From contig JOFO01000001.1 of assembly GCA_000721275.1 (NCBI GenBank), forward strand, positions 282,161 to 346,160: 64,000 bases of DNA, written 5' to 3'. The notes under the pieces were generated by a model. That model was not told the DNA's origin and searched no databases. It saw nothing but the letters and a program-made list of their open reading frames with translations. Source of the DNA: Microtetraspora glauca. Its GTDB lineage: Bacteria > Actinomycetota > Actinomycetes > Streptomycetales > Streptomycetaceae. Positions 1-64,000 of this stretch are shown here, piece by piece (the stretch's first letter is position 1; each line of letters begins with the position of its first letter). The translations under genes and the position numbers were made by a program.

Positions 1-467
1 TTGGTGTAGTTGCTGCGAGTGGCCTGCACCGTCGGGGAGAGCTGCAGCAGGTTGCGGTTGCCCGGTTCCATCTTGGCCTGCATCAGGAAGTGCGGGACCC
101 CCTCGAACTCCTTGGTGAGGATGCCCAGGATGCCCACTTCGGGCTGCCTGATGATCGGCTGCTGCCACTCCGGTCCGCCGGCGACGGAGACCCGCAGGCC
201 CTCGACGCTGAAGAACCGCCCGCTGTGATGCCCGAGGTTGCCGGTGTCGGGGGCGAAGGACCAGCCGTCGAGGGCCGCGAACGGGACCCGCTCCACCCTG
301 AAGCGGTGGGCCCGCCGGCGCTCGGCGAGCCAGTCGGTGAAGTCCTCGGTACGGAGCTGGGCACCGGCCCGAGTCTCGGCGACCGAGCGGGCGAACCTGC
401 CGGCCAACGTGGTGTCACGGCGCGGACGCAGCAGGCCGCCCGTGCCCGGCAGGGTCGCGGTGGTCAT
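1..467 (-). CDS. NDP-hexose 2,3-dehydratase, N-terminal part (cut by window edge)
   Basis: Removes the C-2 hydroxyl of an NDP-4-keto-6-deoxyhexose, the committed step to 2-deoxysugars. Only the first 155 or so codons are present; the reading frame runs off the left edge. The visible part carries the family signatures [30 protein letters not shown] and [14 protein letters not shown], typical of the EryBVI/TylCVI/UrdS-type enzymes, which normally are about 450-480 residues. The start ATG at 467 overlaps the TGA of the upstream C-3 dehydratase (ATGA), so the two are translationally coupled. Family assignment is firm; the exact sugar is inferred from neighbours. Confidence 0.93.
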
Positions 468-1768
468 GAGCGCGCCCCCACGAACTCCTTCACCGAGGTG
501 ATGACGTAGTCGAGCATTTCGTCCGTGAGTCCCGGATAGACGCCGATCCAGAAGGTGTGCTCGGTGACGATGTCGCTGTTGGTGAGGGACCCGACGACCC
601 GGTGCGACCGGTCGAGATAGGCCGGGTGCCGGGTGAGGTTCCCCGCGAACAGCCGCCGGGTGCCGATCTTGCGGTCCTCCAGGAAGGCGACCAGCTCCGC
701 GCGGCTGAACGGTGCCTCGGGATCGACGGTGAGGACGAAGCCGAACCAGCTGGGGTCGGAGCGGGGCGTGGCCCGGGGCAGCAGCAGGTGGGGCACGCCC
801 TCCAGACCGTCGCGCAGCCGCTGCCAGTTGCGGCGCCGGGCCGCGCAGAAGGCGTCGAGCTTGTCGAGCTGGGTCAGGCCGAGGGCGGCCTGGAGGTCGG
901 TCGCCTTCAGGTTGTAACCGACGTGGGAGAAGATGTACTTGTGGTCGTACCCGGCGGGCAGGGTGCCCATCTGGTAGTCGAAGCGCTTGAGGCACTTGTT
1001 GCTCTCGCCCGGCTCGCACCAGCAGTCGCGGCCCCAGTCCCGGAGGGATTCGACGATCCTGGCGAGCGCCAGGTTCGAGGTGAGCACACAGCCTCCCTCG
1101 CCCATCGCCAGGTGGTGGGCCGGGTAGAAGCTGACGGTGGTGAGGTCCCCGAAGGTTCCGGTGAGCCGACCCTCGTAGGTCGAGCCCACCGCGTCGCAGT
1201 TGTCCTCGATGAGGAACAGGTCGTGGCGGGTGGCCAGTTCGGCGATGGCGGAGACCTCGAACGGGTTGCCCAGCGCGTGCGCGATCATGATCGCCCGGGT
1301 CTTCGGGCCGATGGCCTGCTCCACGCGCTCCGCGGTCGTGTTGTACGTTCCCAGCTCGATGTCCACGAAGACGGGCGTCAGGCCGTTCTGCAGGATCGGG
1401 TTGACCGTGGTGGGGAAGCCGGCGGCCACGGTGATCACCTCGTCGCCGGGACGCAGCCTGCGGTCCTCCAGGAGGTGCGAGGTGAGGGCCGAGACGGCGA
1501 GCAGGTTGGCCGAGGAGCCCGAGTTGGTCAGATGCGCCTTGCGCCGTTTCATCCTGCGGGCGAACGACGACTCGAACTTCCGTGAGCTGCGGCCGGCCGC
1601 GATCCGCATCTCCAGGGCGGCCTCGACGAGCGCCACCCGGTCCTCCTCCTCCAGTACCGCCCCCGAGGGCCAGATCTCCGTGGTCCCGGGCACGAACACC
1701 CCGTGCGGCTGGACCTCCTGGTGGTATTTGCGGACCGCGTCAAGGACGACTGCCCTGTGCTCGCTCAT
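464..1768 (-). CDS. NDP-4-keto-6-deoxyhexose 3-dehydratase (E1/RfbH type)
   Basis: PMP/iron-sulfur dehydratase that removes the C-3 hydroxyl of a 4-keto deoxyhexose, as SpnQ or UrdQ do in trideoxysugar pathways. The 434-residue length is typical. The aminotransferase-fold Schiff-base lysine is replaced by histidine in [14 protein letters not shown] (about residue 220), the hallmark of this subgroup, and a cysteine-rich stretch ([12 protein letters not shown]) follows that fits the [2Fe-2S] ligands of RfbH/E1. It needs a reductase or ferredoxin system for electrons; a ferredoxin pair is encoded at 11437-13019, but a partnership is only inference. The stop codon of the upstream ketoreductase lies directly before this ATG. 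Confidence 0.95.
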
Positions 1769-2710
1769 CTAGATGCCCTCCTTCGTCGTTTGCCTCATGA
1801 CCGCTTCGAGCAGATCGCACAGCGACTCGTCCAGTTCACGGCGCGGGCTCCAGCCCAGCACCCGGCGCGCTTTCCCGATGTCCAGCTGTTGCCACTCCAC
1901 ATCGGCGCGGGCGGAGCCGGCCGACTCGTCGACGACCACCGGCAGGTCCAGGCCGCTCAGCGCCACCAGCCGTTCGACGAGCCACCGGGCCGGGACGGCC
2001 CGGCCCCGCCCGATGTTGACGATCTCCCCGGCGACCGCCGCCGCGGGCGCGCGGGCGGCTGCCCGTACGGCCTCGGCCACGTCCCGGACGTCCACGAAGT
2101 CCCGGCGGGCGCTCAGGGAGGCGAAGCGCAGCGGCTCGGGGGTGCCTCCCGCGTCCCGTACCGCCGCGGCCCGCACGAGCAGCCCGGCGACCACGCCGAG
2201 CAGGCTGCCGTCGGGCGCTCCCGGCCCGCACACGTTGGCGGCGCGCAGGACGACGGCCTCCAGGCCTCCGGTGCCCTGGGCCCGCAGCACGGAGCGGGTG
2301 CCGCGCAGCTTGGACCGGCCGTACGGGGTGACGGGCGCCGGCGGATGGTCCTCCGGGGTTCCGGCACCGGGGCTCCCCGGCCCGTACTCGTGGACGGAGC
2401 CCAGGTGGATGAGGCGCGGAGGCGTCGGTCCGGCGGCCGCGACGGCGTCGAGCAGCCGGTCCACCAGTGCGGCGTTGCCCCGCTCCATCTCCTCGGCGTC
2501 GGCCCGCCAGGCCCGGCCCGCCGCGTTGACCAGGAGGTCGGGACGCTCCTCGGCGAGGAGCTCCGCGAGTCGCGCCACCCCGTCCGCCGCCATCAGGTCG
2601 AGGGCCGGGGTGGAGGTGGTGGACAGCGGCAGCACGGCGCCGTCGGCCGCCAGGGCTTCGCAGATGTGGCGGCCGACGAAGCCGGTGCCGCCCAGCACGA
2701 GCGCCCTCAT
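1769..2710 (-). CDS. NDP-hexose 4-ketoreductase (SDR, UrdZ3/TylD-like)
   Basis: An extended short-chain dehydrogenase of 313 residues that probably reduces the C-4 keto group of the deoxysugar. It begins with the NAD(P)-binding GGTGFVG motif, has the substrate/active-site run HLGSVHEYG followed by YGRSK (Tyr and Lys of YxxxK), and later RDFVDVRDVAEA, usual for NDP-sugar epimerase/reductases. The ATG at 2710 overlaps the stop of the glycosyltransferase gene (ATGA), and the stop TAG abuts the ATG of the C-3 dehydratase at 1768. Whether this or the second reductase at 5932 acts in the main pathway cannot be told from sequence. Confidence 0.85.
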   Translation of the reverse strand: MRALVLGGTGFVGRHICEALAADGAVLPLSTTSTPALDLMAADGVARLAELLAEERPDLLVNAAGRAWRADAEEMERGNAALVDRLLDAVAAAGPTPPRLIHLGSVHEYGPGSPGAGTPEDHPPAPVTPYGRSKLRGTRSVLRAQGTGGLEAVVLRAANVCGPGAPDGSLLGVVAGLLVRAAAVRDAGGTPEPLRFASLSARRDFVDVRDVAEAVRAAARAPAAAVAGEIVNIGRGRAVPARWLVERLVALSGLDLPVVVDESAGSARADVEWQQLDIGKARRVLGWSPRRELDESLCDLLEAVMRQTTKEGI

Positions 2711-4005
2711 CGGCGGTGCTGTGCCGTCAGCTTCTCCAGGACCGGTACGACGTCGTTGGGGCTGGGTGCGGCGAGCCAGTCGGCGTGCAGCCGCTCGGTG
2801 CCGGCCGCGAAGGCCGGGTCGTCCAGTACCCGCGCGAGGTCCGCGCGCAGCTCGGCCACGGACTGCTTCTCGTGGTTCAGTACGACGCCGGCGCCCGCGC
2901 CGACGACGTGGTCCGCGTACGCCCACGCCTCCAGGCCGCCGCCGCCCTCGACGATGAGCTGCGGCACCTTGTGCGCCACGGCCGCCGCCATCGTGCCACC
3001 GCCGCCGTGGTGGATGACGGCCGAGCAGGTGGGCAGCAGCTGGTTGAGCGGGAGGAAGCCGATGGTGCGGACGTTGTCGGGCACCCGTACGCCGGCGAGC
3101 TGTTCCTCGTTCAGGGTGGCCACGACCTCGATGTCGAGGCCGCCCACCGCCTCCAGCATGTCCGCGATCAAGGTGGTGTCGTTCCGGTGCTCGCGGACCG
3201 ACACCCCGAGGGAGAGCGCCACGCGAGGCCGCGTGGGCTCCGGGTGGAGCCAGGACGGGATCACTCCGACCCCGGTGTACGGCACGCGCCGCACCCCGAC
3301 GGCCCGGGTACGCGTGGGCAGCCGCATAGGGGCGGGCGTGGTGTCGACGGTCCACTGACCGAACAGCAGCTCCTCGTCGACCTGCTGGCCGTACCGTTCC
3401 GCCACCGGTCGTAGGGCGGCCACGAGCGGATCCTCCAGACCGACGGCCGCCACCTCGGCGCGGCGGTCCGCGAAGCGCTCCTCCGCCCAGGCCCCGACAT
3501 CGAGGCCCCACAGCAGCCGGGCGTGCGCCGCCCCGCAGGCGCGGGCGGCGACCGCGGCGCCGGGCCAGGTCGGCTCCCACAGCACCAGGTCCGGCCGCCA
3601 GTCCCGGGCGAAGGCGACGAGGGCGTCCGCGCCGGGCGAGGGGTCGGCGGGCGAGGCGCCCAGCGGATGGAAGATGTTCGTGGCGATCAGGTGGTACGTG
3701 CTGTACACCTCCCAGGCCTGTTCCGCGGCCTGGCCCTCGGCGGCCTCGATGCCGAGGGCCTCCTTGAGCCGTCCCCGGACGTCCTCGTCGAGCGCGGCGC
3801 CCGCGTACGTCTCCAGGTTCAGCGCGGGCATGGTCGCGCCGTCCCCCAGCGCCACGGCGGTCAGTCCGGCCGCCGTCACGGCTTCGGCCAGGTCGGGGTG
3901 AGAGGCGACACGGACGTCGTGCCCCGCGCCCTGAAGCGCCCAGGCCACGGGGATGTCCGCGTACAGATGAGAGGGGTTCGGCCACAGGGTGATCAGGACG
4001 CGCAT
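2707..4005 (-). CDS. Glycosyltransferase, GT1 family (EryCIII/DesVII/AknS type)
   Basis: Transfers the deoxysugar from its nucleotide donor to the polyketide aglycone in the cytoplasm. The protein has 432 residues, the family length. The N-terminus (VLITLWPNPSHLYADIPVAWAL) is the usual acceptor-domain start, and the C-terminal donor-binding signature HHGGGGTMAAAVAHKVPQL is intact. It is the first gene of a four-gene overlapping operon ending in the 2,3-dehydratase, with a SARP-like box and a -10-like hexamer upstream (4037-4068). Relatives such as EryCIII and DesVII need a P450-like helper lacking its heme cysteine; the divergent P450 here keeps the cysteine, so it is not an obvious helper. 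Confidence 0.92.
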   Translation of the reverse strand: MRVLITLWPNPSHLYADIPVAWALQGAGHDVRVASHPDLAEAVTAAGLTAVALGDGATMPALNLETYAGAALDEDVRGRLKEALGIEAAEGQAAEQAWEVYSTYHLIATNIFHPLGASPADPSPGADALVAFARDWRPDLVLWEPTWPGAAVAARACGAAHARLLWGLDVGAWAEERFADRRAEVAAVGLEDPLVAALRPVAERYGQQVDEELLFGQWTVDTTPAPMRLPTRTRAVGVRRVPYTGVGVIPSWLHPEPTRPRVALSLGVSVREHRNDTTLIADMLEAVGGLDIEVVATLNEEQLAGVRVPDNVRTIGFLPLNQLLPTCSAVIHHGGGGTMAAAVAHKVPQLIVEGGGGLEAWAYADHVVGAGAGVVLNHEKQSVAELRADLARVLDDPAFAAGTERLHADWLAAPSPNDVVPVLEKLTAQHRR

Positions 4006-4036
4006 CGCGGTCTCCTTGTCGAGGCTGACGGACCGG

Positions 4037-4068
4037 ACTATCGCCCGCCACGCTCGAAGACGCCTCGA
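4037..4068 (-). promoter_or_regulatory. SARP-type heptamer repeat and -10 of the sugar/glycosyltransferase operon
   Basis: On the minus strand, TCGAGGC (4068-4062), a 4-bp spacer and TCGAGCG (4057-4051) form a direct repeat of 11-bp period. Exactly 8 bp further lies GATAGT (4042-4037), a plausible -10. This geometry is the one described for Streptomyces antibiotic regulatory proteins such as ActII-ORF4 and DnrI. The glycosyltransferase ATG is 32 bp below the -10. The regulator itself is not in the window. Confidence 0.7.
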
Positions 4069-4151
4069 ATGCCGCTCCCCCGCCCCGGTCCGCCCGCCGC
4101 GCCCGAAGACGGCCCGAGTGAGGATTGAGGACCGTTCTCTACGTTCCGCCC

Positions 4152-5345
4152 ATGGACACCACTCAACAGATCGCGGATCTCACGGGGGCCGACCCGCACT
4201 TCGCCGTCGACCCGTACCGCCTCTTCGGCGAACTGCGCGAACGCGGCCCCGTCCACCGAGCGCGGGTGCTCGACGGCCGGCCGTGCTGGCTCATCACCAG
4301 CTACGAGGTGGCCCGCGAGGCGTTCACCGACCCGCGGCTGAGCAATGACGTCCGGTACCTGAAGGCGTGGGAGAGCCTGGGCCGCAACGTCGTGGGACGC
4401 ACGCTGATGATGACCGACCCGCCGGACCATACCCGGCTGCGCAAGCTGGTCGCCCGGGAGTTCACCCACCGCCGCGTCCAGGCCATGCGTCCGCGCGTCC
4501 AGGAGCTCACCGACGGGCTGCTCGACACGATGCTCTCCGCCGAACGCGCCGATCTCGTCGACTCCTTCGCCTTCCCGCTGCCTCTCGCCGTCATCTGCGA
4601 ACTCCTCGGCGTTCCCGAGGGGGACAGGGCGGACTTCCGGCTCTGGTCGAGCGACCTCTCCGCCCCCGCGACGCTCGAAGCCGGCGACGCCGCCGAGAAG
4701 GCCATGACCGGCTATCTCTCGCGGCTCATCGAGCGCAAGCGCCTCGCCGGCGGCGAGGACCTGCTGAGCGCGCTGGTGCGGACCACCGACGAGGACGGTG
4801 ACCGGCTCTCCCACGAGGAGCTCCTCGGCATGGCCTTCCTGCTGCTGGTCGGCGGCCACGAGTCGACCGCACACCTGATAGCCAGCGGCACCCTCGCGCT
4901 GCTGCGTCACCCCGAGCAGCTCGCCGCGCTGCGCGCCGACTGGTCCCTGCTCGACGGGGCGATCGAGGAGGTCCTCCGCTTCGACGGGCCGGTCGAGATC
5001 GCCGCGCTGCGCTACACCACGGAGCCCGTCACCCTGGCCGGCACCGACATCCCGGCGGGCGAGGTGGTCCTCATCGGCCTCTCCCCCGCCGCGCGCGACC
5101 CGCGCCGGTTCACCGAGCCCGACCGCTTCGACATCCGCCGCGACGTCCGCGCCCACTTCGCCTTCGGGCACGGCGTGCACTTCTGCCTCGGCGCCCCCCT
5201 GGCCCGGATGGAGGGTCAGATCGCCCTGCGCACCCTCCTGGAGCGCTGCCCGGAACTGACCCTTGACATCGACCCCGCGGACCTCGAGTGGAATCCCCCG
5301 ACGTTCTTCATGCGGGGGCTGAAGCGGCTGCCCGTCACATGGTGA
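4152..5345 (+). CDS. Cytochrome P450 (first of three)
   Basis: Heme monooxygenase likely to hydroxylate or oxidatively rearrange the polyketide or sugar. It shows the I-helix oxygen-binding run [10 protein letters not shown], the ExxR motif in EEVLRF, and the heme-cysteine signature [15 protein letters not shown] near the C-terminus, so it looks catalytically intact. With the ATG at 4152 it has 397 residues, the normal bacterial length; a TTG at 4125 would add nine residues, and neither start has an ideal ribosome site. It is divergent from the glycosyltransferase and overlaps the epimerase downstream. Redox partners are probably the ferredoxin and reductase at 11437-13019. Confidence 0.92.
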
Positions 5346-5947
5346 CGCGGGCACGCGCCCTGCGGGTGAGCGGCGCGTACGCCTTCACACCTCGGGTGTA
5401 CGAGGACGCGCGTGGCAGCTTCCACTCCCCGCTGGAGGCCGACGCGTTCGCGGCAGCGGTGGGGCATCCGCCGTTCCCGGTGGCCCAGGTGAGCCTGAGC
5501 ACCTCGCGGCGGGGTGTGGTGCGGGGCATCCACTACTGCGCGACGCCGCCGGGCCTCGCCCAATACGTGTACTGCCCGCGTGGCCGGGCCCTCGACTTCG
5601 TCGTGGACGTACGGGTGGGCTCCCCCACCTTCGGTCGCTGGGACGTGATCGAGCTGGGCCCCGAGGGGCGGGCAACGTATCTGCCCGTGGGGGTCGGGCA
5701 CGCGATGGTCGCGCTGGAGGACGAGACCGTCATGGCGTACCTCCTGTCGGGCGGTTACGCTCCGGCGTCCGAGCGTTTCCTGAACCCGCTGGACCCGGCG
5801 CTCGGCCTGCCGATACCAGCCCAGCCGACGCCGGTCGTGTCGGACCGCGACCGCGGCGCCCCCACCCTGGCCGAGGCCGAGGCCCGGGGGCTGCTTCCCG
5901 ACCATGCCGCGTGCCTGGGGAGCGAGGCGTCGTGGCGGGCCGGCTGA
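5339..5947 (+). CDS. NDP-hexose 3,5- or 5-epimerase (RmlC-like), copy 1
   Basis: Cupin-fold epimerase of 202 residues that inverts C-5 (or C-3/C-5) of a 4-keto sugar, giving the L-series. RmlC hallmarks are present: EDARGSF at the N-terminus, RGVVRGIHY with the catalytic-histidine region, KYV-like QYVYCPRGRALDFVVDVRVGS, and PVGVGHAMVAL. The ATG at 5339 lies inside the end of the P450 gene (stop 5343-5345), so the genes are coupled. A second, divergent copy is encoded at 7599-8177; together they may serve two sugars or one may have another role. Confidence 0.9.
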   Translation: MVTRARALRVSGAYAFTPRVYEDARGSFHSPLEADAFAAAVGHPPFPVAQVSLSTSRRGVVRGIHYCATPPGLAQYVYCPRGRALDFVVDVRVGSPTFGRWDVIELGPEGRATYLPVGVGHAMVALEDETVMAYLLSGGYAPASERFLNPLDPALGLPIPAQPTPVVSDRDRGAPTLAEAEARGLLPDHAACLGSEASWRAG

Positions 5948-6966
5948 GCGGACGCGCGCCGCTGGTGACCCTGCTCGGTGCGGGCGGGTTCATCGGTTCG
6001 GCGGTGGCCCGGGAACTGGTCAGGCGGCCGATCCGGCTGCGCCTCGTGGCCCGCCGCCCCATCCCGGTGCCCGTCGGCGGAGCCGCCGATGTGGAGACGC
6101 GTACGGTGGATCTCACCGCCCCCGGCGCGGTCGCCGCCGCCGTCGCGGGCGCGGACGCGGTCGTCCATATGGCGGCCCGGTTCGCGGGCGCGGCGGGGCA
6201 CGCGGGATCCTCGAAGTGGCGGGTGGCGGAGGGCGACGAGGCCGCCGAACGGGTCAACATCGGCATCATGCGGGCGCTGATCGACGCGCTCGCGGATGGG
6301 CGCCCCGCCGCCGGACCGCCCCCGGCCGTGCTGTTCACGGGCTCGACCAGCCAGGCGGGGGCACCCCCCTCGATCCGGCTGGACGGCACGGAGCCGGACG
6401 AGCCAGTGGGCGTGTACGCCCGGCAGAAGCTGGCCGCGGAGCGGATGCTGACAGCCGCGTCGACCGCCGGCCTCGTACGCGGTGCGGGTCTGCGTCTCAC
6501 CACGGTCTTCGGCCACGTCCCCGGGTCGACGGCGGCCGACAAGGGTGTGGTGGCGACCATGGTCCGGCGGGCGCTCGCGGACGAACCGATCACCCTGTGG
6601 CACGACGGCACGGTCCTGCGCGACCTGCTCCACGTCGACGACGCCGCCCGCGCGGTGGCGGCCGCCCTCGATCACCCGGACGAACTGGCCGGCCGACACT
6701 GGCTCGTCGGCACTGGCCGGGGGGAACCGCTCGGCGAAGTCTTCGCCGAGGTCGCCCGGCTCGTGGCGGCGTGGAAGGGACGGCTTCCGGTGTCCGTGCT
6801 CCAGGTGCCTCCCCCGGACCGGGCCGAGGCGACCGATTTCCATGGGGTGGAGGTGGACTCCACCGCGTTCCGCGCGATCACCGGATGGGCCCCGCGCGTC
6901 CCGCTGCACGAGGGGCTCCTGCGCACGGCCGTGGCTCTGGACCAGTCGTTCTCGACCTCCGCTTGA
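5932..6966 (+). CDS. NDP-hexose 4-ketoreductase (EryBIV/TylCIV-like)
   Basis: NAD(P)-dependent reductase of the extended SDR superfamily, expected to set the C-4 hydroxyl of the deoxysugar. It carries the Rossmann motif LGAGGFIGSAVA, the active-site region TGSTSQAG, VYARQKLAAER with the YxxxK pair, and RDLLHVDDAA, all as in EryBIV-type proteins. The GTG at 5932 is preferred (344 residues) because GGGGAG lies 9 nt upstream; a GTG at 5911 is possible. The gene overlaps the end of the epimerase. It is the second 4-ketoreductase in the cluster and is not closely alike the one at 1769. Confidence 0.88.
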   Translation: MAGRLSGRAPLVTLLGAGGFIGSAVARELVRRPIRLRLVARRPIPVPVGGAADVETRTVDLTAPGAVAAAVAGADAVVHMAARFAGAAGHAGSSKWRVAEGDEAAERVNIGIMRALIDALADGRPAAGPPPAVLFTGSTSQAGAPPSIRLDGTEPDEPVGVYARQKLAAERMLTAASTAGLVRGAGLRLTTVFGHVPGSTAADKGVVATMVRRALADEPITLWHDGTVLRDLLHVDDAARAVAAALDHPDELAGRHWLVGTGRGEPLGEVFAEVARLVAAWKGRLPVSVLQVPPPDRAEATDFHGVEVDSTAFRAITGWAPRVPLHEGLLRTAVALDQSFSTSA

Positions 6967-7057
6967 GCGGGATCACGCACCCTCACTGGCCGGAAACCCA
7001 CCCCGGCGTCCGCCGCCGGATCCATTCACCGACGAAGACCGAAGGACAGTGCGAACG

Positions 7058-7534
7058 ATGTTCTCCACCAGAAAGCCCGCGGCCCTCCTCGCCACCGCCC
7101 TGCTCGCGCTGGGCACGGCCACGACGAGCGCGCACGCCGGAACACCGGTGCCCCGCCCCTCGCTGCCGGTGGGTACCTGGGACACGTACATAGACTTCGG
7201 CGGCGGCTCCATCGTGCATGTCGTCGAGGCCTACACGGTCAAGGGCGAGCTGTGCCACACGGGCGGGACCAACGGCTACGGCAAGGGCAGTTGGCGTCCG
7301 ACCGGCCGGAACACCTTCACTTACGAGGTCGTGGAGAAGTTCACCGACGACCAGGGCCGGTACGCGGGCCGCGCCGAGATGAGCGGCAACGCCGTACAGA
7401 CGGGCGATGTGTTCCGCACCGACCACACGTCCACGGTGTACGACGCGGAGGGCAAGCTCCTGTTCTCGGACCGCGGCGAGCTCGTCTTCACCCGGTCGGG
7501 CAAGGCCAATCCGGAGTGCCCGGAGAGCAGGTGA
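7058..7534 (+). CDS. Small secreted protein, probable beta-barrel, function unknown
   Basis: A 158-residue protein with a clear Sec signal peptide: charged start, hydrophobic ALLATALLALG, and AHAG cleavage site at about residue 28. The mature part is rich in alternating polar/hydrophobic runs and repeats the pattern GKGSWRP, NTFTYEVVEKFTDDQGR, GDVFRTDHTSTVYDAEGK, which I recognise as a calycin-like or lipocalin-like barrel pattern, but no specific family could be named. It is the last gene of the plus-strand P450/epimerase/ketoreductase group, 91 bp after the reductase, and ends in a strong terminator. A binding or export-side role for the product is only a guess. Confidence 0.75.
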   Translation: MFSTRKPAALLATALLALGTATTSAHAGTPVPRPSLPVGTWDTYIDFGGGSIVHVVEAYTVKGELCHTGGTNGYGKGSWRPTGRNTFTYEVVEKFTDDQGRYAGRAEMSGNAVQTGDVFRTDHTSTVYDAEGKLLFSDRGELVFTRSGKANPECPESR

Positions 7535-7539
7535 CCGGT

Positions 7540-7590
7540 ACGACGCCAGGGCTCCCGGAACCGGTGACGGTCCGGGAGCCCTGGCGTCGT
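7540..7590. terminator. Bidirectional terminator with perfect 20-bp stem
   Basis: Bases 7540-7559 are the exact reverse complement of 7571-7590, with an 11-nt loop. It lies between the convergent genes ending at 7534 and 7599 and should serve both. Confidence 0.9.
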
Positions 7591-7598
7591 TCGTCGTC

Positions 7599-8177
7599 TC
7601 AGGGCCGGGTCTCCTCCCAGGTGGCCAGGATCCCGGCGGCGGCTGCCTCGGCGGCGTCCGGCGCCCCCGCGTCCTTCGGTGACATCAGCGGCGGCTCGGT
7701 GAACCCCCAGGGCAGCGCCAGGTCGGGGTCGAGCGGGTTGATGTCGATCTGCGTCCCCGGCACGTGCACCTCGGACAGGACGTAGCAGATGCAGGCGTCG
7801 TCGGTGAGGGTGAGGAAGCCGTGCCCGACCCCTTCGGGCACGTACACCGTACGGCCCGACTTGGCGTCCAGCACGTTGCTCTCGTAGGCCCCGAAGGTCG
7901 GGGAGCCCACCCGCAGGTCGACCACGATGTCGCGCAGCGCGCCCCGGACGCAGGTGACGTACTTGGCCTGGCCCGGAGGCAGCGCCACCGAGTGGATCCC
8001 GCGCAGCGTGTTGCGCCGCGACACGGAGTAGTTGATCTGCCGGGGCGAGAACGGCCGGCCGGTCGCCCGCTCCAGTTCGTCGACGCGCAGGGCCTCGTGG
8101 AAGCTGCCGCGCTCGTCCCTGATGTGGTGCGGCGTCATGACGAAGGCTCCGGGGACGGCGGATTCGGTCAGACGCAC
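7599..8177 (-). CDS. NDP-hexose 3,5- or 5-epimerase (RmlC-like), copy 2
   Basis: Second RmlC-type sugar epimerase of the cluster, 192 residues. The usual N-terminal pattern (ESAVPGAFVMTPHHIRDERGSF) supports the GTG at 8177, which has a GGGGGA ribosome site and begins 2 nt after the P450 stop. RNTLRGIHS contains the catalytic histidine and the motif KYVTCVRGALRDIVVDLRVGSPTFG is typical. It lies downstream of a P450 in a two-gene operon. Its sequence differs clearly from copy 1 at 5339, so it is not a recent duplication. Confidence 0.9.
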   Translation of the reverse strand: MRLTESAVPGAFVMTPHHIRDERGSFHEALRVDELERATGRPFSPRQINYSVSRRNTLRGIHSVALPPGQAKYVTCVRGALRDIVVDLRVGSPTFGAYESNVLDAKSGRTVYVPEGVGHGFLTLTDDACICYVLSEVHVPGTQIDINPLDPDLALPWGFTEPPLMSPKDAGAPDAAEAAAAGILATWEETRP

Positions 8178-8179
8178 CC

Positions 8180-9400
8180 TCAGTTCCCCCAGGTGACGGG
8201 CAGGCTGGTCAGGGTGTGGTTGATCTCCCCCTCGTGCCAGGGAAGTTCGCCCTCGTCCACGGCGAGCCGCAGGTCCGGGAAGCGGCGCACGAGGCCCTCG
8301 ACGGCGATCTCCATCTCCATCCGGCCGAGCTGCTTGCCGAGGCAGTAGTGGATTCCGTGGCCGAAAGAGATGTGCGGGTTGGGGGTGCGGTCCAGGTCCA
8401 GCCTGTCCGCTTCGGGGAAGACCTCCTCGTCGCGGTTGGCGGAGGCGAGCGACAGCAGCACCGCCTCGCCGGCGGCGATCTTCACCCCGCCGATCTCCAT
8501 GTCCTCCGCGGCGACGCGGGGGAATCCCGAGGTGTCGGTCGCGAACAGGTTGACGTGCCGCAGGAGTTCCTCCACCGCGGCGGGGATGCGGGCGGGGTCC
8601 TCCACCAGCCGTCGCCACTGTTCGGGGTGGTCCACCAGCAGGGCGAGCACGGAGTTGGCGAGCTGGTTCGCCGTCGTGTCGAACCCGGCCCCGATGAGGG
8701 TGAAGCCGAAGGTGACCAACTCCTCCTCGCTGAGCCGGTCGCCCTCGTCACGTGCGGCGATGAGCTCGGAGAGCATGTCCTGCGCGGGCTCGGCCCGCTT
8801 CTGGGCGATGAGACCGACGATGTACTCACTGAGCTTGGCGAGCCCGTACAGCGACTCCTCGCCCCCGGACCGGTCGTCGACGGTGGCGAAGGCCCGCGCC
8901 CACTTCTCGAAGCTGCGCAGGTCCGCCGTCGGCACGCCGAGCAGTTCACCGATCACGGTGAGCGGCAGGGGCACGGTGAGCTGCTCCACGAGGTTCACCG
9001 GGCCGCCCCTGGCCGCCATGTCGTCGAGCAGTTCGTCGGCGACCCGCTGCACCTGGCCGCGCATGGCCGCGATCCGGCGGACGGTGAAGGCGCCGGCCAC
9101 CAGCTTGCGCAGCCGGGCGTGCTCCTCCGCGTCCATGGAGATGATCATTTCGGGGGTCGTGTGCATCGACCCGCCGACCTTGGGGGCGCCGGGTCCCGTG
9201 GCCTTGGCGCGGCTCAGCCGCGGGTCGGCGAGGGCGGCGCGCACATCGGCGTACCGGGTCACCAGCCAGGCGTCCACGCCGCCCGCCGTGCGGACCCGTG
9301 CCACCGGCTCCTCGGCGCGCAGGCGGGCGTACTCGGGGGCCGGTCCCCGGTACGAAGAGCCGGGAAAGGGGAAGACTTCGGCTTCCTTGGGAGCGGGCAA
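8180..9400 (-). CDS. Cytochrome P450 (second of three)
   Basis: A 406-residue P450 with all core motifs: I-helix IGAGFDTTANQ, ExxR in EELLRH, and heme signature FGHGIHYCLGKQLGR. The start is TTG at 9400, supported by GGAGG eight bases upstream and by the correct family length. It heads a two-gene operon with the second epimerase. An inverted repeat (CCCGAAC/GTTCGGG) sits about 50 bp upstream of the start. Substrate unknown; most likely a tailoring oxidation of the aromatic polyketide. Confidence 0.93.
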   Translation of the reverse strand: MPAPKEAEVFPFPGSSYRGPAPEYARLRAEEPVARVRTAGGVDAWLVTRYADVRAALADPRLSRAKATGPGAPKVGGSMHTTPEMIISMDAEEHARLRKLVAGAFTVRRIAAMRGQVQRVADELLDDMAARGGPVNLVEQLTVPLPLTVIGELLGVPTADLRSFEKWARAFATVDDRSGGEESLYGLAKLSEYIVGLIAQKRAEPAQDMLSELIAARDEGDRLSEEELVTFGFTLIGAGFDTTANQLANSVLALLVDHPEQWRRLVEDPARIPAAVEELLRHVNLFATDTSGFPRVAAEDMEIGGVKIAAGEAVLLSLASANRDEEVFPEADRLDLDRTPNPHISFGHGIHYCLGKQLGRMEMEIAVEGLVRRFPDLRLAVDEGELPWHEGEINHTLTSLPVTWGN

Positions 9401-9447
9401 GACAGCACCTCCGTATCAGCCGCGGCCGGTTCGGCCGGCAGGGTCGT

Positions 9448-9466
9448 CCCGAACGGTAGGTTCGGG
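9448..9466. promoter_or_regulatory. Perfect 7-bp inverted repeat upstream of the P450/epimerase operon
   Basis: CCCGAAC (9448-9454), five bases, then GTTCGGG (9460-9466). It lies 48 bp above the TTG start in the only non-coding stretch before that operon. A repressor or activator operator is possible; no SARP-like heptamer is seen here. Confidence 0.45.
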
Positions 9467-9540
9467 CGCTGGAGACTGGGTCGCCTTGCCCTCGGGCCCG
9501 GCGCGCGAGCGGCGCACCGGACGGTGCTGCTCCGGCGCGC

Positions 9541-9580
9541 GAAGGGCACACCGGACGGTCCTGCTCCGGTGCGCCCTTCG
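9541..9580 (-). terminator. Terminator of the ferredoxin/P450/SnoaL operon
   Basis: The stretch GAAGGGC-a-CACCGGA, a 9-nt loop, and TCCGGTG-c-GCCCTTC form a 14-bp stem with one mismatch, 20 bp after the stop of the SnoaL-like gene at 9600. Just beside it (9511-9540) an imperfect direct copy of the CACCGGACGGT..TGCTCCGG unit is found. Confidence 0.7.
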
Positions 9581-9599
9581 CCGGGCGAGGCGGGCCCCT

Positions 9600-10163
9600 T
9601 CAGGACGGATTGTGGATCTTGTCGGCCCAGTTGGCGGAGTCGTGGGTGACCAGCCGGGAGTGGGTGTACAGCTCCCCGTCCCGCCGCACCAGCAGGTCCT
9701 CGACCACGGTGGTGGGCTCGAAGCTGACCCTGCCCTCGGCATCGGTCATGCTGACGATGGCCTGGTAGCGCACCTTCAGGGCGCCGTCTCCTCCGCCGTG
9801 GTCGTCGTCGGCAGGGTGGATCAGCATCCGGTCGAACCAGTACCGGTACACGAGCCCGTCGTAGTACGCGATGTTCTCCTCACGCGCCCGACGGGCCGAG
9901 GTCTCGTCCGCACGGGGCTTGGAGGCGTCCCCACGGCGGGCCGACATCTCCTTGAGGAGCTGCTCCTTGCCCTCGAAGCGCCAGCCGAAGGGCAGGTGCT
10001 CCAGGGTGCAGTCGTCGGTGAAGGTCTCCAGGAACTCCTCCAGCCTGCGGGCCTCGAGGAGAGGCATCTGGTGCGCGTAGAACTGCTGGACCTCCACCCA
10101 CAATTCGGCGCTGATCCGCGGCCGCCGCGGCCCGCTCGGCCGTGTGCTTCGGGTGGTGCTCAT
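9600..10163 (-). CDS. SnoaL-like / NTF2-fold protein, paralog 1
   Basis: A 187-residue protein of the SnoaL_4 type (cone-shaped alpha+beta barrel). Members of this fold in aromatic polyketide clusters act as cyclases, hydroxylases or isomerases, or protect unstable intermediates; the specific reaction here is unknown. The N-terminal helix ELWVEVQQFYAHQM and the C-terminal strand FEPTTVVEDLLVRRDGELYTHSRL match the second paralog at 20021-20464 (QTFYARQM; FQPTFLVEDELVRRNGKLLTRRR). Its ATG overlaps the P450 stop (ATGA), so it is produced together with that P450. The middle contains an Asp/His/Gly-rich loop not found in the other paralog. Confidence 0.8.
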   Translation of the reverse strand: MSTTRSTRPSGPRRPRISAELWVEVQQFYAHQMPLLEARRLEEFLETFTDDCTLEHLPFGWRFEGKEQLLKEMSARRGDASKPRADETSARRAREENIAYYDGLVYRYWFDRMLIHPADDDHGGGDGALKVRYQAIVSMTDAEGRVSFEPTTVVEDLLVRRDGELYTHSRLVTHDSANWADKIHNPS

Positions 10164-11401
10164 TTCGACTCCTCGGTGTCCCAGGTGACGGGCAGTTCCC
10201 ACAGGCCGTAGATGACGGCCCCTTCCTTGCGCGGGATGTCCTGGAACGGCGTGGCGAGCCTGAGCGTCGGGATCCGCTCGAACAGCCGGCTCCAGACGAT
10301 CTCCAGTTCCAGTCGTGCCAGGTCCGCGCCGATGCAGTGGTGGACGCCGTGGCCGAAGCCCAGGTGCTTGCGGCTGCCGCGGCTGATCAGGACCTTGTCG
10401 GGCTCGGGGAAGACCTCGGGGTCACGGTTGCCCGCGAGGCCGAGGCAGAGGATTCCGTCACCCTTGCGGATGGTCTGTCCGCCGATCTCGATGTCCTCAA
10501 GCGCCACCCGGGGGATGGCCGTGTCCCCGATGGTCGCGATCCGTACCAGCTCCTCGACGGCCGGCTTGACCAGCGAGGGGTCCTCACGGAGCAGGGCGAG
10601 CTGGTCGGGGTTCTCCAGCAGGCAGGCCGTGCCGAGGGAGATCTGGCTGGCGGTGGTCTCATGACCGCCGTTCATCAGCAACCGCACCATGTTGAACAGG
10701 TCCCGGTCGGTGTACTCCTCCCCCGATTCCCGGTAGTCGGCCATCGCCCGGCTCAGCAGATCGTCACCGGGCTCCTGCTCCTTGATCCGGATCAGCTTCT
10801 CCACATAGGCGTTGACCTCGACGATCGCCAGCTGGCGCTCCTCGGCGGTGCTGTGGCCGCCGAGCAGTGCCGTGCCGTGCCGGATGAAGAAGTCGTGCTC
10901 GTCCTGGGGAATGCCGAGGAGCTCGCAGATGACGGTCATGGGCACGCCCAGGGAGAACACCCGGTGCATGTCGACCGGCGGGGTCATCGCGAGCATCCGG
11001 TCAAGGTGGCCCTCGACGATCTCCTCGATACGCGGACGGAGCCGCTGCACCTGCCGGTTGGTGAAGGTCAGCGCGGCCTTGCGGCGCGTCGCGGTGTGCT
11101 CCGCGCCGTCGTATCCGATGAAGGAGGTCTCGGTGCGGAACTCGGGCGGGGCGATGAAGTAGAAGGGGAAGTTGGCGTGCTTACGCGAAGCGCTGACCCG
11201 CGGATCGGTGAGCAGTTCCCGGATGGTCCGGTAACCGGTCACCGTCCAGACGCGCAGCCCGGAGCCATCCAGGGTGACCTGCGACACGTCGTCCTCGATC
11301 ATCCCCGCGTACTCGTCCGGCACGCTGAAGGGGCACTTGCGCTGATACGGGAAGGTCTTCTCGCCGGCCTGTTCCGGGGGCTCGACGGCGCTCGTCGTCA
11401 T
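10160..11401 (-). CDS. Cytochrome P450 (third of three)
   Basis: A 413-residue P450 with I-helix motif LLMNGGHETTASQ, ExxR in EELVRI, and heme ligand signature FGHGVHHCIGADLARLE, so intact. The ATG at 11401 follows GAAGGGA and gives normal length; the longer open frame upstream is spurious. It lies between the ferredoxin reductase (35 bp upstream) and the SnoaL-like gene (4-bp overlap). This makes it the P450 most tightly linked to the dedicated electron-transfer pair, and its substrate is probably handed on to or from the SnoaL-like protein. Confidence 0.94.
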   Translation of the reverse strand: MTTSAVEPPEQAGEKTFPYQRKCPFSVPDEYAGMIEDDVSQVTLDGSGLRVWTVTGYRTIRELLTDPRVSASRKHANFPFYFIAPPEFRTETSFIGYDGAEHTATRRKAALTFTNRQVQRLRPRIEEIVEGHLDRMLAMTPPVDMHRVFSLGVPMTVICELLGIPQDEHDFFIRHGTALLGGHSTAEERQLAIVEVNAYVEKLIRIKEQEPGDDLLSRAMADYRESGEEYTDRDLFNMVRLLMNGGHETTASQISLGTACLLENPDQLALLREDPSLVKPAVEELVRIATIGDTAIPRVALEDIEIGGQTIRKGDGILCLGLAGNRDPEVFPEPDKVLISRGSRKHLGFGHGVHHCIGADLARLELEIVWSRLFERIPTLRLATPFQDIPRKEGAVIYGLWELPVTWDTEESK

Positions 11402-11436
11402 GGAGGAATCCCTTCGGTTCACATGTGTACGGCCAC

Positions 11437-12696
11437 TCATGCGAGTTGCCGCTGATGGGCCTTGAGGTCGAACCCCGGGCGGGCGGCCTCGTCCGGGGTG
11501 AGTCCGGGACGGTCCGCCGCGAGCAGCCGCCGGACGGTGGCGTGGTCGGCAGGGCGGTTCACCGACTCGGCTCCGAGCAGCCGGTCGCCCTGGAAGCACA
11601 GGACGGAGAACCGGCGCCCGCCGGGGTCGCCCACGGTCACCGCGCGGTCGTGGCCGGCGGTGAGCCCGGCGATCTGGAGGCGCAGGGCGTACTGGTCGGT
11701 CCAGAACCACGGGACGGCCCGGTACGTGACCGCTTCTCCGCAGATCACGGCGGCCACGCAGCGGGCCTGGTCGGCGGCGTTCTGTACGGACTCCAGGCGC
11801 AGGTCTCCGCCGCCGCCCGGACGGGGGAAGCGGGCGCAGTCGCCGACGGCGTGGACGGACCGGTCACCGGTGCGCAGCCGGGCGTCGACGAGGACCCCGT
11901 CCCTGACGGCCAGGCCCGCTTCCGAGGCCAGCCGGGTGCGGGGCACGGCGCCAATGGCGACGACGACCAGATCGGCGGGGATCCGTTCGCCGTCCGCCAG
12001 TTCGACGAACCGGACGTGCCCGTCGGCGTCCCCGTGCAGGGCGGCCACCTCACGGGAGGTCGTGACGCGCACGCCCCGGTCCCGGTGCTCGTCGGCGAGG
12101 ACGGCTGAGAGCGCGGTGCTCACCGAGCGGGGCAGGAGCCGGTCCGCCGTCTCGACGACACGGACCGCGGCACCGGATGTCCGTGCGGCCGCGGCGATCT
12201 CCAGGCCGAGGAATCCGCCGCCGATCACGACGACGTGGGCGCTCGCGCGGAGCGCCGCTCGCAGGGCCCGGGCGTCAGCGAGACCGCGCACCGACAGCAC
12301 TCCGCTGAGCCCGGCGCCCGGAACGGGCAGCGTCCGGGGCCGGGCCCCGGTGGCCAGGACGAGGCGCCCGTACGGGACGTGGCGGCCGGAGGCGAGGACG
12401 ACGCGACTGCGCTCCCTGTCGAGGGCCAGCGCCCGGTCGCCCGGCACGAGCTCGATGTCTTGGTCCTTGTAGAACGAGGCGGGCCTCAGTTCCAGTTCCC
12501 GCTCCTCGTCCTGGGCCGGGCCGCCGATGTACCCCTTGGACAGCGGGGGCCGGTGGTAGGGCACGGTGTCCTCGTCCCCGATCAGGGTCAGACGCCCCGC
12601 GAAACCCCGGACGCGCAGCGCCGCGACGGTGTCGGATCCGGCCTGGCCCGCTCCGACGACGACGATCGGCGAGGCGGCCGCGGGCACGGACGCCAT
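11437..12696 (-). CDS. Ferredoxin reductase, FAD/NAD(P)H-dependent (putidaredoxin-reductase type)
   Basis: Passes electrons from NAD(P)H to the neighbouring [2Fe-2S] ferredoxin for P450 catalysis. The 419-residue protein shows the FAD dinucleotide fold VVVGAGQAGSDTV at the N-terminus, HRPPLSKGY, the second GxGxxG in VVIGGGFLGLE for the pyridine nucleotide, and VHAVGDCARF for FAD binding. The C-terminal ferredoxin-contact domain (VPWFWTDQYALRLQ) is characteristic of the putidaredoxin-reductase group. Its ATG overlaps the ferredoxin stop by one base (TGATG). Confidence 0.95.
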   Translation of the reverse strand: MASVPAAASPIVVVGAGQAGSDTVAALRVRGFAGRLTLIGDEDTVPYHRPPLSKGYIGGPAQDEERELELRPASFYKDQDIELVPGDRALALDRERSRVVLASGRHVPYGRLVLATGARPRTLPVPGAGLSGVLSVRGLADARALRAALRASAHVVVIGGGFLGLEIAAAARTSGAAVRVVETADRLLPRSVSTALSAVLADEHRDRGVRVTTSREVAALHGDADGHVRFVELADGERIPADLVVVAIGAVPRTRLASEAGLAVRDGVLVDARLRTGDRSVHAVGDCARFPRPGGGGDLRLESVQNAADQARCVAAVICGEAVTYRAVPWFWTDQYALRLQIAGLTAGHDRAVTVGDPGGRRFSVLCFQGDRLLGAESVNRPADHATVRRLLAADRPGLTPDEAARPGFDLKAHQRQLA

Positions 12697-13019
12697 CAGC
12701 TCTGCGCCTCTGGAAGGTGGACGATCAGCCCGTCGATCGCGTCGGACACCGGGAGCTGACAGCTGAGCCGGCTGGTCGGGCGGCGCGGGCAGGCCGTCCC
12801 GTACAGCACGTCGTCCTCGGACTCGTGCATCTCCGGCAGCGGCAGTGTGTTCGCCTCGTCGATGTAGACGTGGCAGGTGCCGCACTGGGCGGAGCCTCCG
12901 CACTGGGCCTCGATCCCGTCGATGTTGTTGAGCTTCGCGCCGCGCATCACGGTGTTGGGCTCGGGGACGTCGACGACGGTCTCGGTGCCGTTCGGGTGCC
13001 TGTACATGATCTTGGCCAT
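12696..13019 (-). CDS. [2Fe-2S] ferredoxin, putidaredoxin type
   Basis: A 107-residue electron carrier between the reductase and P450s. The cluster ligands are Cys40, Cys46 and Cys49 (CX5CX2C) plus Cys87 in SRLSCQL, the adrenodoxin/putidaredoxin pattern and not the [3Fe-4S] type more common beside Streptomyces P450s. The ATG at 13019 has GAGGAG upstream. It is the first gene of a four-gene operon (ferredoxin, reductase, P450, SnoaL-like) under a SARP-like box at 13094-13111. Confidence 0.95.
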   Translation of the reverse strand: MAKIMYRHPNGTETVVDVPEPNTVMRGAKLNNIDGIEAQCGGSAQCGTCHVYIDEANTLPLPEMHESEDDVLYGTACPRRPTSRLSCQLPVSDAIDGLIVHLPEAQS

Positions 13020-13093
13020 GGCGCTCCTCGTGGGCTGTCGGACGGCCGGACGGCAGGGCGGAGGTCGCACTGTGGCAACGCGTGCTGGGGGCG

Positions 13094-13111
13094 TCCTCGA
13101 GGAACCCTCGA
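13094..13111 (-). promoter_or_regulatory. SARP-type heptamer repeat upstream of the ferredoxin/P450 operon
   Basis: On the minus strand TCGAGGG and TCGAGGA are separated by 4 bp, an 11-bp period, 75 bp above the ferredoxin start. The expected -10 position 8 bp further (GCACGC) is poor, so promoter placement is uncertain although the repeat is clear. Confidence 0.55.
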
Positions 13112-13164
13112 CACGCCCCGGCGGCCCGACCTCCGCCGGGCCGGCCCGTCCCCTCCGGAGCCGG

Positions 13165-13182
13165 TCCAGGGACTCTCGAGGC
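13165..13182 (+). promoter_or_regulatory. SARP-type heptamer repeat upstream of the TAP-like gene
   Basis: TCCAGGG (13165-13171) and TCGAGGC (13176-13182) lie 11 bp apart on the plus strand. Eight bases later GACCCT (13191-13196) has the A and T of TAnnnT. This would give a leader of roughly 90 nt before the GTG at 13292. Confidence 0.5.
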
Positions 13183-13245
13183 GCCCCGGCGACCCTGGCC
13201 CCCCCTGCCCAGGGGCGCCGAGGGGAGCAGTCCCACCCGGCCCTC

Positions 13246-13269
13246 CCTCGACCGGTCGGCCGGTCGAGG
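13246..13269. promoter_or_regulatory. Perfect 10-bp inverted repeat before the TAP-like gene
   Basis: CCTCGACCGG, four bases (TCGG), then CCGGTCGAGG. It ends 11 bp before the ribosome site, so in RNA it would form a hairpin in the leader; in DNA it could be an operator. It contains CTCGA cores like the SARP boxes nearby but with a 16-bp spacing. Confidence 0.5.
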
Positions 13270-13291
13270 CATCCCCCATCGGAGGTTCACG

Positions 13292-14734
13292 GTGGCCACC
13301 CAACGGCCCGACACCGCATCACCCGCCGTCCTGCTGCCCTTCTCCTCCCAGCGGCCCCACTGGTCACGGGGGCAGGACGGCGTCGAGTACGCCACCGTCG
13401 AGGTCCCCCGCGACTACACCGACCCGGCGGGCGAGCGTCTCACCCTCGCCCTCAGCCGCCGCCGCGCCACCGTCCCCGCCCGGCGGCGGGGCATCCTGCT
13501 GTCGCTCAACGGCGGTCCCGGCGGCGACTGGGGACTCGGCAAGGACCTGGCCGGCCGGTTCACCGGCACCCCCGTGCACGAGGTGTACGACCTCATCGGC
13601 TTCGATCCACGCGGCTTCGGCGACTCGACACGGCTGTACGCCGAGGTCACCGTCCCCCGGGCCCCCTTCGACTCCCGCCCGCCCGACTCCGACTTCGAGG
13701 TGATCGCCGAGGACATGCGGCAGCGGGAGCTCGGCTGCGCCCGCGGCGGCGGCGACCTGCGCCCCCACATCAGTACGTCCAACATCGCCCGGGACATGGA
13801 TCTGATCCGGTCCGCCCTGGGCGAGGAGCGGCTCAGCTTCGTGGGCTACGCGTACGGCACGTACGTGGGCGCCGTCTACGGCAGCCTCTTCCCCACCCGC
13901 CTGGACCGCAGCGTGCTCGACTCCTGCGTCAACCCGGAGTGGACCTGGTACGAGCAGTTCGCGTCCCAGGGCGATGCGATCCTGCGCAATGTGCGCCAGT
14001 GGGCCGACTGGGTCGCCGGGCGCGACCACGCCTTCGGCCTCGGCCCCGGTGCCGCCGAGGTGCTCGCGGCCGTGGAGGAGACCGTCGCCCGACTGGAGAA
14101 GATGCCCGACGGGGTCCATCTGCGGACCCTTCTCGACGGGGCGATGGGCTACCGCACCGCCGACCGGGGGCAATGGGAGAAGCTGGCCCGGATGGTCTCC
14201 GAGCTGCGTGAGGGCGAGGATGCCGCGCGGGCGCGGGAACTGCTCGCCGACCAGCGCCTGTGGCGCCCCTCGGACAACGAGGGCAAGCTGCGCAGCGGGG
14301 TCCTGGACGCGATCACCTCGGAGCACGACTGGCCGGCCGACCTGGAGACGTACTACGCAGCCATGCGGGACTTCCGCGAGCGGTACCCGTACGGCTACGG
14401 CGTGCTGCGCGCGCAGCCTTGGGTGAGCACCTTCCGTACCTTCACCCCGCCGGAGCCGCCCGTCGAGATCACCCGCGGGGACCATCCCGTGGGTCTGGTC
14501 GTCCAGGCCGACGGCGACATCATGGATCACGTGGCGGGCGGTGTCGCGATGGCCGAGCGGCTGGGCCACCACCTGGTGACGGTGACAGACTCCGGCGACC
14601 ACGAGGTGTACGTCCTGTGCGGCAACCCGCGGGTGGACGCGGTGGTGCACCGGTACCTGATCGAGGGAGAACTGCCCCCGCCCCGTGCGGAGATCCCCGG
14701 GGCCACACCCCGCCCGGACGTGCCGGTCCGGTAG
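13292..14734 (+). CDS. TAP-family alpha/beta-hydrolase lacking the nucleophilic serine
   Basis: Belongs to the tripeptidyl-aminopeptidase-like alpha/beta-hydrolases: oxyanion region LSLNGGPGG, IGFDPRGFGDS, and a C-terminal TAP domain ending in VDAVVHRYL. The nucleophile elbow, GYSYG in active members, reads GYAYG here: codon 187 is GCG (Ala). The acid (Asp407 or Asp409) and His437 (SGDHEVY) remain. There is no signal peptide, unlike the secreted peptidases. Loss of only the serine in a biosynthetic cluster suggests a non-hydrolytic role such as cyclisation, dehydration or binding. The GTG at 13292 has GGAGG six bases upstream, giving 480 residues. Confidence 0.88.
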   Translation: MATQRPDTASPAVLLPFSSQRPHWSRGQDGVEYATVEVPRDYTDPAGERLTLALSRRRATVPARRRGILLSLNGGPGGDWGLGKDLAGRFTGTPVHEVYDLIGFDPRGFGDSTRLYAEVTVPRAPFDSRPPDSDFEVIAEDMRQRELGCARGGGDLRPHISTSNIARDMDLIRSALGEERLSFVGYAYGTYVGAVYGSLFPTRLDRSVLDSCVNPEWTWYEQFASQGDAILRNVRQWADWVAGRDHAFGLGPGAAEVLAAVEETVARLEKMPDGVHLRTLLDGAMGYRTADRGQWEKLARMVSELREGEDAARARELLADQRLWRPSDNEGKLRSGVLDAITSEHDWPADLETYYAAMRDFRERYPYGYGVLRAQPWVSTFRTFTPPEPPVEITRGDHPVGLVVQADGDIMDHVAGGVAMAERLGHHLVTVTDSGDHEVYVLCGNPRVDAVVHRYLIEGELPPPRAEIPGATPRPDVPVR

Positions 14735-14755
14735 CCGGCCCGCGCGAAGACCCGT

Positions 14756-14782
14756 ACGGCCGGGCCCCCGGGGCCCGGCCGT
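14756..14782. terminator. Bidirectional GC-rich terminator hairpin
   Basis: A 13-bp perfect inverted repeat (ACGGCCGGGCCCC and its complement around one central base) between the convergent genes ending at 14734 and 14806. Confidence 0.8.
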
Positions 14783-14805
14783 AGGCGTTTCGGGACGTGT
14801 CCCGG

Positions 14806-15927
14806 TCAGCGCAAGGTGCGGAAGAACGCGCGCAGTTCGGCCACCAGCGTCTCCGGCTGCTCCAGCGCCGGGAAATGCCCGCCGCGCTCGTGCTCGGTCC
14901 ATCGGCGGAGGTCCGTGAAGCGTCCCTCGATCCAGGGTTTCGGCATCCGGCCGTCCTTGGGGAAGACGGAGACGGCCGTCGGTACGGACACCGGGGCGAG
15001 CGCCAGCTTGTTCTGACTCTCCCAGTAGATCCGTGCCGAGGAGGCCCCGGTCGCGGCGAACCAGTTCAGCGTCACCGCGTCGAGCAGCCGGTCGAGCGGG
15101 ATCGTCTTCTCCAGATCTCCGTCGTGATCGCTCCACGCCCAGTACTTCTCGGCCATCCAGGCGAGCTGCCCCACCGGCGAGTCGGTGAGCCCGTAGCCCA
15201 GGGTCTGCGGCCGGGTGGACTGCAGGACCGAGTAGCCGCCCTCGTTCTGCTGGAACTCCTTCAGCGAGGCGAGTCCGGCCAGGTCCGCCGGGGAGAGTTC
15301 GACCGGCTCCCGCGGGGGCGGGGCGAACGGCATCGTCAGATGGATTCCCGCCAGCTCGGGACCGCCGTTCTCCCCCATGACGGCGGTGACGAACGACCCC
15401 CAGTCGACGCCGTGCGCCGCGTAGCGCTCGTAGCCGAGGCGGGCCATCAGCGTGGCCCAGGCCCGTGCGATGCGCTCCACACCCCAGCCCGGCCCCGCGG
15501 GTCTGTCGCTGAAACCGAACCCGGGCAGCGAGGGGCAGACGACGTGGAAGGCGTCGGCGGGGTCGTCGGGGTGGGTGAGCGGGCGGACGAGGTCGAGGAA
15601 CTCGACGAGGGAGCCGGGCCAGCCGTGGCTGAGCAGGAGCGGCATGGCGCCCGGGTGCGGGGAACGGGCGTGCGCGAAATGGATGCCGAGCCCGTCGATC
15701 TCCGTACGGAACTGCGGCAGTTCGGCGAGCCTGGCCTCCGTGGCACGCCAGTCGTAGGAGCCGCGCCAGTACGCGGCCCACTCACGGGCACGGGCCAGCG
15801 GAACGCCCTGCGACCAGTCGTCGACGGTCTCGCTCTCGGGCCAGCGGGTCCGGTCGATCCGCTCGTGGAGGTCTCGCAACGCCGCCTGGGGGACGTCGAC
15901 GCGGAACGGTGTGATCTCCTCGGTCAC
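14806..15927 (-). CDS. Epoxide hydrolase (EHN domain)
   Basis: Alpha/beta-hydrolase of 373 residues with the N-terminal EHN domain (VPQAALRDLHERIDRTRWPES). The oxyanion motif HGWPGS and the nucleophile elbow HGVDWGS with aspartate are intact, and a catalytic histidine is present near the end (RGGHFPALEQPE). It should open an epoxide to a diol, presumably one formed by a cluster oxygenase. GTG start at 15927 overlaps the upstream hydroxylase stop (GTGA). It ends the three-gene operon SRPBCC, hydroxylase, epoxide hydrolase. Confidence 0.92.
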   Translation of the reverse strand: MTEEITPFRVDVPQAALRDLHERIDRTRWPESETVDDWSQGVPLARAREWAAYWRGSYDWRATEARLAELPQFRTEIDGLGIHFAHARSPHPGAMPLLLSHGWPGSLVEFLDLVRPLTHPDDPADAFHVVCPSLPGFGFSDRPAGPGWGVERIARAWATLMARLGYERYAAHGVDWGSFVTAVMGENGGPELAGIHLTMPFAPPPREPVELSPADLAGLASLKEFQQNEGGYSVLQSTRPQTLGYGLTDSPVGQLAWMAEKYWAWSDHDGDLEKTIPLDRLLDAVTLNWFAATGASSARIYWESQNKLALAPVSVPTAVSVFPKDGRMPKPWIEGRFTDLRRWTEHERGGHFPALEQPETLVAELRAFFRTLR

Positions 15928-17069
15928 CGGGACTCCCCCCGTCGGGCGTCGGACGCGGTGTCAGGTCCCAGCAGGACGGCGGCGTGGCTGCGGCCCGCCG
16001 AGGTCTCGTACTGGAGGGCGACATGGCTGACGGCGACGGTGGCGTCGCGCCAATAACGCTGGGCGGGGTGCGCCTCGGAGAGGCCGCTCGTACCGGTGGT
16101 GCGGATCAGCGAGGTCACCGCCTCGCCGACGAGCTCGGCCGCCGCGGCGGCGTTGCGCTCGGCACGAGCGAGGGTCTGCGGGGTGAACTCGCCGGCGTCC
16201 GCGAGCCGGGCGTTCTCCTCGACGAGGAGGCGGGCGGAGTCGATGAGGCCGGAGGCCCGTACCAGCTGGATCTCCTTGGCGGGCATGCGCTTGCGGTCCT
16301 TGAGGGCCGCGCCGCAGACGTCGAGCATGCCGAGGGCGGCGCCGACCGCCGGCCCGACGAACGTCAGACCCGCGACCGCCGCGAACGGCACCCGGTGCAC
16401 GGGTGCGTCCGAGTGGACACACCGGCCGGTGAGCAACCCCGCACGGGCGAAGGAGAACCTCTCGGGCACCTGGACGTCGTCCACCACGACGGTGTGGCTG
16501 CCGGTCGCGCGCATGCCGATGGCGTCCCAGGTGTCGCGGACGAGGTACTTGCCCCAGGGCAGGGCGAAGAAGCGCAGCTCCGGCGACCCTTCGGCGGCAG
16601 GCACCGCGGCGCACAGGAGCACCCAGTCCGCGTGGCCGGCCCCGCTGACGTAGTTCCATGTGCCGTCGAGCCGCCAGCCCCCTTCCACGGCCCGTGCCCG
16701 GCCGCTCGGGATCAGTCCGGCCGACATCAGGACGTCGGCGCTCTCACCCCAGATTGCCTGCTGTCCCTCGGTGGGGAGGTGGGCGGCGAACCGGGCGGCG
16801 TACGCGGAGAGCGAGGCCAGCCACCCGCTCGCCGGGCAGCCCCGGGCCACCGCGAACACGGCCTGGGTCAGGTCGGTGAAGGAGCCCTCGGCGCCACCCC
16901 ACCGGGAGGCCACGAAGTGCCGTGCGGGCCCGTCCTCGCGCAGGGCGTGGACCACCTCTGGGGCGAGCTCGCGCGTGCGGTCCGCTTCGGAGGCGTGCAG
17001 GGCGGCGAGCTTGCCCAGCTTCCAGTCGACCCCAGGGACCCGTACTGCCTCCGCCGTCTCGGGTGCCAT
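15924..17069 (-). CDS. Flavin-dependent hydroxylase, acyl-CoA-dehydrogenase fold (ActVA5-like, two-component)
   Basis: Group D flavin monooxygenase of 381 residues that uses FMNH2 or FADH2 from a separate reductase to hydroxylate an aromatic polyketide, as ActVA-ORF5 does. It shows the acyl-CoA dehydrogenase fold landmarks: GGWRLDGTWNYVSGAGHADW, GMRATGSHTVVVDDVQVP, and a helical C-terminal domain ending around QRYWRDATVAVSHVALQ. The ATG at 17069 overlaps the SRPBCC stop (TGATG). The likely reductase partner is at 18497-19033. Confidence 0.9.
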   Translation of the reverse strand: MAPETAEAVRVPGVDWKLGKLAALHASEADRTRELAPEVVHALREDGPARHFVASRWGGAEGSFTDLTQAVFAVARGCPASGWLASLSAYAARFAAHLPTEGQQAIWGESADVLMSAGLIPSGRARAVEGGWRLDGTWNYVSGAGHADWVLLCAAVPAAEGSPELRFFALPWGKYLVRDTWDAIGMRATGSHTVVVDDVQVPERFSFARAGLLTGRCVHSDAPVHRVPFAAVAGLTFVGPAVGAALGMLDVCGAALKDRKRMPAKEIQLVRASGLIDSARLLVEENARLADAGEFTPQTLARAERNAAAAAELVGEAVTSLIRTTGTSGLSEAHPAQRYWRDATVAVSHVALQYETSAGRSHAAVLLGPDTASDARRGESR

Positions 17070-17536
17070 CACAGGGCCTTCGCGAAGCGGTCGAGGGTCT
17101 CGCCGGGGCTCGGCCCGTCGAGTGCCTGGAAGATCCGGCGGGCGCCCTCACCGTGCTTGTACAGCTTCACGTGCGCCAGTTCGACCCGGGTGCCGCCGTC
17201 GCCGTCCGGCAGGAAGTCCACCTCGATCTCGCTGGCCCGCTCGTCGTCCGGAACGGACTGCCAGGCAGCGTCGATCCGCCAGGTCATGACCAGTCGGCGC
17301 CCCGGCTCCCACTCCAGTATCCGGCCCCAGGCGATCTCGGTTCCGTCGACGTCCCATTCGTAGTAGCGCCCGCCCACGCCGGGCTCGAAGGCCAGCCCTG
17401 CCCGCTCCTTCCGTACGAGCACGTGGGAGGGCGGCCACCAGTCCGCCGGCCTCTGGGTGAAGACGTCGAAGCAGTGCCGGGGCGTGGCCGCCACGGTCAC
17501 CGACTTCCGTACGTCCGGGATCGTCTGTTCGGGCAC
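17069..17536 (-). CDS. SRPBCC (AHSA1-like) small protein
   Basis: A 155-residue START/SRPBCC-fold protein. The pattern VAATPRHCFDVFTQRPADWWPP, GVGGRYYEWDVDGTEIAWGRILEWEPGRRL and a helix at the end match AHSA1-domain proteins, a hydrophobic-ligand pocket fold. In this setting it may act as a polyketide cyclase or ligand carrier, but AHSA1 proteins are common and the role is not proven. GTG at 17536 has GAGGAGG just upstream. It is the first gene of an operon with the hydroxylase and epoxide hydrolase, below a SARP-like box. Confidence 0.8.
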   Translation of the reverse strand: MPEQTIPDVRKSVTVAATPRHCFDVFTQRPADWWPPSHVLVRKERAGLAFEPGVGGRYYEWDVDGTEIAWGRILEWEPGRRLVMTWRIDAAWQSVPDDERASEIEVDFLPDGDGGTRVELAHVKLYKHGEGARRIFQALDGPSPGETLDRFAKAL

Positions 17537-17588
17537 GGGGCCTCCTCGCTCGGTCGCGTATGGGTCCGCCCTCACGTTCCCCTCCCCC

Positions 17589-17606
17589 GCTCGAGCAACG
17601 CTCGAC
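17589..17606 (-). promoter_or_regulatory. SARP-type box in the divergent SRPBCC/ketoreductase promoter region
   Basis: On the minus strand two identical TCGAGCG heptamers are spaced by TTGC, an exact 11-bp period, 53 bp above the SRPBCC start. The plus strand reads TCGAGCA and TCGACAG with the same period toward the ketoreductase. A GAACGT hexamer about 9 bp downstream on the minus strand may be the -10. Confidence 0.65.
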
Positions 17607-17697
17607 AGCCGCCCCCGCTCCAGCGCAGAGCGAGAGCGGCACAAGGCCGGGCCCTCACCGTCGTACCCACCACGACCACGGCGAACGGGAGAACACG

Positions 17698-18483
17698 ATG
17701 ACTGACGCAGGACGACGGATCGCCTTCGTCACCGGCGCGACCAGTGGCATCGGCCTGGCCGTCACCGAACTCCTGGCCCGCCGGGGCATCGCGGTGTTCG
17801 GTGTGGCCCGTGGCCAGGAGGGCGTGGACGCCCTGGTGAAGCGGCTGCGTGAGGAGGGACTGGAGGTCGCCGGGACCGCTTGCGACGTGACGTCCACCGA
17901 GCAGGTCGGGCGGGCGGTCCAGGCCGCCGTGGCGCGGTACGGACGGATCGACATCCTCGTCAACAACGCGGGCCGCGGCGGCGGCGGCGAGACCGCCTCG
18001 ATCGACGACGCCCTCTGGCTGGACGTGATCGACACCAACCTCACCGGTACGTTCCGTGTCACCCGCGAGGTGCTGAGCACCGGCCTGATGCGCGAGAGCG
18101 GCTGGGGGCGGATCATCAACATCGCCTCGACGGGCGGTAAGCAGGGTGTGGAACTCGCCGCCCCCTACTCCGCCTCCAAGCATGGGGTCGTCGGCTTCAG
18201 CAAGGCCGTCGGCAAGGAGCTCGCGAAGACCGGCATCACCGTCAACGCGGTCTGCCCGGGCTATGTGGAGACACCGATGGCGGAGCGCGTGCGCCACGGT
18301 TATGCGCAGCACTACGGGGTGTCCGAGCAGGAGTTCCTGGAGAAGTTCCAGGCCAAGATCCCGCTCGGCCGCTACTCGACCCCGGAGGAGGTCGCGGGTC
18401 TCGTCGGCTACCTCGTCACGGACCTGGCGGCGTCGATCACCGCACAGGCGCTCAACGTCTGCGGCGGACTCGGCAACTACTGA
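17698..18483 (+). CDS. Type II polyketide ketoreductase (ActIII-like)
   Basis: SDR of 261 residues that reduces a keto group of the nascent poly-beta-ketone, typically at C-9. It is close to ActIII along its whole length: VTGATSGIGLAV cofactor motif, DVTSTEQV, LVNNAGRGGGGE, NIASTGGKQG, PYSASKHGVVGF with catalytic Tyr and Lys, NAVCPGYVETPMA, and the diagnostic C-terminus QALNVCGGLGNY. The last motif is practically restricted to type II PKS ketoreductases, so it fixes the cluster type although no ketosynthase is in the window. It starts a three-gene operon with the flavin reductase and the ActIV-like protein. Confidence 0.96.
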   Translation: MTDAGRRIAFVTGATSGIGLAVTELLARRGIAVFGVARGQEGVDALVKRLREEGLEVAGTACDVTSTEQVGRAVQAAVARYGRIDILVNNAGRGGGGETASIDDALWLDVIDTNLTGTFRVTREVLSTGLMRESGWGRIINIASTGGKQGVELAAPYSASKHGVVGFSKAVGKELAKTGITVNAVCPGYVETPMAERVRHGYAQHYGVSEQEFLEKFQAKIPLGRYSTPEEVAGLVGYLVTDLAASITAQALNVCGGLGNY

Positions 18484-18496
18484 GGGAACCGAGGCC

Positions 18497-19033
18497 ATGA
18501 CCAGCACCCCGGAAGCCCTGGCCGCGGAGCCCGACGCCGCCTCCTTCCGCACGGCGATGGGCCGCTTCCCCACCGGCGTAGCCGTGCTGACCCAGGGCAG
18601 TGGCGACACCACTCTCGCCCTGACCGTCAACAGCCTGGCGTCGGTCTCCCTCGACCCCCTGCTCCTGGTGATCGCGGTCGGCGCGGACGGCAGGATGCGG
18701 CGGCGGGTGGACCGACTCGGCAGCTTCGTCGTGAACGTGCTGTCCGAGCGCCAGCGCAGCCTGGCCCAGGAGTTCGCCCTGCCGTCCCGGCCCGAGGGGC
18801 CGGCCGCGATGCGGCGCCTGGGCGCGGCCGTCGGGGTCACGGGCAACGCCGTGATCCCGACGGCGGAGGCGTACTTCGAGTGCGTCCTGCACGCGGGTCA
18901 CGAGGCCGGAGACCACGAGCTGTTCGTCGGCCGGGTCGTGGCCCTCTCCGGCGCGTCCGCCGCACCGGATCCGCTCGTGTTCCACCGCGGTCGCTACACG
19001 CGACTGCCCCACGGGAAGAAGGAGTTCTCATGA
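18497..19033 (+). CDS. Flavin reductase (ActVB-like, HpaC family)
   Basis: A 178-residue NAD(P)H:flavin oxidoreductase that supplies reduced flavin to the two-component hydroxylase at 15924. It has the split-barrel flavin-binding pattern of the family: FRTAMGRFPTGVAVLTQ, ALTVNSLASVSLDPLLL, FVVNVLSERQ, and FHRGRY at the end. The ATG overlaps with the following gene's start (ATGA at 19030-19033). Position next to the ketoreductase mirrors actVB linkage to tailoring genes. Confidence 0.92.
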   Translation: MTSTPEALAAEPDAASFRTAMGRFPTGVAVLTQGSGDTTLALTVNSLASVSLDPLLLVIAVGADGRMRRRVDRLGSFVVNVLSERQRSLAQEFALPSRPEGPAAMRRLGAAVGVTGNAVIPTAEAYFECVLHAGHEAGDHELFVGRVVALSGASAAPDPLVFHRGRYTRLPHGKKEFS

Positions 19034-19947
19034 CCGCCCCGGTTGTCGCACCACCCTCTCTCGACCAGATCGCGGACGGGGTCCACGCCTATGTCCAGCC
19101 CGGCGGCGGGTGGTGCCTCAACAACGCGGGTCTGATCGTCGGCGACGGAGTCACCGTGCTGGTCGACACGGCGGCCACCGAGCACCGCACCCGGCTCCTG
19201 CGGGAGGCGATCGAGGGTGTCGCCCCCGGCGGCCCGGCCTTCGTGGTCAACACGCACTTCCACGGCGATCACACCTTCGGCAACGGCCAGTTCGTGCCGC
19301 GGGCGACGATCGTCGCCCATGAGGGGACCCGATCCGACACCGCGGAGGCCGGCCTCGCGCTGCGCGGGCTGTGGCCCGGTGTGGACTGGGGCGAGACGCC
19401 TCTGACGCTGCCCACGCTGACGTTCAGCGACCGGATGACCCTGCACGCGGGTGGCCTGCGGGTCGAGCTCCTGCACGTCGGCCCCGCGCACACCGCCAAC
19501 GACGTGGTGGCCTGGGTGCCCGAGCGAGGGGTGCTCTTCACGGGCGACGTGGCCTGGTCGGGCGTGACCCCGTACGTGCTGATGGGCTCCCTGAGCGGCT
19601 CGCTGCGTGCCCTGCAGCGTCTGCGGGAGCTCGGCCCCCGCACGGTCGTTCCCGGTCACGGGCCGGTCGGCGGCCCGGAGGTGCTGGACCGGACCGAGGC
19701 GTATCTGCGCTGGCTGGGACGGCTGGCCGAGGAGGGGATACGCGACGGGCTGACGGCTCTCGAAGCGGCGGAACGGGCCAACCCGGGCGAGTTCGGCGCG
19801 CTGCTCGACGGGGAACGCCTGGTCGGGAATCTGCACCGGGCGTACGCGGAGGCCCAGGGGCTCGCGCGCGGCGCGCGGATCGACGTACAGGCCTCGTTCC
19901 TGGAGATGGTGCGTTTCCACGGCGGCCTGCCCGCCTGCCACGCCTGA
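19030..19947 (+). CDS. Metallo-beta-lactamase-fold polyketide cyclase/thioesterase (ActIV-like)
   Basis: A 305-residue MBL-fold enzyme like ActIV, which catalyses second-ring cyclisation and release of the ACP-bound bicyclic intermediate. Zinc motif HFHGDHTFGN is intact, followed by GPAHTANDVVAW, FTGDVAWSGVTP, PGHGPVGG, and a family-specific C-terminus FLEMVRFHGGLPACHA. With the ActIII-like reductase, ActVA5/ActVB-like pair and SnoaL-like proteins this gives the window a benzoisochromanequinone-like enzyme set, though the P450s and sugar point to a different product. Confidence 0.92.
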   Translation: MTAPVVAPPSLDQIADGVHAYVQPGGGWCLNNAGLIVGDGVTVLVDTAATEHRTRLLREAIEGVAPGGPAFVVNTHFHGDHTFGNGQFVPRATIVAHEGTRSDTAEAGLALRGLWPGVDWGETPLTLPTLTFSDRMTLHAGGLRVELLHVGPAHTANDVVAWVPERGVLFTGDVAWSGVTPYVLMGSLSGSLRALQRLRELGPRTVVPGHGPVGGPEVLDRTEAYLRWLGRLAEEGIRDGLTALEAAERANPGEFGALLDGERLVGNLHRAYAEAQGLARGARIDVQASFLEMVRFHGGLPACHA

Positions 19948-19965
19948 TCATCCGTTCCGAGGCAT

Positions 19966-20014
19966 GCGTCCACGGGTGTGGGCCCCCTTCGCGGGGCTCC
20001 ACACCCGTGGACGC
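19966..20014. terminator. Bidirectional terminator, 16-bp outer stem
   Basis: GCGTCCACGGGTGTGG (from 19966) is the exact reverse complement of the segment ending at 20014, with an inner GCCCC/GGGGC stem. It lies between genes converging at 19947 and 20021. Confidence 0.88.
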
Positions 20015-20020
20015 GGGTCG

Positions 20021-20464
20021 TCAGGCCGGCGCGTCTTGATGGATGACCCGCCGACGGGTGAGCAGCTTCCCGTTCCTGCGGACCAGTTCGTCCTCGACGA
20101 GGAAGGTCGGCTGGAAGGACACCTTGGCGTCCCGCCCCGTCAGGGTGACCAGGGTGTAGTACGACACCCGCAGCAGGTCGACGTCCTCGGCGTCCGACTC
20201 GATCAGCACATGCCCGAACCAGTGTCGCGGGGCGATTCCCTCGTACCGGGGCACGTTCGCCGTCATTCCCGCGATCATCTCCGTGCGCCCCCGCTGCCGG
20301 GAGCCTCCTGCGTGGACGATCTCGGCGTCCTCGGTGAAGGTGTCTGCGAATCCCTCGATGTCCAGTGAGTCGACCCGCCTCATCTGGCGCGCGTAGAACG
20401 TCTGCACCTCGGCGTAGAGATCCCCGGTGACCTGGGGGGACGTTGCCTGGACCGCGTGCGACAC
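20021..20464 (-). CDS. SnoaL-like / NTF2-fold protein, paralog 2
   Basis: A 147-residue SnoaL_4-type protein, paralogous to 9600-10163. Shared landmarks are the first helix (LYAEVQTFYARQM), FADTFTEDAEIVH, GHVLIESD, and the last strands FQPTFLVEDELVRRNGKLL. The GTG start at 20464 has GAAGGGAG just upstream. It is a single-gene unit at the very right end of the cluster, facing the ActIV-like gene across a terminator. A cyclase/hydratase or chaperone role for an aromatic intermediate is plausible but unproven. Confidence 0.82.
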   Translation of the reverse strand: MSHAVQATSPQVTGDLYAEVQTFYARQMRRVDSLDIEGFADTFTEDAEIVHAGGSRQRGRTEMIAGMTANVPRYEGIAPRHWFGHVLIESDAEDVDLLRVSYYTLVTLTGRDAKVSFQPTFLVEDELVRRNGKLLTRRRVIHQDAPA

Positions 20465-21234
20465 GGCCGCTCCCTTCGGTGGCGCCACGCCGCCGAACGC
20501 AGCGGCGCGATCGGCTGCCACCCTGCCGTCCGCGGCTCCGGCCCCGGTGGACCTGGCGTCGAGGCTCGCATGAGGCCGACGCCGGGTCACGGCGTGCCGG
20601 GTGTCCCTGTGGGAGCCGCCGGGGCGGGGGGAGTGGACGACCTCATGACGTACGTGCCGAGATCGTCGGCCTCGACGATCCCCGGGAGCGATCCACCCTC
20701 CCGCAGGGGCGTGACGTAGCGGGTCGCTACGACCTCTTCCAACACTTTCCCAGGCCACCCATCTCAACAGGCTTGCAATCCACGGACGGCTTCTCCGGAG
20801 CGCCGAGGCACGGCCCACGATCCGACCGCGCTGGGGAGGATCTGGGGAGTTTCGGCCGGCAAGCCGATTCCCCCGCTGCCCCCTTCGGCCGTCACGGTGC
20901 CACGCCCCTTGCTGCCGGCCTCCGGCATGAAGTGAGCATAGTAACCGAGAGTGATCGCAGGCGAGGAGTATCCGGGGGCCCGTCCGTTTCCGGCCGTCGC
21001 GGCGCCTCTCTCCGCACGGTCGACGCAAACGTGCGGGCCGCCATGGGCGAACCCGGAGCCGTCGTGGGAGCTGTAAGAGGCCGGCGGCGACGCGGCGTCG
21101 GACCCGGCCGGGCGGCTGCGGGGCCGCGGCCGTCCCGACCGAAGGTCGGACGCCATGGGCCGCTGTGTCATCGGACTACGGCGCCTTCGGGTGACGGCGC
21201 GCGCCCTACGGGCAGGTCGTGCCCGTGGGCCGGT
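20465..21234. other. 770-bp gene-poor border region
   Basis: No intact gene. It contains the integrase remnant (about 20830-20980) and a 7-bp inverted repeat CGTAGCG/CGCTACG at 20715-20731. Codon structure is lost on both strands. No tRNA or clear attachment-site duplication was recognised. Confidence 0.6.
20830..20980 (-). pseudogene. Remnant of a tyrosine-recombinase (integrase) C-terminus
   Basis: On the minus strand the frame reads SSPAITLGYYAHFMPEAGSKGR, the C-terminal signature of actinobacterial phage/ICE integrases including the catalytic tyrosine. A second piece, GRNSPD, found at the end of such integrases, follows in a different frame, so at least one frameshift separates the two. 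No other integrase sequence precedes it. It is therefore a decayed fragment of about 50 codons and marks a past integration next to the cluster. Confidence 0.72.
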
Positions 21235-22155
21235 TCACGTGGCTGCGGGTCCCTGGTGGCGCCGGTGGCGCAAACGGACTTCGACCTGGCCGTCGACGAT
21301 CCGCGTCTCGAACGAGGGCTGACGGGCGGTCGCGGGGCCGCGGACGTTCCAGCCGTCGCTCAGCCGGAAGACGCTGCCGTGCCAGGGGCAGCGGATGCAG
21401 CCGTCGGAGACCTCGCCGTCGGACAGCGGGCCGGACATGTGGGCGCAGCGGTCGGCGAGGACGCGGACCTGCCCGCCGCCCTCACGGACGACGACGACGT
21501 CCACGCCGTCCACCGCGGCCCGCGCCGGCCGGCCGGCGGGGAAGCCGGACACCGGTCCGATCCGGTGCCAGCCGGGGCTCACGAGACGCGGTACGGCCTC
21601 CGCGTGGTTCGCACCCGCCGCCTGCCGGTAGGCCAGGTGGCCGCCGAGCGCCCCGCCCGCTCCGACGGCGGTGAGGCCGGCCAGCGCGAGGATCCGGCCC
21701 TTGCCGTGGCGCCCGCGGAGGCGTGCCGTCAGCGAGGCGGCGTACAGGGACACCGCGGTGAGGTTCGCGGCCGCGTGGACCAGGCCGGTGCGGGACTGCT
21801 CGGGAGGCAGCTCCGCCCAGTCCGTCCAGCCCGCCGCGGCGGCGGGCGCCGCCCCCGCGAGACCGAGGGCGATCAGCGCCTGTGACGCCCGGCGCTGACC
21901 GGGGAGCAGATCGACGACGCTTGCGGAGAGCCAGGCGCCGATCGGCACCTGGACGAGGAGGGGGTGGACGGGATGGCCCAGCGGAAGCCCGTGCAGGACG
22001 TCCCGCGCGGACCCGAGGGGCAGACCGCGAACGACTCGGCGCACCGCGCTCACCAGTCCGTCGGCGACAGTGGACTGCTCCACCCGTTCCACCGCCCGGA
22101 GCACTCGCCCCATACCCGTCTGCGGTCCTTGGCACTTCGTGCGGTCCGATTCCAT
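21235..22155 (-). CDS. DUF2231 membrane domain fused to Rieske [2Fe-2S] domain
   Basis: A 306-residue protein. The N-terminal two thirds form a DUF2231-type four-helix membrane domain (LGHPVHPLLVQVPIGAWLSA, ALIALGLAGAAPAAAAGW, and two further segments). The last 100 residues are a Rieske domain with ligands CAHMSGPL and CPWHGSVF. Such fusions are membrane electron carriers or sensors of unknown substrate. A second possible ATG lies 14 codons in. It lies alone between the border region and a small membrane protein; no catalytic oxygenase subunit is nearby. Confidence 0.85.
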   Translation of the reverse strand: MESDRTKCQGPQTGMGRVLRAVERVEQSTVADGLVSAVRRVVRGLPLGSARDVLHGLPLGHPVHPLLVQVPIGAWLSASVVDLLPGQRRASQALIALGLAGAAPAAAAGWTDWAELPPEQSRTGLVHAAANLTAVSLYAASLTARLRGRHGKGRILALAGLTAVGAGGALGGHLAYRQAAGANHAEAVPRLVSPGWHRIGPVSGFPAGRPARAAVDGVDVVVVREGGGQVRVLADRCAHMSGPLSDGEVSDGCIRCPWHGSVFRLSDGWNVRGPATARQPSFETRIVDGQVEVRLRHRRHQGPAAT

Positions 22156-22378
22156 GCCCGCCGACTACCCCGCCCCGGGAGTCGACTCGCGCGCGGCGGG
22201 CGCGACGCTGTCCGGCTGCCTTTTGCGTGGGACCGCGCCCGGGCAGCAGCCGGAGCGACACGAGCCGCGAGGGAGGCGGACGTGAACCGGTCGACACGCG
22301 CGAGCGAGTCTGCGGACGCCTGGAAGCCTGGTCCGGACAGGGCGAGTGTCCGTGCGGCACGTCCACGCACGGCGCCCG

Positions 22379-22732
22379 TCATGGCCGGGGAAGAAGCCCG
22401 CGCTTCCCTCGCACGCCGGCGCACCGACCGCCGTGTGGGCTGCGGAACCAGGCGCTCAGCCACAGCGCCTGGAACCCGGCATCGAGGAGATAGACCCGCC
22501 GGATGCGCCCGGAGGTGGCGTACCGGACGTCCACCACGAACAGGGCGATAGCCGTTCCGGTACCCAGTACACGCGCGTGAGCCCTCCCCTCCGCCGTACC
22601 GGCACCGCGGATCTGAGCCCATCCGATGGCGACGAGCAGCCCGGAGACCGTCTGCAGCAACCACACGTCGGCCTTCGGGCCGGTGATCGCCTCGAAGCTG
22701 CGCCGGTGGACCAGGGGCCACGTCCCGCTCAC
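22379..22732 (-). CDS. Small membrane protein, possibly frameshifted at its 5' end
   Basis: About 117 residues with two or three membrane segments (VWLLQTVSGLLVAIGWAQI, LGTGTAIALFVVDVRYA, LLDAGFQALWLSAWF). I recognise SGTWPLVHRRSFEAITGPK as the conserved start of a small actinobacterial membrane family whose members begin slightly earlier. The residues expected before it (GWFNL) are encoded in this frame but have no start codon, while an ATG with reading frame lies one base off at 22775. Either translation begins at the GTG at 22732, which has no ribosome site, or a 1-bp indel broke the gene. Function unknown. Confidence 0.55.
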   Translation of the reverse strand: MSGTWPLVHRRSFEAITGPKADVWLLQTVSGLLVAIGWAQIRGAGTAEGRAHARVLGTGTAIALFVVDVRYATSGRIRRVYLLDAGFQALWLSAWFRSPHGGRCAGVRGKRGLLPRP

Positions 22733-23091
22733 GAGGTTGAACCAGCCCTGCGCGGGCGACGGACACGGGAGTCATCTTGCCCACCGTCCCTTCACGCGTG
22801 ATCGATGTGCGGCCACGGGAGAACCCTCGCGCCCGACCGCACAGGTGATCGGCACACGGGCGACTGCCCGCGCCGCCGCTCCTCAAGCGCACCCGTGCGC
22901 TTGACCGCTGCCCGACAGCGGGCACCGGCGCACCGCGCTGCGGAAACCCCAGGGCGGCTGTGGCGCCCGGGCCGGAAGGCAGGACGTGGAGCGGGAGCCT
23001 TCGAGCTGCCGACCTGGCCGGATCTCGGACCCCTGCCGCACGCCGGAGGGCCACCCGGCGCTCGTCCGCTAGGTCGGGCGCGCATGCCGAC
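22733..23091. other. About 360 bp without a convincing gene
   Basis: Apart from the displaced 5' end of the small membrane gene (to about 22775) I see no coding signal, repeat or clear terminator. Confidence 0.4.
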
Positions 23092-24399
23092 TCAGCGGGC
23101 GTGGGCCCAGGAGGACCGCAGGAGCTCCTCGTAACGGGCCACCGCGGCATGGTCCGGGGCGATCACCGCGTACCGCCAGGTCAGACCGTCCGGCGGCGGC
23201 CCCGCGTACAGAACGACCCCTTCTCCGGCCGAGGGGTCGTACGCGATACGTGCGGTGTGCAGCCGCGCCACGGCCTCGTCGAAGGAGAACTCCGCCGACG
23301 CCCGGGCCCGGCCCGTCGCCCACGCCGGATCACCGGCGCCCGCCCCGGTCATGGCCGCCAGGCGCCTCACCATCGCCTGCGGCGTGGTCGTGGCGGTGCG
23401 TCTGACGTTGCTCTCCCCCGCGACCGGTTCCCCGTCGGCCGTCACCATGGCGTCGACGCTGAACGGTCCCGCGTACCCCCGCTCGGCGAGAAAAGTGCCC
23501 AGTGAGCGGCCCCAGCTCTCCAGGGTCGGTTCGATCGGGGCGAGCGACGGCGGCAACGGTGCCACATAGCCCGTGAAACAGCCCGACGCGGTACGCATCT
23601 CTCCGCTGAACACCGCCCGCGGGCCCTCGGGTCCCGTCTCCATCTGCACGCTCACGGAGCGGACGACATCGATCCGTTCCTCGATGACCCACACTCCCTC
23701 GGGCCCGCCGACGGCGGCGAGATCCGCCGCCGCCCCCGAACCAGCCCCCTCGGCCGTGAGGAAGCGCAGACCGTGGCCGCCCGCCGACCGGTCCGGTTTG
23801 ATCACGACCTCTCCGTGGGACGCCAGCAGCTTCGCCGCCTCGGCCGCCACCTCGGTGCGGCGGCAGACGCGCCCGTCCGGCACCCTCAGCGCCAGTTCGG
23901 ACGCCGCCTGCCGGAAGCCGGCCTTCGTGTTGAGGAGCCGGGTCACCTCCAGCGCCGCCTCCGCCGCCTCTCCCGACGCGTAGGGGGCCACCGGGACGCC
24001 GAGTGCGCGGGCCAGGCCGACCGCCGCGGAGTCGAGGGCCGTCGGCAGGACCGCGGTCACGGTGCGCCCCGCGAACGCCGCGCGCACCGCTTCGACGGCC
24101 GCACGGTGCGGAACCGGCCGATCAGCCGCCGCGAACGCCTCCGGCAGGGTGAGCACGGCGACCGAGTCCGGGTCGACGCGGATCAGCGCGCAGGAGTACC
24201 GGAGGAACGCCGGGTCGACCGGCACGGGCGTCACCAGCACGTCGCCCGCCCGCAGCAGCCAGACCTCGCGCGGGGCCTGCTCCGCCCAGGCGCCCAGCAC
24301 CTCCCGCTGCTCCAGGTCCACCGCGAGCTCGGACACCAGGTTCGCGTACACGACCTGGGAGCCGCCGCTCAACGGACCGGGCCCGTGCGCGCCGTCCAT
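23092..24399 (-). CDS. ATP-grasp ligase, PGM1-related
   Basis: A 435-residue ATP-grasp protein with an N-terminal pre-ATP-grasp domain, the central fold (VVIKPDRSAGGHGLRFL nucleotide loop, VWVIEERIDVVRSVSVQ, GPFSVDAMV and ESNVRRTATTTP metal-ligand segment) and a C-terminal cap (VLYAGPPPDGLTWRY) seen in relatives of the pheganomycin peptide ligase PGM1. It should join an amine to a carboxylate through an acyl phosphate. It is the last gene of an operon with hemerythrin and ferritin-like proteins; no precursor peptide gene was found beside it. Substrate unknown. Confidence 0.82.
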   Translation of the reverse strand: MDGAHGPGPLSGGSQVVYANLVSELAVDLEQREVLGAWAEQAPREVWLLRAGDVLVTPVPVDPAFLRYSCALIRVDPDSVAVLTLPEAFAAADRPVPHRAAVEAVRAAFAGRTVTAVLPTALDSAAVGLARALGVPVAPYASGEAAEAALEVTRLLNTKAGFRQAASELALRVPDGRVCRRTEVAAEAAKLLASHGEVVIKPDRSAGGHGLRFLTAEGAGSGAAADLAAVGGPEGVWVIEERIDVVRSVSVQMETGPEGPRAVFSGEMRTASGCFTGYVAPLPPSLAPIEPTLESWGRSLGTFLAERGYAGPFSVDAMVTADGEPVAGESNVRRTATTTPQAMVRRLAAMTGAGAGDPAWATGRARASAEFSFDEAVARLHTARIAYDPSAGEGVVLYAGPPPDGLTWRYAVIAPDHAAVARYEELLRSSWAHAR

Positions 24400-24416
24400 A
24401 TCCGCCCCCTCACGTG

Positions 24417-25025
24417 TCAGTTCCCCTCCCCCATGGTGCGGCGAATGGCGTCGCGCGCCCGGTCCGCGAGGGCGGCGACGGGCCCGAGCGTGAGGTTCGC
24501 GGTGGCGCTCTCGGTCCCGGGGTGCGGGTGCGTGGGCGCTGTCACCTCCGCGGCCCGGACCGCCTTGGCCATCAGGGAGAGACGGGCGGGCGAGGTGGTG
24601 CGGCGCAGCAGCGCGAACTCGTAGCGTTCCTCCGACCGGGCATGGACGAGGACGGCGTCGCGCAGGGAGAGCAGGGTGGGCATGAACCGGGGATCGGACG
24701 TCCCCATGTCCTCCAGCAGGGCGAGCTTCTCCTTCGCCGCCTTCTCCTCCGCGAGCCGATCCTCGACGACGTCCGCACCTCCGTCGAAGGCGGTACGGGC
24801 GCTGGGGTGGACGACCTCCTCCTCGGCTGTCTCGTGCACCGCCAGCAGATGGACCAGGCGCCGGAAGGCATCCGTACGTTCCTCCCCCTCCGCGGTGCGG
24901 ACCTCCTCGAAGAGGGTGTGGATCCGCCCGTGCTGCCGCATGAGCAGCGCCACCACGTCCTCGCCGGCCGCCGGGTCGCCGGCCTGGGCCTGCTCGTCCG
25001 TATCGGTCTCCTTCGCCCGGGCCAT
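24417..25025 (-). CDS. Hemerythrin HHE-domain protein
   Basis: A 202-residue protein with the HHE cation-binding domain: MRQHGRIHTLFEEV, HLLAVHETAEEEVVHP and VLVHARSEERYEF supply the His/Glu ligands of a non-heme di-iron site. Such proteins bind O2 or nitric oxide or sense oxidative stress. The C-terminal 50 residues (Pro/Thr/His-rich then a basic helix) are outside the domain. ATG at 25025 overlaps the stop of the ferritin-like gene by one base. Confidence 0.87.
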   Translation of the reverse strand: MARAKETDTDEQAQAGDPAAGEDVVALLMRQHGRIHTLFEEVRTAEGEERTDAFRRLVHLLAVHETAEEEVVHPSARTAFDGGADVVEDRLAEEKAAKEKLALLEDMGTSDPRFMPTLLSLRDAVLVHARSEERYEFALLRRTTSPARLSLMAKAVRAAEVTAPTHPHPGTESATANLTLGPVAALADRARDAIRRTMGEGN

Positions 25026-26221
25026 CACGCGCGCTCCGATGCGACGGGGTGCGGTCCTTCGGTCTCCAGGCGGTAGTCGCGGTCGAACATCTCGCGGTGC
25101 TGGTCGATGACGCGGTCGCTGGGCGGCTTCTCGCCGTCGTGCAGGCGCTGCTGCATCTGCTCGAACCGCTCGTGCGCCTCCCGGACGTAGCCGGCCCCGA
25201 GGGTGGTGAGGTCGATCTGGGTGGCGAGCAGGTCGCGCAGATAGTCCTTGTTCGGCTCGAACGTCAGGACGTTCGGCAACTGCGGAGCGAGGATCTCCTC
25301 GGGGTCGCGGCCGTCGTGGCGGCGCATGAGGTCGCAGGCGATCCGCAGGTGCTCCAGCTCCATGTTCAGGTGCAGCTCCCACAGCGCCTTCACCTTGGGG
25401 TGGCTCTCCTGCTCCATGAACGAGTAGTACAGGTAGCACTCGTTGTACTCGTGGTTGACCAGCTGCTCCCACCACGTCTCGCCGGGGTCGACGAGGGACT
25501 CGTAGTGGGTGACGTGCTCCTCCTCGATGAGCCCGATCTCCTGGTAGAGCTGACGGGCGATCGGCTCCATGTACGTGGGGCCGGTGTTCATGTAGAAGTT
25601 CATCGTCTGCTGCTCCGCCGACATCACCGTCAGCGCGTGCAGCTTCGACAGCGGGTCGGTGGCGGCCTTGTCGTAGGGGTCGCGCACGTTGTCGGCCGGG
25701 TGGCGGTGGTGCAGCCGGGTCGGGCGGCCCGGCATGACCTCCGTCAGGCCGTCGACGATCGCCTCGGCCTTGCGGTGCTCGATCATCTCGTACAGGTTCG
25801 CGTAGCGGTACAGGTGGTCGAAGTCCTCCAGGACGCCGAACTGGTACGCCTGCTGGAGGTAGGGATCGGGCTCCATCCGGGCGATCCAGGCGGTAAGGTC
25901 GACGGCGACCTGCTCGTACGCGATCGTCGTCTCCAGCACCGATGACACGCCGGGCAGCAGCCAGTTGACCGCCTTCTGCTGCTGGGCCTCGACGTACCGG
26001 ACCTCCGCCAGGCCCCGCTTGACCTCCGGGTCCACGGTGTTGCGCGCGAGCGTGTGGCTGAACAGGACCGCCTCGACCTCGATGCCGTTCATGGTGATGA
26101 TCCGGCAGCGGGTGTACGGGTCGCTGGCGTCCGGATCGATCGGCGCGACGTTCAGCTCGCGCCAGCTGCGGACCTGCTTGTCGAGCGGGATGCCCCGTTG
26201 TTCCAGCGGATTGAAGGTCAT
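25025..26221 (-). CDS. Ferritin-like protein, 398 residues, function unknown
   Basis: Long all-helical protein with repeated Glu and ExxH elements fitting a ferritin-like di-iron carboxylate fold: EHRKAEAIVDGL, IGLIEEEHVTHYESL, NHEYNECYLYYSF, and LNMELEHLRIACDLM. It is much longer than ferritins and I do not know a characterised member. It is the first gene of the operon ferritin-like, hemerythrin, ATP-grasp, which suggests iron/oxygen or stress-related work. ATG at 26221 was chosen as the first start after the divergent promoter gap. Confidence 0.7.
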   Translation of the reverse strand: MTFNPLEQRGIPLDKQVRSWRELNVAPIDPDASDPYTRCRIITMNGIEVEAVLFSHTLARNTVDPEVKRGLAEVRYVEAQQQKAVNWLLPGVSSVLETTIAYEQVAVDLTAWIARMEPDPYLQQAYQFGVLEDFDHLYRYANLYEMIEHRKAEAIVDGLTEVMPGRPTRLHHRHPADNVRDPYDKAATDPLSKLHALTVMSAEQQTMNFYMNTGPTYMEPIARQLYQEIGLIEEEHVTHYESLVDPGETWWEQLVNHEYNECYLYYSFMEQESHPKVKALWELHLNMELEHLRIACDLMRRHDGRDPEEILAPQLPNVLTFEPNKDYLRDLLATQIDLTTLGAGYVREAHERFEQMQQRLHDGEKPPSDRVIDQHREMFDRDYRLETEGPHPVASERA

Positions 26222-26404
26222 GCGGGCACCTGGCTTTCGGTAGAGGGGAGAGCATGCACCCTTCCCCTCCCGCCTGCCCCTTCCGGCCCCGCACACGCCC
26301 GGTCCGGGCGCTTCTCACCTCAATGGCCGGAACCTTACGACGCATGCCGCCGGGCCCGGGGGGTAGCCGCCGGGCGCCGCACGACCGGGAGGAGACGAGG
26401 AGCC

Positions 26405-26920
26405 ATGGTGGTGCACATCGACCGGGGGCTGAGGCCCCGCATCTCGGATCCGTCGCACGTCCTGCGCCGGGGCGCGCACGATCAGATCCTGGGCCTGCTG
26501 ATGCTGGCCGTCGCCGTCCTGCTCCTGCTGATGCCGATGGCCACGCAGGTCGGTCCGAAGGACGCGCAGATCAACGAGATGCTCGTCGGGCTCGTCGTGG
26601 CGTTCGCCGCGGGGTGGCGCGTCTACCGCGGCGGGAACCTGCGGTCCGACACCGTGGTCGGCCTCGCGGGCGTCTGGCTCCTCGTGTCGCCGTTCGTCCT
26701 CGACGTCCAGAACACCGCCGTGCACACGGCCGACCGCATGCTCGCGATCGTGGCCGGCGGTGTCCTCATCGTCCTCAGCGCGGCGTCCGCTCTGCTGTGG
26801 CGGCTGGACCGGAAGCGCACCCGTCAGCCGGTGACACGCGGCACGACGGACCAGACGACCGACGCGACGGCCACCAGGCCCAGCCCGGCGGCCACCAGCC
26901 GGCGGCACAGGAAGGCGTAA
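26405..26920 (+). CDS. Membrane protein with SPW-like repeat
   Basis: A 171-residue integral membrane protein with four hydrophobic segments (GLLMLAVAVLLLLMP, MLVGLVVAFAAGW, TVVGLAGVWLLVSPFVL, MLAIVAGGVLIVLSAASALLW). The WLLVSPFVL segment recalls the SPW repeat. The last 40 residues are a basic, Thr/Arg-rich tail. A strong ribosome site (GGGAGGAGACGAGG) precedes the ATG. It diverges from the ferritin-like operon and its 3' end overlaps the opposite-strand gene by 97 bp. Function unknown. Confidence 0.75.
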   Translation: MVVHIDRGLRPRISDPSHVLRRGAHDQILGLLMLAVAVLLLLMPMATQVGPKDAQINEMLVGLVVAFAAGWRVYRGGNLRSDTVVGLAGVWLLVSPFVLDVQNTAVHTADRMLAIVAGGVLIVLSAASALLWRLDRKRTRQPVTRGTTDQTTDATATRPSPAATSRRHRKA

Positions 26921-27267
26921 CGCCGGCTGTACTCCTCGCGGAGCTCGTCCGCGCGGGCGACGGTGGCCCGGAGCATACGGCACCGTACGGACAGGTGCTC
27001 CTCGGCGAACGCGCGGGCGACCTCCGCCTGCTCGTCGGGCCCCAGCCACGTGAACCGGCGGGCGAACGCGGTGCCGGCCTCGGCCGCTTCGCTCCTGGCC
27101 CTCTGCGCCATGAGGTAGCCCTCCAGCCGGGCGATGCCGGCGGTCGCCTCCGCGGCAGGCGCGTCGGGGCGGCGGACACCGCATCCGTCCGGCGCGGGAA
27201 CGTCGCCGCCCCGCCGGGCCCGCCGACTCGCGACGTCTCCCGGCTCCGGGCGCCTCTGCGTGGTCAT
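26824..27267 (-). CDS. Small protein with C-terminal membrane anchor, coupled to ctaD
   Basis: A 147-residue protein: a charged N-terminal half, a helical middle ([36 protein letters not shown]) and a single C-terminal transmembrane helix ([19 protein letters not shown]). Its ATG overlaps the ctaD stop (ATGA), so it is made with cytochrome oxidase subunit I. It could be an assembly or accessory subunit; I do not recognise a family. Its 3' 97 bp overlap the opposite-strand SPW-like gene. Confidence 0.65.
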
Positions 27268-28982
27268 GCGCCGCCGTCCCGCGGATTCTGCCGGGCACCG
27301 GGGTCGTCGATGACGTCCCGCTTGTGCGACTGGCCGTGATCCAGCGCGGCGAGGCTGGGGAAGTTCAGGTCGAAGGCGGGCGACTCGGAGCGGATCCGCG
27401 GGAGGGTGAGGAAGTTGTGGCGGGGCGGCGGGCAGGAGGTGGCCCATTCCAGGGAGCGGCCGAAGCCCCAGGGGTCGTCTACGGTGACGCGGGGGGCCGT
27501 CTTGGCGGTCTTCCAGACGTTGTAGAAGAACGGCAGGGTCGACATGCCCAGGAGGAAGGCGCCGATCGAGGAGACGGTGTTCAGCGCCGTGAAACCGTCG
27601 GCCTGGAGGTAATCGGCGTAACGGCGGGGCATTCCCTCGGCCCCGAGCCAGTGCTGGACGAGGAAGGTTCCGTGGAAGCCGACGAAGAGCGTCCAGAAAT
27701 GGATCTTGCCCAGGCGTTCGTCGAGCATCGTGCCGGTCATCTTCGGCCACCAGAAGTAGAACCCGGCGAACATCGCGAACACGACCGTGCCGAAGACCAC
27801 GTAGTGGAAGTGCGCGACGACGAAGTAGCTGTCGGTCACGTGGAAGTCCATCGGCGGCGAGGCGAGGATGATGCCGGTCAGACCGCCGAACAGGAACGTC
27901 ACGAGAAAGCCGATCGACCACAGCATCGGCGTCTCGAAGGAGAGCGACCCCTTCCACATCGTGCCGATCCAGTTGAAGAACTTCACTCCCGTCGGCACCG
28001 CGATCAGGAACGTCATGAAGGAGAAGAACGGCAGCAGCACCGCGCCGGTGGCGAACATGTGGTGCGCCCAGACGGTCACCGACAGGCCGGCGATCGCGAT
28101 CGTGGCCGCAACCAGTCCGATGTAGCCGAAGAGCGGCTTGCGGGAGAAGACCGGCAGGATCTCGCTGACGATGCCGAAGAACGGCAGCGCGATGATGTAG
28201 ACCTCGGGGTGGCCGAAGAACCAGAACAGGTGCTGCCACAGCAGCGCTCCGCCGTTCTCCGGGTCGTACACGTGCGCACCGAACTGCCGGTCCGCCTCCA
28301 GCGCGAAGAGCGCCGCCGCCAGCACGGGGAACGCGAGCAGTACGAGCACCGAGGTCAGCAGCACGTTCCAGGTGAAGATCGGCATCCGGAACATCGTCAT
28401 GCCCGGTGCCCGCATGCAGATGATCGTGGTGATGAAGTTGACCGCGCCCAGGATGGTGCCGAAGCCGCCGAGCGCGAGCCCCATGATCCACATGTCCCCG
28501 CCGACGTAGGGAGTGCGTTCCCCTCCGCTGAGCGGGGTGTAGGCGGTCCAGCCGAAGTCGGCCGTCCCCTGGCTGGTGAAGATCCCTCCGAACGCGATCA
28601 GCCCGCCGAAGAGGAACAGCCAGTACGACAGCATGTTCAGCCGCGGGAAGGCGACATCGGGGGACCCGATCTGCAACGGCATGATCGCGTTGGCGAAACC
28701 GGCGAAGGTCGGGGTGGCGAACAACAGCAGCATCACCGTGCCGTGAAGGGTGAACGCCTGGTTGTACTGCTCGGGCGAGATGATCTGCAGCCCCGGCCGC
28801 GCCAGTTCCGCACGGATCACCAGTGCGAGGATTCCGCCGAGCAGGAAGAAGACGAACGACGTGATCAGGTAGAGGTGCCCGATCTTCTTGTGGTCGGTCG
28901 TCGTCATCCAGTCCACGACGATGCGCCCTCTGCTCCTCCTCTGTACCGGTACGAGGGTGGGTGGCTCCGTGGACGTGACCAT
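27264..28982 (-). CDS. ctaD: Cytochrome c oxidase subunit I (aa3 type)
   Basis: Heme-copper oxidase catalytic subunit, 572 residues, about 12 membrane helices. All metal ligands are visible: low-spin heme His in [10 protein letters not shown], CuB His and cross-linked Tyr in [11 protein letters not shown], the His pair in [10 protein letters not shown], and heme ligands in [13 protein letters not shown] at 28982 has GGAG five bases upstream. Subunits II and III, normally ctaC and ctaE, are not adjacent, so this appears to be a secondary ctaD copy outside the main qcr-cta locus, as many streptomycetes carry. It is co-transcribed with a small membrane protein. Confidence 0.95.
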
Positions 28983-29332
28983 GGGAACTCCGGTGGAAGA
29001 ATTCAGATGAACGCAGACAAGTAGGGCGACTTTAGATCCGTCCCTCGCGGCCGACCGTTCCATACGGGGCGCAATCGATCAGTCGCTTCATCACACTCGC
29101 CATGACCTGCGTGGTTGGGTTCCGGGGCGGCGAACTCCACCTGTATGGCGGGCGTGGGAGCCAAGCCCCGTGCGCCGTAGCCGCCCCACGACCACCTCAC
29201 CACTCGACACTCCGCCGGCGTGCAGGTCGGAGCTGGGTCAGCGGCGGCCGCTTCCCCCTCCGGAGACCCGCACAGCGGGACTCGCCCCTCCGCCACCCGG
29301 CCGGGCCGCGCGAGGTCTTCCGGGTCCGGAGG
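28983..29332. other. 350-bp non-coding region upstream of ctaD
   Basis: No convincing gene. The first 60 bp are less GC-rich than the surroundings and probably hold the ctaD promoter (minus strand). No clear -35/-10 pair or operator could be assigned. Confidence 0.4.
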
Positions 29333-29602
29333 TCAGTCGTCCAGCCGCTCCTCCAGGCGGACGGTGACGGTGTCGCCCTCCTCCTTGCCGATCGCCTTGC
29401 GCACGTCCGCCTTCACGGGCAGCTTGTGCGTGCCGTCCCCCAGGGCCATGAACGAACTCCGGAACGGGTGGCCGTCGATCGTGCCCCGGACCTTCACCAG
29501 TCCGCGGGTGCCGAAGAACTCTGCCGACTCGGGCCACACGACGTACGTCCAGCCGCCCTTGTCCGGACTCTTCCGCAGGGCCGCGGTGAACTGCTTGTCC
29601 AT
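29333..29602 (-). CDS. DUF1905 protein
   Basis: An 89-residue beta-rich protein matching the DUF1905 pattern: [69 protein letters not shown]. Function of the family is not established. The ATG at 29602 lies 8 nt from AGGAGG; the GTG one codon upstream is an alternative. It stands alone downstream of the ArsR-type gene on the same strand. Confidence 0.85.
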
Positions 29603-29670
29603 CACGGACGCCTCCTGTGCGCGAGCTCTTCTCGGTGGTCACCAGGTAAGACGGAGGCGGGCGGGGAAAC

Positions 29671-30756
29671 TCATCGCCGGCCGCGCAGTCCGGTCGGGCG
29701 GGGCTGCCGGGGTCCGTCGACGGCGGCCGATGTCGCGAGGGCCGTCCCGAGGCCGGTCCTCGCGTACCGGACGACACGACCTCGGCGGTGCCGGTCGACC
29801 AGCCCCGCCCGCAGCAGGATGCCGAGGTGGTACGAGACGGTCGCGCTGCTCCAGCCGGTCCTCCGGCTCAGCTCGGCCGTGGACGCGGGCGCGTCGAGCG
29901 TGGTCAGCAGCGCGGCCCTGGTCACGCCCACGAGCCCCGTCAGAGCCGATTCCGCCGCGCCCGCCGGGCGCTCCCCGAGGGCGCCGATGCCGCGCGCCCG
30001 GTAGATCAGCACCGGCGGGTGCGGGCGTTCGGCGGCGAACAGCACCGGGCCGGCGTGTGTGGTGGCCGGCACGAAGAGCACGCCTTCGTCGGCCCAGTCG
30101 ACGATCCCGGAGTAGGGGCGCTCCAGGACGAGCTCGGTGCCGGTCCACCGCATCCGCTCGCCGAGATCGTCGAACACCGCCGCCGCGCCGTGCGCCGCCA
30201 TCCGGTCGGCACGGTGGCCTATGTCCGCCTCCAGTACGGCTCTGACCCGTGCCCAGTCCGGGGCCAGTACGGACTCGAACAGGGTCGCCATCGCCGTGGC
30301 GGCGGCGGTCGCCACGGCCGCACCACCGTCGCGTGCCACCCGCGCGAGCGCCGCGGGCATCGGTCGTCGCCACCGCTCGTAGACGGCCTCGCTCCGGTGC
30401 AGCGCGAGGACGTGGGGCCACACGCGGCGGCCGCGGATCGCGATGTCGAGCTGGTAGTCGACCTCCTCGGCCGGGGTCGCCGCGATCCGGGCGGCCACCT
30501 CCCCCATCGACTCGCCGTGGCGCGGCACCGGGGTCAGGAAATCCGGGGCGTAGCTGTGATCGGCGGGCACCAGGGCCTCCAGCAGCGCCAGCTGCTCCGG
30601 CGGAAGCGCCCGCAGGGCGCGAGCGTGCCACTCCCGTGCGTGAGCGGCCGGATGCCGGCCGCGGTGCCGCAGCACACCGAGCACCTCCATGGCCGCGGAC
30701 GTGGCGAACCGCGACCTGCTCCACGCCTGTGCGTCCAGCCGCACCCTCATCGCCAT
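29671..30756 (-). CDS. ArsR-family winged-helix regulator (long form)
   Basis: A 361-residue transcriptional regulator. The first 270 residues form an unassigned domain seen in long streptomycete ArsR proteins; the DNA-binding winged helix is C-terminal (TRAALLTTLDAPASTAELSRRTG, SSATVSYHLGILLRAGLVDRHRRGRVVRYART). No metal-binding cysteines are seen, so it is unlikely to be an arsenic sensor. It diverges from the Tat-secreted protein at 30882 across 125 bp and may control it. Confidence 0.85.
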   Translation of the reverse strand: MAMRVRLDAQAWSRSRFATSAAMEVLGVLRHRGRHPAAHAREWHARALRALPPEQLALLEALVPADHSYAPDFLTPVPRHGESMGEVAARIAATPAEEVDYQLDIAIRGRRVWPHVLALHRSEAVYERWRRPMPAALARVARDGGAAVATAAATAMATLFESVLAPDWARVRAVLEADIGHRADRMAAHGAAAVFDDLGERMRWTGTELVLERPYSGIVDWADEGVLFVPATTHAGPVLFAAERPHPPVLIYRARGIGALGERPAGAAESALTGLVGVTRAALLTTLDAPASTAELSRRTGWSSATVSYHLGILLRAGLVDRHRRGRVVRYARTGLGTALATSAAVDGPRQPRPTGLRGRR

Positions 30757-30881
30757 CCCGCGAGTGTCCCATCGCCGCGGGGGCGGGCCGATGGATTCGA
30801 AGGGCCTCGAATGCGTGGAGGCCTCGGGCGGCCCCGTCGGAGGGTGGTCCGCGACCGTGTGACCACGACCGAGGAGGCGCC

Positions 30882-31655
30882 TTGAGCTCCGACCGAACGC
30901 CCGCGCACACCGACCACGACCGGTCTTCGCCCGCGCACACCGACCGCCGCCGGCCTTCCGCCGCCGTCAGCCGACGCGGCCTCGTGCGCATGGGCACCGC
31001 GCTCGGCGCGATGGGGCTGCTGGCCGCCCCCACCCCGGCATCGGCCACCGCCACCCCGACCTCGGCGTCGGCGTCGGCGTCGGCCGCCGGCGACGGTCCG
31101 GCCGGCGATCCCGCGTCGCGCAAGCCGATCCTGGTCGGTGCCAACCCCGGCCTCCAGCTCTTCGACGGATCGGGCGCGTGCACGGCCTTCCTCTCCACCT
31201 GGCAGGTGGAGTGGTCCACCCATGGCGCGGGGAACGCGCTCGTGCTCTGGCGGCCGGACGGGGTGAGGGTCGTCGGGGAGGACCCGCACCTCGCGCTCTG
31301 GCTGGCCGATCACTTCGTCCGGCACTTCCCCGAACTCGACGGTCTGCCCTGGTCCGCTCCCCGGTTCCACCGGTCCGCGGTCCAGGTCCGGCTCGACCTC
31401 GCGTCCGGGCTGCGGGCGTGGGGCGGAGGCGTCGACGTGCGCATGGCCGAGGTGCTGGACCGGCGCGCCTTCGCCACCGACGGGTTCCCGCTGGCCGGGG
31501 TGGACCACAGCCTGAGCCTGGTGTTCGCCCCGTGCGGACGAGCCCGCGCACGCGTCGACGGCCGTGTCCAGCCCGGCGAGATCAGCCGGGGAGGGACGCC
31601 GGAGCGTCCGTCGTCGTCGGCGTTCCTCGCCACGGCCGAGGTGTGGCGAGCCTGA
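30882..31655 (+). CDS. Tat-secreted protein of unknown function
   Basis: A 257-residue exported protein. The start is TTG at 30882, supported by GAGGAGG five bases upstream. The N-terminus holds two copies of a PAHTD-based repeat, then a twin-arginine signal SRRGLVRMGTALGAMGLLAAP with an Ala-rich cleavage region. The mature part contains two cysteines and a motif RKPILVGANPGLQLFDGSG, but no family I can name. It is divergent from the ArsR-type regulator. Confidence 0.72.
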   Translation: MSSDRTPAHTDHDRSSPAHTDRRRPSAAVSRRGLVRMGTALGAMGLLAAPTPASATATPTSASASASAAGDGPAGDPASRKPILVGANPGLQLFDGSGACTAFLSTWQVEWSTHGAGNALVLWRPDGVRVVGEDPHLALWLADHFVRHFPELDGLPWSAPRFHRSAVQVRLDLASGLRAWGGGVDVRMAEVLDRRAFATDGFPLAGVDHSLSLVFAPCGRARARVDGRVQPGEISRGGTPERPSSSAFLATAEVWRA

Positions 31656-31659
31656 CGCC

Positions 31660-31930
31660 CCTTCACCTCTCGGACCGCTCGGCGGAACGACGGGACGATG
31701 TGGTGCGGCAGGCGTCGATGGTGCCCCCGGTGGTCGTCCGTAGCGGAGACGCCGAACCGGACGACGCCAGGGTCCTTGAGTTGGCGGAGCCCGCCGGGGT
31801 GAGTCTCGGCGACGCCGTCACCCGCCCCCTGGACGTGGAGATCCGCCGGAACCCCGCCCTGGCCGTACGGTCCCCCGGCACCTGCGCACCGGCCACCGAG
31901 GCGTTTACCGACCACGCGCCCGTGACGTAA
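31660..31930 (+). pseudogene. Probable remnant of a LysR-type regulator C-terminus
   Basis: A reading frame continuing past the Tat protein's stop ends with GVSLGDAVTRPLDVEIRRNPALAVRSPGTCAPATEAF, which resembles the end of LysR co-inducer domains (the LAVR..G..APAT.AF pattern). The preceding residues do not align and there is no start codon, HTH or full-length frame. I read it as a decayed fragment; chance similarity cannot be excluded. Confidence 0.38.
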
Positions 31931-32013
31931 GTGGATCATCAGCGGGACGTTAGGGGGAAAGCCCAGGGTGGGGACCGTCGTACTTCCGCGTCCCGTCCCC
32001 GAGGAGTCCCCGA

Positions 32014-33084
32014 GTGAAGAAGCAGCTGGCCACGGTCGTGGCAGCCACCCTGTGCACGAGCGCCCTGCTGGCCGGCGGGGCGGCACAGCCCGCCCTGGCG
32101 GACGGCGCGGCCGACAACTGCAAGCCGGAGGACACGGTCGTGCCGGGGTCGTACGGGACGGGCGCGCTGACGTGGTGCATCCTGGCGGTCAAGGAGAGCA
32201 GCCAGGCGAAGACGCTCGACCGGGAGAACTTCGTCAAGGAACTGCTGCAGATGCTGACGGAGTACACCGGCGGCGACTACAACATCATGATCTTCGACAT
32301 CAAGGGCAAGAACGCCTTCGGGGACCCCTGGTTCTACAACCACTACACGGAGAACCTCCAGAACGTGGCGTTCCAGGGCGACGTCGAGTACAGCTCCCCC
32401 AACTCGCGCGAGGACCAGACCTTCCGCATCTGGATCTTCTCCGGCGGCGGCAGCTTCACCAACCACGGGGACGGCGGCTGGATCAACTGGGGCTTCTACG
32501 GCCTGTGGGACCGCAACGGTTCCACCATCGACTTCCGGCCCACGATGGAGCCCCCGGCGGAGCCCGGCGTGCCCAAGGGCGAGACGCCCGGCCCCGGCGA
32601 CATGACCCCCATCCCCGGCGTGCCCGCCCACCCCGGCACCGCCCCGGCCTTCCGTTCCTACAGCGGGCCGGAGGCGCCCGGTCCCGCGGCCGGACAGCTC
32701 CCGGTCGGCGTCCCCGTGCAGCTGAGGACCGTCAACGGCCTCGGAGCCGTCGCGACGGGCACGTCGTCCGGGTCGTCCGTCGTCGCGGGCAAGCTCGGCA
32801 CCACGGGCGGCACCTGGACGCTGAAGGACGCCGGCGGCGGGCGCTACGAGATCGCCAACGGCAGCGGCCCGGCCCTCACCATGAACACCAGCACCTACTA
32901 CGCCCAGATCAGCACCTGGAAGGCGAGCACGACCCAGAAGTGGGAAGTCCTCCCCGTCGGCGGCGACGCCTACCAGATCCGGATCAGCGACCAGGACTGC
33001 CTCACCTACCACGAGGACTACAAGAAGCTCGGCGTATGGACGTGCGACGGCTCCGAGGGCCAGCGCTGGACCGTCGCCCGCTGA
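32014..33084 (+). CDS. Secreted protein with C-terminal ricin-like (beta-trefoil) domain
   Basis: A 356-residue exported protein. GTG at 32014 follows GAGGAG; the signal peptide is MKKQLATVVAATLCTSALLAG with cleavage near AQPALAD. The N-terminal mature domain (to about residue 190) contains conserved Trp/Asn-rich segments (WFYNHYTENLQNVAF, GGWINWGFYGLWDRNG) typical of stress-protein-like secreted modules. After a Pro/Gly linker, about 125 residues carry the beta-trefoil pattern (TWTLKDAGGGRYEIANG, QKWEVLPVGGDAYQIR, QRWTVAR). It may bind carbohydrates or cell wall outside the cell. Confidence 0.8.
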   Translation: MKKQLATVVAATLCTSALLAGGAAQPALADGAADNCKPEDTVVPGSYGTGALTWCILAVKESSQAKTLDRENFVKELLQMLTEYTGGDYNIMIFDIKGKNAFGDPWFYNHYTENLQNVAFQGDVEYSSPNSREDQTFRIWIFSGGGSFTNHGDGGWINWGFYGLWDRNGSTIDFRPTMEPPAEPGVPKGETPGPGDMTPIPGVPAHPGTAPAFRSYSGPEAPGPAAGQLPVGVPVQLRTVNGLGAVATGTSSGSSVVAGKLGTTGGTWTLKDAGGGRYEIANGSGPALTMNTSTYYAQISTWKASTTQKWEVLPVGGDAYQIRISDQDCLTYHEDYKKLGVWTCDGSEGQRWTVAR

Positions 33085-33188
33085 ACCCCGCCGCGGGGCG
33101 GCCGGCCGGAACCGCCGGGCCCTCCGGCGAGTCCTGAGATCACAGAAGGACGGAGCGGGGGGCTTCGCCAGGCGTTCAGGGGGCGCAC

Positions 33189-33371
33189 ATGGATCTGTTC
33201 GACTTCGAGGCCGGCGGCCGCGACAACAGCTCGACGGAGGTGGGCGGCCACGGCTGCGGCTGGGGCACGCTCCTCTTCCTCGGTGTCTGCGTGCTGCTCG
33301 TGGTGGCGGCCCAGTGGGCCTTCGGCGCGGTGGGCGACCTGCTCGGATGGCTGGTCGGGCTGCTGGACTGA
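33189..33371 (+). CDS. Small single-helix membrane protein
   Basis: Sixty residues: an acidic/polar N-terminus followed by one hydrophobic helix (LLFLGVCVLLVVAAQWAFG) and a short amphipathic tail. Codon use fits the neighbours and the ATG has GGGGG-type purines upstream. Homology not recognised; function unknown. Confidence 0.55.
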   Translation: MDLFDFEAGGRDNSSTEVGGHGCGWGTLLFLGVCVLLVVAAQWAFGAVGDLLGWLVGLLD

Positions 33372-33475
33372 CCTCCGCCTCGGGGGAGTCTGCGGCGAAC
33401 ACCGCGTACGTCACAGCGTCTGCGTCTACCGTCGCTCCAGGAGCCGGTATCGAGCGGTACGGGAGAGGGGCAGGC

Positions 33476-33895
33476 ATGAGCGGAGTGGCACGGCGGACCG
33501 TGGTGGCGGCCGGCGGGGCGGGACTCGCCTCGGCGGCGCTCGCCGCGTGCGGGGGCGGCGGGGAGCCCGAGGGCGGCAGCGGTACGGGAGGCGGGGACGG
33601 CGCCGCGCCGGGCCCGCTCGTGAAGGCGGCGGACATCCCGGTGGGCGGCGGCAGGGTCCTGGCCGACAAGGGCGTCGTCATCACCCAGCCGAAGGCAGGC
33701 GAGTTCAAGGCGTTCTCGTCGAAGTGCACGCACGCGGGCTGCGCGGTGAGCGAGGTGAAGGACGGCGCGATCGTCTGCCCGTGCCACCAGAGCAGGTTCG
33801 ACATCTCGGACGGCAGCGTGACGTCGGGCCCGGCGACGGCCCCCCTGCCGCCCGAGCCGATCGAACTGAAGGGCGACGAGCTCTCCTTCGGCTGA
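33476..33895 (+). CDS. Rieske [2Fe-2S] lipoprotein
   Basis: A 139-residue exported Rieske protein. The N-terminus is a Tat/lipoprotein signal: ARR, hydrophobic stretch, lipobox LAAC at about residue 25, then a Gly-rich linker. The cluster motifs are CTHAGC and CPCHQS. It resembles small soluble Rieske proteins that transfer electrons at the outer membrane face; the physiological partner is unknown. Confidence 0.9.
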   Translation: MSGVARRTVVAAGGAGLASAALAACGGGGEPEGGSGTGGGDGAAPGPLVKAADIPVGGGRVLADKGVVITQPKAGEFKAFSSKCTHAGCAVSEVKDGAIVCPCHQSRFDISDGSVTSGPATAPLPPEPIELKGDELSFG

Positions 33896-33955
33896 CCGCC
33901 CGGACGGGAAGCGAAGCGGGCCCCTCCGCCCGCCGCCGCGAACGGAACCTGCGGG

Positions 33956-34621
33956 TCAGCGGCTCGTGGTGGCGGCGGAGGGCGTGCGCCTCGGGGCCTT
34001 CCAGGCGGCGAGCAGGTCGTCGGTCGTCACGACGGTGGCGACGAGGGCGAGGGTGTGGCGGATCATCGCGGAGGTGTAGTCGGCCGGGACCCCCGCGATC
34101 GCGTCCTGGGGGACGACAGCCGTGTAGCCGAGGTTCACCGCGTCGAAGACGGCGTTCGGCACGGCGACGTTGGCGGACACCCCGGCGACGACGAGGGTCC
34201 GGCAGCCGAGGTTGCGCAGCAGCGCATCCACGCCCGTTCCGGCCAGCGGGGACAGGCCGTGCAGGCGCCGCACCACCAGGTCCTCGTCGGCCACCTGGAT
34301 CGGCTGGGCGACGCGGACCGCCGTCGTCCCGCTGTGCTGCTGCACGGGGAGCCGTGCGGCGGCCCGGAAGAGGGGCGCGTTGGCGCTGGAGCCGCGCCCG
34401 TCGGGGCGCCGTTCGGCGACGGCGTGGACGACCTGGACGCCGGCGCCGTGGGCGGCGTCGACGAGCCGGGCCACCCGGGCCAGGGCGCCCGACCTGCGGG
34501 CGGCGGCGGCCAGTTCGGGGAGGGCGCCGTGGGTGCCGACGACGCCCTCCTGGCACTCGACGGTGAGCAGCACGGCGCCGTCCGGGCGCAGCCGTTCGGC
34601 GAGTTCTTCCCTGCGGCCCAT
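33956..34621 (-). CDS. Isochorismatase-like protein without the catalytic cysteine
   Basis: A 221-residue isochorismatase-superfamily protein. The usual LLxxDxQ aspartate motif reads LLTVECQEGV, and the position of the catalytic Cys (TNxCV) reads GVSANVAVPN, so the nucleophile is absent as in PhzD-like members. HDLTP-type RRLHGLSPLAGTGVDALLRNLG is present. It could therefore cleave a vinyl ether or be inactive, but not act as a cysteine amidohydrolase. It diverges from a flavin-binding protein across a 23-bp palindrome at 34684. Confidence 0.8.
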   Translation of the reverse strand: MGRREELAERLRPDGAVLLTVECQEGVVGTHGALPELAAAARRSGALARVARLVDAAHGAGVQVVHAVAERRPDGRGSSANAPLFRAAARLPVQQHSGTTAVRVAQPIQVADEDLVVRRLHGLSPLAGTGVDALLRNLGCRTLVVAGVSANVAVPNAVFDAVNLGYTAVVPQDAIAGVPADYTSAMIRHTLALVATVVTTDDLLAAWKAPRRTPSAATTSR

Positions 34622-34683
34622 CGCTCCCCCTGGGGTCCGCGCCCCGCCGCCGCCTCTTGCACCGGCGCGGGCGTGCGCCCATG

Positions 34684-34706
34684 ATTTCTGACGTCTCATC
34701 AGAAAT
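34684..34706. promoter_or_regulatory. Inverted repeat operator between divergent genes
   Basis: ATTTCTGA (34684-34691), seven bases, then TCAGAAAT (34699-34706). It is AT-rich in a very GC-rich context and sits 18 bp before the ATG at 34724, a place expected for an operator overlapping a promoter. Confidence 0.6.
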
Positions 34707-34723
34707 CCAGAAGGGTGCGGACG

Positions 34724-35191
34724 ATGACCGTCACGCAGCGCCGTGGTCGCCGGATCATGATGACCCCGGAGGAGCTCGACTCCTTCCTCGCCGAGCAGCG
34801 CACCTGCCGGGTGGCGACCGTCTCCGCCGACGGCCGGCCGCACGTGAGCGCGCTGTGGTTCGCGTGGGACGGCACCTCGCTCTGGCTCTACTCGCTGACC
34901 CGCAGCCGCCGCTGGGCCGAACTGCGCGCCGATCCGCGGATCTCGGTGCTGGTGGACGACGGGGAGGAGTACGGGGAGCTGCGCGGGGCCGAGCTGTCGG
35001 GGACGGCCGTCTTCGTCGGCGAGGTACCGCGCACGGGCGAGCCGTGCCCGGAACTCGACGCGGTGGAGCGGCTGTTCGCGGCGAAGAACTTCGGTCTGGA
35101 CGCGATGCCGCACGACGGCCGGCACGCCTGGCTACGGCTGACCCCGGACGCGGTCGCCACCTGGGACTTCCGCAAGCTCGGCGGCGCGTAG
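34724..35191 (+). CDS. Pyridoxamine 5'-phosphate oxidase-like flavin-binding protein
   Basis: A 155-residue split-barrel protein of the PNPOx-like/F420-binding group: TCRVATVSADGRPHVSALWFAWDG, LWLYSLTRSRRWAELRADPRISVLVDDG, and a C-terminal WLRLTPDAVATWDF. These use FMN or F420 as redox cofactor; the substrate is not predictable. An AAGGG ribosome site precedes the ATG. It is paired divergently with the isochorismatase-like gene. Confidence 0.85.
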   Translation: MTVTQRRGRRIMMTPEELDSFLAEQRTCRVATVSADGRPHVSALWFAWDGTSLWLYSLTRSRRWAELRADPRISVLVDDGEEYGELRGAELSGTAVFVGEVPRTGEPCPELDAVERLFAAKNFGLDAMPHDGRHAWLRLTPDAVATWDFRKLGGA

Positions 35192-35206
35192 GCGCCGCGA
35201 GCCCGG

Positions 35207-36109
35207 TCAGTCTGCGTGCGGCCGCCCCGCCTCCCGCAGCGCCTCGACGACCGCGCGCAGGGAGGGCCGGCGACCGGCGTCGGTGCGCCAGGTGGCGTAG
35301 ATGTGCCGGCGCATCTGCTGGCGGACGGGCACGCAGACCACGCCCTCCGGGTGCGGCCGGCCGAGCCGGGGCGTGACGCACACGCCGAGGCCGGCGGCGA
35401 CCAGCGCGAGCTGGGTGTGGTGCTCGCCCGCGAAGTGCGCGATGCGCGGCTCGATTCCCTGGGAGCGGAGGGTGAACATCAGCCAGTCGTGGCAGAACTC
35501 GCCCTCCGGCCAGGACACCCAGTCCTCGTCGGCGAAGTCCTCCAGGTCCACGGCGTCCCGTGCGGCGAGCGGATGCCCGGCGGGCAGGGCGACGTCGGCC
35601 GCGTCGTCGAGCAGGTGGGCGCGCTCCAGCTCGCCGGGGACCGGGGCGCGCCGGTTGCTCCAGTCCAGGACGATGGCCAGGTCGGCGTCGCCGCGCAGCA
35701 CCGCCCGCACCCCCTGCTCGGGCTCCAGTTCGGCGGTGCGGACCCGGAGGTCGGGGTGGCGGGCGCGCAGGGAGGCGAGGGCGGCGGGGAAGAGGCCGCG
35801 TGCGGCGGTCGGGAAGCCGACGAGCCGGACCTCGCCGACGACCTGGCCGCGCTGGGCCTCGATGTCGGCCTGGGCGAGCTGGACGTGGGAGAGGATCCGG
35901 GCCGCGTGCTCGGCGAGCAGCATGCCGGCGTCGGTGAGCCGCACACCGCGCCCGTTCTTGGCGAGCAGCCGCTGGCCCACCTCGCGCTCCAGCTTGGACA
36001 GCTGCTGGGAGACGGCGGAGGTGGTCACGTGCAGCCCGTCGGCGGCGCCGCTGACGGAGCCGTGCCGGGCGACGGCGTCGAGGGTGCGCAGGCGCTCCAG
36101 GTTCAACAT
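35207..36109 (-). CDS. LysR-family transcriptional regulator
   Basis: A 300-residue LTTR. N-terminal helix-turn-helix: LERLRTLDAVARHGSVSGAADGLHVTTSAVSQQLSKLEREVGQ in standard position, followed by the linker helix and co-inducer domain (VRLVGFPTAARGLFPAAL, GDADLAIVLDW, LVAAGLGVCVTPRL). A 9-bp palindrome AGCAATGCT (36114-36122) lies immediately upstream of its start. It diverges from the EamA exporter at 36183 by 73 bp and very likely regulates it. Confidence 0.93.
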   Translation of the reverse strand: MLNLERLRTLDAVARHGSVSGAADGLHVTTSAVSQQLSKLEREVGQRLLAKNGRGVRLTDAGMLLAEHAARILSHVQLAQADIEAQRGQVVGEVRLVGFPTAARGLFPAALASLRARHPDLRVRTAELEPEQGVRAVLRGDADLAIVLDWSNRRAPVPGELERAHLLDDAADVALPAGHPLAARDAVDLEDFADEDWVSWPEGEFCHDWLMFTLRSQGIEPRIAHFAGEHHTQLALVAAGLGVCVTPRLGRPHPEGVVCVPVRQQMRRHIYATWRTDAGRRPSLRAVVEALREAGRPHAD

Positions 36110-36182
36110 GTAAGCAATGCTAAGGCAAGGGGTCGAAGAAATCTCGCTTGTTCTACGAGGTCGGGGCCGTCACCCTGAGTGC

Positions 36183-37220
36183 ATGAGCCACGCAGCCGCC
36201 TCCGCCCCCTCCCCCGGACCGTCCCCGTCGCCCGGCGCCCCCGCCCGGCGCCCGCCCCGCGCCGGCCTCCTCGACTGGCGGGTCCGCTTCGGCGTGCTGG
36301 CCCTCATCTGGGGCTTCAGCTTCCTCTTCATCAAGGTCGGCACGGAGGGCTTCGCCCCGTTCCAGGTGACCTTCGGGCGGCTGCTGTTCGGTACGGCGGT
36401 GCTGGCCGCCGCACTGCTGGTGAAGCGGGACCGGCTGCCGCGCGGGGCCAGGACGTGGGGGCACCTGGCGGTGGCGGCGTTCCTGCTCAACGCGCTGCCG
36501 TTCTCGCTCTTCGCGTACGCGGAGCTGACGATCCCGTCGACGCTGGCGGGGATCTGCAACGCGACGACGCCGCTGTGGGGCATGGTCCTGTCGCTCGTGG
36601 CGCTCTCCGAGGACCGTCCGACGCGGGTGCGCGCGGCGGGGCTGGGCATCGGCTTCCTCGGCGTCCTGACCGTCCTCGGCGCCTGGCAGGGCTTCTCGGG
36701 CCTGGACGTGACGGGTACGGCGCTGGCTCTGCTGGCCTCGTTCAGCTACGCGGTCGGCTGGATCTACGTCCGCCGGACCCTGAGCGGGACCGGCGCCTCG
36801 CACCTCTCCCTGGCGACCGGCCAGGTCGGCGTGGCCACGCTGCAACTGGCCGTCGTGACCCCGTTCTTCACCACCCTCCCGGAGTCCGTCGAGCTCCTCC
36901 CGCTGCTGTCGGTGCTCGCCCTCGGCGCCCTCGGCACCGGCTACGCGATGCTGCTCCAGTACGGCGTGGTCGCGGAGGTCGGCCCGACGACGGCCTCGAT
37001 GGTCACGTACTTCATCCCGGTGATCGCGACGGCGGCGGGCGTGGCCTTCCTGGACGAGCGGCTCGCCTGGAACACCCCGGTCGGCGCCGTCGTGGTCCTC
37101 CTCGGCGCGGCCCTGACCCAGACCCGTACCTCGGCGCGGACCCCGGCCCCCTCGCGCACGACCCCGGCACCGGCGTCCGCGCCCGCCGAGGCGCCGGCCA
37201 GGACCCCGGCCCGCACCTGA
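36183..37220 (+). CDS. EamA/DMT-family transporter
   Basis: A 345-residue inner-membrane transporter with ten predicted helices in two EamA repeats (FGVLALIWGFSFLFIKVG; GTALALLASFSYAVGWIY). A Pro/Ser-rich N-terminal tail (about 35 residues) and a Thr/Pro/Ala-rich C-terminal tail flank the core. Members export amino acids or metabolites. Divergent from a LysR regulator, a common arrangement for drug/metabolite exporters of this family. Confidence 0.9.
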   Translation: MSHAAASAPSPGPSPSPGAPARRPPRAGLLDWRVRFGVLALIWGFSFLFIKVGTEGFAPFQVTFGRLLFGTAVLAAALLVKRDRLPRGARTWGHLAVAAFLLNALPFSLFAYAELTIPSTLAGICNATTPLWGMVLSLVALSEDRPTRVRAAGLGIGFLGVLTVLGAWQGFSGLDVTGTALALLASFSYAVGWIYVRRTLSGTGASHLSLATGQVGVATLQLAVVTPFFTTLPESVELLPLLSVLALGALGTGYAMLLQYGVVAEVGPTTASMVTYFIPVIATAAGVAFLDERLAWNTPVGAVVVLLGAALTQTRTSARTPAPSRTTPAPASAPAEAPARTPART

Positions 37221-37258
37221 CCCGCGCTCCCCGCCGCCGCCCGGGCCCGGTCGCCGCC

Positions 37259-38593
37259 TCAGCCGTAGCTGCGGGCGGGGGCCGGGCCCGCCGCGGCGGC
37301 GACGGCGTCGGCGAGGGGGCCGATGTCGCCGGGCGAGAGCGTGGAGACCGTGAGGCGGACGGCGGGCCCGGCGGCGATCCGGAAGCGGGCGCCGGGGGCG
37401 ACCGCCCAGCCCGCGCCGAGCAGCCGCGTGACGGCTCCGGTCTCGTCGGCGACCGGCACCCACACGTTCATGCCGCTGCGGCCGTGCGCCGGGACGCCGC
37501 GCCGGGCCAGCTCCCGGACCAGGGCGTCCCGCCGCTCCCCGTACGCGTCGGCGACCGTCTCCGGGTCGACAGCGCCGGTCTCCCACAGGTGGACGACGGC
37601 CTGCTGGAGCAGCCGGCTGACCCAGCCGGGGCCGAGGCGCTGCCGGCCGAGGACGCGGTCGACGGTCTCGTGGTCGCCGGTGAACGCGGCGATCCGCAGG
37701 TCCGGCCCGTACGCCTTGGCGACCGAGCGGACGAACGCCCAGCGGGCGGTGGTCCCGGCGAGCGGGCGCAGCCGCCGGGTGACGATGCCGTGGCCGTGGT
37801 CGTCCTCGACCAGCAGCACGCCGGAGTGCGCGTCCAGCACCCGCCGCAGCTCGGCGGCGCGGGCGGGTCCGACGCAGGCGCCGGTGGGGTTCTGGGCGCG
37901 GTCGGTGATGATCACCGCGCGGGCGCCGTCGCGGACGATCGCCCGCTCGACGTCGGCGGCGAGCGGCCCGTCGTCGTCGACGGAGACGGGCACGGGCCGG
38001 AGTCCGAGGGCGGGGACGAGGTCGAGGAGGCTGCCCCAGCCGGGGTCCTCGACGGCGACGGCGTCGCCGGGCCGGAGGTGGACGGCGAGGACCCGTTCGA
38101 TGGCGTCGAGGGAGCCGGAGGCCACGCCGACCGGACCGTCCGCGACGCCGTCGGCGTCGAACGCGGCGCGGGCGAGCCGGGCGAAGTCCGGGTCGACGGG
38201 CGCCTCGCCGTAGAGCCCGGGCCGCTCCGCGTACCGCCGCGCCGCCTCGGCGAGGGCCGGCCCGAGCGGCGGCAGCAGGGCCGGGTCGGGGTTGCCGCCG
38301 CTGAGGTCCCGGACGCCGGGGGGCGCCTCGACGCGCAGCGAGCCGCGCGCGGTGGTGGCGGGCCGCGGGCGCACCCGGCTGCCGCGCCGCCCGTCGGTCT
38401 CGATGACGCCGCGCTCGCGCAGGGTCCGGTAGGCGGCGGCGACGGTGTTCGGGTTGACGCCCAGGGCGGCGGCGAGCTCCCGCAGCGGTGGCAGCGCCTG
38501 GCCGGGCTCCAGCGCGCCCGTACCCACCCCGCGCTCGACGCTGGCGGCGATCTCCGATGCGCGACGGCCTTCGATCCGATACTCTCCTAGCAC
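37259..38593 (-). CDS. MocR-type regulator (GntR HTH fused to aminotransferase domain)
   Basis: A 444-residue PLP-dependent regulator. Residues 1-80 are a GntR winged helix (LRELAAALGVNPNTVAAAYRTLRERGVIETDGRRG); the rest is a fold-type I aminotransferase domain with NPTG and the PLP lysine in SVAKAYGPDLRIA. The GTG start at 38593 coincides with the expected transcription start, so the mRNA is probably leaderless. Related PtsJ/PdxR proteins control pyridoxal metabolism, and the divergent gene encodes a PNPOx-fold protein, which supports a vitamin B6-linked role. Confidence 0.9.
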   Translation of the reverse strand: MLGEYRIEGRRASEIAASVERGVGTGALEPGQALPPLRELAAALGVNPNTVAAAYRTLRERGVIETDGRRGSRVRPRPATTARGSLRVEAPPGVRDLSGGNPDPALLPPLGPALAEAARRYAERPGLYGEAPVDPDFARLARAAFDADGVADGPVGVASGSLDAIERVLAVHLRPGDAVAVEDPGWGSLLDLVPALGLRPVPVSVDDDGPLAADVERAIVRDGARAVIITDRAQNPTGACVGPARAAELRRVLDAHSGVLLVEDDHGHGIVTRRLRPLAGTTARWAFVRSVAKAYGPDLRIAAFTGDHETVDRVLGRQRLGPGWVSRLLQQAVVHLWETGAVDPETVADAYGERRDALVRELARRGVPAHGRSGMNVWVPVADETGAVTRLLGAGWAVAPGARFRIAAGPAVRLTVSTLSPGDIGPLADAVAAAAGPAPARSYG

Positions 38594-38600
38594 AAACCAG

Positions 38601-38629
38601 ATTATGCACTAGTGCAATAGGAATCGCAA
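38601..38629 (-). promoter_or_regulatory. MocR gene promoter with palindromic operator in the spacer
   Basis: Minus-strand -35 TTGCGA (38629-38624), 17-bp spacer, -10 CATAAT (38606-38601); the GTG start codon lies 8 bases beyond the -10. The perfect palindrome TGCACTAGTGCA (38605-38616) occupies the spacer and touches the -10, an ideal autoregulatory site that can also act on the divergent gene. Confidence 0.75.
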
Positions 38630-38642
38630 AGGGGCCGCCGCC

Positions 38643-39362
38643 ATGAGCACCACGACCACCACCCCGGACCGTCCCACCGCCCCGGAGTACACCCCCACCG
38701 ACCGGACCGTGCCCACCCGCGCCCGGCAGCGCGCCTCGTACGACCGGGCGCTCGTCCACGCGATCCTGGACGAGGGGTACGTGTGCCACCTCGGCTTCAT
38801 ACGGGACGGCGCGCCCGTCGTGCTGCCCACCCTGTACGGCCGGGTCGGCGAGCGGCTGTACGTGCACGGCTCCACCGGCTCCCGCCCGCTGCGCATGGCC
38901 GGCTCCCGCGCGGCGGGCGCCGGTTCCGGCGAGGCCGAGGCCCCCGGCCTGCCCGTCTGCCTCACCGTCACCCACGTCGACGGCCTGGTCCTGGCCCGCT
39001 CGGCCTTCCACCACTCGCTCAACTACCGCTCGGTCGTCGTCCACGGCACCGCCCGCCAGGTCACCGACCCCGAGGAGCTGCGCACCGCCCTCGACGCGCT
39101 CGTCGACCACGTCGTCCCCGGCCGCTCCGCCGACTCCCGGCCCGCGAACGCCAAGGAACTGGCCGCCACCGCCGTCCTCCGGCTCGACCTGGACGAGGTG
39201 TCGGCGAAGGCCCGCGACGCCGGACCGAACGACGACGCCGAGGACCTGGCCCTGCCGCACTGGGCCGGCGTCGTGCCGGTCGCCCCGCGCACCGGCGCAC
39301 CGGTCCCGTCGGCGGACCTGGACCCGTCGATCACCCTGCCCGCCTACCTGACCGCGCTCTGA
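38643..39362 (+). CDS. PNPOx-like flavin-nucleotide-binding protein
   Basis: A 239-residue split-barrel FMN-binding protein. Typical elements: ALVHAILDEGYVCHLGFIRDGAPVVLPTLYG, RLYVHGSTGSRPLRM, VCLTVTHVDGLVLARSAFHHSLNYRSVVVHG. The AAAGGGG ribosome site precedes the ATG. It is the first gene of a two-gene unit with the PaiB-like gene and is divergent from the MocR regulator, which probably controls both. Confidence 0.88.
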   Translation: MSTTTTTPDRPTAPEYTPTDRTVPTRARQRASYDRALVHAILDEGYVCHLGFIRDGAPVVLPTLYGRVGERLYVHGSTGSRPLRMAGSRAAGAGSGEAEAPGLPVCLTVTHVDGLVLARSAFHHSLNYRSVVVHGTARQVTDPEELRTALDALVDHVVPGRSADSRPANAKELAATAVLRLDLDEVSAKARDAGPNDDAEDLALPHWAGVVPVAPRTGAPVPSADLDPSITLPAYLTAL

Positions 39363-39372
39363 GGGGGCCGGC

Positions 39373-40020
39373 ATGCTCATCCACCCCTGGGACGCCGCCA
39401 CCGACGACACCGAGTGGCGCGACTGGCTCGCCCGCCACGACTTCGGCCAGCTCGCCGTTAACGGCCTGCCCGGCGACCCGCCCTGGGTGCAGCCCGCACA
39501 CTTCCGGTACGAGGCGGAGCCGGGCCCGTACGGCCGCGTCCTCCTCCACCTCGCCCGCCCCAACCCCTTGTGGCGCGCCCTGGAGGCCGACCCGCGGGTG
39601 CTGCTCAGTGTGGTCGACGACTACGTGTACGCCCCCGGCCACTGGACGGCGCCCGACGGCGCGCCCACCGAGCACGGCACGCCCACGTCGTACTACGCGG
39701 CGGTGCAACTGCGCTGCACCGCGCGCGTGGTGGACGACCCGGCGGAGAAGGCGGAGCTGCTGAACCGGCAGGTCGCCCACTTCCAGCCGGAGGGCGGCAC
39801 CGCCCCCGTCGCCCCCGGCGCGGCCCCCTTCGGGCGGATGCTCCCGGGCCTGCGGGGCCTGGTCCTGGAGGTGACGGAGGTGCGCGCGAAGTTCAAGTAC
39901 GCCGGCAACAAGCCCGCCGCGACGCAGGAGCGGATCGCCGGCCGGCTGGCCGAGCGGGCCGGCCCGGGCGACCTCGCCGCCCGGGCCCACCAGCTCCGCC
40001 GCCTGGCCGCCGGCTCCTGA
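39373..40020 (+). CDS. PaiB-like FMN-binding protein
   Basis: A 215-residue protein of the FMN-binding PaiB family (split barrel): FGQLAVNGLPGDPPWVQPAHF, LARPNPLWRALEA, VYAPGHWTA, and the C-terminal KFKYAGNKP segment characteristic of PaiB. Bacillus PaiB affects sporulation and protease gene expression, but the molecular function is unclear. It begins 10 bp after the previous flavin-binding gene. Confidence 0.87.
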   Translation: MLIHPWDAATDDTEWRDWLARHDFGQLAVNGLPGDPPWVQPAHFRYEAEPGPYGRVLLHLARPNPLWRALEADPRVLLSVVDDYVYAPGHWTAPDGAPTEHGTPTSYYAAVQLRCTARVVDDPAEKAELLNRQVAHFQPEGGTAPVAPGAAPFGRMLPGLRGLVLEVTEVRAKFKYAGNKPAATQERIAGRLAERAGPGDLAARAHQLRRLAAGS

Positions 40021-40062
40021 CGCCCGCACGGGCGCCCGGGACCGGCCCGCGGCCCTTCGCCG

Positions 40063-41073
40063 CTACACGGTCGCGGGCGCCGCGTCCCGGCGCCGCTCCG
40101 CCGCCGTCCGCGCCTCCGCGAGGGCGAGGCCGGTGACGGCCGCGAGCAGCAGCACCGTGCCGAGCACCGTCGTCGCCGTCAGCTCCTCGCCGAGCAGGGT
40201 GACGGCGAGGAGCGCGGCGCTGACCGGCTCCAGGAGCATGATCACGGACACCGTCGCGGCCCGGACGACCGCCGCCCCCGCGAAGTACAGGGCGTAGGCG
40301 AGGGCCGTGGGGATCGCCGCCACGTACAGCAGCAGGAGCAGCAGCCGGACCACGTCCTCGGTGTGCGGCAGCAGTCCCTCGGCGACCGCCAGGGGCAGCA
40401 CGACGAGCGCGGAGACGCCGAAGGTCCACGCGGTGCTGGCGAGCGAGCCGGCCGCGCCGCCGCCGGTGCGGCCGAGCCACCGGGTGAGCAGGGTCAGCGC
40501 GGCGAACCCGGCCGCCGAGAGCACCGCGTAGCCGACGCCCGCGAGCCGGACCTCGGCTCCCCCGCCGCCCAGGACGAGCACGGCGAGTCCGGCGAGCGCG
40601 CCGGTGACCGCGGCGAGACCGCCGAGGCCCAGCCGCTCGCCCATGGTGACGCGGGCGCCGACCGCGATGAGGACGGGGCCGGCGCCGAGGGTGACGACGG
40701 TGCCGACGGCGAGCCCGGTGGCCTCGACGGCGGCGAAGTAGGCCGTCTGGAAGACGGCGAGCCCGCACCCGGTGCCGACGATCCGGACCAGCCGGGTCCG
40801 GCGGCTCTCCACGACGGCGCCCGCGGCGGCGACGGCCGCGCGCGCCGGCCGGCGGCGCAGCAGGCGCAGCGCCGGGACGGCGAGCAGCAGGAGGAGCCCG
40901 CCGGCGCAGCGCCAGAAGGAGAGGGCCAGCGGCCCCATGTCGCTGTTGCGGAAGACGAGGGAGCCGGCGGCGCCGGCGGTGCCCCAGGCGATGCCGGCGA
41001 CGACGAGGTAGACGAGGCTGCGCCCGACGGGCAGGGACGGTTCCGTGGCAGGGAAGGTCTGCGTGTTCGACAC
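40063..41073 (-). CDS. EamA/DMT-family transporter
   Basis: A 336-residue ten-helix transporter with two EamA repeats ([44 protein letters not shown]) and [19 protein letters not shown] near the end. GTG start at 41073 has GGAGAG upstream. About 180 bp upstream a possible 11-codon leader ORF and a strong GC hairpin occur, so attenuation is possible. Substrate unknown. Confidence 0.9.
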
Positions 41074-41220
41074 GTGGTCTCTCCGTGAGGACGGTCCGTG
41101 CGGGACGGACCGGGTGAAGGATGGTCGCTCGGCCGCGCGCGCGGGCGGCGACGGACCGCCCGGGGGCGTGGATCGCCCGCCCGGGCCCGGTCGTCGTCCT
41201 CGGAGAGGGTGCCGCGCGCG

Positions 41221-41256
41221 CTAGGCGGCGGGCGGCGGAAGCACGGTCTGCTGCAT
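41221..41256 (-). CDS. Possible leader peptide (11 codons) upstream of the EamA gene
   Basis: ATG at 41256 with a GTAGGGTG ribosome-site-like stretch encodes MQQTVLPPPAA and stops at 41221. It is followed in the transcript direction by a stable hairpin (GCCCGGG..GGGCG / CGCCC..CCGGGC at about 41165-41195) and then the EamA start at 41073. It contains a Pro-Pro-Pro run, which can stall ribosomes. Evidence is positional only. Confidence 0.3.
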   Translation of the reverse strand: MQQTVLPPPAA

Positions 41257-41266
41257 GAGCGGCACC

Positions 41267-42271
41267 CTACGGGGTGGTCCGACCGCCCGACAACTCCCCC
41301 TCGCGCCCGGCGCTCCCGGCCCCGTCCGGGCCGTCCGACCCGGCGACCGGCGCGTCCGCAGGCGCCTTCGGCGCGGCCGACTGGGCGATGAGGGCGCCGA
41401 CGAGGACGAGGGCGCCGCCGAGGAGCTGCGGGGCCTCCAGGTGCTCGCCGAGCAGCACCCAGGCGAGGACGGTCGCGACGACCGCCTCCAGGCAGGCGAC
41501 GACTCCGGCGACCTGCGGCGACAGCCGGCGCACCGAGACGACGCCGGTGACGTACGCGAGGACGGTGGCGATCAGGATGATCCAGCCGAGCAGCAGCCAG
41601 GCGGGGACGGAGGTGCCGTCGAGGTCGGCCGACCCGGCCAGGACGCCGGTGTCCATGCCCCACGGGCGGGCGACGACGGTGAGCACGAGGGCGCCGATGA
41701 GCAGTCCGTACGCGATGACGCCGAGCGGGTCGGCCGGTTCGGCCTCGTCGGCGCCCTGGTCGGAGAGGACGAAGTAGCCGACCTGGCAGCAGGCGGCGGC
41801 GAGCGCCAGGAGCAGTCCGAGGAGGTCGAAGCTCAGGCCGGACCAGACCTGGACGACGCAGGCGAGGCCGCCGACGGCGAGGACGACGCCGAGCGCCGCG
41901 GCGCGGGTGACCGGCCGCCGCTGGACGAAGCGGACCCAGCCGAGGACGAGCGCCGGGGCGAGGTACTCGATGAGGAGGGCGACGCCGACCGGGATCCGCG
42001 AGATCGAGGCGAAGTAGAAGGCCTGGACGCCGGCGACGGCGAGCAGGCCGAAGCCCAGGAGCAGGCCGGGCTTGCGGCGCAGCAGGTCCCGGTGGCGCCA
42101 GGCCACCGGCAGCATGACGAGCGCGGCGCCGGCGACCCGGAGCCAGACGACGTGGAGCGGATCGAGGCCCGCCTCGATCAGCGGCTTGGCCGCCACTCCC
42201 GAACCACCGAATGCGAAGGCCGAGGCCAGGGCGAGTCCCAGGCCGGCGCTTCTCCCCTGAGACGCGTGCAT
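41267..42271 (-). CDS. EamA/DMT-family transporter (RhaT/RarD-like)
   Basis: A 334-residue transporter with ten helices; repeats begin LALASAFAFGGSGVAAKPLIEAG and LGLLLALAAACCQVGYFVLSD, and the motif LSPQVAGVVACLEAVVATVLAWVLLGEHL is typical of the second EamA domain. The hydrophilic tail is Gly/Asp-rich. ATG at 42271 is taken as start; no strong ribosome site is seen. It is tandem with another EamA gene but they are only distantly alike. Confidence 0.88.
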   Translation of the reverse strand: MHASQGRSAGLGLALASAFAFGGSGVAAKPLIEAGLDPLHVVWLRVAGAALVMLPVAWRHRDLLRRKPGLLLGFGLLAVAGVQAFYFASISRIPVGVALLIEYLAPALVLGWVRFVQRRPVTRAAALGVVLAVGGLACVVQVWSGLSFDLLGLLLALAAACCQVGYFVLSDQGADEAEPADPLGVIAYGLLIGALVLTVVARPWGMDTGVLAGSADLDGTSVPAWLLLGWIILIATVLAYVTGVVSVRRLSPQVAGVVACLEAVVATVLAWVLLGEHLEAPQLLGGALVLVGALIAQSAAPKAPADAPVAGSDGPDGAGSAGREGELSGGRTTP

Positions 42272-42362
42272 CGGGCCATCATGACAGGACCCGGTCAGGC
42301 GTGTAACCCCCGTCGCACCTGTTGAGACGGCGCCGCCGGGAAGCCCGCCACCGGGCCGGAGG

Positions 42363-43001
42363 TCAGCGCTCCGGATCCCCCGGGAACGACCCGGCCGACA
42401 GCCCCTCGCCGCCCGCGCGACCGCCGTCAGGGAGGCCGCCGCCCGGGAGCCCGGCGCCGTCCGGCGCGCGCAGGGCGGCGAGCGCGACGGCGCGGGCGCC
42501 GAGCGCGGGCGGGTCGATCCGGGCGTGCCGCAGCACCTCTCCGGCGCGGCTGCCGGGGTCGGCGGCGAGCCCGGCCAGCAGGTCGAGCCCGGTCGGCTGC
42601 TCCTCGCCGCGGGCCGCGGCGCGCCGCAGGGCCTCCTCCAGGGCGGCCGCCGCGGCCGGCGACCAGCGGGAGGTGCGGCGCCGCGTCCCTTCCCCGGCCC
42701 GGACGGCGGGCAGCGCCGACGGGGCACCGCCGCCCTCGCCGGACCGCTGCCAGCGGAGCCCGTATCCGATCGACCGCTGGACCAGGTAGCCGAGGACCCG
42801 GGCGACGTGCTGCTCGCCGTCGAAGGCGGCGCGGGTCTCGGGGTCGGACTCCACGAGGGCGTGCAGCAGGTGGGCCGTGTCCACCTGGCGGTCGCCGTCC
42901 CGCAGGGCCCGGCGGCGGGCGGCCCCGAGCACGGTGGCGAGGAGCGGCGCGTGCCAGGCGGCCGGGGGCGGGGTGGGGCGCGACGGGACGGGAGGGTGCA
43001 C
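42363..43001 (-). CDS. Clp N-terminal-domain protein
   Basis: A 212-residue protein with two Clp amino-terminal repeats: AARRRALRDGDRQVDTAHLLHALVE and AALEEALRRAAARGEEQPTGLDLLAGL. There is no AAA+ ATPase domain, so it is not a full ClpC/ClpB; it might bind substrates or adaptors. The C-terminal 30 residues are Gly-rich. The GTG start at 43001 is the best in-frame start. Confidence 0.8.
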   Translation of the reverse strand: MHPPVPSRPTPPPAAWHAPLLATVLGAARRRALRDGDRQVDTAHLLHALVESDPETRAAFDGEQHVARVLGYLVQRSIGYGLRWQRSGEGGGAPSALPAVRAGEGTRRRTSRWSPAAAAALEEALRRAAARGEEQPTGLDLLAGLAADPGSRAGEVLRHARIDPPALGARAVALAALRAPDGAGLPGGGLPDGGRAGGEGLSAGSFPGDPER

Positions 43002-43206
43002 GCTCCCACCTCACCAGCCGCGCCCGCGCGGGTCATCACACGGGAGAACCATGTGCGCGTCCCACCGGAGTCGTGCACACGCGCGCGACTCCTCCTCCTC
43101 GGGGAGGAGATCCGGACGATTCGCCGGCGCGGAGCGCGCGCCGCCTTGCCTTCCGCCCGGAACGCAACCACGGGCCGCCGCCGGGCGTCTTCAGGGTGTG
43201 TTCTGG

Positions 43207-43419
43207 ATGGTGGGCCTGGCCGCGCGTGACGGCCGGCAGTTCGTGTACCGGGTGTACGCACCCCGGGAGGCGCTGCCGGGCGATCTCTTCTGGGCGGCGT
43301 TCCACCGGCACGAGGAGGACGGCGGCCCGCGCGTGTCGGACGCCTTCGACGCGGCCGAGATCTGGTGGATCGGGGGTACGGGTCCGGCCGCCGCAGAACT
43401 GACGGTTCATCAGTATTGA
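43207..43419 (+). CDS. Small hypothetical protein, 70 residues
   Basis: Encodes MVGLAARDGRQFVYRVYAPRE and ends ELTVHQY; no membrane segment or known motif. Codon use is typical for the organism. A GTG three codons upstream (43198) is an alternative start. It precedes an SRPBCC gene by 70 bp. Function unknown. Confidence 0.5.
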   Translation: MVGLAARDGRQFVYRVYAPREALPGDLFWAAFHRHEEDGGPRVSDAFDAAEIWWIGGTGPAAAELTVHQY

Positions 43420-43489
43420 ATGTTCACGCCCCTCCGGATACGTTCCGCGACACCAGAACCCAGCGGGCTCGCGTGAAGGGGTGGTCGTC

Positions 43490-43918
43490 ATGGCCGAGGT
43501 CAGCGCGGAGGCACGGATCGAGGCACCGGCCGGGAGGGTGTGGGAGCGCCTCACCGACTTCGGCTCGTACGGGGAGTGGAACGCCACCCACACCAGCTTC
43601 CCGGGCGGCGGCCCGGAGACCCTGGCGGCCGGAGCCACCTTCACCGAGAACATGAAGCTCATGGGGTTCCCCGCCGAGGTGCTGTGGACGGTGGAGGAGC
43701 TGGAGGACGGCCGGACCCTCGCCATCCGCGGCAAGGGCCCGATGGGCGTGATCGTCGGCACCCGCTACTCGCTCGCGGACGAGGGCGGGGCGACGACCGT
43801 CCGCATCGACGGCGAGTTCACCGGCGCGGCGGTCTCGCTGATGGCCGGGAAGCTGAAGGACTCGGCGACGGCGGCGCTGAACGAGTCGCTGCGCAAGCTC
43901 TCCGGCCTCGTCGCCTGA
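43490..43918 (+). CDS. SRPBCC-family protein (Rv0910-like)
   Basis: A 142-residue START/SRPBCC protein: VSAEARIEAPAGRVWERLTDFGSYGEWN, FTENMKLMGFPAEVLWTVEELEDGR, and an amphipathic C-terminal helix. Mycobacterial Rv0910, of this type, is annotated as a toxin of a TA pair, but no antitoxin is seen here and a lipid/ligand-binding role is as likely. ATG at 43490 is preferred over GTG at 43481. Confidence 0.82.
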   Translation: MAEVSAEARIEAPAGRVWERLTDFGSYGEWNATHTSFPGGGPETLAAGATFTENMKLMGFPAEVLWTVEELEDGRTLAIRGKGPMGVIVGTRYSLADEGGATTVRIDGEFTGAAVSLMAGKLKDSATAALNESLRKLSGLVA

Positions 43919-43925
43919 CGACGCG

Positions 43926-43962
43926 GAGGGGCCCCGGCGACATGCTGCCGCCGGGGCCCCTC
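43926..43962. terminator. Bidirectional terminator, 14-bp perfect stem
   Basis: GAGGGGCCCCGGCG (43926-43939), a 9-nt loop and the exact complement (43949-43962), between genes converging at 43918 and 43981. Confidence 0.88.
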
Positions 43963-43980
43963 GTGCCGTCCATCGCCAGC

Positions 43981-44619
43981 TCAGTGCTCGTCGGCGAGGA
44001 TGAGGTACAGCTTCTTCCGGGCCTCGTTGATGACCGCGACGGCCTTCTGCCGCTGCTCGGCGCTGCCGGTCTTCCAGACCTGCCCGAACGCCTCCATCAG
44101 ACCGAAACCGGCCTGGCGGACCTCGTTCATCGCCTCCCAGTCGACGCCGCGGCCGGCCTCCTCCCAGGGCGCCTCGGCCCCGGCCGCGGCCTCCGCGCGC
44201 CCGGACGCGGTGAGCGAGAAGAGCTTCTTGCCGCCCTCGCTCGCGCTGGCGATCAGCCCCTCGTCCTCGAGCAGCTGGAGGGTCGGGTACACCGAGCCGG
44301 GGCTGGGCTTCCAGGCCCCGCCACTGCGCTCGCCGATCTCCTGGATCATCTCGTAACCGTGCATCGGGCGGTCCTTGAGCAGCGCGAGGATCGAGGCGCG
44401 CACGTCACCGCGCCGCGCCCTCCCCCGGCCGCCGCCCCGCCCGCGCCCGAACGGGCCGCCGAAGCCGGGCCCACCGCCGAAACCGGGCCCGAAGGGCCCG
44501 AAGGCGGCGCGCCGCCCGTCGGATTCGCCTCGCGGTCCGGGCCCGCGGTGTCCGCGGCCGGCGCCGTGACCGAATCCGGGTCCGCAGTCGTGTCCGTGGT
44601 CGTGTCCATGCGTACGCAT
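43981..44619 (-). CDS. PadR-family transcriptional regulator
   Basis: A 212-residue repressor. The first 70 residues are a His/Gly/Arg-rich low-complexity tail (HGHDHGHDCGPGFGHG), which could bind metal. The winged helix follows (VRASILALLKDRPMHGYEMIQEIGERSG, PSPGSVYPTLQLLEDEGLI) and a helical C-terminal dimer domain. GGAG seven bases upstream supports the ATG at 44619. An AT-rich palindromic region directly upstream is a likely autoregulatory operator. Confidence 0.92.
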   Translation of the reverse strand: MRTHGHDHGHDCGPGFGHGAGRGHRGPGPRGESDGRRAAFGPFGPGFGGGPGFGGPFGRGRGGGRGRARRGDVRASILALLKDRPMHGYEMIQEIGERSGGAWKPSPGSVYPTLQLLEDEGLIASASEGGKKLFSLTASGRAEAAAGAEAPWEEAGRGVDWEAMNEVRQAGFGLMEAFGQVWKTGSAEQRQKAVAVINEARKKLYLILADEH

Positions 44620-44652
44620 CGCCACGCTCCTTCCGTGAGAGATTCCATCGCT

Positions 44653-44691
44653 GAACTGTCGCGATGCTTCAACGATATATCGGAACAGTTC
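44653..44691. promoter_or_regulatory. PadR operator/promoter: nested inverted repeats
   Basis: GAACTGT (44653-44659) and ACAGTTC (44685-44691) are inverted; between them lies the perfect palindrome CGATATATCG (44673-44682). ATATATCG-type half-sites are typical for actinobacterial PadR binding. The region separates padR from the phzF-like gene. Confidence 0.65.
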
Positions 44692-44792
44692 GGTGAGCAA
44701 CCCACCAACTGTCCGCGGCGCGGCGGAGACCAGGCCACGTCCCCCGAATCGGCCTTGGTCCGCCCGCGCCCGCCCCCGGTACGGTCCCGACC

Positions 44793-45602
44793 ATGCGCAT
44801 CCGAATCGTCGACGCCTTCACCGACCGGCCCTTCTCCGGCAACCCCGCCGGAGTCCTCCTCCTCGACTCCTTCCCGGACGACTCCTGGCTCCGGCAGGTC
44901 GCCGCCGAGGTCAACCTCTCCGAGACCGCCTTCGCGCACCCGCTGCCCCCGGGCGGCGAGGCCGACTGGGCGCTGCGCTGGTTCACCCCGACCACCGAGG
45001 TCGACGCGTGCGGGCACGCCACCCTCGCCACCGCCCACGTCCTGCGCACCACGGGCGCGGCGACCGGCCCGGTCCGCTTCGCCACCCGCTCGGGCGTCCT
45101 CGGCGTCACCGCCGAGGACGACGGCTCGCTCACCATGGACTTCCCGACCTCGTCGCTCACCCCGGTGCCGGTCCCGGACGGCCTGGCGGACGCGCTCGGC
45201 GCCGAGGTCGTCGCCGTCCACGACACCTCCGCCCACCTCGGCGACCTCGTGGTCGAACTGCGCGACGAGGCCACCGTCCGCGGCCTCGCCCCCGACCTCG
45301 CCGCGCTCACCGCGCGCTCCACCCGCGGCATCATCGCGACCGCGCTCGCCGCCGACCCGGCGAGCGGCTACGACTTCGTCTCCCGCGGCTTCTTCCCCGC
45401 CGTCGGCATCGCCGAGGACCCCGTCACCGGCAGCGCCCACACCGCGCTCGCGCCGTACTGGTCGGCCCGCCTCGGTCGCGACGAGCTCACCGGCTTCCAG
45501 GGCGGCGCCCGCACCGGCCTGGTCCGCACCCGGCTGCGCGGCGACCGCACCCTGCTGACCGGCCGCGCGGTGACCGTCATCGACGGCGAACTGCGCGTCT
45601 GA
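44793..45602 (+). CDS. PhzF-family isomerase
   Basis: A 269-residue protein of the PhzF/diaminopimelate-epimerase fold. Motifs: VDAFTDRPFSGNPAGV at the start, VNLSETAF with the catalytic glutamate, CGHATLATAHVL, and EDPVTGSAHTAL. No phenazine genes accompany it, so a general isomerase role is more likely than phenazine synthesis. Divergent from padR across 173 bp containing the operator-like repeats, so it may be the PadR target. Confidence 0.92.
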   Translation: MRIRIVDAFTDRPFSGNPAGVLLLDSFPDDSWLRQVAAEVNLSETAFAHPLPPGGEADWALRWFTPTTEVDACGHATLATAHVLRTTGAATGPVRFATRSGVLGVTAEDDGSLTMDFPTSSLTPVPVPDGLADALGAEVVAVHDTSAHLGDLVVELRDEATVRGLAPDLAALTARSTRGIIATALAADPASGYDFVSRGFFPAVGIAEDPVTGSAHTALAPYWSARLGRDELTGFQGGARTGLVRTRLRGDRTLLTGRAVTVIDGELRV

Positions 45603-45630
45603 CCCGGCCCTCACCCCCACCGGTACGACG

Positions 45631-45664
45631 AAGGGGCGTACGGCATCCCCGCCGTGCGCCCCTC
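45631..45664. terminator. Bidirectional terminator hairpin
   Basis: AGGGGCGTACGGC, a 6-nt loop, and GCCGTGCGCCCCT form a 13-bp stem with one G-T pair, between genes converging at 45602 and 45688. Confidence 0.75.
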
Positions 45665-45687
45665 CGCTCGCTCCCGCCCGCCGCCGC

Positions 45688-46488
45688 TCACACGGTCGGC
45701 AGCCAGTCCACCTTCCCGGCCAGCAGCCCGTAGCCGACGAACGCCACGATGTCGAGCAGCGCGTGCGCGACCACCAGCGGCCCCACCCGTCCCCACCGCC
45801 GGTACAGCAGCACGAAGACCACGCCCATCACCACGTTGCCGAGGAAGCCGCCGATGCCCTGGTAGAGGTGGTACGAGCCGCGCAGCACCGAGCTCGCCGC
45901 CAGCGCGGCCATCGGCGACCAGCCCAACTGCCCCAGCCGGCGCAGCAGATAGCCGACGACGATGACCTCCTCCAGGACGGAGTTCTGGATCGCCGACAGG
46001 ATCAGGACGGGGTACTTCCACCACACCTCGGGCAGCGACTCGGGCACCACCGTCAGGTTGAAGCCCGAGGCCCGCGCCACGAGGTAGAAGGCGAGGCCGG
46101 CGCTGCCGATGCCGGCGGCCACCAGCGCCCCGCGTCCGAGGTCCGGCCACGGCCGGGTCCGGTCGAAGCCGATGGCCCGCAGCCCGGAGCCCTCGCGCAG
46201 CAGCAGATGGGCCACGAGCACCACCGGCACCAGGGCCGTGGCGATCCCGAGGAGCTGCCAGGTCAGGTCCAGCCAGGGGCGCCCGGGGGCGTACGACCCG
46301 TTGAGCGTCGCCGCCTGCTCCTTGAGCGCGCCGGGCCGGGTCAGCGAGCCGACGAAGCTGATCAGCGAGGAGACCGCGCTCGCGCCGAGCGAGAGCGCGA
46401 GCACGATGAGCGTCTCGGAGCGCAGCACCCGCCGCGGGAGACCGCCCGGCGGCGGGGCCGCGTCCACGACCCGTTGTTCCGACACCAC
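45688..46488 (-). CDS. CPBP-family intramembrane metalloprotease
   Basis: A 266-residue membrane protein with about seven helices and the ABI/CPBP motifs: Glu-Glu in SVLEEVIVVGYLLRRL, His in YHLYQGIGGFLGN, and HALLDIVAF. These residues coordinate the metal in CAAX-type prenyl protease homologs. GTG start at 46488. In actinomycetes such proteins are often involved in bacteriocin self-protection or membrane-protein processing; no bacteriocin gene is nearby. Confidence 0.9.
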   Translation of the reverse strand: MVSEQRVVDAAPPPGGLPRRVLRSETLIVLALSLGASAVSSLISFVGSLTRPGALKEQAATLNGSYAPGRPWLDLTWQLLGIATALVPVVLVAHLLLREGSGLRAIGFDRTRPWPDLGRGALVAAGIGSAGLAFYLVARASGFNLTVVPESLPEVWWKYPVLILSAIQNSVLEEVIVVGYLLRRLGQLGWSPMAALAASSVLRGSYHLYQGIGGFLGNVVMGVVFVLLYRRWGRVGPLVVAHALLDIVAFVGYGLLAGKVDWLPTV

Positions 46489-46602
46489 GCCCGTCTCCCG
46501 TTCCCGTCGCGACCGTCCCGGGAGCCTGCCTCCGTCCCCGGTACGACGATCATGCGCGACGGCGGGCCGGGAACGCCATCCCGGGCCCCGGCGGTCGCCC
46601 GC

Positions 46603-46679
46603 TCACGCGCCCCCGGCGCCCACCGGCCAGGTGCACTGGCGGCCCCTCCCTCACGCGCCCTCGGCGCCCACCGGCCAGG
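46603..46679. repeat. 29-bp direct repeat covering a stop codon, 48-bp period
   Basis: Bases 46603-46631 and 46651-46679 differ at one position. The right copy encodes the last residues and stop of the glutamate-cysteine ligase (minus strand, WPVGAEGA then TGA); the left copy repeats WPVGAGGA plus TGA beyond it. It looks like a local duplication at the gene's 3' end. Confidence 0.85.
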
Positions 46680-48156
46680 CGTGCACCGGCTCCCCCGCCA
46701 GCATCAGTTCCCGGTAGCGCCGGGTCGTCGCCGCCAGCGCCGCCTCCCGGTCGAGACCGGAGTCCAGGGCCCGGTGGAAGGTGTCGGCCTGCCAGGACGC
46801 GCCGTTCACCCGGCGCCGGCACCGCTGCTCGATGACGCCCAGGTAGAAGTCCCGGTCGGCCGGGTCGACGTGCCAGGCGTCGAGCCCCGCGGCGGCCAGC
46901 GGCAGCAGCTCGTCGAGGACGAGGCGTACGGCGGGCTGGGTGGCGATCCCGCCCGCGCGGCCCGGCCGGGGCCAGCGCAGCTCGGCCTCGATGCCGTACC
47001 GGCAGGCGGCGTCGAAATTGGCCTCGGCGTCCTCGAAGGCCATCCGCCTCCAGAGCGGGCGCGGGTCGTCGGCGAGGGCGCGGACGAGTCCGTAGTAGAA
47101 GGCGGCGTTGGCGAGGACGTCGGTGACGGTGGGGCCGGCGGGCAGCACCCGGTTCTCCACCCGCAGGTGCGGGACGCCGTCGACCCAGCCGTAGACCGGC
47201 CGGTTCCAGCGGTAGACCGTGCCGTTGTGCAGGACCAGCTCCTTGAGCTGCGGCACTCCGCCCTCGTCGAGGACGCGCAGCGGGTCCTCGTCGTCGCAGA
47301 GCGGCAGCAGCGCGGGGAAGTAGCGCACGTTCTCCTCGAAGAGGTCGTACACCGAGTCCACCCACCGCTCCCCGAACCAGGTGCGCGGCCGGACCCCCTG
47401 GGACTGCAGCTCGGGCGGGCGGGTGTCGGTCGCCTGCGTGAAGAGCGGCGGACGGGACTCGCGCCACACCTCGCGGCCGAAGACGAAAGGCGAGTTGGCG
47501 CCCAGGGCTATTTGCACGCCGGCGACGGCCTGGGCGGCGTTCCAGACGGCGGCGAAGCGGGCCGGCGTCACCTGGAGGTGCAGCTGGACCGAGGTGCAGG
47601 CGGCCTCCGCGATGATCGACTCGGAGGTGTGCCGGAGCCGTTCGACGCCCTGGATGTCGAGGACGATCTGTTCCCCGCGGGCGGTGAGGATCTGGTCGTT
47701 GAGGAGGGCGTAGCGGTCGGCGCCGGAAAGGTTCTCGAAGACGAGCTCGCGCTGGGAGAGGGTCGGCAGAATGCCGATCATGACGACTCCGGCGTCGACT
47801 TCCGCCGCCATGCGGTCGGCATATCCCAGTCCGGTTCTGAGCTCTTCCGCGAGCCGGTCGAAAACGTGGCCGCCGAGCCGGCGCGGGGCGATGTTCACTT
47901 CCAGATTGAACATTCCGAGTTCGGTCTGGAAATCGGTGCTGGCGATCTTTTCGAGGACGGCGTCGTTGAGCATCCGCGGGAGTCCGTCGGGACCGGCGAG
48001 ATTGAGTTCGATCTCCACGCCCATGAGGTTCCGGGGACGGTCGAACCGCTGCTCCGCGAGGAGCCGGGCGAGCCCCGCCAGACACTGCTGGAGCTTGCGC
48101 CGGTAGCGCTGTCGGTCGGCCGGGCCGAACCCGTCCGTCGCGACCTTCTCCCCCAT
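46651..48156 (-). CDS. Glutamate-cysteine ligase-like protein (GCS2 family)
   Basis: A 501-residue GCS2-type carboxylate-amine ligase. Visible landmarks: LMGVEIELNLAGPDGLP with the ATP/Mg glutamate region, MFNLEVNIAPRRLGG, ANSPFVFGREVW, RVENRVLPAGPTVTDVLANAAFYYGL. It forms gamma-glutamyl bonds; since streptomycetes make mycothiol instead of glutathione, the true acceptor may be another amine, or the product may be gamma-Glu-Cys for ergothioneine. GGGAGGG seven bases upstream fixes the ATG at 48156. Its 3' end is duplicated (see repeat). Confidence 0.85.
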   Translation of the reverse strand: MGEKVATDGFGPADRQRYRRKLQQCLAGLARLLAEQRFDRPRNLMGVEIELNLAGPDGLPRMLNDAVLEKIASTDFQTELGMFNLEVNIAPRRLGGHVFDRLAEELRTGLGYADRMAAEVDAGVVMIGILPTLSQRELVFENLSGADRYALLNDQILTARGEQIVLDIQGVERLRHTSESIIAEAACTSVQLHLQVTPARFAAVWNAAQAVAGVQIALGANSPFVFGREVWRESRPPLFTQATDTRPPELQSQGVRPRTWFGERWVDSVYDLFEENVRYFPALLPLCDDEDPLRVLDEGGVPQLKELVLHNGTVYRWNRPVYGWVDGVPHLRVENRVLPAGPTVTDVLANAAFYYGLVRALADDPRPLWRRMAFEDAEANFDAACRYGIEAELRWPRPGRAGGIATQPAVRLVLDELLPLAAAGLDAWHVDPADRDFYLGVIEQRCRRRVNGASWQADTFHRALDSGLDREAALAATTRRYRELMLAGEPVHAWPVGAEGA

Positions 48157-48663
48157 CGAGGCGTCCCTCCCGCGCGGGCGGCCCCGGGCGGGCCGCGCGT
48201 ACGGACGATGATGCCCACGCCACTGATCGACAACGCCTGCGTTTCCGGCCGCTCCGCGGATAGTCTGGTACGAACCTGTCGGCGCGTGCCGTTCCGCTCC
48301 CGGAAACGGTCGGCGACATATACCTATGTCATATGAGTCCGCCGGCCCGGTCGACGGCCTCTCGGAATTCCGGCGTCCGGCTTGCCCGGGGAATGCGAGG
48401 ACGGACATCCTGTCGTCGCTCCGATTCCGCTCGACGGACCACCGGATACGGCCTGTTGACGCCTTGTCAGGAATATCCGTGCCATCCGGCGGAAACACTC
48501 TCTGAACACGTGTCGTATAAACTCCGCGGACGAGGCTGAGTGCCGGCGACGGCCATGACGCATGGCCCCCCGCTCCGCCCCCGCCGCCGACAGCGCCGTC
48601 GCACCCGGTCCCGCAGTGCGCACCCGTATCCCCGTGTCTCCTGAGCGAGAGGCGACCCACACG
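48157..48663. other. 507-bp intergenic region with AT-rich inverted repeat
   Basis: Divergent promoter region without a convincing gene. At 48315-48330 GACATA-tacc-TATGTC is a perfect inverted repeat, followed by ATATGAG; another AT-rich patch with TATAAA is at about 48510. GC content is visibly lower than in the genes. Operators or an unannotated small RNA are possible, nothing specific. Confidence 0.45.
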
Positions 48664-49254
48664 ATGCTCCGACCCACCCCGGCCCCCGCACCGGCCCTCC
48701 GCAGTGTCCTCGCGGCACTCGGCTCGCCCACGGCCGTCAGCGCGGCCCGCACGCCCGCCCTGCGGGCCGCGACGGGACCGCTGACTCCCGAACTCCCGCT
48801 GCCCGTCCACGTGCTGAGGCTCTCCGGCGCGCCGGGGCAGACCCCCGGCACCCGGCTCGTCGGCTGGCGCTTCCTGATCCGCGGCGGGGACCATGCGATC
48901 GCGGCGGCGGACACCATGCTCACCCCGGACGGCTGGTCCTTCTCGCACTTCTTCGAAGGGCCGTACGTCACCGCCACCGAGCGGGCCCTGGCCCAGGCGG
49001 AGGCGCTGCCGGGCACGTACGAGCCGCGGCTGCTGTCGGTGCCGGAGCTCTACATGCTGACGCTCTGGCTGCGCGCCGAGCCGGAGGCGGACGGCGGTGA
49101 CCCGGCCGCGGAGTCCGCGGACGTGCTGGTGCCGCTCGCCCCCGCGCCGCCCGGGATCGCCGCCCACCGCCCGTACCCGGTGGCCGACCTGCTGCCGGTG
49201 CTCAGTACGCGCCTCGCGCCGCCGCCGCTCCTCGGCTCCGCGGCGCCCGCCTGA
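48664..49254 (+). CDS. Hypothetical protein (streptomycete-type)
   Basis: A 196-residue soluble protein starting MLRPTPAPAPALRSVL. Central part LVGWRFLIRGGDHAIAAADTML, WSFSHFFEGPYVTATERALAQAEAL, YEPRLLSVPELYMLTLWL is well structured; the C-terminus is Pro/Ala-rich. No family name recognised. The frame is open further upstream but the first strong ATG is at 48664. Terminated by a clear hairpin. Confidence 0.65.
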   Translation: MLRPTPAPAPALRSVLAALGSPTAVSAARTPALRAATGPLTPELPLPVHVLRLSGAPGQTPGTRLVGWRFLIRGGDHAIAAADTMLTPDGWSFSHFFEGPYVTATERALAQAEALPGTYEPRLLSVPELYMLTLWLRAEPEADGGDPAAESADVLVPLAPAPPGIAAHRPYPVADLLPVLSTRLAPPPLLGSAAPA

Positions 49255-49267
49255 TCCGCTCCGCGCG

Positions 49268-49299
49268 GCGCCCCGTGACCCGCCCGGGTCACGGGGCGC
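49268..49299 (+). terminator. Terminator hairpin, 14-bp perfect stem
   Basis: GCGCCCCGTGACCC (49268-49281), loop GCCC, and its complement (49286-49299), 13 bp after the stop at 49254. Confidence 0.88.
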
Positions 49300-49580
49300 A
49301 CTGCTGTCCGCACCCCGCGTCCGAACGCCGCCGCCGAACACCCCTCCCGTACGGACTAGCCCGCTCGGGCCACCCCGAACCACCCGAAAAGGCGGGGGTG
49401 TTGACCTGAACCGCCCCTGCGGGTGATGCGTCTTCCCAGGAGCGGACGAGCTGAGGCGAAATACCTGCGGAAGGCCGTCCGTGCGGCAAGACTGGACCGG
49501 AACCGAACCGACCGACGGGGGCGGCCATGAGCGCGAAGAGCCGCAGGACAACCACCACGACGCAGCGAAAGAACCCACCC

Positions 49581-49787
49581 ATGTGCCAGCACCAGCCTGC
49601 CTGTCCCACCGCCGACTCCGCCGACCGTGAGGCCGCCCGCCCGGTGGCGTGCCATCCGGAGCAGGGGTGGAGCCTGCTGTGCAACGGGGTCCTGCTCTTC
49701 GAGGACACCGGCGAACTGCTGCCGGACGGGCAGATCATCGCTCCGCACCGGCCGCTGACGACGGGCCGGGTGACGACGGCGGCCTGA
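49581..49787 (+). CDS. DUF5999 small protein
   Basis: A 68-residue protein with the conserved pattern MCQHQPACPTAD, VACHPEQGWSLLCNGVLLFEDTGELLPDG and IIAPHRPL, as in DUF5999, widespread and usually short in Streptomyces. Three cysteines near the N-terminus and centre could bind metal. An ATG at 49527 in frame would add 18 Thr/Lys-rich residues and has the better GGGGGCGG ribosome site, so the start is not certain. Function unknown. Confidence 0.75.
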   Translation: MCQHQPACPTADSADREAARPVACHPEQGWSLLCNGVLLFEDTGELLPDGQIIAPHRPLTTGRVTTAA

Positions 49788-49806
49788 ACCGGGGCCGCGC
49801 AGCGCC

Positions 49807-49844
49807 GAGGGCCGGCCCGGAGAAGACACTCCGGACCGGCCCTC
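49807..49844. terminator. Terminator hairpin between the DUF5999 gene and gcvP
   Basis: GAGGGCCGG-c-CCGGAG, a 6-nt loop, and CTCCGG-a-CCGGCCCTC form a 16-bp stem with one mismatch between genes converging at 49787 and 49859. Confidence 0.75.
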
Positions 49845-49858
49845 TGTCATGCCGTCGC

Positions 49859-52744
<2,886 letters not shown>

Positions 52745-52814
52745 GATGCGGGGGCCTCCTGGTCGTCACGACCTGCGAGGGGCACCACGGCGCGGGTGCC
52801 CGGACGGCCTCCCC

Positions 52815-53020
52815 CTCTGTCATCTCAACCTGAGAGCTTCACCGGCACGCCCGCGGGCACGCCGGCTTTCACCGTCGGTGAGAGCGGGGGCCGTCGGACT
52901 CCCGCCCTGCTTTCCAGAGTGACCTCGCCCGCGCGGTACCGGGTGCCTGAGAGATTCCGGGGAGGATTTGCTCCTTCGGCGCCCCCGGAAACCTTCTCCG
53001 GAGGACTCTCCCGCACGGTG
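52815..53020 (-). ncRNA. Tandem glycine riboswitch controlling gcvP
   Basis: On the minus strand the first aptamer runs from GGGAGAG (about 53014) through GCGCCGAAGGAGCAA to CTCTCAGGCACC and CACTCTGGAAAGC; the second from CGGGAGTCC through CACCGACGGTGAAAGCC to GAAGCTCTCAGGTTGAGATGACAGAGG. These are the conserved P1/P3 segments and linkers of glycine riboswitches. The gap to the gcvP ATG (about 70 nt) contains GGTCGT-G-ACGACC next to the ribosome site, a possible expression platform. Confidence 0.93.
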
Positions 53021-53136
53021 TCGACAGCCACAGCCAGCCTACCAGCGCGGTTGTCGCCGTCATCGCTCAAGTGGCCGACATCCAGGATGTGCCCTTTCGT
53101 AGGGGTGTAGTGCAGTTGCGACCAGTTGGAGGGACC

Positions 53137-53508
53137 GTGCAGACCGACATCGATCCGCGCAGCCTGATCGGCCGCAAGGCGTTCGACCGGAACGGACACA
53201 AGATCGGAACCGTGGACGAGGTGTACCTGGACGACGCGACCGGCGTCCCCGAGTGGGCGGCCGTGCGCACCGGACTGTTCAGCCGGGACGCCTTCGTCCC
53301 CCTGGAGCCGAGCGAACTGGCCGACGACGGTCTCCACATCCCCTTCGAGCGCTCCCTCATCAAGGACGCCCCCGACTTCGGCGTGGGCCGTCACCTCTCC
53401 CCCGAGCAGGAGCTCCAGCTCTACCGCCATTACCAGCTGACCCTCCCGCCCCCGCCCGCGCAGATCCCGGACTTCGGCCGCCTCGCGGGCCAGGACGACG
53501 CCGCGTGA
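53137..53508 (+). CDS. PRC-barrel domain protein
   Basis: A 123-residue protein with one PRC-barrel: SLIGRKAFDRNGHKIGTVDEVYLDDATGVPEWAAVRTGLF, the fold shared with RimM and the photosynthetic reaction centre H subunit, followed by a Pro-rich tail. The GTG at 53137 follows GGAGGG; a GTG at 53110 is an alternative. It diverges from the gcvP riboswitch promoter. Cellular role unknown. Confidence 0.85.
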   Translation: MQTDIDPRSLIGRKAFDRNGHKIGTVDEVYLDDATGVPEWAAVRTGLFSRDAFVPLEPSELADDGLHIPFERSLIKDAPDFGVGRHLSPEQELQLYRHYQLTLPPPPAQIPDFGRLAGQDDAA

Positions 53509-53538
53509 CCCCCGCGCCGCCCCGTCGGCGCAGAGTGG

Positions 53539-54996
53539 TCACTCACCCGTCTGGAGCACCGGGGCGGACCCCTCCGCCCCCGTCACCCCGCCGGGCACCA
53601 GCGGCAGCGGGTCCGACGGCTCCAGCTCCGGATCGTCCACGGCGAAGGTCCGCACCCGCCCCGGGGCCGTGGCGCCGGGCTCCTCGAACCGGACCGTGAC
53701 CCGCCCCAGCCCGCTGCCCTGCACCCAGCCGGCCCCGAGCACCGCGTGCCGCACATCGTGGCCCGGCGCCCACCGGCGTACCGCGGTCTCGGAGGCGGTC
53801 GCCGGCGCGGCGGGCACCACGTCCGCCACATCGGCCGCATCCGCCGCATCCGCCGCACCGGCGACGCCACCGGCTCCGGCCCCCGCCCCTGCCGCAGAGG
53901 CCTCGGCCTCCCCCGCCGCCTCCGCCTCGGCCTGGGCGAACAGGTCCTCCTGCGTGTAGTCCGCGAGCCCGCTCACCCCGACCCCGAGCAGCCGCACCCC
54001 GCCCGTCGTGTCCACCAGCTCCAGCAGCCGCTCCGCCGCCTCCCGCACCACCAGCGGATCGTCCGTCGGCCCCCGCAGCGTCTCCGACCGGGTCAGCGTC
54101 GAGAAGTCGTACCGGCGCACCTTCAGCACGATCGTCCGTCCCGAGTGCCCCGAGCCCCGCAGCCGCGCCACGCACCGCTCCGCCAGCCGCTCCACCTCCA
54201 ACCGGATCCGCAGCCGGTCGTGCAGGTCCACGTCGAAGGTGTCCTCCACGGACACCGACTTCGCGTCCCGCTCCGCCACCACGGGCCGGTCGTCGTGCCC
54301 CAGCGCCATCCGGTACAGCCCGGCCCCGTGCGACCGCCCCAGGATCCGTACGAGCTCGTCCTCGCCGGCCTCCACGACCTCGGCGACCGTCGTGATCCCG
54401 GCCCGCCGCAGATGGTCACCGGTGGCCGGCCCCACTCCGGGGATGATCCGCACCGACCGCGGCGCCAGGAGCGCCCGCTCGGTGCCCGGCTCGATCAGCA
54501 CGAGACCGTCCGGCTTCGCCTCCTCCGAGGCGATCTTCGCCAGCATCTTCGACCCGGCGAGCCCCACGGACCCGGTCAGCCCGGTCGTCGCCAGGATCTC
54601 CGCCCGCAGCCGCTCCCCCACCGCCCGCGCGCTCGCGCTGTCGTCCGCGAGCCCGCCGGCCTCCAGGTCCACGAACGCCTCGTCGAGGCTCAGCGGCTCC
54701 ACCAGCGGCGACAGCCGCGCCAGCAGCTCCATGACCTGACCGCTGATCGCCCGGTAGAAGGCGAACCGGGGCACCAGGTACGCCGCGTGCGGCGCCAGCC
54801 GCCGCGCCTGCGCCATCGGCATCGCCGAGTGCACCCCGAAGCGCCGCGCCTCGTACGACGCGGTCGCGACCACACCGCGCGGCCCGAGCCCGCCGACCAC
54901 GACCGGCTTCCCGCGCAGGCTCGGCTTCGACGCCTGCTCGGCCGCGGCGAAGAAGGCGTCCATGTCCAGGTGCAGGATCGTGGGGGCGGCTCTCAC
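53539..54996 (-). CDS. dinB: DNA polymerase IV (Y-family)
   Basis: Translesion DNA polymerase of 485 residues. Catalytic acidic residues appear in LHLDMDAFFAAAE and SLDEAFVDLE; the palm/fingers motifs ATASYEARRFGVHSAMPMAQA and the helix-hairpin-helix IIPGVGPATGDHLRRAGI are intact, followed by the little-finger domain. An Ala/Asp-rich low-complexity insert (DAADAADVADV, from a 9-bp repeat around 53830-53850) separates this from a C-terminal extension of about 80 residues not found in short DinB proteins. GTG start at 54996. Confidence 0.95.
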   Translation of the reverse strand: MRAAPTILHLDMDAFFAAAEQASKPSLRGKPVVVGGLGPRGVVATASYEARRFGVHSAMPMAQARRLAPHAAYLVPRFAFYRAISGQVMELLARLSPLVEPLSLDEAFVDLEAGGLADDSASARAVGERLRAEILATTGLTGSVGLAGSKMLAKIASEEAKPDGLVLIEPGTERALLAPRSVRIIPGVGPATGDHLRRAGITTVAEVVEAGEDELVRILGRSHGAGLYRMALGHDDRPVVAERDAKSVSVEDTFDVDLHDRLRIRLEVERLAERCVARLRGSGHSGRTIVLKVRRYDFSTLTRSETLRGPTDDPLVVREAAERLLELVDTTGGVRLLGVGVSGLADYTQEDLFAQAEAEAAGEAEASAAGAGAGAGGVAGAADAADAADVADVVPAAPATASETAVRRWAPGHDVRHAVLGAGWVQGSGLGRVTVRFEEPGATAPGRVRTFAVDDPELEPSDPLPLVPGGVTGAEGSAPVLQTGE

Positions 54997-55069
54997 GTCT
55001 CCGATGCTGCCTCACGCCACTGACAATCGCCGGTACGGGCACCCGCCCGCACCGGCCGGAAGGGAACCC

Positions 55070-55687
55070 TCAGACGGCCCGGTCGCGCCGCCGGCGCGCC
55101 AGCTCGTCCTGCGGGTTGTGTCCGACCAGCGTCTCTCCGGTGTCGACGCGCTCCCCGTGCAGCTGCGAGAGCGCCGCCTCGACGTCCTGCCACACGACGC
55201 CCACCGCGATCCCGAAGACGCCCTGCCCGCCCTGGAGCAGCGACACGACCTCGTCGGGCGAGGAGCACTCGTAGACCGTCGCCCCGTCGCTCATCAGCGT
55301 CATCCGCTCCAGATCGCGGAAGCCGCGGGCCCGCAGGTGCTGCACGGCGGCCCGGATGTTCTGGAGGGCCACGCCCGTGTCGAGGAAACGCTTGACGATC
55401 TTCAGGACGACGACGTCCCGGAAGCTGTACAACCGCTGCGTGCCGGAGCCGTACGCCGGCCGCACGCTCGGCTCGACGAGCCCGGTGCGGGCCCAGTAGT
55501 CCAGCTGGCGGTAAGTGATGCCGGCGGCGGCGCACGCCGTCGGACCGCGGTAGCCGATTGTCTCGTCCGCCACCCCGGCGCCCGTCTCCGTGCCGAAGTC
55601 GCCCACACTGCCGTGAAGCGGATACGGAACGCTCTCCTCGGACACACGTCCGAGCGAGCTCCCTGCCGTACCGTCCGCGCTACTCAT
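55070..55687 (-). CDS. MerR-family regulator (Rv1830-like)
   Basis: A 205-residue regulator with a MerR winged helix in the middle (GPTACAAAGITYRQLDYWARTGLVEPS, YSFRDVVVLKIVKRFLDTGVALQNIRAAVQHL) after a 45-residue acidic N-terminal tail, and a C-terminal effector/dimer region. It matches the conserved actinobacterial gene lying next to DUF151 and the GarA locus. ATG at 55687 is preferred; GTG precedes it. A strong sigma-HrdB-like promoter lies upstream. Confidence 0.9.
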   Translation of the reverse strand: MSSADGTAGSSLGRVSEESVPYPLHGSVGDFGTETGAGVADETIGYRGPTACAAAGITYRQLDYWARTGLVEPSVRPAYGSGTQRLYSFRDVVVLKIVKRFLDTGVALQNIRAAVQHLRARGFRDLERMTLMSDGATVYECSSPDEVVSLLQGGQGVFGIAVGVVWQDVEAALSQLHGERVDTGETLVGHNPQDELARRRRDRAV

Positions 55688-55721
55688 CACGCCGACCCTC
55701 CGTCCTTGACCTGCCCACTCG

Positions 55722-55777
55722 AAGGTAGGCAGTCACCAGGGGTGCGTCAACGATCGCCACACTCGGCACGCCGAGTG
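55722..55777 (-). promoter_or_regulatory. Promoter of the MerR gene with upstream palindrome
   Basis: Minus strand: -35 TTGACG (55750-55745), 17-bp spacer, -10 TACCTT (55727-55722), giving a leader of about 30 nt. Immediately upstream is a perfect 8-bp inverted repeat CACTCGGC-AC-GCCGAGTG (55760-55777), a candidate operator. Confidence 0.75.
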
Positions 55778-55909
55778 ATAATCACCCAGAGTGTGGTTTC
55801 ACGTACCCGAGTCCGGGGAAAGGCTACTCGAATGCGCCGAGGCCGCTCGCCCCGCCCGGCCACTCGGCCGCGACGCTCCCGGCCACCGCGCCCGCCCCGG
55901 CGCCCCGGA

Positions 55910-56377
55910 TCACTGGCTCCCGAAGTCCTCGGGCGAGATCTGGTCGAGGAACTCGCGGAACTTCTCCACCTCGTCCTCCTGCTCGTCGGGGATCGCGATG
56001 CCGGCGTCGTCGAGGACACCGTCGCTGCCGAAGATCGGCGAACCGGTCCGCAGGGCCAGGGCTATCGCGTCGGACGGCCGCGCGCTCACCTCCACACCGC
56101 TGGCGAAGACCAGCTCGGCGTAGAAGACCCCGTCCCGCAGATCCGTGATGCGGACCTGCGTGAGCTCCTGGCCCACCGCCTCCAGCACGTCCTTGAACAG
56201 GTCGTGCGTCAGCGGCCTCGGCGGCGCCATGCCCTGCTGGGCGAAGGCGATCGCGGTCGCCTCGCCGGGTCCGATCCAGATGGGCAGGTACCGGTCGCCT
56301 CCCACCTCGCGCAGGAGCACGATCGGCTGGTTGGAGGGCATTTCCACCCGGACACCCACAACGTCGAGCTCGTTCAC
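55910..56377 (-). CDS. Bifunctional nuclease-family protein (DUF151, Rv1829-like)
   Basis: A 155-residue DUF151 protein: VVGVRVEMPSNQPIVLLRE, YLPIWIGPGEATAIAFAQQG, FYAELVFASGVEVSARPSDAIALALRTGSPIF. A plant relative has RNase/DNase activity, but the bacterial function is unclear. It lies between two MerR genes exactly as in mycobacteria. GTG start at 56377. Confidence 0.92.
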   Translation of the reverse strand: MNELDVVGVRVEMPSNQPIVLLREVGGDRYLPIWIGPGEATAIAFAQQGMAPPRPLTHDLFKDVLEAVGQELTQVRITDLRDGVFYAELVFASGVEVSARPSDAIALALRTGSPIFGSDGVLDDAGIAIPDEQEDEVEKFREFLDQISPEDFGSQ

Positions 56378-56467
56378 ACAGCAACCCTAGGACGTGCCCG
56401 ACCGGTTTGGATAGTCGGGCCTCTCCTCAGCACCCCCGCAACCCGCCCGCGGAGGCCCGCCGGAAGG

Positions 56468-57226
56468 TCACTGGAGGCGGATCCCGAGCGCCGTCTGCAC
56501 CAGCGCGGCGTGCAGCCGCACCGACAGCTGCGCCAGCTCGGCGGCGGTCTCCTCGGCATGTGCCCTGGTCTGCGGGTTGCGGTGGCGCCGCAGCGGCGCC
56601 ACGACCTGCTCGATCAGCCCCGCCTCCCGGTCCGCCGACGCCTTCACGGACCGCAGATGCCGGGGCTCCAGACCGAACCGCCCCAGATCGGCGACGATCC
56701 GGGCCACGTTCACGCTCTCCGCGTCGTACCCGCCGCCCTCGCACTCCGCGATCAGACCGTACGACTCCCACTCGGCCAGCTCGGCCTCGGTCACCCCGGC
56801 CGCCGCCACCAGCTCGGCCCGGCCCAGCCGCATCACGGCCGGCCGCTCACCGGCCGCCTCGTCCGCGGGCCCGTCGAGCAGCCCGTCCAGCAGGTCGCGG
56901 CGCCGCCCGGGCGACGGCAGCCGCACGTCCTCGCCCCGGGCGACGGCGTCGAGGTGCTCCCGGATGACCTTCAGCGGAAGATAGTGGTCCCGCTGCATCC
57001 GCAGGACGGCGGCGAGCCGCTCCACGTCCTGCGGGCTGAACTTCCGGTACCCGGAGGCCGTACGCCGGGGCTCGACCAGCCCCTCGGCCTCCAGGAAGCG
57101 GATCTTGGAGATCGTCACTTCGGGGAACTCGTCCCGCAGCTGGTTCAGCACGGTGCCGATACTCACCAGCCGGTCGCCCGCGGTGGCGGCGCCGGAACCG
57201 GCGCCGCCCGTCGGTGTTCGCACCAT
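56468..57226 (-). CDS. MerR-family regulator (Rv1828-like)
   Basis: A 252-residue regulator with an N-terminal MerR-type winged helix (VSIGTVLNQLRDEFPEVTISKIRFLEAEGLVEPRRTASGYRKFS), a linker helix and a C-terminal domain (LVAAAGVTEAELAEWESYGLI) similar to a second HTH. It directly follows the GarA-type gene. ATG at 57226. Confidence 0.92.
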   Translation of the reverse strand: MVRTPTGGAGSGAATAGDRLVSIGTVLNQLRDEFPEVTISKIRFLEAEGLVEPRRTASGYRKFSPQDVERLAAVLRMQRDHYLPLKVIREHLDAVARGEDVRLPSPGRRRDLLDGLLDGPADEAAGERPAVMRLGRAELVAAAGVTEAELAEWESYGLIAECEGGGYDAESVNVARIVADLGRFGLEPRHLRSVKASADREAGLIEQVVAPLRRHRNPQTRAHAEETAAELAQLSVRLHAALVQTALGIRLQ

Positions 57227-57266
57227 GGACCTTTCCTGAAGGATCTCCGCCAGGCGTGTGACGCCG

Positions 57267-58094
57267 TCAGACGCCTCGCTGGCTCGCGTAGAAGACCAGC
57301 CGGTACTTGCCGATCTGCACCTCGTCTCCGTTGTTGAGCACCACGTCGGAGTCGATCGGCTCACGGTTGAGGTAGGTGCCGTTGAGGCTGCCCACGTCCG
57401 CGACGGTGAAGCTGCCGTCCTGGCGCCGGCGGAACTCCACGTGGCGCCGGGAGACCGTCACGTCGTCCAGGAAGATGTCGCTCTGCGGGTGCCGGCCGGC
57501 CGTCGTCAGCTCGCCGTCCAGCAGGAAGCGGCTGCCCGAGTTCGGACCCCGGCGCACCACCAGCAGCGCGGAACCGGGCGGCAGCGCCTCGACGGCCGCC
57601 AGGGCCTCGGGCGACAGCGCCGGCATCGCGATCTGACCGGTGGTCTCGGCGTCGTACGCCTCCAGACCCGAGATCGAGATCGTCGACGTGGTCTCGGAGG
57701 GACGCTCGGCGGCGACCCCGCCCCGCAGCGGCGAACCGCAGTGGGAGCAGAACCGGCTGTCCGCCGTATTGCGGTGACCGCACCTCGTACACACCGGCAT
57801 GGACGCGTCCTCCTGCCGCGGCTGCCCCGCGGAGGTCTGGGTCGCGTACGGATCGGGGTTGAACCCTCCACCCGTACTTGAGGTTGATGGTTCACCGAAA
57901 CCTATGCGCGCGGCACCGGCGGGGTCAACAGCCGACGCGCCCGGCGCGCCCGGAATGTCGCCACCGACCTCGTCACGGAAGAGCGGGCGCTCGCCGCCCT
58001 GCTCCTCGCTCTGGGCATGGCGCGGCGCGCGGTGCCTGGCGTTGCCGCCGTCCTCGCGTGCGCTCTTGCCGAACAACTTCGCAAACAACTTCAC
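57267..58094 (-). CDS. garA: FHA-domain metabolic regulator, GarA/OdhI type with zinc ribbon
   Basis: A 275-residue protein. From residue 100 a zinc ribbon (CTRCGHRNTADSRFCSHCG), then the short phospho-acceptor ETTSTISISG matching the GarA/OdhI ETTS motif phosphorylated by Ser/Thr kinases, then a C-terminal FHA domain (GRHPQSDIFLDDVTVSRRHVEFRR, DVGSLNGTYLN). Unphosphorylated GarA/OdhI inhibits 2-oxoglutarate dehydrogenase and glutamate dehydrogenase. The 90-residue N-terminal extension and zinc ribbon are extra compared with mycobacterial GarA; a start within the extension cannot be excluded. Confidence 0.9.
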   Translation of the reverse strand: MKLFAKLFGKSAREDGGNARHRAPRHAQSEEQGGERPLFRDEVGGDIPGAPGASAVDPAGAARIGFGEPSTSSTGGGFNPDPYATQTSAGQPRQEDASMPVCTRCGHRNTADSRFCSHCGSPLRGGVAAERPSETTSTISISGLEAYDAETTGQIAMPALSPEALAAVEALPPGSALLVVRRGPNSGSRFLLDGELTTAGRHPQSDIFLDDVTVSRRHVEFRRRQDGSFTVADVGSLNGTYLNREPIDSDVVLNNGDEVQIGKYRLVFYASQRGV

Positions 58095-58283
58095 GGGCGA
58101 TTCCCCTTGACCGAAACAGACCCGCCCGTGGGGCAGGACGAACCGAGATCCATCACACCTGCCGACCCGGACACCTTCACAACGTCCGCATCCTCCGGAC
58201 AGTTTCCACCACGCACCACCGTTGTGGTGCGCCGACCCCCCGCAACGCTCGAGCCCATGTCGCGGGACCCCTCGCCCCCTCTC

Positions 58284-59198
58284 TCACTGGGAGGACGACC
58301 GAGCGTAGTCAGGCCGCTTCGCGGGTCGCAAGGCGTCGACGACGATCTTCGCCGACCGCTCCACCGTGGCCGTGGCCTGCTCCTTCTCGAGGGTCTGCAC
58401 GACTCCTCCGGGGATGTTGAGCGCGGGCTCGAGATCCTCGGGCTTGCCGATGACCTTGAAGACGTACGGAGCGGTCACCTGCGTTCCATCGATCCGCATG
58501 TCTTCACCGCCGCCGGTGAAATAGGTGTCCGCGACCACCCGCACCCCGTCGACCTGGATCGCCTCGGCGCCGGCCGCCCGCAGCTCCTGGATGGCGTCGA
58601 GCAGCATGTCGGACTCGACCGCGCCGACCGGGTCGGTCACCGTCAGCGTGATGCCCGGCCCCTGGGCGGCCACCGTCCCGGCCAGGATCCCGAGCTGCCG
58701 CTCCTTCTCCTGCGTCTGCCGGCGGGCCTCCTCGGCCTGGTCGGAGCTGGACTCCAGCTCGGAGCGCTGCTTCTCCAGCCGCGCCTTCTCGTCCTCCAGC
58801 CGCTGCGTCCGGTCGTCGAGCTCGTCGAGGATCCGGACCAGGTCCTCCTGCCGGGCCCCGCGCAGGGCACTGCCCTCGCTGGTCGACGAGACCTGGATGG
58901 CGAGGCCGAAGCCGAGACAGGCCAGCAGCAGCGCCACCACGAGCTGGGCCCGCGTCACCCGCGGCGGCCACAGGGCGTCCAGCAGACGCCGCCGCCCGTC
59001 CGGCGCGCCCCCGGAACCGGTCCCGGCCTCCGGGGACGCCAGGACGCCCTCGGGAGCGCTCTCACCGGCCTCTCCGGCCCGCGCCTCCGACGGCTTCGGC
59101 ACCTCCGCCGCCTCCGGCGCCTCGGCTGCCGTCGGGGCCTCCGGCGCCTTCGGCTTCTCCTCGCCGCGCTCCGGCCGCTCGTTCGGGTTCACACTCAT
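58284..59198 (-). CDS. DUF881 membrane protein (Rv1825-like)
   Basis: A 304-residue protein: acidic Pro/Ala/Glu-rich cytoplasmic N-terminus (about 80 residues), one transmembrane helix (LVVALLLACLGFGLAI), a coiled coil (QRLEDEKARLEKQRSELESS) and the DUF881 extracellular domain (GITLTVTDPVGAV, LLDAIQELRAAGAEAIQVDGVRV). The ATG at 59198 is used; a GTG at 59207 overlapping the upstream stop (GTGA) is equally possible. Forms a set with Sbp and the second DUF881 gene. Confidence 0.9.
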   Translation of the reverse strand: MSVNPNERPERGEEKPKAPEAPTAAEAPEAAEVPKPSEARAGEAGESAPEGVLASPEAGTGSGGAPDGRRRLLDALWPPRVTRAQLVVALLLACLGFGLAIQVSSTSEGSALRGARQEDLVRILDELDDRTQRLEDEKARLEKQRSELESSSDQAEEARRQTQEKERQLGILAGTVAAQGPGITLTVTDPVGAVESDMLLDAIQELRAAGAEAIQVDGVRVVADTYFTGGGEDMRIDGTQVTAPYVFKVIGKPEDLEPALNIPGGVVQTLEKEQATATVERSAKIVVDALRPAKRPDYARSSSQ

Positions 59199-59203
59199 CG
59201 GCC

Positions 59204-59536
59204 TCACGCCCGGAAGACATGGCGGCGGATCGCGGCCGCGTTGGAGAAGATCCGGATGCCGAGCACGACCACGACACCGGTGGACAGCTGCGCGCCGACG
59301 CCGAGCTTGTCGCCGAGGAAGACGATCAGCGCGGCGACGACCACGTTCGAGAGGAAGGAGACGACGAAGACCTTGTCGACGAAGATCCCGTCGAGCATGG
59401 CCCGCAGGCCGCCGAAGACCGCGTCGAGGGCGGCGACCACGGCGATCGGGAGGTAGGGCTCGACGACGGCCGGGATCTCGGGCCGGACCAGCAGTCCCGC
59501 CACGACTCCGACGATCAGGCCCAGTACGGCGATCAC
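59204..59536 (-). CDS. sbp: Small basic membrane protein Sbp (DUF1290, Rv1824-like)
   Basis: A 110-residue protein with three membrane segments (VLGLIVGVVAGLLV, LPIAVVAALDAVFGGL, VSFLSNVVVAALIVFLG) and the DUF1290 signature DAVFGGLRAMLDGIF. Its start overlaps the upstream DUF881 gene by 4 bp. The DUF881-sbp-DUF881 arrangement is conserved in Gram-positives; function unknown. Confidence 0.92.
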   Translation of the reverse strand: MIAVLGLIVGVVAGLLVRPEIPAVVEPYLPIAVVAALDAVFGGLRAMLDGIFVDKVFVVSFLSNVVVAALIVFLGDKLGVGAQLSTGVVVVLGIRIFSNAAAIRRHVFRA

Positions 59537-60462
59537 GATGTTGCCTTCCCCTTGTCCGCCGGGGCGCCGCCGGTCGGCGTCGCCGCCCCGGCCCCCCTCG
59601 GCTCAGCTGTACGTACGATCAGGCTCGGCGCGGCCGGCAGGCTCAGCTCGCCCTCGGCCGAGATGCTGCTGCGGATCCCGAAGTTCTCCACCAGCGCGTG
59701 CAGGTACTGCCCGTCCGCGCTGTCCTGGAAAGCGGTGCTCAGCCGCTGCCCGTCCCCGACCGCGAGGACGGTGTACGGCGGCACCAGCGGCCGGTTGTCG
59801 ACGAGTATGGCGTCACCGGCGGCCCGGATCGCCGACAGCGACGTCAGCCGCTGCCCGTTGATCGACACGGCCTCCGCGCCCGCCTCCCACAGCCCGTTGA
59901 CCACCCGCTGCATGTCGCGGTCGCGCACCCGTCCGGTGTCGGAGAAGCCGACGCTCTCCCGCGGCCCGCCTCCCCCGCTGTCGGACCCCTTGGCGTCGTC
60001 GACCACGAGCTTCACGCCCGGGCCCCGGACGGGGGTGGCGCCGGAGAGCAGCGCGACCAGTTCCGCCTGGTCGCCGCCGTGCTGGTCGAGCGCCGCCCGC
60101 TGCCGGTCGCCGACTTCCGCACGGATCCGCTCGACGTCCTGCTCCAGGTCGTCGGCCGCCCGGTTCTCGTTCTCGATCCGGTCGATGAGCTCCTGCCGCT
60201 CCTTGGCCACGACGGGCGCCGACACCCGGGCCTCCGCGGCACCGACGGTCACCACCGCGGCGGCGAGCACCAGCCCGGCCGCGAGGCCGAGCTTGGCCCG
60301 CAGCGGCTTCGGCAGCGCACCGCCCTCCGCCGCGCGCCGGGCGGTCGCCTCCGCGTACCCGTCGTCCAGCGCGTGGTCGATGACGTTGTTCAGCAGCGAC
60401 ATCGACGCGTCCGGGCGCGGGGGTGGAGAACCGGTGCTCCGATCGGGGGGCTGCTGCGACAT
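59533..60462 (-). CDS. DUF881 membrane protein (Rv1823-like)
   Basis: A 309-residue protein with a short cytoplasmic start, one transmembrane helix (LGLAAGLVLAAAVVTVGAA), a coiled coil (QELIDRIENENRAADDLEQDVERIRAE) and the DUF881 domain (VNGLWEAGAEAVSINGQRLTSLSAIRAAGDAILV). ATG at 60462 is chosen; an ATG three codons upstream is also in frame. It is about 100 bp downstream of the nucleotidyltransferase fusion. Confidence 0.9.
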   Translation of the reverse strand: MSQQPPDRSTGSPPPRPDASMSLLNNVIDHALDDGYAEATARRAAEGGALPKPLRAKLGLAAGLVLAAAVVTVGAAEARVSAPVVAKERQELIDRIENENRAADDLEQDVERIRAEVGDRQRAALDQHGGDQAELVALLSGATPVRGPGVKLVVDDAKGSDSGGGGPRESVGFSDTGRVRDRDMQRVVNGLWEAGAEAVSINGQRLTSLSAIRAAGDAILVDNRPLVPPYTVLAVGDGQRLSTAFQDSADGQYLHALVENFGIRSSISAEGELSLPAAPSLIVRTAEPRGAGAATPTGGAPADKGKATS

Positions 60463-60562
60463 GCCGCACATCGTCGCACGTCGCACGCCGTACCACCGAA
60501 TGGCCCCGGGAAAAAGCCGGGCGGCTCGCTCCCGCGCCGCCCGGCCCCTCACCGCCGCCGGG

Positions 60563-63058
60563 TCAGCGACCGGCGCTCTCGACCACCTGCGCCCATTCGT
60601 CGAGCAGCGCCTGCGCGGACGTGTCGTCGGGGCCCTCGGCCCACAGATGGGTGACGGCCTCGGCGGGGTCCGGCAGCACCATCACCCACCGCCCGTCGGC
60701 CTCCACGACCCGCACGCCGTCCGTGGTGTCGACCGACCTGCTGCCGGCCGCCTCGACGACCCGCCGCATCACGAGCCCCTTCACCGCCCACGGCGTCGCG
60801 ATGTCCCGCTTGATCACGTGGGCGCGCGGGATGCGGGCGTCGATCTGGCTGAGCGTGAGCTGGGTCCGCGCCACCAGCCCGATGAGCCGCACGAAGGCCG
60901 CGGCCCCGTCGAAGACGCTGCTGAATTCGGGCACGATGAACCCGCCGCGCCCGTCGCCGCCGAAGATGGTCGACTCCTGCCGGCCGACCCGGGTCAGGTC
61001 GTCGGGCGAGGTGGTCGTCCACTCCACCTGGGTGCCGTGGTACGCGGCCACCTGCTCGGCGATACGGGTCGTGGTCACCGGCAGCGCGACCCGTCCCGAC
61101 CGCCGCTCGGCCGCCACCAGGTCGAGCATCACCAGCAGCGCCCGGTCGTCCTCGATGATCCGGCCCCGTTCGTCGACGAGCGACAGCCGCTCGCCCACGG
61201 GGTCGAACCGCACGCCGAACGCGGCCCGCGCCGACGCCACGATCTCCCCGAGCCGGACGAGCCCGGCCCGCCGCCGCTCGATGGACTCGGTCGGCCGCGA
61301 CTCGTCGAGTCCCGGGTTGATGGTCAGCGAGTCCACCTGGAGCCGGCCCAGCAGGCTCGGCAGCACGAGCCCCGCGCTGCCGTTGGACGCGTCGACGACC
61401 ACCTTCAGCCCGGCCTCCGCGATCCCGCTGGTGTCGACGTTCCGCAGCAGCGAGCCGGTGTACGAGTCGAAGACGCTCGACGGGAAGGACAGGTCGCCGA
61501 TCTCGCCGGGGAAGGCCCGCCGGTACTCCTGCCGTGCGTACACCCGGTCCAGCTTGCGCTGCCGGGCCTGCGACAGGTCCGCGCCCCGCTCGTCGAAGAA
61601 CATGATGTCGACCGAGTCCGGCACTCCGGGGGAGGTACGCACCATGATCCCGCCGGCGCTGCCCCGCGCGGTCTGCTGCCGGGCCACCGGCAGCGGTACG
61701 TTCTCCAGGTCGCGCACGTCGATGGCGCTGGCCTGGAGCGCGGAGATCACGGCCCGTTTGAGGGCGCGGGCGCCACGGGAGTGGTCACGGGCGGTGGTGA
61801 CGGTGGCGCCCTTCTTCAGCGTCGTCGCGTACGCCCCGGCGAGCCGGACGGCCAGCTCGGGGGTGATCTCGACGTTGAGGATCCCGGACACGCCGCGGGT
61901 GCCGAAGAGGTGGGCCTGGCCGCGCGACTCCCAGATCACCGAGGTGTTGACGAAGGCGCCGGCCTCGATGGTCTTGAACGGGTAGACCCGTACGTTGCCC
62001 TGCACGATCGACTCCTCGCCGATCATGCACTCGTCACCGATGACGGCCCCGTCCTCGATCCGGGCCGCCCGCATGACGTCGGTGTTCTTGCCGATGACGC
62101 AGCCGCGCAGGTTGCTGTGCTGCCCGATGTACACGTTGTCGTGGACGACGGCCTTGTGCAGGAAGGCGCCGCTCTTGACGACCACGTTGGAGCCGACGAC
62201 GGTGTGCTCGCGGATCTCGGCGCCGGCCTCGACCTTGGCGTAGTCGCCGATGTACAGCGGACCGCGCAGCACCGCGTCGGGGTGCACCTCGGCGCCTTCG
62301 GCGACCCACACGCCGGGCGAGATCTCGAAGCCGTCGATGTCGACCTGGACCTTGCCCTCGAGCACGTCGGCCTGTGCCTTGACGTAGCTTTCGTGGGTGC
62401 CGACGTCCTCCCAGTAGCCCTCGGCGACGTAGCCGTAGATCGGCTTGCCCTCCTGCATCAGCCGCGGGAAGACGTCACCGGACCAGTCGACCGGCACGTC
62501 GGCCTCGACGTAGTCGAACACCTCGGGCTCCATGACGTAGATGCCCGTGTTCACGGTGTCCGAGAAGACCTGGCCCCAGGTCGGCTTCTCGAGGAAGCGC
62601 TCGACCTGTCCTTCGTCGTCGACGATGGTGATGCCGAATTCCAGCGGATTCGGCACGCGCGTCAGACAGACCGTGACCATCGCGCCCTTCTCCTTGTGGA
62701 ACCGGATCAGGTCGGTGAGGTCGAAATCGGTGAGGGCGTCCCCCGAGATCACGAGGAAAGCGTCGTCCTTCAACGCTTCCTCGGCGTTCTTCACACTGCC
62801 CGCTGTGCCGAGAGGCTTCTCCTCATTGGCGTACGTGAGCTCCATTCCGAGCTCTTCGCCGTCACCGAAGTAGTTCCGGACGAGAGAGGCGAGGAACTGG
62901 ACGGTGACGACGGTCTCGTTGAGACCGTGCCTCTTGAGCAGTCGTAGGACGTGCTCCATGATCGGCCGGTTCACCACCGGCAGAAGAGGCTTGGGCATGC
63001 TCGAGGTCATGGGGCGAAGGCGGGTTCCTTCGCCACCGGCCATCACGACGGCCTTCAT
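60563..63058 (-). CDS. Sugar-1-phosphate nucleotidyltransferase fused to degenerate phosphomutase (mannose-1-phosphate guanylyltransferase-like)
   Basis: An 831-residue protein. Residues 1-230 are a nucleotidyltransferase ([37 protein letters not shown]), 240-380 a left-handed beta-helix with hexapeptide repeats, and 385-831 a phosphohexomutase fold. In the mutase part the catalytic TASHNP serine loop is absent ([13 protein letters not shown] stands there) and the DGDxDR metal loop reads FDPVGER, so it is probably not catalytic. Streptomyces proteins of this design are annotated as GDP-mannose pyrophosphorylase for glycosylation and wall synthesis. ATG at 63058. Located between pgsA-like and DUF881 genes. 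Confidence 0.88.
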
Positions 63059-63174
63059 GTCGGAAGCGTCCTCCTTAAGAGACGACGGTCCTGCCGACGA
63101 GCCCTGTCCGCTCACTCGCCCCGGGGGCGTCCTCGTTCCTGCCGGCGACGCTGCTCGGCACGGGACGGAAGGGC

Positions 63175-63783
63175 TCAATCGGCCTCGGTATCCGCCTTCA
63201 CGAGTCGGCGGACCTGGACCACGTAGAGGATCCCTGCCCACCAATACAGAGTTGTACCCCATCCGGCGAAAGCCCATCCGAAAACTTCAGCGAGTGACGC
63301 CAGCCATCCGGTTCCGTCACTGAGAAGCAGGAGCGGGAACGCGTACATGAGGTTGAAAGTCGCAGCTTTTCCGAGGAAGTTCACCTGCGGCGGCGGGTAG
63401 CCGTGCCGGCGGAGGATTCCCACCATGACCAGCAGCATGACTTCCCGTGCCAAAAGCACGACGGTCAGCCACAGCGGCAGGATCTCGCGCCAGGTGAGCC
63501 CCAGGAGCGTGGACAGGATGTACAGCCGGTCGGCCGCCGGGTCGAGGAGCCTGCCGAGGCTGCTGATCTGGTTCCACTTGCGGGCCAGCTTGCCGTCGAG
63601 GTAGTCGCTGACGCCGCTGAGCATCAGCACGAGCAGCGCCCATACATCGCTGTTGGGCCCGCCGAACTCCGGCCGGAGGATGAGCCACAGGAACAGCGGC
63701 ACGCCGAGAAGACGCGCCATGCTGAGAATGTTGGGGATGGTGAGGACCCGGTCCGTCTGGACCTCGGTCTCCTGGACCTCCAC
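63175..63783 (-). CDS. CDP-alcohol phosphatidyltransferase (PgsA-like, Rv1822 type)
   Basis: A 202-residue membrane enzyme that condenses CDP-diacylglycerol with an alcohol phosphate. The full catalytic motif D-x2-D-G-x2-A-R-x8-G-x3-D-x3-D is present as [22 protein letters not shown], with about six helices. The GTG at 63783 has AGGAGG seven bases upstream and fits family length; longer frames upstream have no support. It heads the large minus-strand gene series. It may be a phosphatidylglycerophosphate or cardiolipin synthase-type enzyme. Confidence 0.9.
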
Positions 63784-63880
63784 CCGGGGGCCTCCTGCTG
63801 GGACGGTGCTGACGTTGACCCCTGACCTTACCTCCCGCCCACGCCGCCCCCGCCCACCGGGTCCCGTCCCGTGAACCCAG

Positions 63881-63913
63881 AAAAGCCCCGCACCAGAAGG
63901 CGCGGGGCTTTCC
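63881..63913 (-). terminator. rRNA operon terminator
   Basis: On the minus strand, after the 5S gene, AAGCCCCGCGCC-TTCT-GGTGCGGGGCTTTT forms a strong hairpin ending in T residues. Confidence 0.9.
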
Positions 63914-63923
63914 CACAATGATT

Positions 63924-64000
63924 GTTCGGCGGCGTCCTACTCTCCCACAGGGTCCCCCCTGCAGTACCATCGGCGCTGAAAGGCTTAGCTTCCGGGTTCG
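63924..64000 (-). rRNA. rrf: 5S ribosomal RNA, 3' part (cut by window edge)
   Basis: The minus strand reads CGAACCCGGAAGCTAAGC, CAGCGCCGATGGTACTGC and GGGAGAGTAGGACGCCGCC, the conserved loops of actinobacterial 5S rRNA, ending at GAAC (63924). About 77 of some 120 nt are present; the 5' part and the rest of the rrn operon lie beyond the right edge. Confidence 0.97.

Follow-up and report, generated by a model that had tools for sequence, protein, structure and literature searches.

What does a protein with the fold of a TAP-type serine hydrolase do in a type II polyketide synthase (PKS) cluster when alanine occupies the place of its nucleophile? The question is posed by a gene at 13292-14734 in the 64,000-nucleotide stretch of Microtetraspora glauca DNA analysed here (hereafter, the window; unprefixed coordinates are window positions). 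The open reading frame is genuine, running from a GTG start at 13292 to a stop at 14734 with a gene-like codon-position GC pattern, and encodes 480 residues. A first-pass annotation had noted a strong ribosome site, Ala for Ser at codon 187 in a GYAYG elbow, retention of the acid and His437, and the lack of a signal peptide, and each of these observations was borne out. The features of the gene and its product are listed below; the G748 copies are two tandem genes of one genome that are described further on.

13281-13285, plus strand: ribosome-binding site GGAGG, 6 nt 5' of the GTG (read from the sequence)
13292-14734, plus strand: TAP-type alpha/beta-hydrolase-fold protein, TxnH1 homolog, 480 aa, Ala for nucleophile (open reading frame, Pfam, AF2)
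13850-13852, plus strand: codon 187, GCG (Ala), nucleophile elbow GYAYG (Ala 107, Thr 16, Ser 0 of 123 rows)
14516-14518, plus strand: Asp409, conserved catalytic acid (105/107 Ala members, 16/16 Thr members; the Ser group has it too)
14525-14527, plus strand: Asp412, clade-specific (140/140, versus Thr in 24/24 Ser relatives; set without the G748 copies, which lack Asp412)
14600-14602, plus strand: His437, conserved catalytic base (107/107 Ala and 16/16 Thr members; missing from both G748 copies)
14603-14605, plus strand: Glu438, clade-specific (140/140, versus Gly in 19/24 Ser relatives; set without the G748 copies, which lack Glu438)

Matches to Pfam models above the curated cut-offs (Abhydrolase_1, 3.7e-12; TAP-like PF08386, 1.1e-07), together with the common fold, place the protein in the TAP-type family (PF08386/PF00561). 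The AF2 model has a mean pLDDT of 93.5 and a pTM of 0.92. The elbow reads FVG-Y-A-Y-G, and the catalytic Ser that the family carries in G-x-S-x-G is thus absent; the Asp and His of the triad are both present. The export feature of the family is also missing, as judged by simple hydropathy and by the loss of Cys379: the first 46 residues contain no hydrophobic stretch, the best Kyte-Doolittle 12-mer reaching 0.99 in this crude test. A SARP-like box had been proposed upstream of 13292, where TCGAGGA and TCGACAC repeats lie at 13097 and 13108, 11 bp apart. Three such repeats were observed against a mean of 1.6 in shuffled sequence, and the candidate was set aside as not distinguishable from chance.

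The first-pass annotation presented the substitution as a peculiarity of one gene; the substitution is real, but Ala proves to be the rule of a clade. The check that it had recommended, an alignment to see whether Ala recurs in homologs, was run on 123 rows (the window's protein, 120 homologs listed of 519, and two further loci), and Ala or Thr was found in all 122 other rows. His437 is conserved in 123/123 and Asp409 in 121/123. In Streptomyces, 25 of 295 genomes gave matches at E 1e-60 or better, 18 with Ala (the window's genome included; the match L023 is partial) and seven with Ser, the latter at 37-48% identity to the window's protein. L002 and L007 are the same record, and some rows are thus repeated. 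Class-level matches outside the genus (L051-L067, from 12 genomes) have Ser in all 17 instances. Twenty plasmid records matched, with a best identity of 43%. A single-strain mutation, a pseudogene or a sequencing error is ruled out by the 122 other rows, the open frame and dN/dS below 1 among relatives (~0.2 to 0.6 in five pairs, none of which includes the gene itself).

With the elbow column removed, a tree of 52 rows separates 25 Ser rows from 27 Ala, Thr and other rows by one branch with support of 100/100, and a single loss of Ser in the clade is firm. The six Thr rows form one clade (100/100) nested among the Ala rows, with a poorly supported fork directly above (89/76); an earlier FastTree of 164 rows, without the G748 copies, had placed Ala (0.854) and Thr as sister groups. 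The order in which Ala and Thr arose is less firm. The closest Ser relatives on the tree are L024/L025, with a placement support of only 94/76. TnmK2 and TnmK1, which correspond to L162 and L163 in genome G006 (PDB-chain matches at E 0, 1081 and 1041 bits), fall in a separate Ser clade of 13 rows. A grouping of TnmK1/K2, whose structures are the nearest solved ones, with the Ala clade, chosen after the fold match had been seen, was rejected (p-AU 1.3e-5), and with it descent from a demonstrated cofactor-independent oxygenase, TnmK2. The separate clades and the AU rejection argue that polyketide pathways drew on the TAP family twice, from separate branches, so that TnmK chemistry is not transferable by descent. 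G006 itself encodes both the TnmK1/TnmK2 pair (C12:392266-395156) and, in another cluster, an Ala-type protein (C13:283750-285153).

The active site has been remodelled beyond the elbow. In a comparison of 140 Ala/Thr rows with 24 Ser rows, made before the G748 copies were added, not only Asp412 and Glu438 but also Gly81, within an insertion after the oxyanion GGPGG, proved characteristic of the clade (139/140, versus a gap in 24/24 Ser rows). Position 379 is Cys in 24/24 Ser rows and Gly in 136/140 Ala/Thr rows; the window's protein has Ser. Loss of this Cys and of a hydrophobic N-terminus fits a shift from an exported to a probably cytosolic protein.

The tandem copies of G748, L118 and L119 (C6:56395-57735 and 53209-54510), are open frames at 47% and 45% identity to the window's protein (tblastn); a KS alpha of 90% identity lies 26-29 kb away. 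In L119 the GYAYG elbow and the acid remain, with Asn at position 437 and Thr at 412; in L118 the elbow motif, the acid and the His are all gone. Both retain the insertion after the oxyanion motif as well as Cys379. In the 52-row tree the pair (99/94) stands at the base of the clade, whose remaining members are held together at 100/99. This basal position suggests that the nucleophile may have been lost before Asp412 and Glu438 arose, with secondary loss also possible, and the loss of His implies that some members of the clade may not be catalytic. If non-catalytic members exist, L118 and L119 are the natural candidates.

The type II PKS context claimed for the gene is correct, with the qualification that the window does not include the ketosynthase, which is encoded ~47 kb away (KS alpha, C1:247107-248414; CLF, C1:245887-247107). 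The window covers the right part of a cluster that starts ~39 kb to its left, where an AT-type gene, an ACP-like gene, CLF, KS alpha and a SARP-like gene are found (ACP and SARP named by eye). A KSIII-type gene at C1:260570 and the SARP gene at C1:248861 were likewise assigned by eye. Gene content was compared, at 45% or more identity for a relative, across the 12 of 17 other Ala genomes that span KS alpha to the gene (G065, G145 and G244 are partial; G109 and G013 were left out). The neighbours are as follows.

10160-11401, minus strand: cytochrome P450 (PF00067; 12/12 clusters, 63-89% identity)
11437-12696, minus strand: ferredoxin reductase (PF07992, PF14759; 10/12 clusters)
12696-13019, minus strand: 2Fe-2S ferredoxin (PF00111; 12/12 clusters)
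14806-15927, minus strand: epoxide-hydrolase-type enzyme, EHN (PF06441; 10/12 clusters)
15924-17072, minus strand: acyl-CoA-dehydrogenase-type protein, HsaA-like hydroxylase component (PF08028; NF045629 below cut-off; 11/12 clusters)
17069-17536, minus strand: TxnO9 ortholog, CalC/AHSA1-like gamma-pyrone cyclase (PDB 5z36 TxnO9, E 4.9e-84; 12/12 clusters)
17560-18483, plus strand: ketoreductase, SDR (12/12 clusters)
18497-19033, plus strand: flavin reductase (10/12 clusters)
19030-19947, plus strand: metallo-beta-lactamase-fold protein (PF00753; 12/12 clusters)
20021-20464, minus strand: SnoaL-like protein, last window gene common to related clusters (PF13577; 11/12 clusters)

KS alpha, CLF, SARP-like and response-regulator-like genes, a cyclase and a KSIII-like gene are also shared by 12/12 clusters (KSIII, SARP and regulator by eye), and the window's cluster further encodes an ABM protein and P450s. 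A second SnoaL-like protein, at 9600-10160, has a relative of 45% or more in 4/12 clusters.

An AlkZ-like DNA glycosylase is encoded at C1:274307-275410 (L005:12147-13250; PF06224 8.4e-62, AlkZ 1.7e-31), ~26 kb from KS alpha and 7-8 kb to the left of the window, suggesting that the product of the cluster may alkylate DNA. HAQ can be read by eye in the start of the protein, resembling the H-phi-Q motif of TxnU4/LldU1, and one glycosylase of the AlkZ/HTH_42 type was found here, where the accessible part of PMC8934636, which describes that motif, gives two per cluster of the trioxacarcin/LL-D49194 type. AlkZ-like relatives reach 45% in only 5/12 clusters and the Ala protein is in 12/12 by selection; the Ala protein is thus more likely to work on the core that all products share than on something peculiar to some of them. 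According to the portion of PMC9570651 available, TxnO9 makes the pyrone ring, and the subsequent steps toward the spiro-epoxide are uncharacterized. In a metagenomic sequence, P0101, an Ala-type TAP protein is fused in frame to a TxnO9-like domain with 48% identity to the window's; the sequence stands alone, on a contig of 3080 bases, and may be artefactual.

Across genomes the Ala protein travels with this PKS lineage. Of 295 Streptomyces genomes, 15 have a KS alpha of 82% or more identity, and each of these encodes the Ala protein; the remaining three Ala genomes (G013, G109, G225) have a KS alpha at 66%. KS alpha and the Ala gene share a contig in 16 of the 18, 19-50 kb apart; in G145 and G244 an 89%-identical KS alpha is on a different contig. 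In the seven Ser genomes of the genus, no contig with the Ser match also encodes a KS alpha (E 1e-80), and a Ser homolog inside the same type of cluster, named beforehand as the case that would speak against a new role, was not found among the homologs and genomes examined. TxnO9-like genes at 53% or more are present in 19 of 295 genomes, namely the 18 Ala genomes and G070 (21 at E 1e-25, where G197 and G236, at 40-45%, were not counted). Fisher p values of 1e-22 and 7e-28 for these co-occurrences assume independent genomes, an assumption that does not hold. A P0101 search of 249 family genomes added six: four with Ala, one with Thr (G790, with a KS alpha of 69% located 16 kb from the gene) and G748. 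In G702 the KS alpha is on a different contig from the TAP gene.

A strict tie to the gamma-pyrone cyclase alone is ruled out by G070 (L155-L158, C79:4503000-4582999), in which a type II PKS and a 73% TxnO9-like gene occur without the Ala protein. The 80 kb around that cluster contain no ferredoxin match and a P450 match of only 39%. The Ala protein may be tied more closely to the P450/ferredoxin pair, though the cases are few: G790 has a P450 at 66% and no ferredoxin match, and G748 a ferredoxin at 56% and no P450 match. G070 offers a natural comparison strain.

We tentatively favour a reading in which the window's protein works through His-Asp without covalent catalysis and oxygenates the anthracyclic core with no cofactor. 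The observed basis is the absence of Ser throughout the clade, the conservation of dyad and oxyanion motif, Asp412 and Glu438, the predicted fold and the co-occurrence with the cluster. Dyad, oxyanion motif and Ala together are the same as in the HOD/AqdC set, by which non-covalent chemistry becomes quite probable, and O2 as co-substrate conceivable with appreciable doubt; action on the core or an early tailored intermediate seems fairly likely. A cytosolic post-PKS enzyme would have descended from TAP-type serine hydrolases and abandoned covalent catalysis. The His437-Asp409 pair would serve as general base, deprotonating a phenol or enol of the anthracyclic intermediate, and the Ala elbow and oxyanion pocket (GGPGG) would hold the second reactant, most likely O2. 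Oxygenation of the electron-rich core would then fall near the P450/ferredoxin and gamma-pyrone cyclase steps. That the protein performs one of the as yet unassigned oxidative or epoxide-building steps en route to the trioxacarcin warhead is unlikely.

Several observations weigh against an oxygenase. TnmK1/K2 keep Ser, differ at 412 and 438 and form a separate clade; the cluster already has P450s, an ABM protein and an HsaA-like oxygenase component; one clade has Thr for Ala; and the two G748 copies lack His, one of them the acid too. The S101A variant of HOD has a KM raised 60-fold with kcat unaffected (PMC10548524, in its accessible part), so that Ala is no straightforward improvement. Dyad and conservation would also suit a His-Asp acid-base catalyst of a non-oxidative core step, be it ring closure, C-C bond formation, decarboxylation or an epoxide/ketal rearrangement, in which Ala would make room for substrate and block acyl-enzyme formation; this is a serious contender, albeit one we hold with reserve. 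C-C bond formation is the reaction attributed to TnmK1, which would be a precedent. The TnmK1 structure with bound tiancimycin H (8e19) ranks with the best fold matches of the window's protein. The accessible part of PMC9570651 names no enzyme for the decarboxylation or spiro-epoxide steps, and the P0101 fusion to a TxnO9-like domain points the same way, subject to its possible artefactual origin.

It could conceivably be that the dyad is out of use and that the protein is a structural or carrier pseudoenzyme shaping an intermediate or a partner enzyme, as the persistence of the G748 tandem copies without a working triad or dyad might indicate. We consider this improbable: the near-invariance of His437 and Asp409 in the 123 rows is unlikely for a mere scaffold, and G748 also lacks P450 and epoxide-hydrolase orthologs in the 60 kb searched, so that its pathway may differ. 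Even less probable is a protein that is still a hydrolase, in which His-Asp activates water, or Asp412/Glu438 (or Thr in the Thr clade) is the nucleophile. Two new invariant acids do adjoin the old acid and base, and acid nucleophiles are known in epoxide hydrolases of the alpha/beta-hydrolase fold, but Asp412 and Glu438 lie in the acid and His loops and not at the elbow, where Ala in 107/123 rows provides no nucleophile.

The suggestion of the first-pass annotation that the fold was recruited for another chemistry holds for the move away from serine hydrolysis, which is well supported by the clade-wide Ala/Thr, the single loss of Ser, the new invariant residues and the co-occurrence with the PKS. 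On evolutionary grounds a new role is well supported, and the chemistry is what we infer; of the chemistries considered, cofactor-free oxygenation is favoured by printed precedents at least as much as the ring closure, dehydration or substrate shaping originally put forward. Oxygenases of this fold that lack the nucleophile have been published, as has a polyketide oxygenase of the TAP type, and TxnH1 was already named. A clade with a swap of the nucleophile for Ala and a remodelled site, tied to one antibiotic class, makes a clean case of fold repurposing in which the informative branches survive: a Ser sister, a basal pair without His, and a Thr branch. It also singles out one gene in the trioxacarcin pathway, whose tailoring to the DNA-alkylating spiro-epoxide is described as uncharacterized (PMC9570651, available portion). 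Homologs annotated as hydrolase, carboxylesterase, peptidase or protease are probably misnamed in every case.

Hip1/CaeA and related TAP-type hydrolases are of the exported type. In Hip1/CaeA (Rv2224c) and other TAP-type serine hydrolases the Ser is active (Ser228 in the titles of PDB entries 9md7 and 9md8), in contrast to the Ala of the window's protein. HOD and AqdC are not TAP-type proteins. They are absent from the best 50 rows shown in each of two fold searches, an absence that is no proof of unrelatedness. According to the accessible part of PMC10548524, enzymes of this type use a His-Asp pair to take a proton from the substrate and bind O2 in the oxyanion hole; they can do without the nucleophile, and the elbow of AqdC is naturally Ala. 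The window's protein shares the His-Asp dyad and the missing nucleophile that mark such oxygenases, and the Ala elbow of AqdC, whereas the substrates of HOD and AqdC are quinolones.

Within the TAP family, TnmK2 is counted among cofactor-independent oxygenases in the available part of PMC11181247; a literature search for TnmK1 by name gave nothing relevant. TnmK2 and TnmK1 (PDB 8g5t and 8e18/8e19) retain the elbow Ser and carry Thr/Arg at 412/438, against Ala, Asp and Glu in the window's protein. The insertion after the oxyanion motif, present in the window's clade, is lacking in TnmK1, and TnmK2 has GPGDD there. TxnH1 is known as a database name and was not found by name in the literature searched; TxnH is not mentioned in the accessible parts of PMC9570651, PMC8934636 and PMC8707991, and the word hydrolase is absent from those of the last two. 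The closest known system is nonetheless TxnH1 of Streptomyces bottropensis (P0065), which is 63% identical to the window's protein over the full length, shares GYAYG, the dyad, Asp412 and Glu438, and belongs to a cluster of the same kind, judged from database name and organism only.
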